From positions 1 to 64,000 of the forward strand of contig JABYQS010000178.1 in NCBI GenBank assembly GCA_022592435.1: 64,000 bases of DNA. Direction: 5' to 3'. The notes below the pieces were generated by a model that searched no databases, was not told where the DNA came from, and saw nothing but the letters and a program-made list of their open reading frames with translations. Position 1 is the stretch's first letter; the number at the start of each line of letters is the position of its first letter. Shown here in pieces: positions 1 through 64,000 of this stretch. Source of the DNA: Cerioporus squamosus. Taxonomy: Eukaryota > Basidiomycota > Agaricomycetes > Polyporales > Polyporaceae. Made by a program: the position numbers and the translations under genes.

Positions 1-158
1 GTCCACCTGCGTGCGGCGTCTTGTCCTTGTACTCGTCTCAGTCGGAAGTGGTTCTCGTCATTCGCTCTTGAACGTGTACGACGAGCCTCATCGGCTCTCG
101 CGCGTTATGGGCAGGGGTAGAGTCCAGACAGCGGGAATCATGGTGCACGAAGCAAGTT
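1..158. repeat. Inverted repeat copy, partner at 61545-61702
   Basis: The first 158 bases are the reverse complement of 61545-61702 with one mismatch seen near base 145 (C versus A). Identity stops sharply after the shared AGCAAGTT. The partner lies about 320 bp upstream of the intact gene at 62018, so the repeat probably continues off the left edge of the window. No transposon termini are visible in the part seen here. Confidence 0.9.
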
Positions 159-658
159 CAAAGGACAGTCGAGCAGTGCCGGTGCGGCGAGCCTAGTAAT
201 GGTGGTGGCTGCTAGAGGAGACATCAGAAACGAGGCCCCGGCGTCTCGCATGGTCGGCAGCACTGGCTGGCGCCAAGATGTCCTCCGCCGGATGTCTCTT
301 TGGTCCCTCCCTAAGTTGCTGCAGCCTTCTCCCCATTGCCAAGCCTATACATGTGTCCAGACTCAGCGGTATAATGACTGGGGATGTCGTTCTGATTGTC
401 CCTAGGTCCATTCTCAGGATCCCACGCTGCATCCCTGCAGACGAAACCGCTATTGACCATTGACTAATCTCTCTGTCGAATATTCACAGTTGACTTGTGA
501 TTATGATCATTGTGAGTACTTCCTTTGGTTGAGGAGACAACAGGGTACAATCAAGCTTTCTCTGGTTGAAACTTTCGTACAGACAAAGGCAAGCAAGCGT
601 AAGGCCTTTGACCTGAGGCGTGTATATACGGCGGCCGAGTTGCATGTTGTCCACATCC
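159..658. other. Upstream region without a supported gene
   Basis: Short open frames exist on both strands but none has a coherent exon structure or a recognisable motif. The stretch just before 659 is probably the 5' flank of the gene that starts there. No repeat other than the 158-bp copy to its left was seen. Confidence 0.5.
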
Positions 659-1749
659 ATGGATTCCCAAGACCCAGCAGACAGGTATTGCTCCTCTGAT
701 CCTTTCTCTGCATCTCACATGCTCATTACCTCTCAGAGCACGCGCTGGTGCGGCAAGTCCGCCTGGAAGGACGATCGAGACATTCTCGGCCGTGTTCTTC
801 ACCGAGGTAGAGGGTGGTACCAATAGCGTAGAGGCGAAAGCCTCTATCCTTCTGTTATCTACAGAGACCGCACGAGATAGACGAGGTGAGTCTATCTTAA
901 GCAACCATGTGTCTGCGTGACGAGCTCATACACGGTGGGCATCCCAGCGGCGTTGATTGTCTCCAAGGTCGACACAGGTGCTATTCTCTTCCAGGAGATC
1001 ATCGAGCAGGATTGGAACTACTGGCTGCATTCACTACAAGTGAGTCCCTCTTGAGATGGTGTCGTTATCCGGGCTCAACCGTTCAAGGGTGTACCGGAAT
1101 TCCAATGGGCGATATATCGCAACCGTGATGAAGACTATCAGCTGTACTGGCTATATTTTGACTCCTGGACGAGTAGGGGTCGATTCCATGCCCTTTTCGA
1201 GATTGGACGTGAGTCGGCTAGGCTATACCACGACAACCTGCTCGCAGCCGTGGAGAGTGTCGTTTCGACCATACCAGGGTTTGGTGAATACAACTTGCCG
1301 CCTTACATTCTGGAAGAAGAAGCATCCGCTCGGCTTCCCGCCTATCCTGCCTCAGATGATGGCCTGGATGGTCCGTTAGCTGGTCGACCGCCGTCATACA
1401 TGGAGTCGCAGTCGAACATCACTGCCGTGCCTGTGCCTCCTTCCCTCTCGGAGTCTGGATCGGACGTCAGCCCTGGTCGTGAGCCCTTCGTCCTTGCTCC
1501 GCGCACGGGCTTTAGGTGGGTACACTGATGCATTGGATCCCTCCTGGTATAACTGAAGCTTGGTTTCCAGCTCTCGATTGATCCCATCTCCCGGAACCTC
1601 CTCGCACTCGGAAGCCACCGGGAGTCATGAGCGTACCAGGTAAGTCCCTGCCTTTCGTGTCTGTTAGTGAGTCTCACCTCGAAGCCCTCAGAAACGTCCC
1701 AACGGCACCACGAGCCTGGGTTACTCGTTGGCTCCGCGGTATGATGTGA
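659..1749 (+). CDS. Hypothetical protein, multi-exon
   Basis: I do not recognise the family. A coherent protein is read across six exons: ATG at 659, introns near 685-736, 886-947, 1040-1087, 1516-1570 and 1640-1691, and a TGA at 1747-1749. The first two exons give MDSQDPAD and an AVFFTEVEGGTNSVEAKAS stretch. The middle exon contains EIIEQDWNYWLHS followed by EFQWAIYRNRDEDYQLYWLY, which is rich in aromatic residues. The second half is low-complexity, rich in Pro, Ser and Tyr (YNLPPYILEEEASARLPAY, GRPPSYME), suggesting disorder. The last exon is short and the C-terminus is the least certain part; splicing could run on toward 2100. No signal peptide or membrane segment is evident. The next gene starts 400 bp downstream on the same strand. 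Confidence 0.6.
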
Positions 1750-2148
1750 AGATCGGCTCCATATACATGTATTATACTCCTTGTATGTTACGTTGGCTCG
1801 AGAACAAGCATCTGCAATATCACTGCCCTGCGATCTGGCTCCCAAAACCAGCGTGCCCCCCGACATGCGGATATGGACGGCGGCTTTCACAGGTGTTGCG
1901 TGACACGGGTACTAGGATTTCGCGTCCTCCCGAGTCCACGGCGCGAATGGCAAGCAGTTCGAACATCCGGTGCAACCAAGCTTTGTATGGATGTTTGGTA
2001 CGATCCTTCCTTTGTCTGGCCATGGATGTTTCGTAGAACCCTTCCTTTGTCTGGACAAAGCCTTTTGCAGGCCAAAGCACCATTATTCTGCACTCATATA
2101 ACTGCGTCGGCTACTGGCAGAGATCTAGAGGCACCCCAATCCACCACC
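1750..2148. other. Intergenic region or unresolved exons
   Basis: This interval contains open frames without a convincing splice chain. A short direct repeat built on CCTTCCTTTGTCTGG occurs twice, near 2007-2021 and 2039-2053. It could hold alternative 3' exons of the gene to its left, or the promoter of the gene at 2149. Confidence 0.4.
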
Positions 2149-2850
2149 ATGGATCCACCCAAGTGAGCTGAGTGTCAATATTCCGTGAGAGACTCCGATT
2201 GACGGGCCAGCAGGGATATCATCCCTATCTTCGCCAGCTATGCCGCCGTCTACTCGTTTGCTGCTCCGGACTCCGATATCGACACCGACGTCAAGTGGGA
2301 ATATTGCTCTGTCCTCATTTCCATCCTTGAGGGTGCTATACGTGAGTCTCAATCGTATATCTGACATGTTCCGATACCCATATTTCCTCGCAGGGGCACT
2401 CTTTGTCAACCAAGATGCCTGTGGCCTCTGTGGTTTCGCAGGAAAGTGGATCACGTCGACCGTCTTCGTGAGCAATATGTCCCTTCGAATGAGTCAGGTG
2501 AGTTATCCTCATGTGCTTTCTGCTCCGTTTCTACCCTAACGCCGCTGCAGAAGGACCGGATTGTCAGCTGGCAATTGCCCGGTCATTCTCAACGAGTTCA
2601 AGTACGATTTTGTCTGGAGAAGGACTTCTGGTGGTTCATCAACGAGTTCTCCGATGGTATGCTCGTCTCCGGCAAGTCGAAGGGTAATGATGAGCAGGAG
2701 GCTCAGATAGGACAAGTTCACACCCACTACCGAGCATACTTGCGGCTCGGGTGCGATGATCCGGAGCTGCGGGGACCACTGAAGAGGTTTATGGAAGGAT
2801 GGCCATTGGAGGAGGATATGGTGTCGAATGAGGGTTGTCTGTTTCACTGA
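2149..2850 (+). CDS. Hypothetical protein, about 200 aa
   Basis: Start ATG at 2149-2151 lies in a strong ACCATGG context. The first exon (MDPPK) is joined across a 52-nt intron, GTGAGCTGA to CCAGCAG, to DIIPIFASYAAVYSFAAPD. A second intron (donor GTGAGTCTC near 2344, acceptor CTCGCAG) leads to ALFVNQDACGLCGFAGKW, and a third near 2498-2551 leads to the last exon, which ends at TGA 2848-2850. The C-terminal 100 residues look globular and include EKDFWWFINEFSDGML and YRAYLRLGCDDPELRGPLKR. The frame is preserved across every junction, so the model is well supported although the family is unknown. The acidic and aromatic content suggests a soluble protein. It lies between another unknown gene and a helical protein gene, all on the plus strand. 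Confidence 0.65.
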
Positions 2851-3096
2851 GGTAGACCCCATGAACTTCAGCCTATATATAATGATCCAAGGTCCTCGAC
2901 GAACGCGTTGTCAGTGTCTATTTTCTTCACCTCGCACCATCATCTGTATCTCTCTACATGCGTGTTATGTCGTGTCTTCACCAGACAATGAGCTTTCTTG
3001 CTCTTTCTCTTTCTCTCTTGAAAGAAGATTGTAACAGCTGCACATATATAGAGGTTACCATCGCCACCAGCATGGACGCTCCTGCAGCTACATATC

Positions 3097-4374
3097 ATGA
3101 ATGAGCCTACTGGACAGTCGACGTATCGCGATTCTCTTCTGACTATCCTAGGCCAGATCCGCGTCACAATTGGTCGCCTGAATGGAGACTGGAGCTCGCA
3201 GCTGCGACTGTACGTCTCTCGCATCTTCTTTGTGATGTGAACTAAGCTCGTCTAGGTTTCTGGGAGATGGCGGCACAATGCGCATGCCTGATCTAGAGAG
3301 GCGTCTCCAAACTGCTGTCGCAGCCGCACGGATGCGCGACTTGACGGTCCGAACACAAGCAGCTGATAGACTCCGTGACCTTGCGCGTCGCGCGCGAGAA
3401 GAGGCGATGTCCGATAATTTGGTGCTTCGCTTCCGATCCGTAGTGAAGGCTATCAACTCCGTTCGTGCGAGGTGCAACCAGGTGAAGTGCGAGACTCCGT
3501 ATACCACTAATCGGTGGCTCATAACCTCTCAGCTTGGTCAGTTATTGCGCGTAATGGCTGTCTACATTCCCGAAGAGGAACGGGAGCGGCTTGCCAGCCG
3601 TATGGAGTTCTGCCGTCAAAAGTGCGCTGCAGCAAGGACGGAAGAGAGAAGCATCCGGTATGATTTCATGGAAGTACGTCCCCTCCTGGACATACTCACC
3701 TTGTGCGAGGTGCGTCCTGATTTCCAGGAAACGTCGGTTAGAAGCTAACCCTCTTCAGACCGACCTAGAACATATTCTTCATCCGCTGGCTCAGTCGTCG
3801 GAGTCACGCAAATGGGAGGAGCTTGAGCAGCTCTGCCGTCACGCTGTCGCGCTCCGGAGAGAGCGGAGGGCATCGCTGCAGAAAGCTGTCGAAACTGTAA
3901 CAAGAGCGCTGCGCGATCCTATTCAAGTCGACCCCGACCTTTCCGATGCGGCTTTCCTGGAAGCCATGGCGATCTTGGCAAACATCCGCTGCAGATTGCG
4001 GGGACAGACTGCTGACCAAGTTGAATGCCTGACTGCAATCCAGGTGAGTGATATTCTCGTTCTCTTCTGGGCTTCGCCTTATCTTGACTATGTCGTAGTA
4101 TTCATTAGAATCCGGCAGCGAGAGACAATATGTGCTCCGTGCCCCGTGCGGCGATCTCGTTCAAGTTGATGACATCCAGAACACGCTACCAAAATGCGAT
4201 GCAATACACTCCAGCCTGGAAAGGCTCAGTGAGGTCCGTAATTGGTTCCTTCCTAGGATCGGGAAATCTGACGTCGATTACTAGATGCTACACAATGTCA
4301 GCATTAACCTCTCTCAGATTCGTGCATACTTTGAAGACGGCATGATATACGGTGTTCGTCAGAGATTAGAGTGA
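3097..4374 (+). CDS. Helical, coiled-coil-like hypothetical protein
   Basis: ATG at 3097-3099 begins MNEPTGQSTYRDSLLTILGQ. Six exons can be read without a stop to TGA 4372-4374, with introns at about 3211-3255, 3482-3528, 3709-3758, 4044-4098 and 4230-4281. The product is almost entirely predicted helix, rich in Arg, Glu, Leu and Ala, for example MPDLERRLQTAVAAARMRDL, RSVVKAINSVRARC and EELEQLCRHAVALRRERRAS. It ends IRAYFEDGMIYGVRQRLE. No catalytic motif or membrane segment is visible. The arrangement (about 300 residues, successive 30-80-residue helical exons, 45-60-nt introns) resembles the genes at 5683 and 54974, so the three may be distant paralogs or share a helical-bundle fold. That relation is inference from architecture, not alignment. 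Confidence 0.75.
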
Positions 4375-4850
4375 TCGTGCACTATAGCTAGGCCCTGAGT
4401 TATCCCTGAGTAGCAGATGCACCTCTACTTGCGAGCCGCGTACGTTCCTATAAACCTTCCTATAAACCCCCCAAAGCTGAGCGCTGCCGTGCTCCACTTC
4501 GTTGTGATAACTTGAGTATGAGTAGTCAGTGGTAAGTACTGGCTCTTAGAAACAATACCATATTTTGAAGAAAACAGGACATACCATGGGACGGGTGGCT
4601 CAGTGGGCTATAGCATCCTCTTGACTCACCATATTCTCAGCAGGCGTGTTCGGTTCTGCCTGTATCCACCTTGATTTTGTGTTGGATCTGCAAGGTACAC
4701 CGAGTAGCGATAGCTACGCTTATGATGCTTTTGCAAGTATGTACTTACCTGGACATCACGAGCAGGGGGATGGGGAGAACCGCGACGGACCGAGAGCCCA
4801 GCGCGAAACTCCGACCTACTCCGACCTAGTGTCATGCTACGTTGTTCCAA
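4375..4850. other. Intergenic region with a tRNA-like stretch
   Basis: No gene is supported. A sequence near 4583-4660 contains a good tRNA A-box match (TGGCTCAGTGG) but no proper T-arm, so it is treated as chance or as a decayed tRNA fragment. The 571-bp miniature transposon starts just to the right. Confidence 0.4.
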
Positions 4851-4859
4851 ACAAAGTGA

Positions 4860-5430
4860 TAGTCTCGTTACCAGACGTTTAGTTACTGACCCTTTCGGAC
4901 ATTGAAAGCGGAGAGCGAAAAAAGAATGCAAGGGTCCATTACTAAACGTCTGGTGAAATTCGTATAGAGGGGTGGGGGGCAGCCCGAAGCGCCCATCCTT
5001 CCGTGACGTCAGCGCGTCGGAAGGCGGTCCGCAGGGTCTCGCGCAGCTGCTCTCGCGGGTCGCGGTGTCGCGCGCGGCAACCGACATTCTCCCTGCTCAC
5101 TTCCCGGAGAGATGCAGAGTTGGGTGACCGAGTTGCCTTCGCGCTATGTATCGAGGCCTTGATGCTGGCCGAGCGTCCGAGTCGCGAGGTTAAGAGACAA
5201 GTCGCACGGGCTGGTCGGGAGGAGGGCGCGGCGGGACCTGGCGGGACGCTGTGCGGGGTCGGGCGGGCGAGGAGGAGCGAACGGTGGGCGCTTCGGGCTG
5301 CCCCCCACCCCTCTATACGAAAGTCACCAGACGTTATACGGCGAGGTCCTGTATTTCTTTTGTCTCTCCGCTTTCGACTCCGACCGGCACCTTGCGGGAG
5401 CGCGCCGTATAACATCTGGTTACGAGATTA
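4860..5430. mobile_element. Non-autonomous TIR element (571 bp) with RecQ/DUF6589-element ends
   Basis: The element begins TAGTCTCG and ends CGAGATTA, and is flanked by a perfect 9-bp target-site duplication, ACAAAGTGA, at 4851-4859 and 5431-5439. Each end is compound. An outer block (TAGTCTCGTTACCAGACG on the left) is followed about 90 bp inward by an inner block that contains an inverted copy of the outer motif and then CGTATAGAGGGGTGGGGGG. The two inner blocks match for about 50 bp while the DNA between blocks has diverged. The GC-rich core codes for nothing I can support. The same end structure and TSD length occur on the 6.26-kb element at 28208-34467, so this is probably a miniature element mobilised in trans by that family. 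The 9-bp TSD recalls Mutator-like elements. Confidence 0.9.
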
Positions 5431-5682
5431 ACAAAGTGATGATTATTCTAGCTTTCGTCTCGGACTGCACATGCACGATTCACCAGACGACATCACTCAG
5501 AGAATGGTATGTCTGAAAGGTATTTACGCCCCATTGAACAAGTGTGCATGTCTGATTGTCATCTTTCAGAGCTGAAAGATCGTCTTTGTGAGGCAGTGGC
5601 CAAAGGCTATTTCTCATCCTAGCACGTAAGTAGAAGCCTGCGTGTGCACTTTCGGTCCACACATCGGTAACCTCCCGGGAAG

Positions 5683-6789
5683 ATGGATGCAAGTCGGCTC
5701 CTCGAGGGTATTCGCACCCTGGAAGTGGAAGGGGAGGCCGCGTTGAATCAGTAAGGTGTTATATCCTCTTGCCCGTTTGGACGGCCCTAACCCTTGATGT
5801 GTCAGATACCTACGATATGCTGGCGTATCTGGTGGAGAGGAGACATGGCGTGATATGTTGCTGAGAGCCCTTATGTCGAGGAATGCAGCGTATCGGCGAT
5901 CCGTGTTGCGGAAACTTCGCGGCGCTGCTGTAGCTATCCAAAGCAGCGCAGAGACACCTCTGAGCGAAGAACTGCAGATGGTTGTCCACACTGCACAAGA
6001 ACTTTCAGCTAAGCTTGATGAGGTTGGCGGTTGCATATCATAGTAGCTTGCAATTCTCACCATGTTTCTCAGGTGTCTGCCCTCAAGCACGATCAACCCG
6101 TGGTTCAAGCAGAGCTCTCCCAACTGGCCAACAAGCTTCGCCTAACCGATGCACGGGCCCACACCCTCCAGAGAAGATCTCGCGGCTTCCGTCGCGAGCT
6201 GTCAATGTTCTTCACGCAGGTAACGTTATAGGCATCCTTGCTCCTGCCAATCTATGACTGACTCCTCACAGCATTCCTTTGACGACGTCGTAAAACCCCT
6301 GAGAGAGCCGCTGCCGTCCCGCACGCAGAAGCGGCCCCTATCGCAGCTAGTAGAGCAACTCCGCGCACTCCGGCAGACCCGTGGTCGTATCCGGTACAGG
6401 GCGGAGAGGCTGTGCGATGATCATACAGAATCCACCTCTCGTGCTCTGCGTCGCCTGTACGACCAAGCCCATCGTTTGCAATGGCGGCAAAACGACTTAG
6501 TGGCTGAGATAGAGGTACGCACTGGCTCCATAATCAGGCTCCCAGCTTATAGCGGTTTATTCGGCGTAGGGCATGTTCTTGGTCGCCGAGTCTAGACCTG
6601 CCACTCTATCAGTACAAGGATCTGACATCGATGTCGCCAATCTCCTCAAAGCCGCCAGATGGTACAGCAGCGCCCAGGTTCAGCTGCAAGACTTGAAAGA
6701 GGTGGGTGGCATGTAGGATCATGAACTGCTCGATGCTTCAGGCTGATCCTTCGCTTTGTAGTCTTGCTCGTCGATCAGATCCCGACTAA
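5683..6789 (+). CDS. Helical, coiled-coil-like hypothetical protein
   Basis: ATG at 5683-5685 (MDASRLLEGIRTLEVEGE) is followed by six exons joined in frame to TAA 6787-6789. Introns lie near 5752-5805, 6023-6073, 6221-6270, 6514-6570 and 6702-6740, all about 40-60 nt with GT-AG ends. The protein is strongly helical: MSRNAAYRRSVLRKLRGAAV, QAELSQLANKLRLTDAR, SQLVEQLRALRQTRGRIRYR and LLKAARWYSSAQVQLQDLKE. No enzyme motif, signal peptide or membrane span is seen. It shares size, exon spacing and composition with the genes at 3097 and 54974. It sits directly after the miniature transposon, which inserted between two members of this group without breaking either. Confidence 0.75.
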
Positions 6790-7084
6790 CTGCCATGACG
6801 GAGGATGTCTCGGGGTTGGATTGACGGAGCCATTGCTTGGGTGTCTGTTAGAACTGTTTGATAAGAACCGCCGTGTTGTCGATCTCAAATTGCAATAACT
6901 TGTCGCTGCGCTGTGCACCGGCACTACCGTGACTATGTGACAGAGGTGGAGCGAAAGCGCCCGGACTTCTTTAGCGCCAGCGTTCCGGTCTGCTGCCCTC
7001 CCTCCGCGATTTGCGTCTCATCAGCCCTTGACAACGCCCTCACCGACGCGCCACCTTCTTTGTCTCGTTGACTATCAGTTATTC

Positions 7085-8160
7085 CTATCGATTGCGTTGG
7101 AGGTTCAATATGTGACGAGGATGCGAGGACGAGGACACATGCGGACAAACTGGCTCTGTTGAGCTCCGCTCGAGTCCTGGACCCATGCAGGCGGCAGCAG
7201 GGACGGGATGGCAAGGATGGGATAACCACATCTCCGTACGTCGGTTCTTTCGTGTATCCCGTTCTTTCTGAGCGGCTCTTGTTATTATTGCTTTGTTGGG
7301 CGCAGCTATATCAAACACCTTTGCTCTCGGGGTCCCCTGTCCTTGAGAACCGAGCGACCCCCACGCCTCGGTCATACTGGGCATGTGTACTGCATCGACT
7401 CTAGATGCCCATGTCAGCCGTGCGGTGAGTTGTCTTGTCCCTGGTTCCGCGCCGCGTCCGTGGGTCGGCTGTTTCCCCTTGGTCTTCCCGCTCCCGCAGG
7501 ACGAGGGCTGAACCTCTGTCCCGCTCCATCACCGAACTGCACACCGCTCGGCGTGGCAATCCGTCCCTCCGCACTCTACTGTGAGTAGCTGCGTGCACCG
7601 GCTGTGGGTGATCTCGTCTGACCGGCTTCTTGTCGCAGGTCGTGGAGAGCCCGATGCGAGGGTGGGCTTCGACTCCAGGACGGAAGCGGGTCTTTTCACG
7701 CAATGCGGATACCGGAACCACGACCAGAGACAATATCGAGCGAAAGAAGAAGCAGATGGTGCTTACGCTGGTCTCAAGGTTGTCACCGGCACATTCTTGA
7801 GCGACGGCCTGTTCGCACATGTTTGTCTCCCGGGCTTATCCTCAAGCTGACAGGTCAGTGGATCACGCGGTGTAGTTGATGAAACGCTGACTCAAGCGGC
7901 GCAACGGTGTGATCAGCCGTGCGGGTCATCCTCTAGATGACGGCAACCCATGCGCACTGCTCCAAAAACACACCAAGGGACTCGATGAGGTACGTCAACA
8001 GTCTGATACTCAATTCTAGTGCATTGACATACTCTTCACGGCGATGGGTGATGGTGAAATATTCCGCGATGTTGAGATCCGACATGGACTCCGACACTTA
8101 TACCGATGTCTAGGTTCGGACGGCTTGGACGGCTCGGAATCTGTTGTTTCCTCTGTCTAG
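7085..8160 (+). pseudogene. Decayed paralog of the gene at 62018-63559
   Basis: Several exons match the gene at 62018. TPGRKR followed by TTTRDNIERKKKQ here corresponds to TPGRKR and TTTTRDDIDRGKKKQ there. The C-terminal exon CIDILFTAMGDGEIFRDVEI corresponds to RMDMLLSAMADVREEVNVLR. Even the 3' flanks match (GTGTAGCATATTGT about 40-60 bp past both stops). This copy lacks about 7 nt just before the TPGRKR exon and hits a TGA soon after KKKQ, so it is probably a pseudogene. Further upstream, near 7330-7390, a frame reads GHTGHVYCIDSRCPCQPC, which resembles a damaged RING finger; the paralog shows no such segment. The start is not determined and the last stop is TAG 8158-8160. Confidence 0.6.
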
Positions 8161-8464
8161 TTATGTATGATTAATCTGAGCATCCCATCGTCGTATCCCT
8201 GTGTAGCATATTGTTGCAATAATTATCAGTTATTAAGCGACTGAGACTCGTTGCGAAACATTATAAGTCAGAATTGGGCGATCATGTTCAAGCAGCCGGA
8301 CACATGGTCGAACAATAGCCATCCACTGGTTCTGCTACTTAGTTCTGATAAAGGGCTTTGTCTTCACGAGCTTCATCAATCCCTCGGGGCTTCCGTCGCG
8401 GGCTCTCAACCCCATCTATCCTGCTTGCCACGCTGAACGTGCACTCGCCCATGACAATCCTGAG

Positions 8465-10244
8465 ATGGCTGGCGAATCGCAACCTCAGTACAATCTCCAG
8501 AGAACCCTTCGCGGCCTCGAAGACTCTGTGAATTGCCTGCAATTCAGCCCGGATGGCCAGTGGCTCGCAGCAGGTGGCGACGACGGACGCCTTGCTGTTT
8601 ACGACTACCAGCGTCAGGACACTGCAGAAATTGACATCATCGCCATGGCACCGGTTACCTCTCTGCTATGGCACCCATCCTACCAGTACAGCATCTTTGT
8701 GGGGTATAGCAACGGTGATATATACCACTATAACCTGGGGAAGAGGGTGAGTAACCGTCTGTGGTAGCCAACTTGACTTTGACCATCCTACTGTGTCATA
8801 GCCTGGGCAGCCAAAATTTCCCGGTGGTAACCACATTGACTTAGAGGTCTCGGACTCCGTAGAGGCCCTTGCGTATGATCCAGGTCGTCAGACCTTGGCC
8901 AGCGCGGTCGGTTCCGATGTGATATTATGCACGAGAACTAGCGCCAGTAAGTGCTCTCGGCACCAGTGGTCATAGCATTACTCACATGGGTGCAAACGTG
9001 CAGAGTCGTGGGGATTCCGCTGGCTGCCGCGTCCTCCGTCCAACCGAGAGTACCACGCGGACTCACCCCTGTCCGATGCATCCAGAGACCTCGGTCCGTG
9101 CTCCCTGCAGTTCCTGGACGAGGGGAAAGCCCTCGTCGTCTCCTATGTCTATGATGGTATAATGTGAGCTGCGCAGCTCACTCTATGAACACATTGGTTC
9201 TGACGAACTCATGCTAAGTTGCTGGAGCACTGACAATCTAGGAATGTTGTGGAGGCTTTCCCCAGCTGGCAAACTCACGTAAGTTCTCATGTGTCATTGG
9301 CATGTGCGGCGATCATGTCCTCTGTCTAGCGCGAGATTGGCAATATCTCCGGACCAGAAATCACTGATAACCCACAACCTCCTGAATGGATTCGACCGCT
9401 ACAGGATTGATCATCTCGTTCATGCACAGACCTACCTTATCCTTTCGGAGGCGGGTGTAACACTTCCAGTCTGCATCATTCAAGATGGCAAAGCAATGCT
9501 GTTGGGCAGCACTCTTGGTAAAGCGCATGTCATTGACGTCGACGATGGGAGAGTTCTTCAGACCCTTTCGCATCCAGGTACGTCTCATGGTCGCACCTGG
9601 CTCCCGGTACACTAACGCGACACATAGGAGGGGGCGCCATACAAGCCATAGTAGGTGGACACTGCACTTCGTCGCAAGACAGCACTCACAAGCTTTTTAC
9701 AGGCACATGCGGCCGGAAAATCTGTCATCGCCACTGGGTCCTCGAATCATGGATTAGACACTGTCATTGGCATCTGGAGTACTCGGACGGGTATGCACGG
9801 TCATGTTTGTATACGCTCACTAACTGTCGATATGCGTTCAGGAAATTTTCTCGGAAGTACTCCTGATCCTCAAGTCTATACTGCAAGCTCTCCCGGGGAA
9901 ACTATCACTGTCGAGGCCGATATTCGAGCAGCGGGGCCACTCCTTCAAGTTGTCTCGTCGGCTACTGATCATAGGAGCGATACGACTCACTTGTTCATCT
10001 CTGAAGCTGTACGGCCCAGCTCCGAGGCTGTACGATCTGGCCTGGGATGGTACTGGTGTCTTGGTTCCGTCGCCGTTGCTCTAGCACTGTATTTACTCCA
10101 CAACGGTGAGCGCTATCATCTGATCCTTGGCGTGCCGTTTATCTTACTGTCACGATAGCCAGCCACACGGACTCAACGGACTCATTTACCGCTACAGTGA
10201 GCTTTTCCCAGACTCCCGCACAATCCTCGACTGACACGGTATGA
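8465..10244 (+). CDS. WD40-repeat protein with C-terminal membrane anchor
   Basis: ATG at 8465-8467 starts MAGESQPQYNLQRTLRGLED. WD40-type blades follow: VNCLQFSPDGQWLAAGGDDG with LAVYDYQ, then VTSLLWHPSYQYSIFVGYSN, VEALAYDPGRQTLASAVGSD, LARLAISPDQKSL and HAAGKSVIATGSSNHGLD with VIGIWSTRTG. At least seven introns of 45-70 nt are needed. Near the C-terminus a hydrophobic stretch, WYWCLGSVAVALALYLLHN, looks like one transmembrane helix. The protein would then be a beta-propeller tethered to a membrane, acting as a binding scaffold rather than an enzyme; this is inference. The 3' end is uncertain: one splice choice stops at TGA 10242-10244. A further coding-like stretch (ASGGLGVPAFVRFIRGTFPG to a TAA near 10376) suggests an alternative last exon. 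Neighbours give no functional hint. Confidence 0.7.
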
Positions 10245-10648
10245 GTACGACATGTCGGCCTTCGTGGCCAGCGGTGGACTCGGAGTTCCTGCATTCGTGC
10301 GCTTCATACGCGGCACATTTCCGGGTCTGGTCAAATACCTGAAGGATATCGTAGAGATGCTAGATGACAGCTTATAATATCTCACAATTGTCTATCTCAT
10401 TTTGCTATGTGCTATCTTGAGCTAAGCGACGTGTTATCCTGAGCGCCCGATTGCAGCCATCACCCGGACCGGAACAACGACACGAGCGGTTTCGACTCTT
10501 TACCACCTTACAACAGCAATTGTCCTCGTTTTGAGACTGGCGTACAAAGATCATTGGAAGCGGTATACAATATATAGGCCTCTCATCATAGAAGGGACTG
10601 ACATTCCAACCCTCAGTGCCATTCTATCAGGGTGGCACATCGGCTAGT

Positions 10649-12455
10649 ATGGCTCGCCGAATCTACAGAGTCAGCGCTACCCTGTGGCCAGATCTCGAGG
10701 ACCCCAATGTGCGCACTAAGGTTAGACTCACTACAGTATCGTTTACGAAGTGTGCACTAACTTTCAGGCAGAGCCACTTGAACAGAAAACGGGTACCCTT
10801 GTTCAGGAGTGAACAAGATGGCGTCGGGATACCTGCTGACATGACAGCCTTTTCCTCGAGGTAAGTTGCCGGCACGTGGGGATAGTGTCATATCCCGACT
10901 TGATATCCTCGTACTAGCAGAGAATCTCTCCATCAGGAACCCGTCCACATCTCAGAGGCGCGACAGAGCACGCCACTCGGCGACGCTGATGTACGACGGG
11001 ACGAGGGCCCTGTAGTGCAACGCACAGGAGACCTGCCATCTGATGACACTGTCACAAACAGTTATCGAGGCGTAGCCGAGGAGGCCAGTAGCGTTCTGCA
11101 ACTGGAGGGGCCGTCGAATGCCTCCGTGAGGACTGTAAGTTGTGCTTAACGCACCTGACATCACTGAAGCTGAATCTCGTCTGTAGGGCTGCACCAACAC
11201 CGCAGTCTCATTGCACATGGATGGCACTACCGCTCCTGTCGCTAGTGTCGGAGTGCAAGCGGACTCCGACTGGTCATCGGACTCGGAGGACACAAGCAAG
11301 CTTCCTTCAAGTTCCACCGCAGCCTCAAATGCGCGAATTGGGAAGAAGGTTCGCTTTGTCATCGAACGGCATCCGTCTACTGGCGAGCTTCTCCCCTCTG
11401 AGAACGCTTCGCCGTCGATACCGCTGCTCATGCCAGTGAACCACGTATCCGCCATCCAGGCTAACAAGCTCAAGGCTGGCCTTGGGGTCTCGACAGATCC
11501 GGAACAGACTATCGCGGGTTCAGAATCTCGCGCATCCATCTCTACTTCGCCCCATGCTCAGGTCGGAGGTGCTGAAACCATTGTGGGAGGCACCATATCC
11601 CCAGCCGTAACAAAGCAACCATCGCCTGCTTGCCCGGAAAGCCCACATCTCCATTCATCTCGCTCTCCGTTCCCGGACCCATATCACCTGTCTACCTCTT
11701 CCTCGTCTCCAGGATTTGTGGGCCATAACGAGATGATCGAGTGTTTTCCCGGCACGTCAGTCTCGTACGAAATGCGGAACGAATCGCCACTTCCACCCGG
11801 AACCTCAGATCAACACCCTTCCTATCCGGCCACACCGCCATCACCGAGTACAGTGTGTCATGGAGAAGATACAGTCTTTCAGCCGTGCAAGCTGTCGACT
11901 TCGCCACTTCTACTTCCTCCGTCAATCCCTGTCCATCAGATCACACCAAATATTCCAGGATGGGCTTCGCGATCCCCGGGCCAGCAACCGGGATTTGACG
12001 CTATGCACTCACGTGCGGTCGATGGCTCTACCTCTGCACAATCCGCTCGTGCCCTCGTCTGGGTCTCCCATCCTTTCAGGGCCGGCAAGCAAACCGGCTA
12101 CACAGGGTGGTACAAGAGCAGTGCACCGTACTTGCTGCATGCCCCGCCATCTGTCAATGTGCGTCCCGGAGACCTGTTCGTTCACGAGCACACCGTCACA
12201 GGGGATGTTCAGATCTGGGTTTGGGCTCCTTCCTGGACCGTCCCCAATGAAGGAGACCCCCATCCGACACTGAGGGACCGGTTTCTTTGGTTCCGCACGA
12301 AGTGCGAGCCGAGTTGGGTGACTGCCCGCACCCTTGGTACCTACAGGAGTAGGCAGCGTTTGGAGGAAGTGCAGCGTTCGACACAACCGGTGAGCGTCCC
12401 GACTCAGTACCTCCGCGTCATACCACTGAACATGACCCCATGCACGTGCAGCTAG
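10649..12455 (+). CDS. Ser/Pro-rich protein with globular C-terminal domain
   Basis: ATG at 10649-10651 begins MARRIYRVSATLWPDLEDPN. Introns near 10721-10771, 10861-10918 and 11131-11186 join four exons, and the stop is TAG at 12453-12455, for a protein of roughly 530 residues. Residues 30-380 are low-complexity, rich in Ser, Pro and Thr, with acidic patches such as SDWSSDSEDTSK. The final 130 residues look folded and aromatic-rich: WVSHPFRAGKQTGYTGWYKS, NVRPGDLFVHEHTVTGDVQI and DRFLWFRTKCEPSW. I do not recognise this C-terminal domain. A long disordered region followed by a compact domain is common among basidiomycete-specific proteins. No signal peptide is evident. The stop lies about 120 bp from the tail-to-tail stop of the transposase gene on the other strand. 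Confidence 0.75.
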
Positions 12456-12576
12456 ATTAGGATTGTCGAAGGTTCACAGAGCACAATCGGGCTAGCAACG
12501 GAGGCTATCAATATTTCTCAGTCCCTTCTATCACTGGATGTATAGTACATGGCATTACATCTCCTCCACTTCGATA

Positions 12577-15500
12577 TCATTGTCCTGCACCCGCATGAAC
12601 CGAAGCAACTGGAGTATCCTCAGCTTTCAACTTCACATTATCGAAGACGAAACAACTTACCCGATCTAATGGAAGAATCTGCAGGCACGGCTCTTTGATG
12701 TTGGATATAGGGAGCTTGGTCTTCGCGACATGGCATAAGACCTGCGATGGGCGGATGACGAGGTATCCTGGGACTTGCTTGTCGTAGACGAGCCGGCCAC
12801 CTGCGACGGGAAAGAGACGAAAGCGATCGTGGATCCTATCTGACAGGCTGAGTTCAGCGTACTTCGATACCACCAGGAAAACTTCTGAGGTTTCGCCAGC
12901 TGTTGATACTGGCCTGCGATGCGTGAAGATATCCATGATTGCGCCCACATGAGTGGACATGGTGGAAGATGAAGATGAGGAATCTCCACCAGAGGGATCG
13001 GTGAAGAGGATATTGCTGTCCCGAGGCGATGAACGCTTCGCGTGATAGTAGATCCCGCGGATGAAGACTTTGGGGTAGCGTGTGGCTGCGTAGGGTAAGC
13101 GGGGAGTACCGTCGCGGGCAGAGGATCCTTTAGCGTCGGCATAGAGTGGACTACGACCTTCGTGATTCAGCAAGCCCAACAGAGACTTGTAGATATTGTT
13201 GTCAAGTCTAGTGTTCTCGGGCGAGCCTCTCACGTTCTGCGAGGTGACGCTGGACCTATCCGACCGCAGGATGGCATCAAGCCTCAGGCCCCGTTCGGCC
13301 TCTCCCGAGTTTCTGTTGAACACCTGCATGAACCGCTTGAAAGCGTCGCCGATATGACGAACGTGGAGCAGTTGGCGGAGGTTGGCAGCCCGGCAACATG
13401 CCCTCATGAATGTCGCCTCGAGTTCCCCTGGCCATAATCATTCTCAGGACATCCCGCGACAGTGACTGACTGGAGTAAGAACGCACCGAATGTGAGATTT
13501 GTATTGATCTTTTGGAGCAAGTAGTTGAAGTGTTCGAAAGCGAAAGCACGCCACGAATGAACGGGGGCGAACAGGGTCATGAATTCCGGTAAGTGGAGAG
13601 CAAAATGATGGTTGGGTTTGACCGAAACCTCCTTATAGAGTTCCTTCATCTTCCTCAGGTAGCGCAGCATGTACTCCTTGTACGAGTCAACGTAATGGCT
13701 GGACGTCTCCAGTAGACTCGCGATGACAACAGCAGACACAAGGTCCAGAAAGTTCGCTAGCATCTCTGCTTTGCGACCGTCCTGCCCCCCCCCAGCTCCA
13801 GATGAGTGCGACAGGGAGTACGACTGTGCAAACTGTATGCCACTGATTCGCGCTCAACTTGCCGTGCTCGGTGGTCCCAAAGCCCCTCGGAGCGGGCGTA
13901 ATCCAGCTTGGTAACTCCATGGTCTCTCTGACCTGAGCAAACGCCTCCATTGACTGGCGTCCAAGGGCGTAACGGGAGGTGTCAACCTATATTGATGTAA
14001 GCGATAAGATCTCGGTGCGGGCGCAAGAAGTCGCAGGGAGCGTACCGATACAATGGGACGTCCAGAGGCCCATATGCGTTCTGCAAGAATTGGTACGGTT
14101 GCATGTTCCGTTGGAATACCACGAGCCACGCACATGGCAATCAGGACAGGCTTTCCTTTCCTGACGAGCCCTTTAGCACTCTTGATGCGGTGTAGACTCT
14201 GCTCCGCTCGAGCGACAGCGTCCTCTAATGAACCCGGTGCCGGACCAGGAGGGGGCAGATCTGGGAGGGGCGGCAGCGTTCCCGAACCCTTTGGTTGAGG
14301 GAGGCCCGACCTACGCCGCTAGTTGATCATGAGCGCAAATGCTCAATAGCTTCACAGTACCGCGACGTACCCAATCTGCTAGTGTCTTCACCAGTTGCTT
14401 CTTGCCCCCGGCGCGTCGGAGGTCGCGGCGGTCGCAAAGATGCCAGAGGACCGACTTCGTACACTCTGCCAACTGGCGCAGGGTACCATGATAGAGAGCT
14501 TCAGTGCCCTCTCGCCACTTCGCGGGGGAGGGGAAAGGAGGATGCGGCTTGTGAGGATGTGCCGTAGCATCGCCATCATCCACGTCGTGGTTGATACCCC
14601 AGATGTCGCGACAATGGTGCTGCAGCAAGCCCAAGTACAAGTTGTGCATAGAATCCACGACAGTGAATCGGATTGGATCCCAGTAGGGAAGTCGGAGAAG
14701 CTCGGACCAGCGTATCCCGTATAGGTCGAAGAGCCTCTCCCGTTCCGCTTCCGTGTGAGCATCGCGCCACGCTTCTGCACGGGCCCGATGTTGTTCAACG
14801 TTGCGCGGCGGCCAAGAAGCGGGCTCGAAATTCTCTATGTCGTCCAATGGAAGGTAACAGAAACTGCAGAAGAATGCTGACGAATGCGATCCAGTACCGA
14901 CTACCTGACGGGCACCTACAATATCGCAAACAAGAGGTACCAATGCTGAGCGATAGAGGCGACCCTTGACATACTTGCGTGTTGCGGAGTACCAAACTCC
15001 AGGATCCCAGAAGGGGAGCAAGTCGTCAACGAGGAGACGGAGGAAGTGGTTGATCTGGTCAATGGATGGTTTGGTGGGCCCCGGAATGACGCCGACGAGG
15101 TACATGTATTCCGGAAGGTAGCGCAGGTGAGGAGGGAGGTTGAGGCATACCATGTAGATAGCCGTGGAGGTGACCTTCTGTTTCGCTGTCTTGTTTTGGT
15201 ATGGATTGAAACCGTCGATGGCGAGACTGAATATGAGCCGGGTTTCTCCAGCGGGCACCTCGATGTACAACTTCGTTCCATCCGGTCCAATGAAGGCTTG
15301 GAGCACTGTACCATGATGGAAGTCCGTCTTCGTCTCGGGGGGATGCATGACTTCTTCGACATTCGGGACCCAGAACAGATCTTCCACTCCTTCCCTGCAT
15401 ATGAGGCGACCAATCCACTTATCCAGTGGTTGGTGGAGGAAGTTGCGGACCGAGGAGGGAATGATGACACCCTTCACTGCTCGATCCCTGATTAGCGGGG

Positions 15501-16672
15501 CCCCACAAGGTGCGCCCGCAGCGACGCTCTTGTAGGTACAGATCCGAGGAGTCGAAGTAGATGGGTAGAGAGCGAAGCACCGCGAGCAGCAGGTGTATGT
15601 GTGGACAATGGGCTCAAGGTTGTACCTCCGAAGCACTACGCGCGGATCGCACTCGATATCATTGACGAGGCCGTCGTCTTCAGGAGTCAGCTCAGTATCG
15701 GATGACGGCATGCTCTCCGGAGAGAGGCCGGGGTCCATCGAGAACTGCACATGTGATTCCCGCGCATAAGAAAGCGTCACTGCAGTTGTAGCGCAAAACC
15801 CAGCGAGGAGAAGTTCTGTAGAGCGGCGAGGCAACCCCTCGAGAAGGTGCATCACGAGGGAGACGAGGAAGATCGTATGGATGACTACTTCACGGGGAGA
15901 CCATAGCGTCCAAGGAGTCACTAAGAATTCGTCTGTAGGAACTGTCAGAATCAGTCTCGAAATACAGCCTCGGCAACGCACCTGTCCGAATGGTGTTCTT
16001 ATGACATTCATGTAATGGAATGCCGGCGCGTTGCCGGTCCCACTCATCCTTCTTCGTAACTTCCAAGCCCTCCAGATCGCGTAAAACACGAGATCGAAGA
16101 GATTGTCGCAGTGGGTCGACCTCGGGATGGGATATATGGTTAGGGCCAGTGAGTGCGCCCAAGACGTTGACAAGATTGCTCTCGTACTTCAAAAGCTGTG
16201 TATTCTCCGCCGCGTCTGCGTGCAAGGCATGTGGGCCAGAATTCGCGGTGACCATGCCCGCCATGTCGCGACGCCGATAGTCACCATAGGAGCGAGGATC
16301 GTTGACGAAAACCAGGCTCTGATCGATGAGTGGAAGTGCAGCCTGGGCATCGCGTATAATCTGTCCCGCTCGCTCGAGAGTCTTCAGCTCGTCTCGAAGG
16401 GCATCGCGATGTAGGTCTGTGGGAGAGGACAGCGCGGGAGTGAGAGTTACAGAACCTGCACTGGGAGGGTACGATGGGGATTGATGACTCGCTGCACTCC
16501 CGTCGCTGATCAGCGTGAGTTGAGTAACAGCTCGCTGCACCTCGGAGACTGTGTCCTCAGATCCGCGGACTCGCGAGTAGAGCTGTTGCACTTCTGCGTC
16601 TTGCCTGCGTCGTGACTGCGTCGATGCGCTGGGTTTATACTTGCTCTTCTTCCCCGAGGAGCGCGAGGACAT
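12577..16672 (-). CDS. tnp2/Plavaka-like (CACTA-superfamily) transposase
   Basis: Reading the minus strand from ATG at 16672 (MSSRSSGKKSKYKPSAS) to a stop at 12577 gives a protein of roughly 1,150 residues with several introns, one near 15938-15986. The first 280 residues are a Ser/Thr-rich helical N-terminus. A Cys-containing segment follows (YTCCSRCFALYPS), then the conserved core with GETRLIFSLAIDGFNPYQNK, CLNLPPHLRYLPEYMYLVGV, SSAFFCSFCYLPLDDIENF and VVDSMHNLYLGLLQHHCRDI. The C-terminal part includes LPSWITPAPRGFGTTEHGKL and HFALHLPEFMTLFAP. These blocks are typical of tnp2-type transposases of fungal CACTA/Plavaka elements, DNA cut-and-paste enzymes acting in the nucleus. The frame looks intact. 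I could not find convincing terminal inverted repeats on either side, so element boundaries are unknown and it may be immobile. Confidence 0.8.
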
Positions 16673-16895
16673 TATCGTACAGAGGAGGGAAGACTTGGCG
16701 TCAAAACAGCTGAGTGAGTGGATAGTTGGCAGGAAAGATCGCTGTCCGTCCATGGCCCTTGAACCTCGAACATCAAAGATGGATCAGATTGTCACATGAA
16801 CATAACAATGATAAGATAGTGACAAATGGCAGTCTATTACTCTGTTAGGTAGGTACAGCGATGTGCTCTGACCTCATGACGTACCAAAGCCGGAG
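16673..16895. other. Intergenic spacer
   Basis: A short AT-richer spacer between the start of the transposase gene and the stop of the left RING gene. No inverted-repeat terminus, promoter motif or RNA gene could be supported here. Confidence 0.4.
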
Positions 16896-18354
16896 TCATA
16901 CAATCCTGCAGCCCCAGTCCCCAGGGTCGGCGTGGGCGATATCGTCTGCTGACGGCGAATCTGGAGGGAACATTCCCGGCATGGGCAACTCACACGAATC
17001 CTGCTGCTGTTCCTCCAATATGCCGCCACGGATCGGCAGCCTGTCAGAGTTGCCGGCGTCCTGGTCATCATGTACCAATGAGGATGGAACGGAGCCGTTA
17101 CGTGCACTAGGATGTGGGTTTCTGAATCCCGGGAAACGAGGAATAGAGGTCATCGCAGGCGGGGTGTTCAATGTGCTGGGACCATCAAAACTGCGTACAG
17201 AGGTCGATGTCGTCTGGGATGCGCCACCGAGGAAGAGGCAGGTACAACCAGACGTGCCGGTCACTCCAGAGAATAGAATGCCGATAGAAGCGCCCGAGGT
17301 ACGATTACCACCCAGGTTGATCGGCTGTCGACCATATCGGCGGCCTGGAGCCATGCGAACGTGTTGGAATGCCCCAGACGTTGCCCTCTGTATCATGCAC
17401 TGAGGACGGCTCCCCTGAAAACGACAATCGGACCAACTCACCATGTCATCATGTCCGGTTGAGGAGCTCCGCATGGAGCTGTGGCTGACAGAGCTGCTGC
17501 CCTCTCCAAGAGAACTCGCGCCCTCGATACTGGAGTCGCTCTCATCGGACGGACCCGTTTCCAGCCCGTTGCGGCTAAAGTCCGGTCCACTGCCAACCAC
17601 GCGAGATGGTGCTGGCCTGTTGTGCTGTTGCTCCGACATCCGGGCGAGTCGGGACGAGCGACGGAGTGGTGTCTGAGTGTGTGTTAGACACCAAAGAAGC
17701 GAGAAAGGCTCCAAAGCGGCTTACCACAGGAGATCTCGCAGAGCTCTCAGGGCTGCAGCTGTCGTCACGCGAAATAGTAGAGTTCCCGGACGCATGCTCA
17801 GGACGAGCACTCTGCTTCTGGACGATCGCTTCCCGCAACTTCTCGGCCTTGGCTGCGTCGCGAGTAATGTAAGAGATACGCCGGGCGGCGACGTTCTCCT
17901 GGTTGTTGACCAGACTGGTGAAAAGCGTGATCATATCTCTCCGCATCTTGTGCACACGAGAGCTAGCACGGCCACATTCCACTCTCTTCCTGTAGCTAAC
18001 TGCATCAGCGCCAGTCACAACACGACAAAGCCTATGCATACTTCTCCTTGACAGCACGGCTGTCAGCTTCGAAGTCACGCTCCTTCAGGGTTAAGTCCAA
18101 GACGGTGCCATCGCGAGCAGTCAACGCGTTGAGAGTGTTGCATCGGAACGGACAGTAGGGCTGCGGCGTTCGGATGATTTTCTGAAAGCATCCATAGCAG
18201 AATACGTGCCCTGAAGACAGATGAAGTCAACGAAGGGAACCACAATGGTGCTGATAGTCATGAGCGCCTCACCACAGCCTGCGAGAGCAACGGGACGTCC
18301 TTGGACGGTATCCAAGGAGAAGGGAGAGGTGCATATCAGGCACTTGGGATGCAT
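16896..18354 (-). CDS. RING-finger protein, left copy
   Basis: Probable start is ATG at 18354 (MHPKCLICTSPFSLD), though the upstream frame ECSVCYCGLPPVDI is open and could add residues. Removing an intron of about 60 nt joins GRPVALAGCG to HVFCYGCFQKIIRTPQPYCP, giving a C3HC4 RING: CLIC, GCGH, FCYGC and a final CPFRC with three residues between the last two cysteines instead of the usual two. A basic helical or coiled segment follows, then SPESSARSP and a Ser/Arg-rich tail. The tail beyond GEGSSSV differs completely from that of the right copy at 50735. The stop is at 16896. RING domains usually confer E3 ubiquitin-ligase activity; the substrate is unknown. The 5' two-thirds lie inside the inverted duplication. 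Confidence 0.75.
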
Positions 18355-20260
18355 GATGTCGACAGGAGGGAGGCCACAGTAACAGACTGAGCACTCCTGC
18401 ACTAAATAACTCTCAAGGTCACCAAAGACCTTTGACGCTGCCAGTCAAAGCGCATTGTCCTACGCAATCGCATGTCAGCAATCATCTTTGACTATCTAGA
18501 ACTGGCACGAGAGCAACACACCTTTGACACGTCACAGACAAGGAAGAGAATCATGAGCTTGTCAACGATGTCTCCCGGATGGCTTGTTGCTCGTAATCAT
18601 CTGCACGTCCAAGTAGGCGGGCCACGTGGTAGACAGTCGATTGCCACGTATGGAAACTAACTTGCGTCAATCGCGACTCTAACCGTGCATAGATTGTCAG
18701 TAGTACACCAATCGGAGCTGGGTACCAAGAGCGCACGTACCTTGGGTACTGTATATCGTGCGCACAGAGAACCTGCCCTTGAACGGCGGGAAACCGGATC
18801 CCGGCGATGGTCCAACACGTGGGCACGAGCAACGGCAGGAGGAAAGAAGGCGTGTCCTGCCACTCCTCCCTTTCTCCCCCAGTCTTTGACAGACAAACCC
18901 TGTGGCTCATCCGACAGTCATCCTCGCGATCCTCAGGCTATCCTCACCAGTCCTCGCCATGCCTTACAACCCGCAACCTGCGTCGCCCATCCGCGTGCCG
19001 TGCCCGGTCACCAATGTCAGTGCGAGTCTTTGTTCTTTGTTCTGACATGTCACTGACTCTTCCCGTTCTCTCGCAGGGAAACCCCCAGTATTTGCAAGGC
19101 CTGTACTTCGGGTCAGCCTCTGTTGATGCCGAACCTGTCAAGGTCGTGACCCTCTTCCCGCTGGTCGAGAGCGCGGTCGCGAAACGCTTCCCGGTATTCG
19201 AAAACATTCTCGGTTCGACCACCCATATCCATGAATGCGACGTTCGCGTTAGGGACATTTACGAGCACAAGGAATATCGCTTCCTCATCGCATATCAGGC
19301 GCGCCCGCACTCCCCGCTCAACCTCGCCTTGTCCAAGCTCGTCCCTGGCGCAGAGGTCCGCGGCGAGATCCTAGTCATGCGCTCCGGTGAATTCGTCCTC
19401 GTCCAGCGCATGGGGGGGCATTTCGCGTCGGAGGCAGCCAAGCTCGCTGTGCGCAAGTGAGTACTCACCGGCGTGTAGTCCTCCGGCCTTCAACTTCTGC
19501 TTCGCAGGTTTGTTCAAGAGCTCAAGACACATAAACTGCAAAACGGAAGCAAGCGCGTCACTCCACCTCTTCCGAGACAGATTGGATTGTAAATAAATTA
19601 CCTTTCCACCCTATCCGCATCCTTGCCATCGCTCCCGAACCCAACACCCATATCCAAGTTTGGTCAGCTGTAACCTCGATTGAGGATGTAATAGATGTGA
19701 TCTGTGAACAACCGCTCTCAGCCTACGAAGGGACGGGAATGGAGACCGAAGACTCACACTGGGCACATGCTCCTCCGCAATCGGTGCGTACTCTCGGCTG
19801 CAGAACTCTGCTACCAAGGCCCCCTTCCTCAAACTTGTCGCGTCGGTGCATTGGGCGACCTTCATGTCGAGTGAATTGGATGGCGACGCCAGATCCACTC
19901 GCCCGAGCTGCCGACCAAGTGAGATGATCATTGATCTCCGCTGGACTGCTCTTGCGAACAGCTCAGCAGCGTGCGACATCCAAGCACCGTCTCTGCGCGC
20001 ATGATGAGTACATATCATATGGTGTGTCAACACACTCTACTCACCTTTACCAGTCAACACGTGCAAGCGAGCCCTCCTGACGTGGCCGCTGAAACTATCA
20101 GTCGCGGGTCAATATCCCACACAGAGCAGTGAGAGTGCACAAGCACCGTAGCCGCTAGACCAAGAGACGAAGAGGGTACTCGAGGAGTAATGTCGACAAG
20201 GAGCAGGAGTAGGAGGATGAGGAGAAGAACGCAGGTGATGTTCTGAGCTTCCTGACATGG
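17488..20260. repeat. Left arm of 2.8-kb inverted duplication
   Basis: This segment is the near-identical reverse complement of 48829-51610. Across most of it left plus right coordinates sum to 69089. Past a 9-nt insertion in the right arm, inside the RING gene, the sum becomes 69098. The outer border at 20260 is sharp: CCTGACATGG is the last shared decamer. At the inner end the match fades inside the RING gene tail. Differences seen include single changes near 19030-19050 and 20015-20030 and several within the RING coiled segment, so divergence rises toward the RING gene's 3' end. The arms are separated by about 28.6 kb. No terminal repeat or target-site duplication was found at the borders. 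Confidence 0.95.
18959..19592 (+). CDS. Conserved-looking hypothetical protein, about 170 aa (left copy)
   Basis: ATG at 18959-18961 starts MPYNPQPASPIRVPCPVTN. An intron from GTCAGTGCG (19018) to CTCGCAG joins GNPQYLQGLYFGSASVDAEP, and a second (GTGAGTACT to TTCGCAG, near 19458-19507) joins the last exon FVQELKTHKLQNGSKR. The stop is TAA 19590-19592, overlapping an AATAAA that may serve as polyadenylation signal. The protein is basic, with short strands and helices (VVTLFPLVESAVAKRFPVFE, HECDVRVRDIYEHKEYRFL), and has no signal peptide. I do not recognise the family. It lies wholly inside the inverted duplication; its twin at 49497-50130 would encode the same protein, the only difference seen being in the first intron. 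Its 3' end overlaps by 35 bp, tail to tail, with the minus-strand gene ending at 19558. Confidence 0.8.
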
Positions 20261-20266
20261 AGCCAT
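19558..20266 (-). CDS. Small unknown protein with hydrophobic N-terminus
   Basis: ATG at 20266 reads MAPCQEAQNITCVLLLILLL, a hydrophobic run that could be a signal peptide or anchor, although it comes from a CTC/CTT-rich low-complexity tract. The frame continues through VLVHSHCSVWDIDPRLIVSA. An intron of about 68 nt (donor GTGTTGACT, acceptor GCGCGCAG) leads to DGAWMSHAAELFARAVQRRS and ASLRKGALVAEF-like sequence. A second intron leads to ITSSIEVTADQTWIWVLGSG and a stop at 19558. Total is roughly 190 residues, no family recognised. The duplication border at 20260 falls just inside the start codon, so only this copy keeps the ATG. A coding exon chain on the opposite strand begins close by, implying a shared divergent promoter. 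Confidence 0.5.
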
Positions 20267-20349
20267 TGGTCAGGTCGGAAGGGAAGGAGGAGAGGAGACT
20301 CGGGAGGTGAAGAGAAATGCGCAGACCACGTGCCCTGGCTTTTAGACGC

Positions 20350-20829
20350 CATATTTCCCTTCTCGGCCAGACTCGAATCAACTCTTCGCTAGCGCGGGTG
20401 AGCTGGCGCCTGCAGATACTCCTCCCGTTCCGCCAAGTGCTGTCACCCAACTCCTCATGAGGTTTGTGGCCTCCTATCTACCACAGCGTCATCTCACAAT
20501 ATTTGCCTTCATGTAGCGCTTCTGTCAAAGACTCTATTCCCGTTGACTCTCCGGAGGTTGCGGATATAAAGGGGCGGATCGAAACCCTCTCTGGTTTGTT
20601 GACCAACGTGGACGCCACAATGAATTCTCTCTCGAAGACGCATGCATATGTCCGGGATGAAGTGCAGAAGCTGAAACTGGAGATCGCGGCTCGAACCAAG
20701 CAGGGTACGAAGCCGAAGTTACGACCTTCTAAGAGCTTTTTCAGGTTAACCAACACTTCCACGGTATGTCTTCGAACATCCTAATATGCGCCAGGAATTG
20801 ACATGTTCTTACAGTCCGGATAGTCTGAT
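20350..20829 (+). CDS. Coiled-coil protein, C-terminal exons
   Basis: A chain of exons reads PDSNQLFASAGELAPADTPP, then after an intron (20461-20516) ASVKDSIPVDSPEVADIKGR, LSGLLTNVDATMNSLSKTHA and YVRDEVQKLKLEIAARTKQG. After a last intron (20765-20815) it ends in STSG and a TAG near 20827-20829. The main exon has heptad-like spacing typical of a coiled coil. The 5' end is unclear: a TAG precedes the first exon in frame, so an upstream exon must exist, perhaps starting at the ATG near 20257 that lies exactly on the duplication border. It may therefore be a truncated gene whose original 5' part was replaced by the duplicated segment. Function unknown. Confidence 0.5.
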
Positions 20830-21250
20830 ATGAGGTCAGAAGACAAGTCGTCTCACTCATGTCCCGCTGGGATCGTCCACGTCCCATCAAAAGATCTTGA
20901 TTGTACTTACCTCTACCTGCTCTCGCTGCCTCGCATGCTCTCCTGTACTGTTATACTACTTTCCTACGATATCTTCATGCCCACCGCTTGCCGTCTCTTT
21001 GAACTGTTTCATGCTCTCCTTCTTGCCATCTCACTGAATACATTGCCATTGCATTATCCGAATGATCATCAAATCCTCAACATAGCGAGTGCATAACGCG
21101 ACAGAATAATGGATATTCCATACAGACATATAGAAAGCGCGGATACAGTACATGAACGGTGAAAAGGAGGCAATTCGAGTGAATGATGTTCGGGTCGACG
21201 TGCTGGGCAGGAGAGGGACCTGCCAAGTCTGGGCGGAATAAGTCAGAGAT
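20830..21250. other. Intergenic, convergent 3' ends
   Basis: This is the shared 3' space between the coiled-coil exons on the plus strand and the stop of the large minus-strand gene at 21251. It is AT-richer than the flanks. No RNA gene, repeat or transposon end was seen. Confidence 0.5.
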
Positions 21251-24200
21251 CTACCGGTACTGGGCCGGGCGATTCAGCTGTCGGTTGTAGGCCTCCAGGG
21301 CCCTGCAACAGGAAGAAGTTAGTTCTGCAAAGATGTAGAGGAGCTATGGGGAAACTCACAACCAGACGCTCTTAGTGTGGGAGAACCAGTAATCCTCTTC
21401 GCTGCGATGGAGATCTGCGCGATCAAAGTCCCCAAGATTTGCGTACCATACCGAGCTGTACGCATTCTTGGGTAACCCACGCGGCGCGGCACGGCTGTCA
21501 TCAACCTTCGTGCTCACCATCCGGAGGCGAAAGCGATTTCCCCGACCCTTGGCGGTGAGCGCTGCAACCGCGTCCATTGCCCGGAACCAAAGAGTGACGG
21601 GGTCGGGGCGCCAGGACTTCCTTAGAAGGCGGTAACGCTTGACTCCATCCTCGGTCTCGGATTCGTCCGAGCTCATCCCATCGACACCAAAGGTCTCGAG
21701 CATAGCCAGGTGCGGTCTAAGGGGAGGGTATTTGGAGCAAGTCCTATGACGGCGGCGATACAGCTAGCGGCACATTTCATTAACACCGGGAGACTAGTAA
21801 CAAAGTTATCTGACAACTCACACTTATCTTGCGCTGATCACGGTTCGCTTGCTTCTTCATGTCGAGCTTCTGACCCTGCGTAAGGCCACGCTGGCGGTAC
21901 TTCTTGCGTAAAGTCCGGGTATGAGAAAGGAAGGCTGCGACGATTTCTTTCTCATTTTCGCACTCGTAGTCTCCGGTGGCGACAAAAGCGCTGGCGAACA
22001 CCACGGCGGCAGAGCGGTTCCATCGGTTGAGAGCACCCTTGGAAATATCGATGCGGAAATTGCTGACATCGCAGCAGTGGTCACGGGTTTTTGACTTCTC
22101 GAAAGCCGCGACTTCTTCCGGGGTAGCGATGGTGGATAGATGGAAGGGAGAATCAGGCTCCTCCCGATTCATCAAGATACGAGCATACTCCTGGACATCG
22201 TGCTGTATTCACAATGCTCGAGCCTGGATTGTACGGATCAGAGGTCGTAATGAACGTACGGAGAGTACCAGCTCAGCATCTGAGCGGTGCACAGGTGGGC
22301 CTTTCCGTTTAGGCTCAAAGTGGCCAGACTGGGTCTTGCATCCATCCCGAGATCCGCTTCCAGATGGGGATCCGCCTCGTCCTGGAGCTGATATGTTCCG
22401 TTCGACTGCCTTCAGCATGTCCATAACGCTACCCTGGAAGTCTCGCAATCCTTGAGCGAGAGCATCGATACCATGACGCAATTCGGCAACTTCGCCACGA
22501 GAAGCAGGAATGCTCTGCGAGGATTAAGTCATGCATCGACCGTATCACGAGAACAGAACTCACATATAGGTTTTCCCCGACATCTCCGTAAGAGCTTCGA
22601 AAACGCTCGCGCTCAGCAAAAGCGGCTTCCGCCTGACCCCTAGCATGCGGTCTGACAAGGTTGACACGGGAAGGAGGACGACTAGAGGAAGCTGCCGGAA
22701 CGGGCGTAGCCGAAGGTCCCACATGCGATTGCGGGTTCGGGAGTATGGGGTCAACATTCCGTCTCTTCTTGGCCCTGCGCCCATCCCGTCGGATAGCACT
22801 GCTGGCAGAGACAGTAGAGAGAGGAGAACCCGCCCGTTTCTGGCCTATCCCGGACCTGGAGCGGCATCAGTTGTGTCCGAACAGGGGAAGCAGTATAGGT
22901 GCTGACTGAGTGATATCTGACGAGAGACCCAGCGACCCATTAAGGGACCGCCTCATCGCACCTTGGCGATGGGATCTTCCTTGTATCCCTCTGAGGTACC
23001 GTCATCAGTGGAGTCGACAATGGCATCATAACAGTACCTTACCGATTAGGGAGGCCTACGACGGGTCTCGCGCCCGGAAGTGTGGTTGAAGCAGGTCCAC
23101 GTGTTCTCTCGCTGGGCGTAGTAGGCACGATATGCCTAAGCTACGTGAGTTCACATCGTATTGAGGGGTAGGAACAACGTACATAGTGAGCAACGCATCC
23201 TGCTGGATAGACATTCCCATCGTGGACCCGCTGGTCGATGTTGTTGGGGCTGTACCAGGTCCCACCATCGGCGCAGGAGTCTGAGGTGGGACCTTCCGGG
23301 GTATCCTCGAAGGTCCCTTTTTGCCACTGCTGGAGCTGGCGAAGTGGCTCAATCCTTGACTCCTAGAAGGTTGTCAGAAGATGCTCCATCAAGTGCGGAA
23401 GAACGTACGGAGCAACACGATTGGGGTGTATGTCGTCGATACTATATGACATCATAGACTCATCGTCTGAACTTCTGTCTCCAGAACTGTATCCGCTCTG
23501 CGAAAAGTCGACTTCACTGCTTCCGGTATAGCCGTCCTCATCGTCATCATCATCGTCCTCTTCTGAACGCATGTCTTCATCGTGGTAATCCTCCTGTGTC
23601 ATGACGTTCCAGTGAAGCCGGTCGTCGCCCGATTCCATCATTTCATCCTCGTCTATAAGAAATGTTCTGCCGCCAGTCGCACCCTGTAGGATCTTGAATA
23701 TGAATATAGGTAACCTTCACGCGGTCTATGGGGACAATGCCTACCTGTGGAACAAATTCCGGCTGCTGGTGGTGAGACGAGCCTGCCTGGCCAAATTCGA
23801 CATACGTCGGCTGCTGGGGGAAGCGTGAGGAGCCCAGTCGCGAGATGCAGAGGGGAATGTCTACTTGTGGGATGACCTCAGGCTGCCACTCGTTGTGAAG
23901 CGAGCCTGCTCGCCCGAACTCGACGTGAGTCGGCTGCTAGAAGAGTGAATACGAATAGGCGATGCACGGGGTAAACACCTACATGGGCAATGACGTCCGA
24001 CTGCTTGTGGTGAAGCGAGCTTGCCTGGCGAATTGGACATCTGTGAGTACCATAGCGCGATGTCATAGGGCAGCGCCTACCTGAACGGCCTCTGGCCACT
24101 GGTTGAGAGGCAAGTCTGCCAGACCGAACTCGACATACGTCGGCTGCTGGGATAAATGTGAGGACCTCGAATATCCACGCGTTGATAGAGAAAGTTCTAC

Positions 24201-25014
24201 CTGGGGCACGGCTTGCGGCTGGTGGTTGTGAGGCGAGTCTACCTGGCCGAACTGAGGCTGCTGTGAGTACAATCGCGCCAACGCCAAGGGAGACGGTTAC
24301 CTGGAAAGTGGCCTCCAACCGCTGGTTGTGAGGCAAGCTTGCCTGACCTGGTTCAACATAAGCTGGCTGCTGGGAGAAGCGTCAGGAGTTTGAACTCTGC
24401 CCACAATGCGGGGTAGAATGCCTACTGGTAGAATGCTTTCTCCTTGCTGGTTGTGATACCACAGTTGCTGGCTGTGCAGTGAGCCACTCAGATGAAACGG
24501 AACGTGGGCCTGTTCCGGGAAGAAGCGCGAGGTGCTCGCGAAAGCTTCCGGTGATGCTACAGGCCGATCATATCCAACATGAACGTGGTGGTCACTGGAG
24601 TATTGCGCCGCTGTGTCCTGGACCCCTGCTGGGGATAAGACGTTCTGTTTGGCCGACCATCCGAGCCCGAGTCCGCTGAAGGATGGCAGTGCTTGCTCTT
24701 GAGACGAGTGCTGGTAGCTATCGTAGGATGCGAGGAAGGGTTGGCTCGTAGGCGGTGGTATGGCCAATGATGAGGTTGTTGAGTGTGACAAGTCAGCCTG
24801 TAGCTGTGGGTTGAACCTGCCGGAAGAATCCTGGGATTTCACGTGAGACGCCGAAGCTTCCGAATCACCTTGCCACTGCTGTTTCGCTAATTGTTGCCAG
24901 TGCTGCCCTGTTGACACGACATCTACGTCTGAGGTCGCGAATCACCGTCGATAAGCTGCATTCCTAGGGGATACCTCCGAAAAACATACCTTCCATATGG
25001 CGGAGCTGTTCCAT
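21251..25014 (-). CDS. Large low-complexity protein with tandem mini-exons
   Basis: Start ATG at 25014 (MEQLRHMED) joins across a 67-nt intron to a Gln/Ser-rich exon (GQHWQQLAKQQWQGDSEASA). Seven short related exons follow (see repeat feature), then an acidic exon containing EEDDDDDDEDGYTGSSEVDF, a Ser/Pro exon (SSSSGKKGPSRIPRKVPP) and a tail reaching 23039. There the frame can either stop or splice via CG|GTAAGG across about 170 nt into SGIGQKRAGSPLSTV. Four further exons lead to LLRKSWRPDPVTLWFRAMDA and GLPKNAYSSVWYANLGDFD, with the stop at 21251. I favour one gene of roughly 20 exons, but two adjacent genes (23039-25014 and 21251-about 23029) are possible. The C-terminal block resembles a module I associate with Agaricomycete-specific hypothetical proteins; that link is from memory and weak. 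Confidence 0.6.
23745..24480 (-). repeat. Tandem array of seven related mini-exons
   Basis: Seven exons of about 55-70 nt, each followed by its own short intron, share one pattern. Examples read PTYVEFGQAGSSHHQQPEF, PTHVEFGRAGSLHNEWQPEV, PTYVEFGLADLPLNQWPEAV, QPQFGQVDSPHNHQPQAVPQ and PAYVEPGQASLPHNQRLEAT. A diverged member contains QASSLHHKQSDVIAH. The first, SQQLWYHNQQGESILP, is the most distant. Acceptors repeat as CAGCAG and donors as GTAG or GTAA. This is exon-plus-intron tandem duplication within one gene, producing a variable number of Pro/Gln/Val-Glu repeats in the protein. One copy has lost bases at its 5' edge and is not a multiple of three as drawn. Confidence 0.85.
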
Positions 25015-26267
25015 GCCTCTCCAAGCTGAGTGTCATGAGCATCTAGAGTCGTATAACTCGGTCAGGATAGCTTACTAGGAGTTATGATGTCCTGAGAAGC
25101 AGTTCCCGACCATGCAGAATGGAGGGCATAATTATCGCTCACTGTCACCGATGTCAGAAGGCATAAGACTGTACAGTGAGCTGCTGATGTGGCTTACCCG
25201 CACTTTCTTGCAGCTCGGGCTGCTGCGGAGAGTCTGGAGGCTGAGACATGCTTGATAGCAGATGGGTGCGATATGCGTCGAAGTCATTTTATATGCGGCA
25301 GAGAACAAAGGTCCATGGTCGAGCATTGCGATTGTATATTGCGGAAAGTACAAAAGACGATCTACACTCAACCAAAGGTGATAGAGAGCAAGCAGAAAAG
25401 AGCTCGAGGAGCGAGTCAAAGGCCTTTAGAGCGTGGGAAGGTGATGGCGGGAAAGAAGTCAGAAGGAGAGGAGGAAGTGTACGCAACTGAGCTTGAAGCC
25501 GCGAGCGGCATCATGAACGCTCAGGTCCCAAGGTTTCCAGCATGGAAAATCGAGACAAAGACCTCCGCGGCCATGGCGCAAACCGCTGCAAAGACCTGGC
25601 GCCGGCGCAGCGTGCCCGTTCGCATGGTTGAGGCGGCCGTTAGCACGCGGATGGGGGTGTGTGTCGACGAGGAGGATACAGAAGAGTCGGGCATGACGGG
25701 AAAGGGGACCGGGAAGATGAAGAGACACTGGGAAGGGTCGGACGGGCCACCTGGACACGGGACGCGGCCCCTCCTTCAGAACGCAGTCGCTGTGCGCGAC
25801 GTCGTAAAGGGCTATAAGACACCTCAGCAGGACTTCGCCAGTAGATGATGTGTAACGTACCTGCCGACGGTCTAGGGGGTAACTCTCGCTGGTACACCAG
25901 GAAGTCCTCCGTGTGACCCCAATCTTGCAGGCACGGTAGCACAACAGTAAGCCTGAACACTTCCGCCTATGCGATGAGGTCGCCCACGACCGTGTCTGCC
26001 CAAGCTTAACAGTCAGTCCTTCTGGGCAGTCGAGCTTGAAACTGGCAGAAACACAGACGTCGCTGTTTGCGGGAGGGTCGCTTGAGGTGAACAGATGCCG
26101 GTTTCGACGCTGTGACGCGAGCGCATTGCTGGTAGTCGAAATCAAATTGGGTGGACCTATCTGAGAGACGACAGAAACCAACTAGGGGTGGGTCACGGAG
26201 ACATCGCGTTGGAGCAAAGCACTGGCAAAGCACGAGTAGCGGGAGTTGGGGACCTAATCGATAATCT
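25015..26267. other. Upstream region with unassigned long open frames
   Basis: Open frames of 219 codons (25189-25848, plus) and 240 codons (25459-26181, minus) overlap each other. Neither shows a recognisable domain, coherent codon pattern or splice chain, and both may result from high GC content. The part nearest 25015 is probably the promoter of the large minus-strand gene. Confidence 0.4.
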
Positions 26268-26408
26268 GAGTCTCGCAACCAGACGTACCGCGCGCTCCCG
26301 CACGGTGCTGTCGGAGTCAAAAGCAGGACCTCGCCGCCTGCATTCTTTTTCGCTCTCCGCTTCCAATGTCTGAAAGCGTCAGTAACTAAACATCTGGTAA
26401 ACAAACTA
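26268..26408. mobile_element. 141-bp remnant made of both ends of the TIR family
   Basis: The left half (GAGTCTCGCAACCAGACG, then GCGCGCTCCCGCA and GGACCTCGCCG) matches the right terminus of the 4860-5430 element. The right half (GCATTC, TTTTTCGCTCTCCGCTT, CAGTAACTAAACATCTGG) matches its left terminus. The two termini are joined with no core, giving an extreme miniature in inverted orientation. The outermost bases are mutated (GAGTCTCG on one side, a TAGTTTGT equivalent on the other). The flanking 9-mers do not match, so it is an old or rearranged insertion. Confidence 0.75.
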
Positions 26409-26494
26409 TTGGGGACCGTATTTCTCACGCCTTCCTCGTGTTTACTCTCCACCCACTCGAAGCTCTCTCAACATTGAATATTCATTTGCTTTCT

Positions 26495-26575
26495 CGCTCT
26501 CTCTCTCTCTCTCTTCTCTCTCTTTCTCTCTTTATATAGATATAATACACACACACACACACACACCACACACAT
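26495..26575. repeat. Microsatellite (TC)n then (AC)n
   Basis: A TCTCTCTC tract interrupted by TTCTCTC and TTTATATAGATATAATA runs into an ACACACAC tract of about 20 bp. It is a simple sequence repeat, probably length-variable between strains. No gene function is implied. Confidence 0.9.
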
Positions 26576-27952
26576 TCTCACAGTCACTCTCCCTCGCGTC
26601 GCATTCCGCGAGGATGCTCCGTCGCGTCTCCTGCGTTTCTCATAAGAAGATCTGGGAAGTAAATCATACATCCTCGTGCTGATCTTGCTGTATACAGGTC
26701 AACATAGCCCTTTGAGATTCCTCGCCGCTGCCATCGTCGACGACTCATTGATCCCCGCTCGAGCAACCCTGTCGTGAGATTGACTACAACCTTCTCTCGT
26801 GAGTTCTCGTTTCGCGCACACCTCGCCTGACTTACTCTTCATGAGAGACATTCGCCGCCACGTTCCCCCACGTCCATCTGCTAGGCTACATCACGAATAT
26901 ATCGTACATGCCGCGGGTTCGCTGCCAAGAGCTCTGCATCTCAATTGCAAGGGGGTCGCCAGTGCTTCGCCTGCCTTTGATCGCCTCCTTGCACAGAAAC
27001 GCTTGTTTAGTATGATGGTTGGTCTGGGCAACACGCTTTTTGCTTCGAAGGGCACCGAGCTCCTTCTTGATAGGTAGACGCTCTCACCTGTTACCCAGCG
27101 GGTGCGCTCTCCCGCATCTGCATGGAGACATGTTATATTTGCTGACTTCGAGTCTACGGTTTTGGCTGCAGCAAGGACTTCAACCTCGTGCCTGGGTTTC
27201 AAGAGCGGCTTGCGCTGGACGGTGACCTGGCCGCAGCGCCTGGTGCTGAAGATTGGCACCCGGTCCTACACCTTCCATCTCGGCCGCAACCTCACTGCTG
27301 CTTGAATCCCGTCCGTCTCATGGCCATGACCGCCGCTACCTCTGCATGGCCTCTGGCCGACGCACTCTCCTTCCAACTCCATCTGCCTTAGCGACATGCA
27401 ACTACCACGTGAACACCCTTCCGGCCTGATGCACCTGCGCCAACTCGGTTCTTACTCGAGCAGGTCGTGCCTGCGTACATAAGACGCACCGGCGATTGCA
27501 TCCCCATCTTCTCGGAGCCGTCTCTTGTTTGCCAACAGTGTCCCAGGGCGGTACGTCTGTATATCACAGCGACCGTCCCACCCTGCACGTGACGACTCCA
27601 CACTTCGAGCCCCGACTACTCGCCCGGCCCTCTGACCATCGGACAGCGCGCGTAAGCCCTTCATGTCGTTGCAGATTGGCTGACGGACGCACTCACTGAC
27701 TACATAAACAGACTGGCGTTGAGAGGGTGCACTAGCAGTTGGAACGCGCTGCGGTCAGCGCGTTATGGAGACGAAGACAGGGACAGGGACAGGACGAATG
27801 GATTCGCTGGCGGGCTGCTCGGATTATCCTAGCTCGCACGATATAGCTTGTACACTCAGAGTCCGCATGTTGTATCCAACTCCTCAGCTCGAGTATATAA
27901 CTTCGCCTATTCTGGCAGCACGAATATCAGGCAGGTGCGACTTTTGCTATAG
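26576..27952. other. Poorly resolved region, possible small plus-strand gene
   Basis: Between about 26843 and 27305 there are coding-like stretches, for example FDRLLAQKRLFSMMVGLGNT with LFASKGTELLLD, then after a possible intron ending at 27173 either KDFNLVPGFQERLALDGDL or GFKSGLRWTVTWPQRLVLK. The competing frames downstream could not be reconciled and no family was recognised. The part from about 27890 to 27961 is the left flank of the large transposon and probably belonged to a small gene that it split. Confidence 0.3.
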
Positions 27953-27963
27953 GAGGCGTAGTA

Positions 27964-28207
27964 CTGTAGAGTTTCGACCGATGCGGTGCAGGCCCCAGCG
28001 GGGTGTGACCTGTAACCGCCCGCAGTCGCCGGAGCGGAGCGGAGGCGCCCAAAATTTGCCTGATTTGGCCTGCTAAACGCCCGAAAACCGAGCCAAAATG
28101 CGAAAATGGGGGCCCCAAAGGGGCCGTGACCTGTGACCTACAGCACGATGCGGTGCGGCGGAGGTCCCTGTGACCTGTGACGCGCCGCATCGGTCGAAAC
28201 TCTACAG
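27964..28207. mobile_element. 244-bp MITE with TA target duplication (Tc1/mariner-like)
   Basis: Perfect 23-bp terminal inverted repeats start CTGTAGAGTTTCGACC on the left, with its complement on the right, and TA dinucleotides flank both sides (27962-27963 and 28208-28209). The interior has three copies of a GTGACCTGT(G/A)AC motif and no coding potential. A TA duplication and length near 250 bp fit a Tc1/mariner-derived MITE. It is inserted exactly at the terminal TA of the 6.26-kb RecQ/DUF6589 element, so it arrived after that element and separates it from its left target-site duplication. Confidence 0.9.
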
Positions 28208-28483
28208 TAGTCTCGAAACCAGCCGTTCTAGGGCGCGTCCTGCCTCGACCCAAAAATGGCAAGGAAAACGGCAACAGGGACGAGACAGGACACAACCTAG
28301 AACGTCTGGTGACTTTCGTATAGGCGGGTGGGGGGTTCCGTCACGGCCGGGCATTTAGCGCCCAATCGTGTTGCTTGACAATGACAGCGACCACCCTTGC
28401 GACTCTCTCTGCGAGCTCTGCTCGTCCGCTCGCGCTCGCGGCCATGGACGAATATATTTTCTTCGATGCTCTCTGCTACCTGC

Positions 28484-31317
28484 ATGGACTCTGCTACCGC
28501 CGCCGCCACCGCCGCCGACTCCGACGTGCATGCCCGACGCGTCGCACATTCTGCCGACCTGCTGGACCGCGCTCGCGTCTGCGCTGTAGAGAAGCACGCG
28601 TACAAGTCAGAAGAACTACGCACGGAGATTGAAGACGCACTCGTGGAGGCTTGCGGGAAGAAGCCTTACGCTTGGCAGGTCGATGTCGCGGAGGCATTAT
28701 GGTTGGGACTGGACACTGCGGTCATTGCGGGCACCGGAGCTGGTAAGACCATGCCATTCGTCATGCCGCTCCTCGTAGACAAGACCAAGAAGAAGAAGGT
28801 TATCATCATCTCCCCCTTGAACGAGCTGGAGCTGGATCAGGTAGGTCTCGGATCCCATTTGCGCCCTGGCGGAATTGCTGAGGGAGAGGTGCTAAGGCTC
28901 GTAGATTCAAGGCGATGGAACTGACAGCCGCGGCGGTGAACGGTGATGTCTATGATATGAAGCTGCACAATGTGAGTATGGTATGTTCTATCCTGTCGTT
29001 CATTCACGCTGATATGGTCCAGGAAATTGTCGCCAACAAGTTCCGCGTCATCCTCACATCCCCAGAGATGTGCCTCAAGCACGCTTTCTTCTCCGCCCTC
29101 GTCCGATCTCCGGAGTTCATGTGTCACGTCCTCTACCTGGTCGTTGACGAGGCTCACTGTGTCACGCAGTGGGGTGACAGCTTCCGCAAGGGATTCTCGG
29201 AACTCGTCACCATGCGGAGTCACCTTGGGAGCCGTCGGCCATTCCTGCTCGTGTCGGCGACCCTTGCACCATTCATGCTCGCCGACGTCTTTACGAAGCT
29301 TGAGTTCAGCGCGGATACGACGTACATTGTCAACCTAGGGAACGACCGCCCGAACATCACCCTGATTGTGCATCGTATGAAGGCGGCGCAGTCCTCCCTG
29401 AATATCTTAGAGTTTCTTGTCCGTGATACCCAGCCTGGCTCGACCCTGCCCCGCGTAATCGTTTTCTTCAACACGCGCGATCTCGCATTCCAAGCATATC
29501 GCTATCTACAAGAGTGCGCTCCGAACGACGTCTTCCAGCAGATAGATTACTTGCGCGCGGGACGTAGCCGGAACGCACGGCGGCGTGTCATGCAGCACTT
29601 CCGGGAGCGCCGGGTCAACATCCTCTGTGCGACAGAGGCCGCAGGCATGGTGAGTCGTGCGCACAAGTCGGCATCCTCTGCTGGCCTCTGCTGATGCCCA
29701 TCCCAGGGTATGGATATCCCAGACATCGACATGAGCATTCAGTTCCTGGCCGCCAGTTCTCTCTCAGTCTGGATACAACGGGCAGGGCGTGCTGGACGGA
29801 CGGGGCAGCATGCCTTCGCTATCCTGCTCGTGGAACCGAGCATCTTTAATATCAAGTGTGCCTCCGCTCCGAGAGCAGCCGCCGCACAGCCGCCGCACGA
29901 CATCGCTACGCAAGTGGGAGCAAGTACGCAGCCGCACGAGGGGGAGATAGGCAGGGACAAGGCCACTAGCGGGACCATGTCAATAGGTGGCGCAAAGGGT
30001 AGGAAGCGTAAGAAGGCGGCCCCTGCTGTCCCGAAGGGAGGGAAGGGTACGCATACCGCCGCGGGATCGCAAACATCTGGAAGTGTCGCATCGCCGACAA
30101 GTGCGGCGTCGAAACCTCAGTCCAGATCGTCATCAGACGTCACGCCCGGTACCGCTTCGCCCACAGAGCCAGGTGCAACAGTGCTGCGCGGGCGGAAGAG
30201 TACCGCCGACGGAGACGTTGTCGAGTCCCAACCCCTACCAGAGCCTTCCGCAGCCGCGGAGTCATCGGTAGCTGCAGCAGAACTCGAGGACGGTGGTGCC
30301 AACATCGATAGAGCTCACACACTGTCCTCTACCGGTGCCGGCCCTGCTCCTCAGGGAGGCGGTCAACTCGAGTACAAGAAGAGAGCCGAAGATGGGATGC
30401 GCAGTTGGGCAGGTGCGGAGACATGCCGCCGCATCATCGCAGACGAGTATTTTGGCAACCCGCCGCGGCCCGGTAGGTGTCTATCTCTGACATCGGACGT
30501 ACTATGACAGCTTGCTAACCGGATATTCGTTGAAGCTCGCATGGCAGATCCGTCTCCGCACCCATGCTGCGACAACTGCGTCAAGGCAAAGTCCTCCAGG
30601 GGTGAACTGCTCACGGACGCGGAGGAACGTGTCCTCCAGATCATCAACTTGATCGCTGGGAGGGCAGACACTGGTCGTGAGGACGCAGATGAGGAGGATG
30701 ACGAGGACGGCGACAATGTGGCCGCAGAACTAGACGGTGACGACTTCACAGGAGATCTGGAGACCACAGATCCACAGCCCTCCACGGTGTCGCAATCCTG
30801 GCCCAACCGGCGCAGCGACCACCTCCTTCTGTGCCGGGCACGCCTTGTGCGGTGGCGCATCGAGACCTGGACTCAAACATACACGTACTGCGCGTTCAGT
30901 CATCTCGCTCTCCTTCCTGACAAGATCGTCACTTCACTTGCCACACAAGCCCGCCTCCAGAGTGTCTCCGACATCAAACGAGCTCTCCCTTTGTGGCCGT
31001 TTGCTGACGAGCATGGCGCAGAAATTCTCGAGCTTCTTGCACACATTGATATCCAGGTACAGCACCAGAAAGACGTCCAGAAGAAGGCAGCCGAGGAGGC
31101 CAAGGCTGCGAAGGTTGCCGAGAGGAAGGAGAAGCAGAACGAGGCGAAACGATTGAAGCGACAGAAGGAGAAGGAGAATAGGGATGTCTGGCGGATAGAC
31201 ACTCGGTACGCAGATTGCTCAGTGCCAGTAGACTCCGAGTTGCGAGGTGCGCAGCAGGCCACTCAGCCCTCATCGGTGCGGTGGGCCAAGGTGGTGACAG
31301 GATACAGCGCATCGTAG
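28484..31317 (+). CDS. RecQ-like DNA helicase encoded by the transposon
   Basis: ATG at 28484 (MDSATAAATAADSDV) to TAG 31315-31317, roughly 840 residues across five exons with introns near 28840-28896, 28972-29021, 29650-29706 and 30475-30537. Motifs in order: PYAWQ (motif 0), AGTGAGKT (Walker A), ILTSPEMCL, VVDEAHCVTQWGDSFRKG (DEAH box, motif II), LLVSATL (III), VIVFFNTRDLAFQAYRYL (IV), ILCATEAAGMGMDIPDIDM (V) and IQRAGRAGRTGQ (VI). A low-complexity insert follows, then CRRIIADEYFGN with PHPCCDNC, matching the zinc-binding region of RecQ proteins. The C-terminus is acidic, then lysine-rich (EAKAAKVAERKEKQNEAKRL). It should be an ATP-dependent 3'-5' nuclear helicase. In fungi similar proteins include telomere-linked helicases, but this gene sits inside a TIR element, so a role in transposition or repair of donor sites is inferred. 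Confidence 0.9.
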
Positions 31318-31664
31318 ATGATATAAGTACTGTATACATTCAGTCGGTCTGCGCGACAGTATAGTCAATCCAGTTGTCATCCTCGGGCTTGAACTCTCGC
31401 CTCTGCACCCGTTGCTTTGCCCATCGCCTATATGCCCTCCCATTCATCGATGCCTGCGTTCCTCGCCACATGACGTCCTTAGCCTTATCCTTGCTAGCAA
31501 GGCAACGCGCCGGCACTGCGACGTGCGCGTCAACTTCATGATACTTTTCCTGAAGCCGCGAGACGTCCTTCTCCTTCGCAGGGCTTGTATGCGATTTTCC
31601 GCGCGCACCGTGGTTGATCTCATGCTATAATGAACCGAAGGTGATTAGTTCGTGACAAACATGA

Positions 31665-34170
31665 TTAGTAGTACGCCCCCACCTCGACATGGTCCTTGAC
31701 ATTGCGTTGACATGGGATTGATGCAGACGTCTTCTCGAGGTAGTCCCAGCTCGCGGATGGTCCCATTGCAGTGAATGTGTACTTGATATCGCCGACGTTG
31801 TGCTCTTGCGCGCGATCGTAAGGAATCCAGGAGTCCGGCCGCTTTCCAGTGTTGACCAGCCAGCAGTATTTCCGAATAAACTCCCTGGTAAGCATGGGAT
31901 CAGTCACTGCATTGCGCGTGCTCGAATGCTCACTTCAGGTCATCTGGCCACTCTTTGTTGAGTCCCTGCAATAGCTCGCAAATCTCAATCGCATAGTTCT
32001 TGTTAGAGCTACCCAAGAAGCGGAGCAGCAAGCGCGGCAAGAGGTCCTCCATTGTCTGAACGTCTCTGCACTTGATTGCATCCCTGAGGAGATGATAGTC
32101 CATGGCATCCCGGGCGAACATAATGTTCTGATGCAGAAGAGGGTCGGAAGGGGCTTTGGGTGGTCCGGCAGGAGTAGGCAGAGCATCGTGACGAGAGAGA
32201 GCGAGAGTAGAGGCATAGTTGTCGTGTATATGAGCCGCCAGAGCACAGAGTTCTTCAGGTGAACGCGAACGCAGCTCCTCTAGAGAGCTGACCCCTGCAG
32301 CGACGCACCAAAGATCGCGAATTCGTGCCTCGTATGTGTGGTCGAATGCCTCCTCGAACGTGTGATGGAACGTGCCTTGCGTCGAAGTCTTCTGCAAACC
32401 CCGGCGGTCCATGATCTCGAAGGCGTGCACAAGGCCAAGTGCAGCTCGCGTGAGGTAATACTGTTCATGCAAGGACTGCTCAACAGCGAAGACGAGGTGG
32501 AAGAAACCAGGCTGGGGCACCAGCCAGTCGCGGCTATCGAACGGGTTATAGTCGTCGCAAGAGAAGACAGTGATACCACGCAGACGCGACGCCGTTAGCT
32601 GGTCGCCTATCCAGGGGATGACGCAGTTCTGCCCGAGGTCCTTCTTCTTCTCAGGAGTGGTGATGTCGACCTGACGGAGCCATTCCTCGAACACCCGCTC
32701 GTTGCCCTCGTAACTGGCCTCCTCCTCGTGCAAGGTGCGCAGCATGTACTGAGTAGTGTTGCCTTCGACGTCGACACAGAGCTGACCAGGACGGGGAGCC
32801 GGCCGAAGCGCAGCATGATCTCGGTGTTCGTACGAGGCGAGGTCGAAGCCAGGGGTCGCAAGCAGAACTTGGAGGAGGACATCGCGCGCACGGATCGCTA
32901 GACGGGGTGCTGCGGCGGCCTCAAGCTTGAGGATCTCCGCTGGCGTAAGTAATGATCGTACGAGAGCCCAGCGCACGTTGAGCATGGTAGGCCGCCGCGT
33001 CCGGACGTACAGCTGCGGGATCTTTGATGATATAGATTGTTCCAGCGGTGCCGCTGTCGAAGGTGCTGTGGTGATCGGAGCGCTGCTCAAACACGCGGTT
33101 ACGGAAGTTGAGATTGTCGTGAGAGCCGATCCAGGGGAACTGAGAGATGTCGACACGCATGGCAGCTTCTTGCCTAGCAGAGAGAATCTCCAGAGCACCG
33201 TAGACCCACTTCTGAGACATAGAGATGCCGAGAGCGTTAAGCGTGTCGAATGCCTTCGCCGAGGTACCGCAGCTCTTGAGGTAGATAGCGACGAGCCGTT
33301 GCAGGAGACTGTTCCGATTTGAGCGTGTGTATGAGGTGATTGCGATGATGAAGAGAACAGGCTGCAAAGCGGGTCCATGTCAGTGTTAAGAAGCCCTATG
33401 ACCGGATAGCATACCGTCTCGGGATCCTTCAGTTTATTCTCCTTCTCCTGACGGCGCGTCCAGGAGCAGCGGAGTATCAGTGACCAGACAGTAGGCGCGA
33501 TCTTCTTGATGTCCTCCTTGAGCTCCGAGATCTTGATGGACAGGAGGTGCTCCTCCGAGAGCTCGGCGACATTCGTCCGCATGTACTTCCCAACAGCGAC
33601 CATCTCTTGCTGGAGTATACTTGCAGCGCGGTCGATGACGAACTTGTCCACAGCCTCAGAAGCTCCCTTGCTCTGAGTACCCTGACTGTGCGCACGGGGA
33701 GGCTTGTGCCACGTCTTGAGTAACCCGAGCAGTTCACTACTGCTGAGCAGTGCAGTCCGCTCGAACTTCGCGAGTTCATCAGTCACGAGTCGAGGCTCCT
33801 GGTAGCTGATCGCCCAGAGCAGCAGCAGTAGATCAAGATGGTGCGCGCGCATGAGTTCTAGGACGGCGCGAACAGAGTCTGCCAGCGAGGTAGGGCCTTG
33901 AGACGTGTGCCACTCCCGCTACCCGCTTCGTCCGGCATCGGTAGGGAGATTCAGGCTTGCCCTGCTCCGAGGCCGGCATGCCATCCTCTTGATCCTCGTC
34001 TTCCTCTGGTGGCCCAGCATCCATCATCAGAGCATCTCCGTCGCCGTTACAGTCAACGTTGCCTGGAGCATTTCTAGAACTTGAAGCATCCGAGTCCTCA
34101 GAATTGTTGATCCCTGCAGGCCCCATGTCGGAGTCGTCCAAGTCGTCAGGCGCATCAAGCTCGTCGTCAG
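31665..34170 (-). CDS. DUF6589-domain protein, candidate transposase
   Basis: Main exons run from about 33900 to 31665 on the minus strand. The N-terminal part has LVTDELAKFERTALLSSSEL and SILQQEMVAVGKYMRTN, then after an intron (33363-33415) AFDTLNALGISMSQKWVYGA. A central region holds WIGSHDNLNFRNRVFEQRSD and, after more splicing, IPWIGDQLTASRLRGITVFS with QPGFFHLVFAVEQSLHEQYY. The C-terminus reads YCWLVNTGKRPDS, RAQEHNVGDIKYTFTAMGP and RNVKDHVEVGAYY, stop at 31665. I recognise this layout as DUF6589, widespread and repeated in basidiomycetes and without assigned function. An acidic upstream exon (DDSDMGPAGINNSEDSDAS, to about 34141) probably belongs to it but its splice donor is unclear. 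Conserved Asp/Glu residues in GDQ and QEHN blocks could suggest a nuclease fold; that is inference. Confidence 0.75.
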
Positions 34171-34467
34171 GCAGAGAGCCCAGGCCAAGGCAAGTGAATA
34201 GCTCTGAGAGGTTGCAGTTCAGGAATTACAGTGGATGTATGCGTTACAGACAGAGGATACAACGCGCGAAGACGCGGTCATGCGGGCGCGTCGACGCGAT
34301 CGGACGGGTTTGCCGCCCGCACGCGGCAGTGACATCGGTGACATTTGTCACTGCCCCCCACCCGCCTATACGAAAGTCACCAGACGGTTAGGAACCGGTC
34401 CTCTTCTCGTCTGTCTCCCTTCTCGTTGCCTTATTAGGACCGCCCTAACCGTCTGGGCACGAGACTA

Positions 34468-34662
34468 GAGGCGTAGGGGTGTAGACACAAGAAGCAGCCC
34501 TGTGAGATGTACCAGCGAGTACTGCATCCTCCCTACTGAGATCCTGACTATATACTCATTCTGAACCTCGTCTGTCTCAAACTGGGTGCGTTCCTTCGAC
34601 TGCTCCGCATCCTGAACATCTTGGAGCTTGTCATCGTCATGTTTTGAGGTTGAAGCTTCCAT
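34468..34662 (-). pseudogene. 5' part of a small gene split by the transposon
   Basis: ATG at 34662 starts MEASTSKHDDDKLQDVQDAE and continues through RTQFETDEVQNEYIVRIS. An intron (GTAGGGAGG to TCTCACAG) joins GCFLCLHPY-type sequence that runs into the target-site duplication and the right end of the 6.26-kb element. The other flank (from 27961 leftward on the minus strand) continues in the same frame for about 15 codons and then stops, which suggests a former gene of about 80 residues. The acidic N-terminal piece has no recognised domain. Expression from the surviving exon would terminate inside the transposon. Confidence 0.5.
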
Positions 34663-36589
34663 CTGGCGAAGCCGTGCAGAGTGGGGTGAACACGCTCACG
34701 TGATGTTGATCGCCGCGTCGCGTCGCGGGAAACACATGACTTGTTTACAGCCCACAAACAAGCCATAATTTCCTGCGCAAGCCGCCGACAACCCATTAAA
34801 AAGCCAGCCACCCCTTCCTCTCACCCTTTAGGCGCATCCCAGGTGGGAAGAGTCCGACTGGCGGATGTGTCGCATGATTCTCATACGCAGACCAGCCCAT
34901 GACAGGTAGCTATGCCCTCAACAAGGCTAACCTCACCGTCTATGCCATGTAGACCTCCACTCCTCCATATCAGCTTCCACGCGTCCGCCGCTACAATGCT
35001 GCTCTCTTTGCCATCGCCTACCATGGCGTCTCCTTTAGGTTCCATGACATCACACGTCGACCTCCGCCTCTACGCGAGGAGGATGGATGAGTCGCGAACA
35101 AGACGCGTGAAATGTCAAGCTCACTGTCAACAAAAGACCTGTAAGTATCCCATTCATGCCCCCATCCATGGCCGATGTGCATGCTCTCTCCCGCGCGTGA
35201 GGTCCATTGGCGGGGTCCTGCCTTCGTGTTCATCGGAATCGTGTGTGGCATACCGCTGCCCTCTCCACCGTCCACCGCCTCGGATTCCTGCCCGTGGCCT
35301 CTACATTGTCACAAATATCGTCTCCTCCCATCTCTTACTCGTCCTCCAGTCGCCCTTCGGAGGAGCGACTGCAGGTGGTCTCTTACGGATCTGCAGTACG
35401 CTGCCTCACATCGGGGTCATTGACCGACGTGAAGCATGGTGTAGTGCTTCTGTGGCACAGGGAGACCGTAAGAATATGAAGCAGTGTGCTTACTGCGTGA
35501 AAGAGACGACCATATGTCATTTGATACCCCGTGTTCTCAATGGCGCGATCTGGTACTAGTAGTACTCCGTTGCGGAGATGCCGGGCGGCAGGGGTGTTAC
35601 CAGTGGATGGGCTGGGTGGAGTTGCTGTACGCACACTTGAGAGAAGCGAGCGGATAGGTTACTCAGACACAGAGAGCCAGTGAGCGAGAGGAAAAGGAGG
35701 AAGTAGAGCGAGGCGACGACAAAGCATGTTCTCGGTGGGGAGAGCCAAGAGGTCGCGAGAAGCGAGCGCCGAGGACAGGCAGGGACCTCGGCGTCTACGC
35801 CTTACATCCCTTCCACCTCGACGACTGGTCATCGCATCCACGCCCGGCGTACTCCTGCGTTGACACACTTGACGACACCCCGCTTTCCCTGCTCTGCACC
35901 GCGCTCTCCGAGTCCCTCCCTCGTTGCATGGTCTTCCATCCTCGCCACGGCGGCCACGCTATCCGCTGTCTAGCGGCAGAGTCTCATTACCCTCGACGGG
36001 TAAGTATCTCTCCCTCCGCCAGATGCTGTCAAGCTGCTGCGCAAGCTTTCAATTGACCCCGCTCGCAGAAGATCCAATTTCTCGTCTCGATCCCAGTGCG
36101 CCCAGCTTCACCGTTAGCACTGGCTATCCCCGAAAGCCTGCACCTCGATGGCCCGACCCCGGTCGCACGCTCATGGCAGCACCAGACGCACCCGCGCGCG
36201 ACCGTGACTGCCTGCTTCCCTCCACTTCCACGATGTCGATGAGTGGCTCCAAACAACAACACGCCCGAACTCCCACCCAGCATCTCGTCCGCCCTTCCTC
36301 CATGCGCCTGGGAGCTCCTCACTCATATCACGCTCGCAAGGCTCCCGCCAGTCGTTCTCCGGAATACGCAAGGATGCGGCCGCACTGGAGGCCGACCTCA
36401 GACGATGACGAGAAGTCGGGTGCGTTGACCGACGAGGGCGTGGTGATCAGGTCGACGGGCGTGGGCCGGGCGTGGAATGCGTGCCCCCGGGTTGCTCTCG
36501 ACGTCCAGGATGGGATAGACAGGATGTTACGCCGGTGAGTATCAACCCCCATGTCGTCCAGGAACTCGGTACGGTCGGCAACCACCAAT
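34663..36589. other. Unresolved region without supported genes
   Basis: Several open frames of 60-215 codons occur, the longest at 34912-35559 and 35924-36538 on the plus strand. They are rich in Pro, Ser and Arg, lack motifs and cannot be chained by splicing. One small exon near 35084-35140 (MDESRTRRVKCQAHCQQKT) might be real. The right end merges into the IQGAP remnant. Confidence 0.35.
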
Positions 36590-37803
36590 CAGACCACTGT
36601 TCCCGTGCGCGGATCGTACAGCGCAGTCACAAAGAGATCGCGAAGTCCTTCGCGCAACCTGTGGTCTTGGACAACGTCGTCGCGCTCCAGGCGCAGGCCC
36701 GTGGTGCTCTTCTACGTGCACGCCTCGCTCGTCAGGATGTGAAGCTCGCCCGCGCCGAGTCCGGGGTGGTTGGTCTGCAGGCCTAAGTTCGAGGCGTTCT
36801 TGTCCGGAGACGTGTCCGTACGCAGCTGGCGAAGCTCGACGATGTCTCCGACGTCGTCGTGCGTATCCAGGCAGCCGTCAGGACGTACCACGCGCGCAAG
36901 CGACTACTCAATCTCATTCGCAGCCTTCGGAAGGCTACTCCTGCGCTCGTCGGTCTTCAGGCCATCGCTCGTGCCAAGCTCGTACGGCAACAACATCAGG
37001 CTATGCACACGGCTCTCTCCGAGGTCAAGGTCGTCAAAGCCGTGGGGATCTTCCAAGCCCGTGCTCGTGCTGCTCTCGCCCGCTCTCGACATGAAGAGCA
37101 GAAGAAAAAGCTCGACTTCGTAGAGCCGGACGTCGTAGGCTTCCAAGCGGCTGCGAGGGGATACATCGTCCGCCTGGAATGGCTTGCGTGGAGGGACTTT
37201 CTGCGCAGCAGCCTCCCATAGGCTACTATCCTCCAAGCCCTCCTTCATGGCCTCCTTCAGCGCAGGAAGTTCCGTGCGAAGATGCAGGACTACCGCTCGA
37301 ACCTCGACAGATCGTCCAGATCCAGTCGCTCTTCCGCGCAAAGGAGACCCGCGAGCAGTACCGGCAGCTCACCCTCCGCACGAACGTCAGCGTCGGCACG
37401 ATCAAGAACTTCGTGCACTGGCTCGACGACTCGGAGGCGGACTTCCAAGAGGAGATCAAGGTCGAGCGACTCCGCCGGGAGGTTGTCAAGCGCATCCGCG
37501 AGAACCAGGCGCTCGAGCACGATGTCACTGAGCTCGTGTGCAGAACGTCAAAAATTTCGAGGACCTCGTCAAGGCGCGCCGGCGTCTGGGAGCGGACAGC
37601 GCTGCCATTCATGCTGCGAGGGTGTCTGTGCTCGCAGCTCACGGTGATCCGTTTGCGAGCCCGAGTACTCTGGACCGCACGGCGAAACGCAGGCTTGAGC
37701 TGTATCAGCAGTTGTTCTTCCTCCTCCAGACGGACGGGAAATACATCACGCGCTTGTTTGCGCAGATGTCGGCGGACGACAACTGGGAGAAGAACAGGCG
37801 CAT
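36590..37803 (+). pseudogene. IQGAP (Rng2-like) fragment, broken
   Basis: A run of IQ-type repeats is readable: VVALQAQARGALLRARLA, VVVRIQAAVRTYHARKRLL, LVGLQAIARAKLVRQQHQA, VVGFQAAARGYIVRLEW and IVQIQSLFRAKETREQYRQL. The linker typical of fungal IQGAPs follows (NVSVGTIKNFVHWLDDSEAD, then NVKNFEDLVKARRRLGADSA) and LELYQQLFFLLQTDGKYITR. IQGAPs scaffold actin and calmodulin at the contractile ring. Here the calponin-homology part and the GAP-related domain are absent. There are in-frame stops at 36784-36786 and 37219-37221, and frame changes near 37310 and 37530. The last frame runs directly into P4-ATPase sequence at about 37800. Confidence 0.85.
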
Positions 37804-40800
37804 GGTCCTCCGCAATACGCAGCGGGTCATCGGTGTCGTTCTATTCACCGGTGAGGACACCAAGATCGTGCTAAACTCGGGCGCGACGCCCAGCAAACGA
37901 AGTTGCGTCGAACGGCAGATGAACCCTCAGGTGTACGTCATCCCACCGCCCAATGCTGTCGTGTACTGATTGCTATGCTGCCCGTCTGCCAGTTTCATCA
38001 ATTTGCTGATCCTCGCCGTCATCGCCATCGTTTGTGGCATCGTCGACGCTGTCCTCGAGCAGCGGTACTTCCCCATGGGCGCGCCGTGGCTATACGGCGA
38101 CACGCAGAGCGACGACAACGTCCACATCAATGGCCTGATCACTGCCATCTTTGCACTCATCACGTTCCATTACATCGTCCCCATCTCTCTGTACATCTCC
38201 ATCGAGGGTGTGCGGACATGTCAGGCGCTGTTCATCTACTCCGACAAGGAGATCCACTACGAGAAGACTGGTCAGGCCACCCTCGCGCGCAGTTGGAATC
38301 TGTCAGACGACCTTGGACAGATCGAATACATCTTCTCCGACAAGACCGGTACGCTGACTCAGAACGCAATGGTCTTCCGCGAGTGCACCATTAACGGACG
38401 CGTTTACCACGGCGACGAGCAGGAGCCAGAACAGGAGGTGGCGCCAATTGGTACTATCCTTGAGGAAGCCCGCGTTTCCCGGTCTAGCTCCCCTCCGTCC
38501 GCGAAGAAATCCGACGCGTCCACTTCCACTGAATCCCCCGACCCGCTCTCTGCTGACGCGGTCAAGAAGGCGGAGCACGTCCTTGCACACTTCAGGGATG
38601 CTGGACTTCTGGCGGACATCACTGCGGCCCAGCGCGCAGTATCTGGCTCGCCTGAGGACCGCCACGGCCGCATGCTCAACGGTTTCTGGACTGTGCTCGC
38701 ACTTTGCCACACTGCCCTCGTGTCTGTCGATCCTGACACTGGTGCCATCCAGTACAAGGCGCAGTCTCCGGACGAGGCTGCTCTCGTGCAGGCTGCCGCA
38801 GACGTCGGCTTCGTGTTCCGAGGCCGCGACCGCGAGATCCTGACCCTGCAGACGCCCTTCTCGCGCGATGGCAAGTATGAAAGGTACGAGCTCTTGAACA
38901 TCCTCGACTTCACGAGTGCGCGCAAGCGCATGAGTGTAATCCTTCGCAAGGTGGATGAACACAGCGAGGACGACGGCAGGGTTTACCTGCTATCCAAGGG
39001 TGCGGACAATGTCATCATCGAGCGCTTGAGTCCCGGCCAGGATGACTTCATCAAAACGACCGAGGAGCACCTCTCTGAGTTCGCGAGCGAGGGTCTGCGG
39101 ACGTTGACATTGGCGTACAAGGTTATTCCTGGTGCGTAGCTTCTCCCTTGCGTTAGACAGTTTCGCTGACGCGTTCTTTGCAGAGAGTCAGTATGAGGCT
39201 TGGGCGAAGCGCTATCATGAGGCTACCGTCTCCCTCGATGATCGCGAGGAGAAGGTTGAGACCGTCTCGGATGAGATCGAGCACGACCTGCGACTGCTAG
39301 GCGCGACTGCCATCGAGGACCGTCTGCAGGATGGTGTCCCCGAGACGATCGCAGATCTCAAGGAAGCTGACATCAAGATCTGGGTCCTCACCGGGGATTA
39401 GCTCGAGACCGCCATCGCCATTGGGCATAGTACGAACCTCATCGGCCGCGACGACAACATCATCATCATTCGCGGCCGGGGCGATGGCGCGACTCCTGTC
39501 TACATGCAGATGCTCAACGCTGTCGAGGAGTTCTTCCCCGAGAGCGGCATCCTGCAAGAGGACGGCGTCGGTCTAGACGAGTCGGAGCAGCAACAGACGG
39601 CTGGCGTCCCGCTTCAGCGCGTCAATACTGGTGTCTCCTCGCTCGTTGGGCACAACAACGGCGAACGCCCCAGCGGATTCGTCCTGGTCATTGACGGTGG
39701 CGCTCTTACCCACGTTAGTCTCTTCGTGGGCATTATGGTCTCATACGGATGGACTGACACACGTCATAGGCATTGTCGGACGACAAGAACAAGACCCTAC
39801 TGCTGAAGCTTGCGATGCAGTGCGAGGGCGTCATCTGCTGTCGAGTCTCCCCGCTCCAGAAGGCGCTCGTCGTGAAGCTCGTGAAGGACGGTGTAGGCGC
39901 GATGACGCTTGCCATCGGTGATGGTGCGAACGACGTCAGCATGATCCAGGCTGCGGACGTTGGTGTCGGCATCTCCGGCGAGGAGGGTCTCCAGGCTGTC
40001 AACTCGTCCGATTATGCCAGCGCTCAGGTGCGTTTACATGTCTTCTCGTACGTGCGGGGCAGTATGGACTCACTGCGGGCGTGACGTAGTTCCGGTTCTT
40101 GAAGCGGCTATTGCTTGTCCACGGGCACTGGTCGTACGCCCGCAATGGTAACATGTGCGTCTCTCTCCGTTTTGTTGATCGTCGGTCGCAACCGAGGAGG
40201 ATGAAGGGAAGCTGACTCGCGTGTTGTTCAGGATTGTCAACTTCTTTTACAAGAACGTCATCTGTATCGGCGTGCTGTGGTGGTTCCAGATTTACTGTGC
40301 ATGGAGCAGTCAATAGTAAGTCGCGCCGGAGCATCTCGTTGCTGCGCAGATGCTGACCTGATACACTACAGCGTGTTTGAGTATACCTACCTGTTGTTCT
40401 GGAATACCTTCTGGACCATCGCCCCGGTCATTGGCATTGGTCTCTTCGATCGTATCGTCGGTACGTGTCTTTGACTCGCCACTGCGCACGTCCTCTCGCT
40501 CACATATCGAATGCTTCAGATGACCACGTCCTTATGGCGATGCCAGAGCTGTATCGTCATAGCAAGAATCACGAATACTTTGGCACTAAGTTATTCCTGA
40601 TCTATATGTTTGACGACGGCGTCATCCAGGTATGCGTTCCTCCTCGCTGCTCATCTGTGGGGCACTGACTGTGTTCACGCAGTCTGCCATCATATTATTC
40701 CTCATCTTCTACTCTTACATGACGACGCCTTCGCGTCCAGATGGGTATGATGTGTACCAGTATGAGTTCGCTACCGTGAGTGCCTGTTGCTGTTGCATAC

Positions 40801-40857
40801 TGTGGGGTCCGCTAACATGGTCTTCTGACTTCTCAGCTCTCTCAACGACGAGCTAGT
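37801..40857 (+). pseudogene. P4-type ATPase (flippase) fragment fused to IQGAP remnant
   Basis: From RVIGVVLFTGEDTKIVLNSG the sequence follows a Dnf-type aminophospholipid flippase. It contains a membrane segment (FINLLILAVIAIVCGIVDAV), the phosphorylation motif SDKTGTLTQNAM, QSPDEAALVQAAADVGFVFR, LLSKGADNVIIERL, the hinge region [20 protein letters not shown] and [20 protein letters not shown], then transmembrane helices to YDVYQYEFAT. About nine introns keep consensus splice sites. The first membrane helices and the actuator domain are missing, replaced by IQGAP sequence. The conserved Lys of TGDK is a TAG stop (39399-39401). The C-terminal membrane helices are cut off after about 40790, with an in-frame stop near 40855. 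The protein could not be functional. The good state of the remaining frame suggests recent inactivation. Confidence 0.9.
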
Positions 40858-41014
40858 ACACGGGACGCGGGTTAAGCCGATCACTAGCGCGGCTCGCGCT
40901 TGGTGCCTCTGACTCAAATGCGCGGAGGCAATCCTCGGCGAGAACGCGGAGGATTTAGAAGAGCTCCCTGTTGTTCCACATGTGCAGGACCGCATACAGT
41001 CCCGGTAGATATTT

Positions 41015-43171
41015 ATGGAGCGTGTCACCCGCACGTGCTGGGACTGTAGGAAGCCATGCCGCAAACACGACGTGTCCCCACTCCTGCTCTCTCATCTGTA
41101 CCACATCGACAGCTCATGGACAACACACAAGATACTACTTTGCCGTCCAAGTCTCTCTCTCGAGACTGTGCCAAGGCGCTCTCCGTACTGTACGCTCCAA
41201 ATCTCCTGAATAAATTCTGAACATACAATCTGAAAAATTGTGCAGACTTTGCCGTGACATCCTCCCGGACGTGGAGACTTGCCCGGTTGAAGAGGGAGGC
41301 TTGAACTCCTTACTGCAAGGATGGATGTTGGGAGGTCGTGCCATGAACGACTGTGTCATCACCCACGCCCAAGAGGTCAATGCTGAGTACATCGCTCAAC
41401 ATGATGTGAGTGCATTCACTGTCATACTCGGACTCCCGACGTCTGACTAGACTGAGCAAAGCCTGTAGACATCCCGCTTGCTCTCAGGTCAGGAAGCATG
41501 CCGAATCTCAACACTGAGTACAGAGTCTTACAACGAGTAAGTAGCTTACCTAGTAGAGTTGGCTCGCAACATCTCAGACCTGATCAGCCCATAGGTGTCC
41601 CTCTTGCACCCGGATCACAAGTCCTTCCCTACGACGAAGCTGTGCGTGTCATGCTACAATGTACTGGACCACGCTGTTGTCTGACTAACGTTGCAGGGGC
41701 GAAGCCTTGACAAAGAACATACACGGCAGCGTGCGAAGTTAGAGAAGAAGTTGCTCAGGAAAATATGCGTCGTACGCACCACTATCCGTGTTGCCTCCCT
41801 GCCGGTCACCAGCACAGGTTGGGCTGGCAAAGATTATCATAGACGTGTCGACCTGCAGTGGCTCTACGAGGCATGGGAGAATCGAACAATCGTGCAGGTG
41901 ATGCTGTCCAACTTCCACTTCGACAAGGTGCCGTATGAAGGGTATGTCAGCAGCAACTTATTACTGTGGCAGTATATGACTTTATACAACCTGTCAGTCC
42001 AGCTATATGCTTTGTCGATGAGAGCGGCACTGCGTACGCTTATCGGAGCTCACGCTTCGATTGGATGTTCAGGGCACCGAAGGGAAGCTCAAAGATCTGG
42101 ATGGAGATACTCAAGGAAGAGAACGAGAAGTATATGGCGTGGACAGGGCCAAGGTCACTCGAGGACACTCAGGCGAACCTCCGAGGTTCTCATTATGCGA
42201 TGGTGATTGGCACTGATTGCCAGAACAAGAAGGTGAGTGTTGACTAGATGTGTCTACAAGGACATGCTGGCTCAGTTGAACCATGAATATGACTGCTTCC
42301 CTACAGGAGCCAAGTGAGACACAGTTCCATCGCAAGCACCGAGAAGCAACAACCTGGCTCCTTCGACCGGAGGGTGCAACCCAGAGGCTGATGTAAGTCT
42401 CTGCTTCTATATATCAGAGTGCGCCTCCGTTGAATATGTTTCTTGGCAGTCTAGCAGCGAAATCTGTATTCGAGAGCAGATTTCCCTCCCTCGTCGCCCG
42501 TGTCAACAACTGCGCTGCGAGCTTGAAAGCAATGGGTGGTAAATTCGCACAGCACGCTCAACCGCAATTTGGTTACTGGTACAATTATTGTGTGAATGGA
42601 CCGAGCGCAGAGTATGGTGTAGATGGCGTCTTCACCAAGCCACATGTCGACGGGAAGAATCTGGCGATCATGATGTGTGTAGTGTTTGTATGGGGTATGT
42701 CCTCTCTCCTCTCTCTGTGACTTAATGATTATGTCCTCATGGTCTTCTATAGGGAACTTTGATCACAAGGAGAGAGCATGGCTGGTGCTCTGGGAGGCAG
42801 GCATCATCATTGAGCTCCCATCCGGAGTATTCATCTTCTACCCATCCTCCCTCTTCACGCACTTCAACTGTGACATCAGTGGTAAGTCATCATCTTCATA
42901 CTCACTTCCGCATTCAATCTGCAATGGGGCTCACCATTTCCGAGAAGATGCAGAATTCGTCACGACCCCAGATGGCTCACGCCCCACTCCGGAGACTGCA
43001 AGCCCTCTCCGAGGAGTGCCAGGCAGGGGTTCAATCGTCTTCTTCAACCAGGCTAGTATGTTCCAGCATGCTGAACTGAAGTCGTCAGTCAAGGAAGCCC
43101 GTGCCGCAGGCCAGCAAACGATCTGCGACAATACACCTCACATTGCGGCTCTCCCATCTATGTCTGTGTAG
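41015..43171 (+). CDS. TET/JBP-like 2OG-Fe(II) oxygenase family protein
   Basis: Possible start ATG at 41015 (MERVTRTCWDCRKPCRKHDV, with Cys pairs). The 5' exons are hard to phase, while the 3' half is clear: ICFVDESGTAYAYRSSRFDW, KEENEKYMAWTGPRSLEDTQ, FPSLVARVNNCAASLKAMGG, FGYWYNYCVNGPSAEYGVDG, then TKPHVDGKNLAIMMCVVFVW, NFDHKERAWLVLWEAGIIIE, LPSGVFIFYPSSLFTHFNCD and a stop at TAG 43169-43171. HVD and the later HFN give the H-x-D...H iron ligands of a double-stranded beta-helix oxygenase. The pattern fits the fungal TET/JBP-type expansion, enzymes thought to oxidise 5-methylcytosine and often spread with transposons. The assignment is by motif only; a different 2OG-oxygenase subfamily is possible. 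It lies directly after the flippase remnant. Confidence 0.6.
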
Positions 43172-43789
43172 AACACACTGTCCGCTCGCTCCCATACCAG
43201 CACTTCCAATGCATGTGCTTTGCAGTTTCTATTGCATGCTGTCAATGCATTTGAGAACTGGATGTGGTACGCTTTGCAGTGCCACTCAAGAAAATAAGTT
43301 ACGTTCTCATTACTACTGCCATGTAGTGATCGGCTGTGTGAACTTCCTGCTGATCTCCTTTGTCAGGCAGAGATCTGACATGTCGCCCGTGTCGCGTCGC
43401 GGTGACATCACACTTACTGTCGAGGCGAGAACTTGAGGTACGTGATCGCGGGCGGAGGCCCTTGTACTTGGGGTACACAAGAGTTCAAATTCAGTTCGAG
43501 AACACTACGTACAAAGACGACAATGAAGGCGTAAGAATTCCAGCTTGTACGGCGTAGACGGAAACTGCGTAGTCGGTGTATCCGAGGACGACAGTGCTCC
43601 GTGGTAGACAAGGTTCATGGAGGTTCTGTCGCAGCGAGGACGCCCACCTACCCAAGTTTGGCGTCTACCTCGTGGTACCTGGCTTACATAATGGTATACG
43701 AAAGTAGTGAAGGTCGGGCCTTAACACAGTGAGTGCCGCGTTGTGAGCGCCATCATGATATATGCTGCTCCAAATACTCCATCCCCGTC
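43172..43789. other. Intergenic region
   Basis: Short frames only. Nothing with a domain, splice chain or repeat structure was found. It separates the oxygenase gene from the poly(T) tract that marks the LINE remnant. Confidence 0.45.
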
Positions 43790-44487
43790 TTTTTTTTTTT
43801 CGAGATCTAGCTTATATACCCCGCTCGTACTTGGTACAGGTGCGGCATGAGTACTACTGAGTACTACGTTCTATAGGATCCACAGTGGCAGGCGAGTGGT
43901 CTCAGCCAAGGGCGCCGACATCTAAGGGCTCCGTGGGTTCCGAAGGTTCGTAACCGCAGTCGCAAGTTCGCAGAACCGAGGTTCACGCGATGCACATTAG
44001 CTGGGCGCGTCCGCGAACGTGAACGCGCTCTCATTCACGGTCAGGAACGAGTTCAGATCGCGATATGCACTGACTCGTTGCAGAAATTCGAATTCTCCCC
44101 GGCAGTTCCACCAACGGCGGTACCGCTTGCACTTCAACAGGACGTGTGCGCGATCTTGGAGCACACCGCAGTCCGGACAGTCCGTTGGCTCGTCCGGGAA
44201 GAAGCGGCGCCGGTACGATCCCAGCGGCGCATGGTTGAGAACAGCGCGACAGAACCGCACCATATTAACCTTGGACCCCCCATGCGTTTAAAGCGCGGGA
44301 GGTTTCGTGTGACTCGGTGAGTCAAAGACCTTCAGCCGGAGGAAATTCTGAGTCCATCCCCGTCTAGATGCTGAGCACGCCCACCGTAGACTCAGCAAGG
44401 CTTCCACCAGAAGCTGGAGTCTTTCCGAGTCTTTTGACAGCGAGTTCAGCCACATGCCACGCATACTCAAGACTCACCGGGCGGGTT
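43790..44487 (-). mobile_element. 5'-truncated LINE (Tad-like) 3' end
   Basis: On the minus strand a frame from 44263 to 43997 reads MVRFCRAVLNHAPLGSYRRR and FFPDEPTDCPDCGVLQDRAH with VLLKCKRYRRWWNC. This is the C-terminal zinc-knuckle-like CxxC...H...C region usual at the end of fungal LINE ORF2 proteins. Upstream to about 44480 related but interrupted sequence is present. A run of 11-12 T on the plus strand at 43791-43802 would be the element's poly(A) tail, 200 bp past the ORF stop. No reverse transcriptase core is present, so this is a dead 5'-truncated insertion. Confidence 0.65.
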
Positions 44488-46100
44488 TAAAGAGAAGGAC
44501 AAGGACAAGGACAAGGAGCTTCCTATTGAGGCTATCCTCGACCAGCAGGATGAGGAGAAGCAGGAGGAACTGGAGGCCGTCACAATGAGCACTCGTGGCG
44601 TTGCGCCCTCCGCCACCACAGCATCACGCCTTCAATGTTCCAACCTCTCACTCTAGGCAAGGGGATGTTTGATGCCATCGCCGAGCTGACGAAGAACAGC
44701 CCTGCTCCCGCGGTGGCCGCTACTGCCGGCGAGTCTCATCTAGTCAGCGGCTTCGTGCCCCGAAGCGTTCGCAGCGATCGATGTTCCTGCCCCGCTCCCC
44801 ACCAACTCCAGCAAGCGGTTCAGCCTCCAGTTTACACCCACCTCCCCCACGCTCTGCAGCTCCCCGAAATCCTACGTGGATGCGATGGTGGAGGACGATG
44901 AGGCTTTCGAGGAGGACAAGGCCGCGATGCAGCGCAGCGCGGCTCTTGCCAGCCAGCGTCGGTACCACGAGCAGTGTCGCAAGTTCACGTGCAACGTCCA
45001 CCTCAACACCGTCATCGTCGAGAAGGCCGAGGACGTGCCCGAGGATGCATCCCCTCCGCAGGAGGCTGAGATATCCTTCTGGCAGCTCATCCGCGACATC
45101 TACCCCACCCCCCCCCCCCCCCCCCAACAAGCCTCTTATCCTCGTCGGCATGATCATTTGCGTGCTCAGGCTGAGCGGTACCATCACCCCGCTCTTCTCG
45201 TACCTGCTTTTGCGACTCTTCTACGAGGTCTCGAACGGCGCGCGCAACGTGTCCATCATCAACATCTATGGCGTGATCGTGCTGGCAGTCGCGGCCGCAG
45301 ATGGCCTCTTCATTGGCCTGGAGATCTTCATCATGGAGAACGCGGTGATGGACTGGGTGACCCACATCCGTGAGGTCTGCTTCAAGTGCGTCCTCGCTCA
45401 GGACAAGAAGTGGTTCGACAAGACCAGGAACGCCCCGGTCCGCCTCGTCCAGATCCTCATCAAGGACGGCGACGACGCCCGCACGCTCATTGCGAGCGTG
45501 CTCTGCCAGACACTCGTCGTCTCTGCGATGCTTGGCGTCGGGCTGATCTGGGCACTGGCCCGCGGGTGGCAGCTCACGCTTGTCGGCTTCGCGATCGCGC
45601 CAGTGTTCGCTGGCGTGATGGCACTGCAGTCGAACCTCATCTCCAAGTGCGAGGAGCACAACAAGCGTGCGCGCGAGGAAGTTGCAAAGCAGTACTATGA
45701 TGTGAGTCGTTCTCTTCCACTTTTTGGGATATGTTGCTCAAACCACTCTGCTCTAGGCGATCTCAAATGTCCGCGCAATACGTGCGATGGGCTTCGAAGA
45801 CGCGTTCCAGGAGAAGTTCGACTCTGCTGTCGACTCCGCACTCAGCACCGGGGTGCGCGGCGCGTTCGTTGAGGGCTGAGCAGCCAAACCTGTTCGATGC
45901 TTCGATAGCTGAGAACATCCGGTATGGCAACAAGTCGCTCTCCATGGAGGACATTTGTCACGCTGCGAAGGCCGCGAACGTGCATGAGTTCGTCGAGTCG
46001 CTCCCGAAGGGTTAGGACACGCCCGTCGGCGAGAACGCGTCGCTCATCTCTGGCGGCCCATACGCGATATCAATGCACATCCTGCTTGCTGAAATCCGCA
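44488..46100 (+). pseudogene. Ste6-like ABC exporter, second half, broken
   Basis: The sequence matches the linker and second transmembrane domain of a fungal mating-pheromone exporter of the ABCB type. It reads FDAIAELTKNSPAPAVAATA, YVDAMVEDDEAFEEDKAAMQ, ISFWQLIRDIYP, then NKPLILVGMIICVLR, VSIINIYGVIVLAVAAADGL, CVLAQDKKWFDKTRNAPVRL and ARGWQLTLVGFAIAPVFAGV. A frame change falls near 44760. A homopolymer of about 17 C (45108-45125) shifts the frame between the linker and the membrane domain. One intron (45701-45757) survives. After GVRGAFVEG the rest of the membrane domain and the Walker A region are deleted, and EQPNLFDASIAENIRYGNKS with VHEFVESLPKG (nucleotide-binding domain) follows in another frame. 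The sequence degenerates after SLISGG. No functional transporter can be made. Confidence 0.85.
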
Positions 46101-46526
46101 TGCTGGGTGCCAATACTGACCACCGGGGTCATCGTCATCGTCCCCCGGCAGCAAGCCCACGCAGCGTAACCGGCTGCTCACAACTCTCGCACCTGACCAT
46201 GTTCTGATGTCTGCTGCCAGTGCAACCCGGACAGCCCGGACCCCAAGTGTACGAAGACGCGATTGGCCTTGTGAGTCAGACTTCACGCTTCCACGTCCCG
46301 GTGACGAGCGACGGTCGTGCCAGGCATCGAACCTACCGGCCGACGAAGTTTGTCGAATCTGCCTTTCCGATGTCACACCGCGTAACCTTGCTGACCGGAG
46401 TAGAGTACAATGATGAATGGCATTCAGGTGGTGGGATTATACACAGAACACGAACGAAAGAGAGAGCTCTAGATAGGATGTGCGGAGATGTGATCTGCAG
46501 CGAACAACGGAGCGCTGCGTCCAGCC
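46101..46526. other. Intergenic region after the ABC remnant
   Basis: Short frames without support. It contains the fading 3' end of the exporter remnant and the 3' flank of the minus-strand gene that stops at 46527. Confidence 0.4.
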
Positions 46527-47384
46527 CTAGTTCGAAGTGGCACTGAGCCATTCGTACTCGTCGACTTTGACTGCGGAAGTCAAGTGAGTGATCACTCACA
46601 CGAACCGTGAGCGCAGGAAAATGAACATACGCGTTCGACCATTACGAGACTCCTCGTCCTGCTCAATGCCCCGCGCAGCGCTCTTCTCTTCCTTGCGGCG
46701 CAAGCGCTCTATCTCCTTAGGGTTGTCGTAAGGAGCGACCGTCGGCTTGAAGAAGGAGAGGAAGTCGTCGGCCAGACGTCTGGTCTGTTGATCAACCAAA
46801 AGACGACGGTTGACCTGAGTGTTCCGAATCTGTGTGACGGCGTTGAGGAAGCCCCAGAACTCGGTGTCGTACTCGAACTTGAATTGCGCCCAGCGCCTGT
46901 AGCCGTCAATGTTCAAGGAAATGATGAGCTTGGACTGTGAATGACATGAGTTAGCACGATGAGCAGAGGGTCAACGAATCGAGTCACTGACCACTTCGAC
47001 AGACATACACATCTTCTCGTCGATCTCCTCAATGAACAGGCTGCGGACTCTTCGATTGCCTTGCCCGAGCCAGTAGTGATAGTTATCCTTGGCCATGACG
47101 GCAACTGTCCAGTCTGGTTAGCACACGTGAACATGATAGAGAAGAATCGACATGGCTCACAAGTGGCAGGTGCAATCTCGGCGATGACGACGAACACGAG
47201 ATCGGTTTCTTCTGGGTCGTCGGGGTCACCGAAAGGTCCCTTCGAAATCTCCACGTCGGTAAGTTCGACGAACACCCCGGAATAGAGGGGATAGATGGGA
47301 CTAGCCGCCGGCTGTTAGAGAGAGATCGCATGGCCTGATAGGCGAAAACTTACACAGTCGCGTCAGCGGTAGTAGCGGAGTTCA
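46527..47384 (-). CDS. Hypothetical protein, about 220 aa
   Basis: ATG at 47384 (MNSATTADAT) joins across an intron to PIYPLYSGVFVELTDVEISK and ETDLVFVVIAEIAPATCEP. Further introns lead to VAVMAKDNYHYWLGQGNRRV with RSLFIEEIDEKMCMSVEV, then SLNIDGYRRWAQFKFEYDTE and FWGFLNAVTQIRNTQVNRRL. The charged helical segment EIERLRRKEEKSAARGIEQD follows. The final exon, after GTGAGTGAT...TTCCGCAG, reads KVDEYEWLSATSN with a stop at 46527-46529. All junctions preserve frame and the mix of strands and helices looks like a folded soluble protein, but no family is recognised. It lies between two broken regions and itself appears intact. Confidence 0.65.
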
Positions 47385-47897
47385 TCTTGCCGGGAGATGC
47401 GGATGTCGATGCTCGTGGATGAGTTAGTAGATGAGGTGGAGAATGCTGCAGAGTAAGCCTTGCAGAGCGGCGACGTGGGGATGTCGTGCAGGATGTTCTT
47501 GGCCGAGTATCGACGACTGGCGATGCCATTTATGTTGAACGATGTCTTTGTGTCGACGTTGCAGCAGAACATGAGTTCAAGGCGCAGTCATGGTGGGCGT
47601 TGTGCCACCCATTTCCCCTTCTCGGTGCATACATGGACAATGGAGTCGTGATGCTGGCACGCCAGGAGGGTGAGGCAAGGCTTCCATGAGGGCCTCCCTC
47701 CCTCGAAACGGTTCCTGCCGCGTCATCGAGCACGGCATGATGCATCCGGTCTTTGTTCGGTTTCACGGTCAGGAGGCTTATCTAGCTGACATCGCATTGG
47801 GTAGACGTGAGGTTGGGGATGTGATTGCTAAAGAAGGTAAGCTGGTTGGAGACCCTCCGGTCAGGCGGCGGAGGTTTGAGGACGTATGCCTACCATA
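47385..47897. other. Unresolved region
   Basis: Overlapping frames on both strands (47686-47922 plus, 47530-47766 minus) could be exons of either neighbour but lack a consistent splice chain. No repeat or mobile-element end is seen. Confidence 0.35.
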
Positions 47898-48242
47898 TCA
47901 AGTAATCAGCTGCCTTCTGTGATTCGGAGGGTGCCTGAACAAAGGATACACATACTGGTCGACAATGAACTTGTGGCCATCGAAGAGCAGACATGCGCAC
48001 GGCGTACCATGCACGGAGGTCCGGAGAGCGATCCCGGTAGCTGCATCGCGGCTTGCTTGGTGGTGGCCGTGCAAGGCAAAGCATGCCCCAACGTGCACCA
48101 GTCGCGCCCGCTCATCGCAGTTCAGTACCTTCACAGCGGCCTCAGAAAAGGAGGCGCACTCGGTACTCGAGCCAGAACAATTCACGTATGTCGGCTCGTG
48201 GACACCAGAGGCGCTGCGTACAAGGAGACGCGGACCGGCCAA
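47898..48242 (-). CDS. Hypothetical protein, about 114 aa
   Basis: An uninterrupted minus-strand frame from ATG 48242 reads MAGPRLLVRSASGVHEPTYV, CASFSEAAVKVLNCDERARL, VHVGACFALHGHHQASRDAA, CACLLFDGHKFIVDQYVYPL and ends at 47898. The composition is protein-like with several Cys and His. An alternative splice at GTATGTGTATCC would remove YVYPLFRHPPNHR and change the last residues. It could be the 5' exon of a longer gene extending toward 47530. No family recognised. Confidence 0.45.
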   Translation of the reverse strand: MAGPRLLVRSASGVHEPTYVNCSGSSTECASFSEAAVKVLNCDERARLVHVGACFALHGHHQASRDAATGIALRTSVHGTPCACLLFDGHKFIVDQYVYPLFRHPPNHRRQLIT

Positions 48243-48828
48243 GCCAGGTGCGCGTAGCGTGATATAGCTACTGAGTTGCGTGCACCAGGAGGGAGGAATG
48301 TCGGCTGATGCAACGAAAGCCGTTCAAAGGTGTCGCACACCCACTTAGACTACCCACAATCCATGCATCAGCAATCAGTCCAGCATGCAGGATAGGATGC
48401 ACAAGTTAACTCATCTCGGGGCCATCGACCCATTCGGAGCCTGAGAGGTCGTCGCCGGCAATGCTATGTGAGTTATCAAATGAGATATGTTATGGCAATG
48501 AAGCTCAGTTAGTGCAGAGCACGGTGGCTGGTTTGATGACAACATACGCCAGGCGAGGCCCGTCGGAAGATGAGAAAGATTAGGAGTTAGGAGTTAGTTA
48601 TCAGATAAGTTGATGGGCGGCTAATAGTTGAGCGACAGATTGCCAGATACGGCAGGTTTTATCAGCCATTGACAAGTGCTTGTGGTCTGTTCACCTGCGC
48701 ACGAACGACCGCTAGCCTGCTGCCTCCGTTGTACTCTCGAGTGTTCAGGGCGAGCTGCATCAACGATGTTGTTCACTTGCTTAATTTACGACACGGGTGG
48801 GAACCGTGCTTGCGTGCTGTGTTGAACA
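48243..48828. other. Intergenic flank of the right inverted-repeat arm
   Basis: No supported gene. This flank shares no visible similarity with the corresponding flank of the left arm beyond 20260, which fixes the duplication border at 48829. Confidence 0.5.
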
Positions 48829-48836
48829 CCATGTCA

Positions 48837-49531
48837 GGAAGCTCAGAACATCACCTGCGTTCTTCTCCTCATCCTCCTACTCCTGCTCCTTGTCGACATT
48901 ACTCCTCGAGTACCCTCTTCGTCTCTTGGTCTAGCGGCTACGGTGCTTGTGCACTCTCACTGCTCTGTGTGGGATATTGACCCGCGACTGATAGTTTCGG
49001 CGGCCACGTCAGGAGGGCTCGCTTGCACGTGTTGACTGGTAAAGGTGAGTAGAGTGTGTTGACACACCGTATGATATGTACTCATCATGCGCGCAGAGAC
49101 GGTGCTTGGATGTCGCACGCTGCTGAGCTGTTCGCAAGAGCAGTCCAGCGGAGATCAATGATCATCTCACTTGGTCGGCAGCTCGGGCGAGTGGATCTGG
49201 CGTCGCCATCCAATTCACTCGACATGAAGGTCGCCCAATGCACCGACGCGACAAGTTTGAGGAAGGGGGCCTTGGTAGCAGAGTTCTGCAGCCGAGAGTA
49301 CGCACCGATTGCGGAGGAGCATGTGCCCAGTGTGAGTCTTCGGTCTCCATTCCCGTCCCTTCGTAGGCTGAGAGCGGTTGTTCACAGATCACATCTATTA
49401 CATCCTCAATCGAGGTTACAGCTGACCAAACTTGGATATGGGTGTTGGGTTCGGGAGCGATGGCAAGGATGCGGATAGGGTGGAAAGGTAATTTATTTAC
49501 AATCCAATCTGTCTCGGAAGAGGTGGAGTGA
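48837..49531 (+). pseudogene. Copy of the small unknown gene lacking its start codon
   Basis: This is the duplicate of the minus-strand gene at 19558-20266. The coding exons and introns are retained (VLVHSHCSVWDIDPRLIVSA, DGAWMSHAAELFARAVQRRS, VTADQTWIWVLGSG, stop TGA 49529-49531). The duplication border lies after the first codons of the left copy, so the ATG is missing. An in-frame TGA occurs about 6 nt upstream of the border. Translation would need another start; the nearest ATG (48831) is out of frame. Confidence 0.5.
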
Positions 49532-50130
49532 CGCGCTTGCTTCCGTTTTGCAGTTTATGTGTCTTGAGCTCTTGAACAAACCTGCGAAGCAGAAGTTGAA
49601 GGCCGGAGGACTACACGCCGGTGAGTACTCACTTGCGCACAGCGAGCTTGGCTGCCTCCGACGCGAAATGCCCCCCCATGCGCTGGACGAGGACGAATTC
49701 ACCGGAGCGCATGACTAGGATCTCGCCGCGGACCTCTGCGCCAGGGACGAGCTTGGACAAGGCGAGGTTGAGCGGGGAGTGCGGGCGCGCCTGATATGCG
49801 ATGAGGAAGCGATATTCCTTGTGCTCGTAAATGTCCCTAACGCGAACGTCGCATTCATGGATATGGGTGGTCGAACCGAGAATGTTTTCGAATACCGGGA
49901 AGCGTTTCGCGACCGCGCTCTCGACCAGCGGGAAGAGGGTCACGACCTTGACAGGTTCGGCATCAACAGAGGCTGACCCGAAGTACAGGCCTTGCAAATA
50001 CTGGGGGTTTCCCTGCGAGAGAACAGGAAGAGTCAGCGACATGTCAGAACAAAGAACAAAGACTCGCACTGACATTGGTGACCGGGCACGGCACGCGGAT
50101 GGGCGACGCAGGTTGCGGGTTGTAAGGCAT
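49497..50130 (-). CDS. Conserved-looking hypothetical protein, about 170 aa (right copy)
   Basis: Mirror copy of 18959-19592: ATG at 50130, the same two introns and a TAA at 49497-49499. The protein sequence appears identical to the left copy; one base change was noticed inside the first intron. Two intact copies imply either very recent duplication or ongoing gene conversion, and double dosage if both are expressed. Family and function remain unknown. Confidence 0.8.
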
Positions 50131-50734
50131 GGCGAGGACTGGTGAGGATAGCCTGAGGATCGCGAGGATGACTGTCGGATGAGCCACAGGGTTTGTCTGT
50201 CAAAGACTGGGGGAGAAAGGGAGGAGTGGCAGGACACGCCTTCTTTCCTCCTGCCGTTGCTCGTGCCCACGTGTTGGACCATCGCCGGGATCCGGTTTCC
50301 CGCCGTTCAAGGGCAGGTTCTCTGTGCGCACGATATACAGTACCCAAGGTACGTGCGCTCTTGGTACCCAGCTCCGATTGGTGTACTACTGACAATCTAT
50401 GCACGGTTAGAGTCGCGATTGACGCAAGTTAGTTTCCATACGTGGCAATCGACTGTCTACCACGTGGCCCGCCTACTTGGACGTGCAGATGATTACGAGC
50501 AACAAGCCATCCGGGAGACATCGTTGACAAGCTCATGATTCTCTTCCTTGTCTGTGACGTGTCAAAGGTGTGTTGCTCTCGTGCCAGTTCTAGATAGTCA
50601 AAGATGATTGCTGACATGCGATTGCGTAGGACAATGCGCTTTGACTGGCAGCGTCAAAGGTCTTTGGTGACCTTGAGAGTTATTTAGTGCAGGAGTGCTC
50701 AGTCTGTTACTGTGGCCTCCCTCCTGTCGACATC

Positions 50735-52040
50735 ATGCATCCCAAGTGCCTGATATGCACCTCTCCCTTCTCCTTGGATACCGTCCAAGGACGTCCCGTT
50801 GCTCTCGCAGGCTGTGGTGAGGCGCTCATGACTATCAGCACCATTGTGGTTCCCTTCGTTGACTTCATCTGTCTTCAGGGCACGTATTCTGCTATGGATG
50901 CTTTCAGAAAATCATCCGAACGCCGCAGCCCTACTGTCCGTTCCGATGCAACACTCTCAACGCGTTGACTGCTCGCGATGGCACCGTCTTGGACTTAACC
51001 CTGAAGGAGCGTGACTTCGAAGCTGACAGCCGTGCTGTCAAGGAGAAGTATGCATAGGCTTTGTCGTGTTGTGACTGGCGCTGATGCAGTTAGCTACAGG
51101 AAGAGAGTGGAATGTAGCCGTGCTAGCTCTCGTGTGCACAAGACGCGGAGAGATATGAAGAATGAGATTGCGCTGCTCACTACTCTGGTCAACAACCAGG
51201 AAAACGTCGCCGCCCGGCGTATCTCTTACATTACTCGCGACGCAGCCAAGGCCGAGAAGTTGCGGGAAGCGATCGTCCAGAAGCAGAGTGCTCGTCCTGA
51301 GCATGCGTCCGGGAACTCTACTATTTCGCGTGACGACAGCTGCAGCCCTGAGAGCTCTGCGAGATCTCCTGTGGTAAGCCGCTTTGGAGCCTTTCTCGCT
51401 TCTTTGGTGTCTAACACACACTCAGACACCACTCCGTCGCTCGTCCCGACTCGCCCGGATGTCGGAGCAACAGCGCAACAGGCCAGCACCATCTCGCGTG
51501 GTTGGCAGTGGACCGGACATTAGCCGCAACAGGCTGGAAACGGGTCCGTCCGATGAGAGCGACTCCAGTATCGAGGGCGCGAGTTCTCTTGGAGAGGGCA
51601 GCAGCTCTGTTGGCCTCGGCTCCGTGCAGAGCTCTTCAATCGGACGCGACGACGAGGTGAGTCCGTCAAGTCTGACGTTGTTCTGGGGCAGCTATCCTAA
51701 ATCCATAGCACAGACCATCCTGTTGCCGTCGGGCGTTGCTCGCATGCCTCCCCGCAAACGTTATGGCAGACAGGCGAGGGAGCGGTTTGGGAACCGCGCC
51801 TCCGGCCGCTCAACGACCGCCTTTGCCTCTGTCGCTGAATCTGGTGATTCGTATGATCAAGCACAAGTCACGCCCAGTCGCCACGGGGCGAGACGCACCC
51901 TAACGCACAGCTCAACTGCCGGTCGCCATGATGTTCACGACAGACGCGACGGTTCTGCGAGAGAGCACCCTGAAGTCTTTCACTTAGACGACGAAGGGCA
52001 ATATGCACACGAGGATGCCGGCACTTGCACGATTGCCTGA
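50735..52040 (+). CDS. RING-finger protein, right copy
   Basis: ATG at 50735 (MHPKCLICTSPFSLD) and the same C3HC4 RING as the left copy, spliced across GTGAGGCGC...CTTCAG. A basic helical segment follows (VHKTRRDMKNEIALLTTLVN, SYITRDAAKAEKLREAIVQK), then after a 52-nt intron PLRRSSRLARMSEQQRN. Beyond GEGSSSV the tail is unrelated to the left copy: TILLPSGVARMPPRKRYGRQ, SYDQAQVTPSRHGARR and HPEVFHLDDEGQYAHEDAG, ending at TGA 52038-52040. A role as E3 ubiquitin ligase is the usual inference for a RING. The unshared tail may set partner choice. Only the motif RYGRQ recurs in both tails, hinting at common ancestry even there. Confidence 0.75.
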
Positions 52041-52183
52041 TGTGGCTGTCCCTCTATGTCTGCCCTTGTCTTCTGTATGTGTCGGATACTCAATTATCAT
52101 TTACTCGTTCACTATTCTGTGTTGACATATGTCTGTGCACCGAATCACGCTCCGCTTACCCTCCACCCTTCTTCGGATGCCTT

Positions 52184-52540
52184 TCAAATCGTTGACACGG
52201 GCTGTGTACCAAGGGACCGCTTTTCATAAACCTTGTGCACAATATAGAGACCGACTCGGTATAGGCAGTCGTTCTGTCGCCCCCACTCCCTGAGTTTGAA
52301 ACTCGTTCTGGTCACAGGACTACCATAAGGGGCTGGAGCCTGGAGGGCCTTCTTGCACAACCTAAAGAGATGCGCTCGACGCGTCGACGTGGCGGATTGT
52401 CGCCAGTGGAAGGATGACAATGTATTTTGCAGGGAATCTCGGAGAGTTTTGAGATGGACGACTGCTTTGGTCAGCCCACCGGCGTTCAAGCTTTCTGAGA
52501 CTTGCTCATCGGTAATCAGTCTCCAGTTGTTACTGATCAT
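52184..52540 (-). CDS. Possible hypothetical protein, 118 aa
   Basis: A single minus-strand frame from 52540 reads MISNNWRLITDEQVSESLNA, VVHLKTLRDSLQNTLSSFHW, AHLFRLCKKALQAPAPYGSP and ends at 52184. The composition is plausible for a small helical protein but there is no domain, and introns are unusually absent for this window. It could be a chance frame. Confidence 0.3.
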   Translation of the reverse strand: MISNNWRLITDEQVSESLNAGGLTKAVVHLKTLRDSLQNTLSSFHWRQSATSTRRAHLFRLCKKALQAPAPYGSPVTRTSFKLREWGRQNDCLYRVGLYIVHKVYEKRSLGTQPVSTI

Positions 52541-52709
52541 CAGGCGTGAACATTGTCAATTAACTTCTGCTCCATTGCCCTGACACTCGTAGAATTATTC
52601 CTTTGGCCAGTAAGTTATCGTGCCCATACCAATACCGGACAGGGTCAGTCTCGGGAGTTTCCGGATCTCAACCCGTGCACGCCTTGTGATCGTGCCTTCT
52701 ACCCGCGGG

Positions 52710-53294
52710 TTACTTGCTATCCTCCACCTCTCGCCCCTCCCGACGCTCCAGCCACTTCAGACGTTCCTGGTACAACTCGCACAGTGCTTTGACCGTAGTC
52801 CACCAACGATCGAGTTGCTCGATATGGTCCAGGTTGTAGGTGTGCTTTCCTTGCAGGGCTTCGAGTTCTTGCTCCAAATCGACCAACCCGGAGTCCTGAG
52901 CAGCAGCCTCTTCTGCAGCAGCGCTAGGTCGCAAGGTCAGCTTGGTCGCGCCTTTCCACCAACACACTAAAACTCACTTCTTCGCACATGTCGTCAAGAC
53001 CATGTCGTACTCGTCGTTGTCGTAAGTCAAGTATATTTTAGTGAATTTGTTGTCTTCCCGGATTGACGCGTTGCATAGGTAGCACGTCGCTCCCTCACGC
53101 TCAGCGCATTCTGCAATGCAATCACGATGGAATACGTGTCCTAGAACTCCGTCTTGAGTATGATTGAGGTGCGCCATCAGCAGGGATCTCGTACCACAGC
53201 TGGTTGCCACGGTCTCCGTTTCCACGTCGTTGTCTTCAGATAAGAAGGGGGCGTTGCAGATAGTGCAGAAGTGATCCATCGCGGTGGCGGGCAT
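52710..53294 (-). CDS. RING-H2 finger protein with coiled-coil tail
   Basis: ATG at 53294 (MPATAMDHFCTIC), or the internal ATG at 53279. Removing an intron (GTACGAGAT...TTCTAG, near 53149-53201) joins TETVATSCG to HVFHRDCIAECAEREGATCY and LCNASI, giving CxxC, CGHxxHxxC and CxxC, a C3H2C3 RING-H2. The segment TKIYLTYDNDEYDMVLTTCA follows. A second intron leads to AAAEEAAAQDSGLVDLEQEL, HTYNLDHIEQLDRWWTTVKA and LYQERLKWLERREGREVEDS, stop at 52710-52712. The C-terminus is a clear coiled coil. Total is about 160 residues, probably a compact E3 ligase or adaptor. It is unrelated in sequence to the C3HC4 pair nearby apart from the fold. Confidence 0.75.
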
Positions 53295-53657
53295 AGCGGT
53301 GAAGGGTGCTCTCGTTGAATGCGCAAGGAGCCCACCTTAAGTATGCTGCACAACGCCATGAGCAAGCCCTTTGCTAGGTTGCAATGCTCATTATTATCGT
53401 GTTTGTACAGGACTCGACTTGCAGCGAGAAAGATGATGATGTTTCGCTTTGCGGCCCCGTCGACGGGATGATGGATCTGTGAGTGTCGGCGTTCATTTAT
53501 ACAGCCTGATCGCACTAAAATGTTCGTAGGTACCGGTCTTAGCATCGCGAGTGTTCGGGAGCTGGAGTCGGTACTTGGCATCCGGCGGTGGAGAGTGAGC
53601 TATGTGGTGCGTGCATAACCGTCTTTGACCAAGTACGATTATCCTTTGTTTACACAG
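53295..53657. other. Divergent promoter region
   Basis: Space between the start of the RING-H2 gene (minus) and the start of the small gene at 53658 (plus). No further coding sequence is supported. Confidence 0.4.
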
Positions 53658-54072
53658 ATGAGCGAACATCGTCGATCTTTGTTGATCTTCAGCAGTCGTC
53701 TAGCGCTCTCTAAGAACATCTGTGCATCATTTGCTTCCATCCCGTCAGCCACCTCAAACGATGGCCTGCCCAGCCTTAGCCCACCCCCCCCTTCGCTCGG
53801 TGGAGTTGAAGTGAACATTTGCCAGCCCATCATCAAGTCTCCAAACACGTCAACGTGTACGTGACCGTTCCAGCCTCAGTTCGACTGAGCTCTATGGATG
53901 ACTCAGACTAATTCTGGTGGAGCGCTCAGCGGGATAAGGTTGTGAGGCAGGTGTCGTCGCATAGTTGACTCCACTTCATTCTCGTGCTGATGCTTGTACA
54001 GATGATGGCGACTCTGACGTAGAGGCGCCAAAGCCTGATTGCACAATTTCTGACTCGGAACCATATCAGTAG
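53658..54072 (+). CDS. Small hypothetical protein, two exons
   Basis: ATG at 53658 (MSEHRRSLLIFSSRLALSKN) is followed by a Ser/Pro-rich stretch (DGLPSLSPPPPSLGGVEVNI) and a donor GTACGTGAC near 53859. Joining to the acceptor CTTGTACAG at about 54001 gives YDGDSDVEAPKPDCTISDSE and a TAG at 54070-54072. About 90 residues. The 140-nt intron is longer than usual here, so an extra exon may be missed. The acidic C-terminus and lack of domains give no function. Confidence 0.4.
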
Positions 54073-54973
54073 TGTAGTCGATTCAACACACTTTGTCATC
54101 ATTACCTGCTCTCTTTCCTCCTCACAAGGCTGACTGATCTCATCTGCTTGATGCGTGTCTCTCCCGCACGACGATCTCCTTTCATGACATGGCCGTTCTC
54201 ACCTCATGGCTGCCAGGTACGGCGCGGGTCAGGACCCCCACAGCGATGTCACCGCAAGCCTCCTACGTCAGTGTCGCGCTGTTTGGCTACTCATTTCCGT
54301 GGCTACAGCATGGTAGTCTTTCAGGTCGACGTTCTTTGTCCGGTACCGTCTCCGTCGTCTGAAGACTTCAATGCCAGCACATCAGTCTCGTCTCCTGCAC
54401 AAAGAGATCCGCCTCATGTCAGTGGTGCCCTCGCAACTCGAAGCCGCATGGCGGGGGCATGCATTGGATCGGATGCAACTCCGGACCCCGGTACATTGGA
54501 AAGGCCTCGTCACTGTGACCATTCATAGGTATCCATCTCGTTCCTGGTGATCTCTTCTTCATGAATCATGTTTTGACAATCGTCTTTCAGGAATTGTCTC
54601 CCCCACCCATTCTGCAATAGTCAACAGCACTTTCACAACCCTCATCTCTCACAGACATGCTTCTGAGCCTCGTGCTAGCATCGAGTGGCTCTTAGTGTCG
54701 ACAATTTGCGCTCTTGCTTTGTCTCCCTCTTCTCAGATCAAGCTGGCTGGCCGTTGTCTTCACAGATACTGTTCGACAATCTAGACGTGCCTTCACAGTC
54801 ACTGCTCAACAAAGACGCGAGGGTCGCAGTCGTCGCGTCAGCCTCTGTCAACAAAGATGATGGCATCCATGTCGATGTATATAAGCCATAGGCTGCGCTG
54901 CTGCTCCTTCGTTACCCTCCCATTTGCAACACACCCAAACATAGCTCACGCGCAGTTCCTCTCGTCGTACACT
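54073..54973. other. Region with unassigned frames
   Basis: A 126-codon plus frame (54148-54528) and an exon-like stretch near 54630-54890 (SIEWLLVSTICALALSPSSQ) exist but cannot be chained. The last 80 bp are presumably the promoter and 5' UTR of the gene at 54974. Confidence 0.35.
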
Positions 54974-56284
54974 ATGTCTGACATAACCATTGCCGAGTTC
55001 CCGATTGCCACTACCACCGACAACTTCGCAGCACTCTGCGCCATCCAGGACGATGTCCGAAACGCGGCAACCAAGCTCCGATCCGAGCTGAGTCTGTACG
55101 TATCCTTCTCCTGGTTGACAGCTTCATAAACTGACATTCTACGCCAGTCGACTTGATATCACAACCGCCAATGACGTCCCTGCCTGGAAGCAACGTTTCT
55201 TAACGAGGCTCGTGGACACGAACGCGGTCTACCGAATCTGGACTCTCAACGAGCTCCGAACTTCCGCCTACCGAGCTCGGGTCCTCGACGCGTCCAACGA
55301 TCTGACGAGGACTGCAGACTCCGTTGCCGAACTGAACTCCGACATCAAAGAGGCCATTGAGAAGGCAAGTCATACACGACCCGTATCGCATCTTCTGCTG
55401 ATGTACCATCCAGTTGATCAACCATTACGAGGGGATTACGCCGCTGCTGCAAGACCATCAGAAGGAACATATGGACTCGGAGTCCAAGGCGCTTCGCGCC
55501 AGGGCTTATATTATCGACGACATCCTCGAGACGGTCGAGGATAAGCGGGACCTCCTGGCCTTTCGCCTGATCTTGCTTACTCAGCCCGAGGTGCGTATTC
55601 GAGTCTCCCAGTCGGCGTAGTACTGATATAACATATACTACAGCACCACTTTGAGACCCTCATACGGCCTCTGACTTACACTCCGCCCAGTATCTCCACT
55701 CGCATCATCGATCCCATCTGTGCCCAGCTCGTTCGCATTTGCGAGGCCCGTGATGATGTCGCCAGCCAAATCGACAGAGTCGTCGCCACCGCCATTGCTA
55801 CTTGGTTCGGGCCAGCCCCCAGTCCTTCGGCGGACGAAGCAGCCACTCTGCAGCTCGCGCACACCCTGCGCGGCCGTATCTTGTCTCTGGTGCCGCAACA
55901 AGAGGAGTTGATGACTTCTATCTCGGTCTGTATGCCTTGTTATCTATCCGTTGCGAGTTATTGAGGTTCAGTTTCTGCAGCTGTATCAAGAGAGGGCTGA
56001 GAATGCTCCTGCTATGCTCAATGTGGGAGGCGGACAGACCGTTGACGTCATGGAGCTGATCGCCACTGTGGGGCAGTACGAGCTCGCCATGGAACAGATC
56101 AGTCACTTCTACGAGGTACGTCCTGCACTTCAGGCTACCTTAACGCAACTGAACGTTCGTGTAGATGCTGTCAATGCTTCTCGAAAAGGCCATGGAGTCT
56201 ATTGAGAAGGTTATCCCTGCCATGCGTGCCGGCCTTGCGGAGGAGGACACTGTGAAGACTACTACTGGTCTGGATGTCATGTGA
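54974..56284 (+). CDS. Helical hypothetical protein with a GC-AG intron
   Basis: ATG at 54974-54976 (MSDITIAEFPIATTTDNFAA) to TGA 56282-56284 across seven exons. Exons read ITTANDVPAWKQRFLTRLVD, VLDASNDLTRTADSVAELNS, then LINHYEGITPLLQDHQKEHM, DDILETVEDKRDLLAFRLIL, HHFETLIRPLTYTPPSISTR, VGGGQTVDVMELIATVGQYE and MLSMLLEKAMESIEKVIPAM. The intron at 55365-55413 starts GCAAGT and ends CATCCAG, a GC-AG intron required to keep frame. The protein is about 330 residues, nearly all helix, acidic and amphipathic, with no signal peptide or membrane segment. Architecture matches the genes at 3097 and 5683; it could be a scaffold or structural helical bundle, but this is not proven. Confidence 0.8.
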
Positions 56285-57590
56285 ACACACTGGGAGGTTT
56301 GGGCGGAAGGTGTGGTAACATGCTAGATGATGAAGCATTTGTCCCTCATGAAGTCGTGTATTCGATTATTGTACTTTCTCTTCCAGCTACTTTGAATCTA
56401 TATGATGTGTCTGGCCACACTGCTTTCGATCGCTGTACAACTTGACGGCCCCTCGGCTCATTGTTCTCCTAGACGAATTTTTTCATGACCAATGAAGTGT
56501 GCCCGCAGGGAGACCACAACCGAGACCTCGGCTCTTGCGCTTAAGTACCGTTAAGGCTTTGCTGTGGTACCGGGTACAACGACGTCCGCACATGAGTCTC
56601 AGCGGCGAGATCCAATCGGCTCCGAAATCTGGCGCCGACGGTGTGACAACAAACCTCAAGCTTGGTTCCATCCTCTCTTGATGCTCCCAAGTACTGGTTG
56701 CACTTAGATGGACGTGAGGCTCACGTACTGGGTCAGCCCGCCACCAAACGCGCCTCGACACCCTCTATGACATCTATACTGTCAACCCACCAGTATGCGA
56801 CTTCACTTCCTTGCTCTTGCTCGCCCAGTGAGACTTAGGCACTCATAACAGAAACACACACCCAGCCTCAGGCTCCTCCAGTATCGACGGATGAGCAGGC
56901 GTTTTGAGACGAGGTGAGTCTGAGATGCAGTTTGTGCGTACAGACTCCCTGTGCCCTTCATTCATGCACATGTCTGACCACCGCTGATCTCCGAATCGCT
57001 CAGCCACCTGTGAACCTCTTGGTCTGCCGTTCAATCCTGTGTTCGCCACCTTCTGCTCGCTCAATTGTGAACGGCATACCTCCCGTGTGTCATGAGCCAC
57101 ATCGTGTACAAGCCTGAAGCCACGCCTTCCCTCCCGACGGGAGAGAGGTGCACGCCTCAAGCCCATGCAACCGCCTCCCCTGCGCCTATCTAATTTCTCC
57201 GTCTGGACCTTCTCCACCTCCCTCTCCTCTTCCGGCTTTGCTCGTCCCTTTAACGGTTCTCCCCCGTCGCTGCTCTTGCGCCGCTGAACTAGTCCAACCC
57301 CGATCTCTGCATGCTCAGCGTCCTCCGCTCTGCTCCGCCACGTCAGTCCCCGGTAGAGCCACACAGAGTAGAGTTCACATCCCCTTACGGCTTCGGCGGC
57401 ACACGCAAGCCCACCGCAGACGACAGGGCGCAACACTCATTCACACGACGGAGTGTCGATATACTGTAGTAACTGGCTACAGCGCCAAACGGAGACAACG
57501 TAGGCTCCGAGTTTGCTTACCTGTTCTTTCTCTGACAACCGTCCTGAAGCCCATTCTGAATGTCCACACACCGCCACACCATCGTCGACT
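56285..57590. other. Intergenic region with chance frames
   Basis: The longest frame is 197 codons on the minus strand (56843-57436), rich in Arg, Glu and Gly without a recognisable motif. No splice chain, repeat or RNA gene is supported. The right end meets the start of the PX-kinase remnant. Confidence 0.4.
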
Positions 57591-59640
57591 ATGCCTGGCA
57601 GGAACATCGTTGCTGGTCAGGCCATTTCGGGACGGAGGTCACGACTGGAGGATGGTCTGTGGACGATCAGCGCAGCGAAGACGCCGCACGATCCCAGCTC
57701 GTACAGTCTCTACATGAAGAGTGAGTGTCTTGTTGTTGCATACGTTCCAACTCTCCAATTCCTTGGTGTTGCCTTGTTCGATACTCCACGTCCCGGGAGC
57801 CGCCATCAGCCTTGGGACGTGCTTCCCTGCAGCGAAGCTGTCCTTTAACCTGCGGGTCACGGGTGTCTGCAACAGTTCGTGCTTCTTCAGTACGCTCTGC
57901 GTTGTAGCAAACTGCTGCCAGAGTTGCGTGGTCGCATGTCCTCTCGGTGGGTTCATGCTCGACTCTCGCGATGGGATGGCTACTTGGGTGCCCCTTTAAG
58001 TCTCGGACTGGGTGTACGGGGCATGATCACTGCAGTCTTTGTGCTCAGAGTTCTTGTTCCTGCTCTCCATACTCCGATCGAGTGACGGGCAATTGTCTGT
58101 TTGCCTTACGCATAGCGTCGGACTTCTCCGTAACGCTCTCCCTACTGTATGCTCCAGGAGGCTCCCCTGTTTCACGCGAATCTAGCCCACATTCGTGCCC
58201 TCCACCCCCGCCTCCTTAGCCTCACCCTAATCATGTCAACTCCTGGCTGAAAACCTTGACTGACACCATGTCATAGCCCCCACACATAATCTCACACTCA
58301 CTCGCACCGCGCAAGAGATTGTCGAGCTCCATGCTAAGCTCCGCGACCACTTCCCTGGCATGAAACTGCCCATACCCCCGATAGATGCTTCTTCCATACC
58401 CGCGCCGCCAAAACGCAAGTCAGCATTCCTCAACACCCTCTTGTGCCTCGCATCCCCCACTAGCAACAAGATCGCGGGTTCGCGTCAAGTGTCCGGCAAG
58501 CAACAGCCTTCCAGCAGCCTGTCGAGCAGTGCCACGTCTAGTGCGCTCTTGTCCAATGCCCCGTCCAACGCCCATACACCCATTGCGACTCCCACAAACG
58601 AGATTGGCAACCCCTTCTCCGAGATCGGAGAGAATGGTGAAGACATCTCTGCCCTTGCGGCGTCCAACAACACTTCGCTGGCGAACGACAGCACTGTACG
58701 TCAGTCTCGGACGTGGAAACGGTTTGTCAGGGTTTGCACAGACGACCTGCAGAGCACCCGTGTGGAGCGCGCCATCAAGGAGATCTCGCAGCCCACGTCA
58801 TCCCCGGCAGCTCCACGGAAATCAACCACTCTATCAGCCAGGTGGTGGTGGCGGACAGCGAGAGTGCAGCGTCGATTGACGGCGAGGTCTGGGACGTGAC
58901 CGATGACATCAAGGAGGATGCAGAGGGCGAACGGGATGCGCACGCCTAAGCCTTGCACGATTTTTTGGAGGTGCCCAATTCGGTGAACGGGATAAACGGA
59001 GACGCAGAAGACGAGGAGAAACCTCCGCGCACGCCGGTCCATGATGCGACTCATGGTCAACACTCCCAGTCCGCTGGGCCTGCCACGCGTAGTTCACGCC
59101 TGTACTCATCCACTCCTTCGACTTCCTCCAAAACCACCGGCGATGACTCCTCTATTTTGACCACCGAGCGACGTTCTGCCTGCAAGAAACGCTCGGAGTC
59201 CAAAGCGCCAGACAGCGAGAAGAAATCTCAGCGGGTAAGGTCCTGCTCGTGCGACACTTTCTCCGGCTACTCATAACCTCATGACCGGGATCAATGTGGT
59301 TCCGGTGCTTTACAGGACTTCCACCCTGGAGGTGATCTCGCCACTCAATTGGCACGTTGGGGCCGACTTTGTCGTGATCGAGCCCGGTTCTACGCCGCGG
59401 ACATTGTCGAAGGTGTCGAAGGCTTGCACCCGGCAGGGGTGATCTACCGTGACCTGAAGCCCGAGAACATCCTTATCGGTGCCCTCAGTCACATCATCCT
59501 CACCGACTTCGGTTTCTCCAAGGAGTTCCCATGTCGCACCTCTGGAATCACTGCGCCCCCAACACCATCGGGGCCGAGGGGCGAGTTCTTGGATAGCGGT
59601 TGCTCGCCACCTTTGCTTGTCCACTGCCCAGTGACGGGAC
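57591..59640 (+). pseudogene. PX-domain protein kinase (AGC type), broken
   Basis: ATG at 57591 gives MPGRNIVAGQAISGRRSRLE and HDPSSYSLYMK. The next conserved piece appears only at about 58290: LTLTRTAQEIVELHAKLRDH, FPGMKLPIPPIDASSIPAPP and KRKSAFLNTLLCLASPTSNK, a PX-type phosphoinositide-binding region and linker. The frame changes near 58790, continues as VIPGSSTEINHSISQVVVAD with SAASIDGEVWDVTDDIKEDA and meets a stop at about 58947. The kinase part begins GGDLATQLARWGRL and includes AGVIYRDLKPENILIGALSH and IILTDFGFSKEF, so the catalytic and DFG loops are present. The glycine loop and catalytic lysine of the N-lobe are missing, and homology ends soon after the DFG region. It cannot make an active kinase. 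Confidence 0.8.
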
Positions 59641-61544
59641 CGCGCTTTCCAACCGGTGCATCTCGAGTTCTCATGGTGAGTGTCCTCGCTCCCATCATCG
59701 GCACATGAAGATCAACGTGTGTGCTGCAGCCAAGCAGTTCAACGGACTTCCTGCAGCTTCTCCGGAGAGATTCGGGTCTTGGTTTTCCGTTCATGCAGCG
59801 ACGCGTAAGCGACAAAGGTGCAGGCTCTGTGGGCCAGTACATCGTCCAAAATCCCATCGCCCTAGCCACAAGGATGACATCATCCCCACCATCTAGCACA
59901 CGCCATCGCGCCAAAGAGTTCATTTGCAAGCTGCCGGTGTCTCTGCCGCTGTATAGCCGAGATAGCTACCCAGGGAATTACTCGCAGGGAGGATCAAACG
60001 CAACCTAGAGGTAGATGCATGCCTGTCACGATAACCCTTTCCCCTCAGCTGCTCTTGCTCTTCATAGAAGTCCACATGAATGCCGGAGCCTCGACTTGTG
60101 CAGTGGTAACGGAGGAGACAATACGAGGCCGCTCTGGGCTTACCGTGATGACGTCCCCCGAGTACGAGTATGGCCTACTCTTCACACCTCCGACCGGTAC
60201 GACTGCACAGGCGACCCATTCCCTCCGCCCCCAGCGGCTTCTCCGGACGCATCGAGCTCGATGGCGCTGACGTGGCTAAGGCCAGCTTTGCTGACGAACA
60301 CTTTGAAGACGAGAACACCTGGGTCTGGATCCGCGTCGACTCTTGCGACCTACTCGTAAGATGCCGATCTGACGCTGCGCCCGACGGAGATGGCGCACAT
60401 TCTCTGAGCTCTCCGTCATGCACTCCCTCAACATGGCGCTCACGTGCACGTACCACATACCAGAGGGCGAGGGCGAAGAGAGCGTCCTGGATCATATGCT
60501 CGGCGAGCCCAAGCTCACGATCGTGCTCGTGCCCCGCATCGGCCTGAATCAGCCTGTCGGCGTGTCCCAGAGTCCTCCACCGCTGACTGCGAGAACATGC
60601 TCTCCCGCTCTCCTGCTCGGGGCCCGCGGGGTTGGTGCGCCTCCTGCCGGAGTTTGTTCAGCCGAGCCAGCCTTAAGCACTATCACTCCCTGCTTGTATA
60701 ATAAGCTCTACCACAAGAACGGAAACAGGAAGGAAGACTCGGGCTATAAGCGCCAGAAGGGCAGACACCTCCGGAGCACCCCTTGAGGCCACTCCCGACA
60801 ATCTTCAAGCAGACGTGACACTGCTTTATATTGCGCAGAACGCGCGCCCTTGCTTCCCTTCCGCGCCATACCACTCATGCCTCTCTATTTCGATCATGCT
60901 GCTGTATCGCTCCACGATTTCTGTGAGTTGTTTCTCTTCTCACTACCAGCCTTCCGCCGTACTGATCTCGCGCGATAGATGGGCATGGTCCCGAGGTACA
61001 CTCAATACATGCAGCCCATATCCCAGAGGCCCTATCCCAATGGACTGATTTGTCACAACCAGTTGAGGAGGGTCAGAAGGGAAAAAAAAACTGTCTCGCA
61101 TCTACGGATGTGTTTGTGAAGATGCACGAGGTGTGTGCCGTCTAATCATTCTGGAGTATATGTCACGATCTGCCTCCGTGGTGGTTTGAGGACCAGACTC
61201 ACTTCAACTCTGGCAAATACGACCTGAGCGCGCTTCCCACAACACCGTCGGGACTGTTGGTCCAGCTATCGAGTTACAAAATGTGTCCCACTCATCTTTG
61301 TGTGTCTCGCAACTCTCTTCCGGCCCCAATTTTTGGCAACCAGCTCGCTCCACCTCCTCTTTACCATGGCGCTTCGGCGAATGCGCAGGAGAGTGTTTTG
61401 CTGATCTCTCATATGATTCATGTATAATCGACTATAGAACTGACTCTTATACTTATGTAATACTTACATCGTATTGATATTGCTTGGCCGTCTGGAGTGC
61501 TCCTCTCCTCTCCGTCACCGTCGATCAATATTCAATTGTCGTTT
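59641..61544. other. Region with possible remnant exons
   Basis: Coding-like fragments occur near 60019-60160 (GLTVMTSPEYEYGLLFTPPT), 60230-60360 (ASFADEHFEDENTWVWIRVD) and 60418-60560 (MALTCTYHIPEGEGEESVLD). They are on the plus strand in changing frames and may be remnants of the kinase 3' end or of another gene. I cannot assign a family. An A-rich run lies at 61081-61090. Confidence 0.35.
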
Positions 61545-61702
61545 AACTTGCTTCGTTCACCATGATTCCCGCTGTCTGGACTCTACCCCTGCCCATAACG
61601 CGCGAGAGCCGATGAGGCTCGTCGTACACGTTCAAGAGCGAATGACGAGAACCACTTCCGACTGAGACGAGTACAAGGACAAGACGCCGCACGCAGGTGG
61701 AC
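61545..61702. repeat. Inverted repeat copy, partner at 1-158
   Basis: Reverse complement of the first 158 bases of the window, with one mismatch. It lies upstream of the gene at 62018. The match reaches the very edge of the window on the other side, so its full length is unknown; sequence to the right of 61702 would correspond to sequence left of base 1. Confidence 0.9.
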
Positions 61703-61837
61703 GTCCATCGAGGGATGATCATGCTATCGGGCAGGATGGGATTCGTCGGGACCGTCACCTACAGAACACTGAGAGAGAGGTACGCGCGAGACTGACATGT
61801 CTGGTTCATCTGCAAGAGCGACCACATTTTCGTCCGC

Positions 61838-61912
61838 TTTGTCGGCCCTTTCGTCTTTCGTCTTTCGTTTTTCCTCTTTCGTCTTTCATTTTTCATCTTG
61901 CATCCTCTTTGC
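61838..61912. repeat. Degenerate CTTTCGT tandem repeat
   Basis: About eight imperfect copies of a heptamer related to CTTTCGT and CTTTCAT run in tandem in a pyrimidine-rich stretch, 100 bp before the gene at 62018. It may be a promoter pyrimidine tract, as often seen upstream of fungal genes. Confidence 0.7.
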
Positions 61913-62017
61913 CCCTTTCGAGACTCATCTTCTCTGATCGTCATGCTTTGTTTGGTGCAGGTACTTATATCAAGTTGCTGAGGTTCGCTTGACGTCGTCC
62001 CCTGTCATCTTCCTGAG

Positions 62018-63559
62018 ATGTCGCCACTTTCTGGTAAGTTTCTTGTTTGCACAGACTACGATCCGTGACATCATCATCACTCTACAGACTCCAGCCCTTC
62101 AGGCTTGCACATGTACAGTGCGTCTGTGGCAGATTCCCAGATATGGGACCAGCTCGCGGTTTGGCCGATGTATGATGACTCTGCTGGCAGAGTTGCAGTG
62201 CGGTGAGTACAGAGCCTGTGAGGAAGCCGTTGTTGTTCTCATACTACCCCAGACCCGCAACTCAAGGACTAGGTCTCAGTCCAAACCCTTCAAGACCGAA
62301 GATCGGCTTGCGTAGGGTGGCTGGTCGCGTTGGCTCTTCTGCCCGCAAGCTGTGAGTGTCTCTCCCCATGAGCTGTCAGGTTGTCTGACCACGACTTATG
62401 TATTTTAGCTCGCTTAGGGCTCGAGGCAAGATGCGTGAGTTGGCACTGACACCCGGGCGGAAGCGTGCGAGATCCTGTAGCCCGGCTGCGACCACCACGA
62501 CCAGAGACGACATCGACCGCGGTAAGAAGAAGCAGAGGGTGGACACGCCAGTGTCGCAGTCGGATTTGCCGGTATCCTCTCCTCTATGGATGCATTCTGC
62601 GATGACAGGTTCGAACTCGTCGGCCCCCAAGGATTACATGCGGGCTTGTGTTGATGGCGCGTAAGTCACAATATACATGTCATATTGTACTTGGTGGAAC
62701 ACTGACCAACGGCACGATTAGCCATGCGGATGTCTCCGATGCATCGCTTCTTGAGATACAGTATCACACCGCCCTGCCTTCTCCCGTGGGCGACCGGTAC
62801 CTGAGTCCCGCCCCGTTGCCCTACAGCAGTCCCAGCATGGGTGCTCCTGCCGATGCGGTGCGTAACCGAGTGTGGTATAGGCATACGCGCATCTCATCAA
62901 CACGCAGGCCTCCCGTCGCAGTTTGTCTATGTCCCTCTCGGACGACGTGTCCGAGACTTCGCACCCGGTCTACACGACGGCTGGCTGGGCGAGAGCCCAT
63001 GCGGTACGTATCTGAGCGCGGTGAAGGTATGCATGAATCTCACCAGCCCGCAGGAATCCCGTCGCAATTCGTCTATGTCCCTCTGGGACGACATGTCCGA
63101 GCCCACGCACCCGGTCTACGCGACGGCGGGGTGGGCGGGAGTTGCTGACTATGCGCATCAGCATGATGTCAGCTCCCCGTCCAGGCTGTCCCAAGAGCTC
63201 ACTGCGCCCGCATTCACGAGTGTCGCCGCACCGGCGGCAGATACGGATCTCCGGAACGGCGAGGGCTGTGCCCATTGCAAGGACCTCGAACAGGTACGTT
63301 TCCCTCTAGGCTGGTAGGTGGTCACGACGGCTAACTCTCTCGCCTGCAGCGCATGGACATGCTCCTCTCGGCCATGGCTGACGTACGTGAGGAGGTCAAT
63401 GTGTTGAGGCATGCCATGGACTCCCTCGGGGCAAAGGCGGAGTCACTGTCGTCTTCATCTACGCCGGCGGGTTGCTCGCTGCCCGGCGTCTCGCCTGACA
63501 GTCGTACCACTGTGCAAGTTCGCAAGAATGGTTCCGACTATGTCGTCTGTATCTATTAG
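62018..63559 (+). CDS. Ser/Pro-rich protein with duplicated exon and coiled-coil tail
   Basis: ATG at 62018 (MSPLSDSSPSGLHMYSASVA) to TAG 63557-63559, eight exons, about 370 residues. The order is DSQIWDQLAVWPMYDDSAGR, a basic segment (RRVAGRVGSSARKL), LTPGRKRARSCSPAAT with IDRGKKKQR resembling a nuclear localisation signal, then YHTALPSPVGDRYLSPAPLP. Two successive homologous exons follow: ASRRSLSMSLSDDVSETSHP and ESRRNSSMSLWDDMSEPTHP, each going on to VY(T/A)TAGWA. Then come CAHCKDLEQ and a heptad-like tail, MLLSAMADVREEVNVLRHAM. The protein ends VQVRKNGSDYVVCIY. It is probably nuclear (inference from the basic cluster). The decayed paralog lies at 7.1-8.16 kb. No enzymatic motif is present. 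Confidence 0.8.
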
Positions 63560-64000
63560 CCGTCTCTCATTTGATCTTTCCCCGTCTCCCCAGTTATCGT
63601 GTAGCATATTGTCTGAATAATCATGGGTTATTAAATGAGCTTAACAGACTGCAGGAGACGAGGCACCTTGGTCAACCCATGGTGTCTCAGTACGTTGATG
63701 AGTATTTACGATCGAAACTTATATCTCTATGTATTGAGAACGTGGTAATACTTCCTCAAATATTGTTCGTTTCTCCGTTAAGTACTATCGCACATCTTCG
63801 AGACCGCGAACGTTGTGTGATCTATAGCCGCAGCATCCGCGAGGACTCGCCTGCTCACTCCAGGTGTAATGGTATGTGCAAGCATTCTGGCGACAGCATT
63901 GGAGAGACAGAGAGCATGCCATCAGAAATGGAAGTGATAGGTGCGACTGTGAATACAGGTATGGTATGATACATATACTAACACGATGCAAGACGATGAT
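63560..64000. other. 3' flank of the last gene
   Basis: The first 80 bp match the 3' flank of the decayed paralog at about 8.2 kb (GTGTAGCATATTGT, then a TTATTAA(A/G) motif), supporting common descent of the two loci. Beyond this only short frames occur up to the window edge. Confidence 0.5.

Follow-up and report, generated by a model that had tools for sequence, protein, structure and literature searches.

The window analysed here is a stretch of 64,000 bp from contig C88 of the Cerioporus squamosus assembly (54 Mb in 988 contigs), and at 28208-34467 it carries a 6,260-bp TIR transposon lying between TAGTCTCG (28208) and CGAGACTA (34467). The element contains a RecQ-family helicase gene and a gene for a DUF6589 protein, and the features of the locus, together with a shorter relative elsewhere in the window, are listed below.

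4860..5430, no strand: non-autonomous relative of 571 bp, ends TAGTCTCG/TAATCTCG, exact target-site duplication (TSD) ACAAAGTGA at 4851-4859 and 5431-5439
27953..27961, no strand: left 9-bp TSD copy, GAGGCGTAG
27964..28207, no strand: unrelated 244-bp MITE, TIR CTGTAGAGTTTCGACCGATGCGG, TA at 27962-27963 and 28208-28209
28208..34467, no strand: transposon, 6,260 bp, TAGTCTCG to CGAGACTA
28208..28241, + strand: left TIR, about 34 bp, matching the right end at 79% and without mismatch over the first 8 bp
28303..28335, + strand: subterminal 33-bp inverted repeat, left copy
28484..31317, + strand: RecQ-family helicase gene, 868 aa, open, five exons
28484-28840, 28897-28971, 29023-29649, 29707-30472 and 30536-31317, + strand: helicase exons
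31340..34225, - strand: DUF6589 (PF20231) gene, proposed DDE transposase, several exons, stop codon 31340-31342
31984..31986, - strand: proposed catalytic Glu, E709 of P0004
32602..32604, - strand: second proposed catalytic Asp, D505 of P0004
33116..33118, - strand: first proposed catalytic Asp, D330 of P0004
34354..34386, - strand: subterminal 33-bp inverted repeat, right copy, perfect complement
34436..34467, - strand: right TIR
34468..34476, no strand: right 9-bp TSD copy, GAGGCGTAG

Both termini named in the initial annotation are found in the window sequence, and the perfect 9-bp duplication claimed there is indeed exact at 27953-27961 and 34468-34476. The annotation did not mention the 246 bp (27962-28207) that separate the left copy of GAGGCGTAG from position 28208. 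This gap consists of TA and a 244-bp MITE body (27964-28207), and once the MITE is skipped the left end reads GAGGCGTAG followed directly by TA, so that the duplication is exact. The MITE, with ends CTGTAGAGTTTCGACC and a TA duplication, belongs to a family separate from the transposon and is a later intruder into the first TA of the element. It is a recent burst family, with 40 scored places among 59 candidates in the genome (its own included) at 96-100% identity, 39 of them full length and one covering 1-232. The terminal inverted repeat of the transposon itself (~34 bp) is imperfect, and a 33-bp inverted repeat without mismatches lies inward of it; terminal inverted repeats are present, as in DDD/E DNA transposons generally.

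The helicase gene model, predicted from DNA alone, is one of 64 open splice combinations and was picked for motif continuity; with this predicted splicing the frame runs through 868 codons with no internal stop. On examination of its domains, DEAD and Helicase_C were recognised by Pfam, and BLM (E 7.5e-28), WRN, RECQ5 and RecQ are the nearest proteins of solved structure. For two related helicases the best NCBIfam match is TIGR00614 recQ_fam, at E-values of 3e-46 and 3e-48 that score below the curated cut-off. The earlier description of the gene as RecQ-like thus stands for the open frame, the domains and the relatives; the zinc region, seen by eye, falls under the Pfam cut-off (RecQ_Zn_bind, E 0.083). 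The tail-to-tail order was also correct, since the helicase lies on the + strand and DUF6589 on the - strand, with the DUF6589 stop codon 22 bp past the end of the helicase gene.

The product of the DUF6589 gene matches PF20231 (E 2e-74), the only Pfam family among its matches, and a 758-aa protein filed under Cerioporus squamosus, P0001, is 100% identical to it. The upstream limit at 34225 is the end of the open frame, and a clear start codon is not evident at the N-terminal end in the window. On comparison with the copies on contigs C412 and C146, a difference of 4 nt in length, near 32944-32950, was found to shift the frame of the window copy; around 'IITPAEIL' the frame is continuous in C412 and C146 and shifted here. 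The filed protein P0001 sidesteps this shift by omitting a stretch that homologues encode. The gene can therefore not be called intact-looking, as had been suggested, and the disrupted frame indicates that the transposase of the window copy is probably disabled and the copy non-autonomous.

A search of the genome with the element detected further both-gene copies on C412, C51, C146, C734 and C246, along with many short copies having the same ends, and searches with PF20231 and the helicase added copies with head-to-head gene order on C623, C501, C126 and C8; no TIR or TSD was placed for C126 and C8 in the partial stretches covered. Amongst the 31 copies with both ends placed, an exact 9-bp TSD is present at 24, and at 25 when up to one mismatch is allowed; C594 and C230, reverse complements of one flank context, are probably one insertion counted twice in this set. 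Copies without both ends placed were left out of the 31, namely C51, which runs into a contig end, and C261, C955, C756, C745, C774, C777 and C422, whose matches are one-ended or fragmentary. As a control, the left 9-mer of each copy was paired with the right 9-mers of the others, which gave one exact match in 930, apparently a 9-mer common to two adjoining C412 copies. The both-gene copies have exact TSDs in six of seven cases: C88 (GAGGCGTAG), C146 (TAGTACGAG), C734 (ACGGGGGCT), C246 (GTGATCATG), C623 (CCGATTAGG) and C501 (GGGTTATGC). An exact TSD is missing at seven of the 31 boundaries, the both-gene copy on C412 being among these. The 24 duplicated 9-mers show no fixed target sequence and only mild preferences, such as C or G as the first base in 21.

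The head-to-head copies on C623 and C501 end in TAGACTCG / TAGGCTCG and the both-gene copies on C734 and C246 in TAATCTCG / TAGTCTCG, from which a terminal signature TARNCTCG common to both gene orders can be derived. Palindromes that differ between the two ends were noticed just inside the ends of the head-to-head copies (C623 104390-111355 and C501 139299-146485), for example CCGTTTCGGTAAC...GTTACCGAAACGG before CTGGGC. Copies as short as 165-170 bp with exact TSDs occur on C138, C43 and C27. In these, 86-96 bp remain on the left and 74-84 bp on the right, and the 33-bp subterminal repeats are almost entirely missing, so that the outer 75-95 bp seem to be enough for mobilisation in trans. 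Separately, a 637-bp member with TSD CATAAACGT (L021, C412 7267-7903) lies 9 bp from the end of the both-gene copy that has no TSD, an arrangement reflecting either adjacent insertion or recombination.

A check proposed in the initial annotation is the search for empty sites; for six both-gene copies the flanks were joined and compared with the whole assembly. Contig C680 contains the exact 240-bp joined flanks of the C734 copy, with ACGGGGGCT occurring once; the 240 bp joined from the C146 flanks are matched throughout by C522, where TAGTACGAG likewise occurs once. For the insertion in the window, as for C246, C623 and C501, no empty site was found in the assembly and the search returned flank matches only, one of which is C635 for the right flank of C501. 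In each of the pairs C734/C680 and C146/C522 the flanking sequence occurs at two places only, with matches printed as 100% over 795 and 741 bp, although the slightly lower score of the 795-bp match implies at least one difference. The simplest reading is that these are two nuclear alleles, with and without the element, and a recent segmental duplication is a possible alternative. A nested case on C24, where a 597-bp member lies inside a 986-bp member with CTTGCCATC duplicated, agrees with the empty-site picture, as the paralogous member on C412 has CTTGCCATC once and uninterrupted. Exact empty sites for two both-gene copies show that the complete unit moves, and that this two-gene unit with TARNCTCG ends inserts with a 9-bp duplication. 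Together with the TSDs and the repeated linkage of the two genes, they support the earlier proposal that the pair forms one mobile unit.

The linkage extends through the genome and beyond it. We grouped 43 PF20231 matches by hand into 18 loci, and at 14 of them a helicase match of their own lies no more than 10 kb away, a count that takes in a weak match on C171 (E 5e-5, at the nearer C171 gene) and one on C174 that is 9 kb off. No own nearby helicase is present at the remaining four (C19, C743, the second C171 gene and C446). Conversely, a DUF6589 locus lies near 13 of 15 manually grouped helicase loci, with none near C410 and C377; weaker, unsorted helicase matches on other contigs are probably host helicases. 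The two DUF6589 genes on C171 (8592-10096 and 14501-16005) score equally and are inverted about 4 kb apart, which may be a palindromic arrangement or an assembly feature.

In other species, 11 of 31 NCBI-named DUF6589 proteins (a set that includes two from the Cerioporus genome itself) are on a contig equal in size to one with a helicase match, the comparison using 119 sizes among 120 of the 421 helicase matches listed; for the other 20 no same-sized contig is present among those 120 of 421. Consecutively named pairs are seen in Trametes cinnabarina (g48/g49) and Hermanssonia centrifuga (2v3675/3676), and in Agrocybe pediades the pair is on a contig of 5.3 kb. The Daedaleopsis nitida pair was discounted as its contig measures 4.9 Mb and it looks like two different elements, leaving ten species of Agaricomycetes with both genes on same-sized contigs. 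A Mantel test on the distances of the two genes (12 pairs, r 0.66, 26 of 20,000 permutations at or above) gives weak support, as the sample consists of related sequences and partial gene models and includes the Daedaleopsis nitida pair. On comparison of C88 with five other copies, pN/pS, chosen because dS was saturated in three of the five DUF6589 comparisons, was 0.11-0.26 for DUF6589 and 0.20-0.41 for the helicase. Such low values show that both proteins are kept under purifying selection, and from this and their co-conservation we infer an accessory role of the RecQ-family protein in transposition.

An RNase H-like DDE site in DUF6589, as the initial annotation had envisaged for its candidate transposase, is supported by structure comparison. 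This comparison used the AlphaFold model of a homologue, P0004, and not one of the protein encoded in the window. The best alignments of the model are to Hermes, P-element, Tn5, RAG1/Transib and further DDE recombinases, Hermes being the nearest fold, and a conserved D/D/E (D330, D505 and E709) is found at the places expected for such enzymes. Foldseek alone returned nothing at E ≤ 0.001, its best hit being the P element at 0.054, and the DUF6589 profile found no match among PDB sequences beyond an unrelated one at E 0.36; a single-sequence fold of P0002 (pLDDT 36.6) was left unused. Judged by fold and conserved residues, DUF6589 is very probably the transposase of the element, of the RNase-H-fold DDE type. 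Identity to hAT (Hermes) and P-element transposases is only 6-11% in the structure alignment, with no sequence-level match in PDB. hAT elements have 8-bp TSDs, whereas the element in the window has a 9-bp TSD and a helicase partner. No paper naming DUF6589, and no report of this family as a transposase, was found in the open-licence literature searched.

RecQ-like genes repeat at fungal telomeres, which would favour a reading in which a subtelomeric (TLH-type) RecQ gene and a host DUF6589 gene are chance neighbours and the end repeats coincidental. Repeated linkage between like ends, the TSDs and the empty sites speak against such a coincidence, which we consider exceedingly improbable and reject. 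Hardly more credible is mobility driven by the helicase instead of DUF6589, through rolling-circle transposition of the kind in which Helitrons use a helicase; it was rejected given the TIRs, the 9-bp TSDs at 24 of 31 copies and the DDE-fold partner protein, and no HUH or rolling-circle domain is present among the Pfam matches of the scanned proteins. A nearer likeness is to KolobokH, a lineage with a DDD/E transposase and a RecQ helicase, described in PMC9587614 only from fungi. The same text gives the Kolobok superfamily 4-bp TTAA TSDs and 5'-RR...YY-3' ends, and places the KolobokH helicase downstream of the transposase domain, whereas here we find 24 different 9-bp duplications, TA...TA ends and genes on opposite strands. 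On TSD length and sequence, ends and gene arrangement this assignment was also rejected as very improbable.

The AcademH lineage of the Academ superfamily reportedly goes back to Kojima (2020). According to PMC10045372, AcademH has TSDs of 9 or 10 bp and its sister lineage AcademX, with a nuclease instead of a helicase, TSDs of 3 or 4 bp, the lengths being tied to the encoded helicase or nuclease; PMC10799480 reports AcademH at low copy number in Basidiomycota, Ascomycota and Mucoromycota. PMC6416283 reports recognisable protein domains in 81% of fungal Academ copies, such as DEAD/DEAH helicase and recQ_fam, and adds that the copies are often annotated as host genes. The present family has a 9-bp duplication (24/31 exact, control 1/930), an encoded helicase (with the TIGR00614 scores of related helicases below cut-off) and a DDD/E fold on the P0004 model, where Foldseek alone is weak. 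Because the 9-bp duplication, the RecQ helicase and the fungal host match published AcademH, the element is probably a member of that lineage, assigned by published feature descriptions and not by transposase comparison. No description of an Academ transposase sequence or ends, and no link of the name DUF6589 to Academ, was found in the open-licence literature searched.

The initial annotation had raised the possibility of an undescribed DNA-transposon superfamily, which loses its support as the helicase, the 9/10-bp TSDs and Basidiomycota hosts are already published for AcademH. A separate superfamily, with DUF6589 still the transposase and with the RecQ gene and 9-bp duplications shared with Academ by chance, appears unlikely. 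It would be a DDE superfamily with a fold nearest to hAT/P, GxxH for C/DxxH and TARNCTCG ends; its RecQ gene would stem from a recruitment separate from those in AcademH and KolobokH and could face either way relative to the transposase gene. Against it stand that published combination and the reported presence in fungal Academs of recQ_fam, the NCBIfam family that the two related helicases match best, though below cut-off. We therefore favour an AcademH-kind cut-and-paste transposon with a DUF6589 DDE transposase and a RecQ accessory helicase, a joint reading to which we give a probability of roughly 0.84. In such an element, the DUF6589 protein would cut at the TA(G/A)NCTCG ends through its D/D/E site and join them to a target cut staggered by 9 bp; the RecQ-family helicase would travel as an accessory, probably unwinding DNA at the ends or at strand-transfer gaps during gap repair, and short copies would be moved in trans.

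The main gain of this analysis is a testable function for PF20231 (DUF6589), which occurs in multiple copies in fungi and whose annotation gives no function. It also suggests that many linked genes of Agaricomycetes annotated as 'P-loop NTPase', 'bloom syndrome' or 'DNA 3'-5' helicase' are transposon genes and do not belong to the repair machinery of the host. With exact empty sites in the same assembly, the two-gene unit lends itself well to studying why RecQ is needed by a DDE transposon, and equally what sets the 9-bp target stagger.
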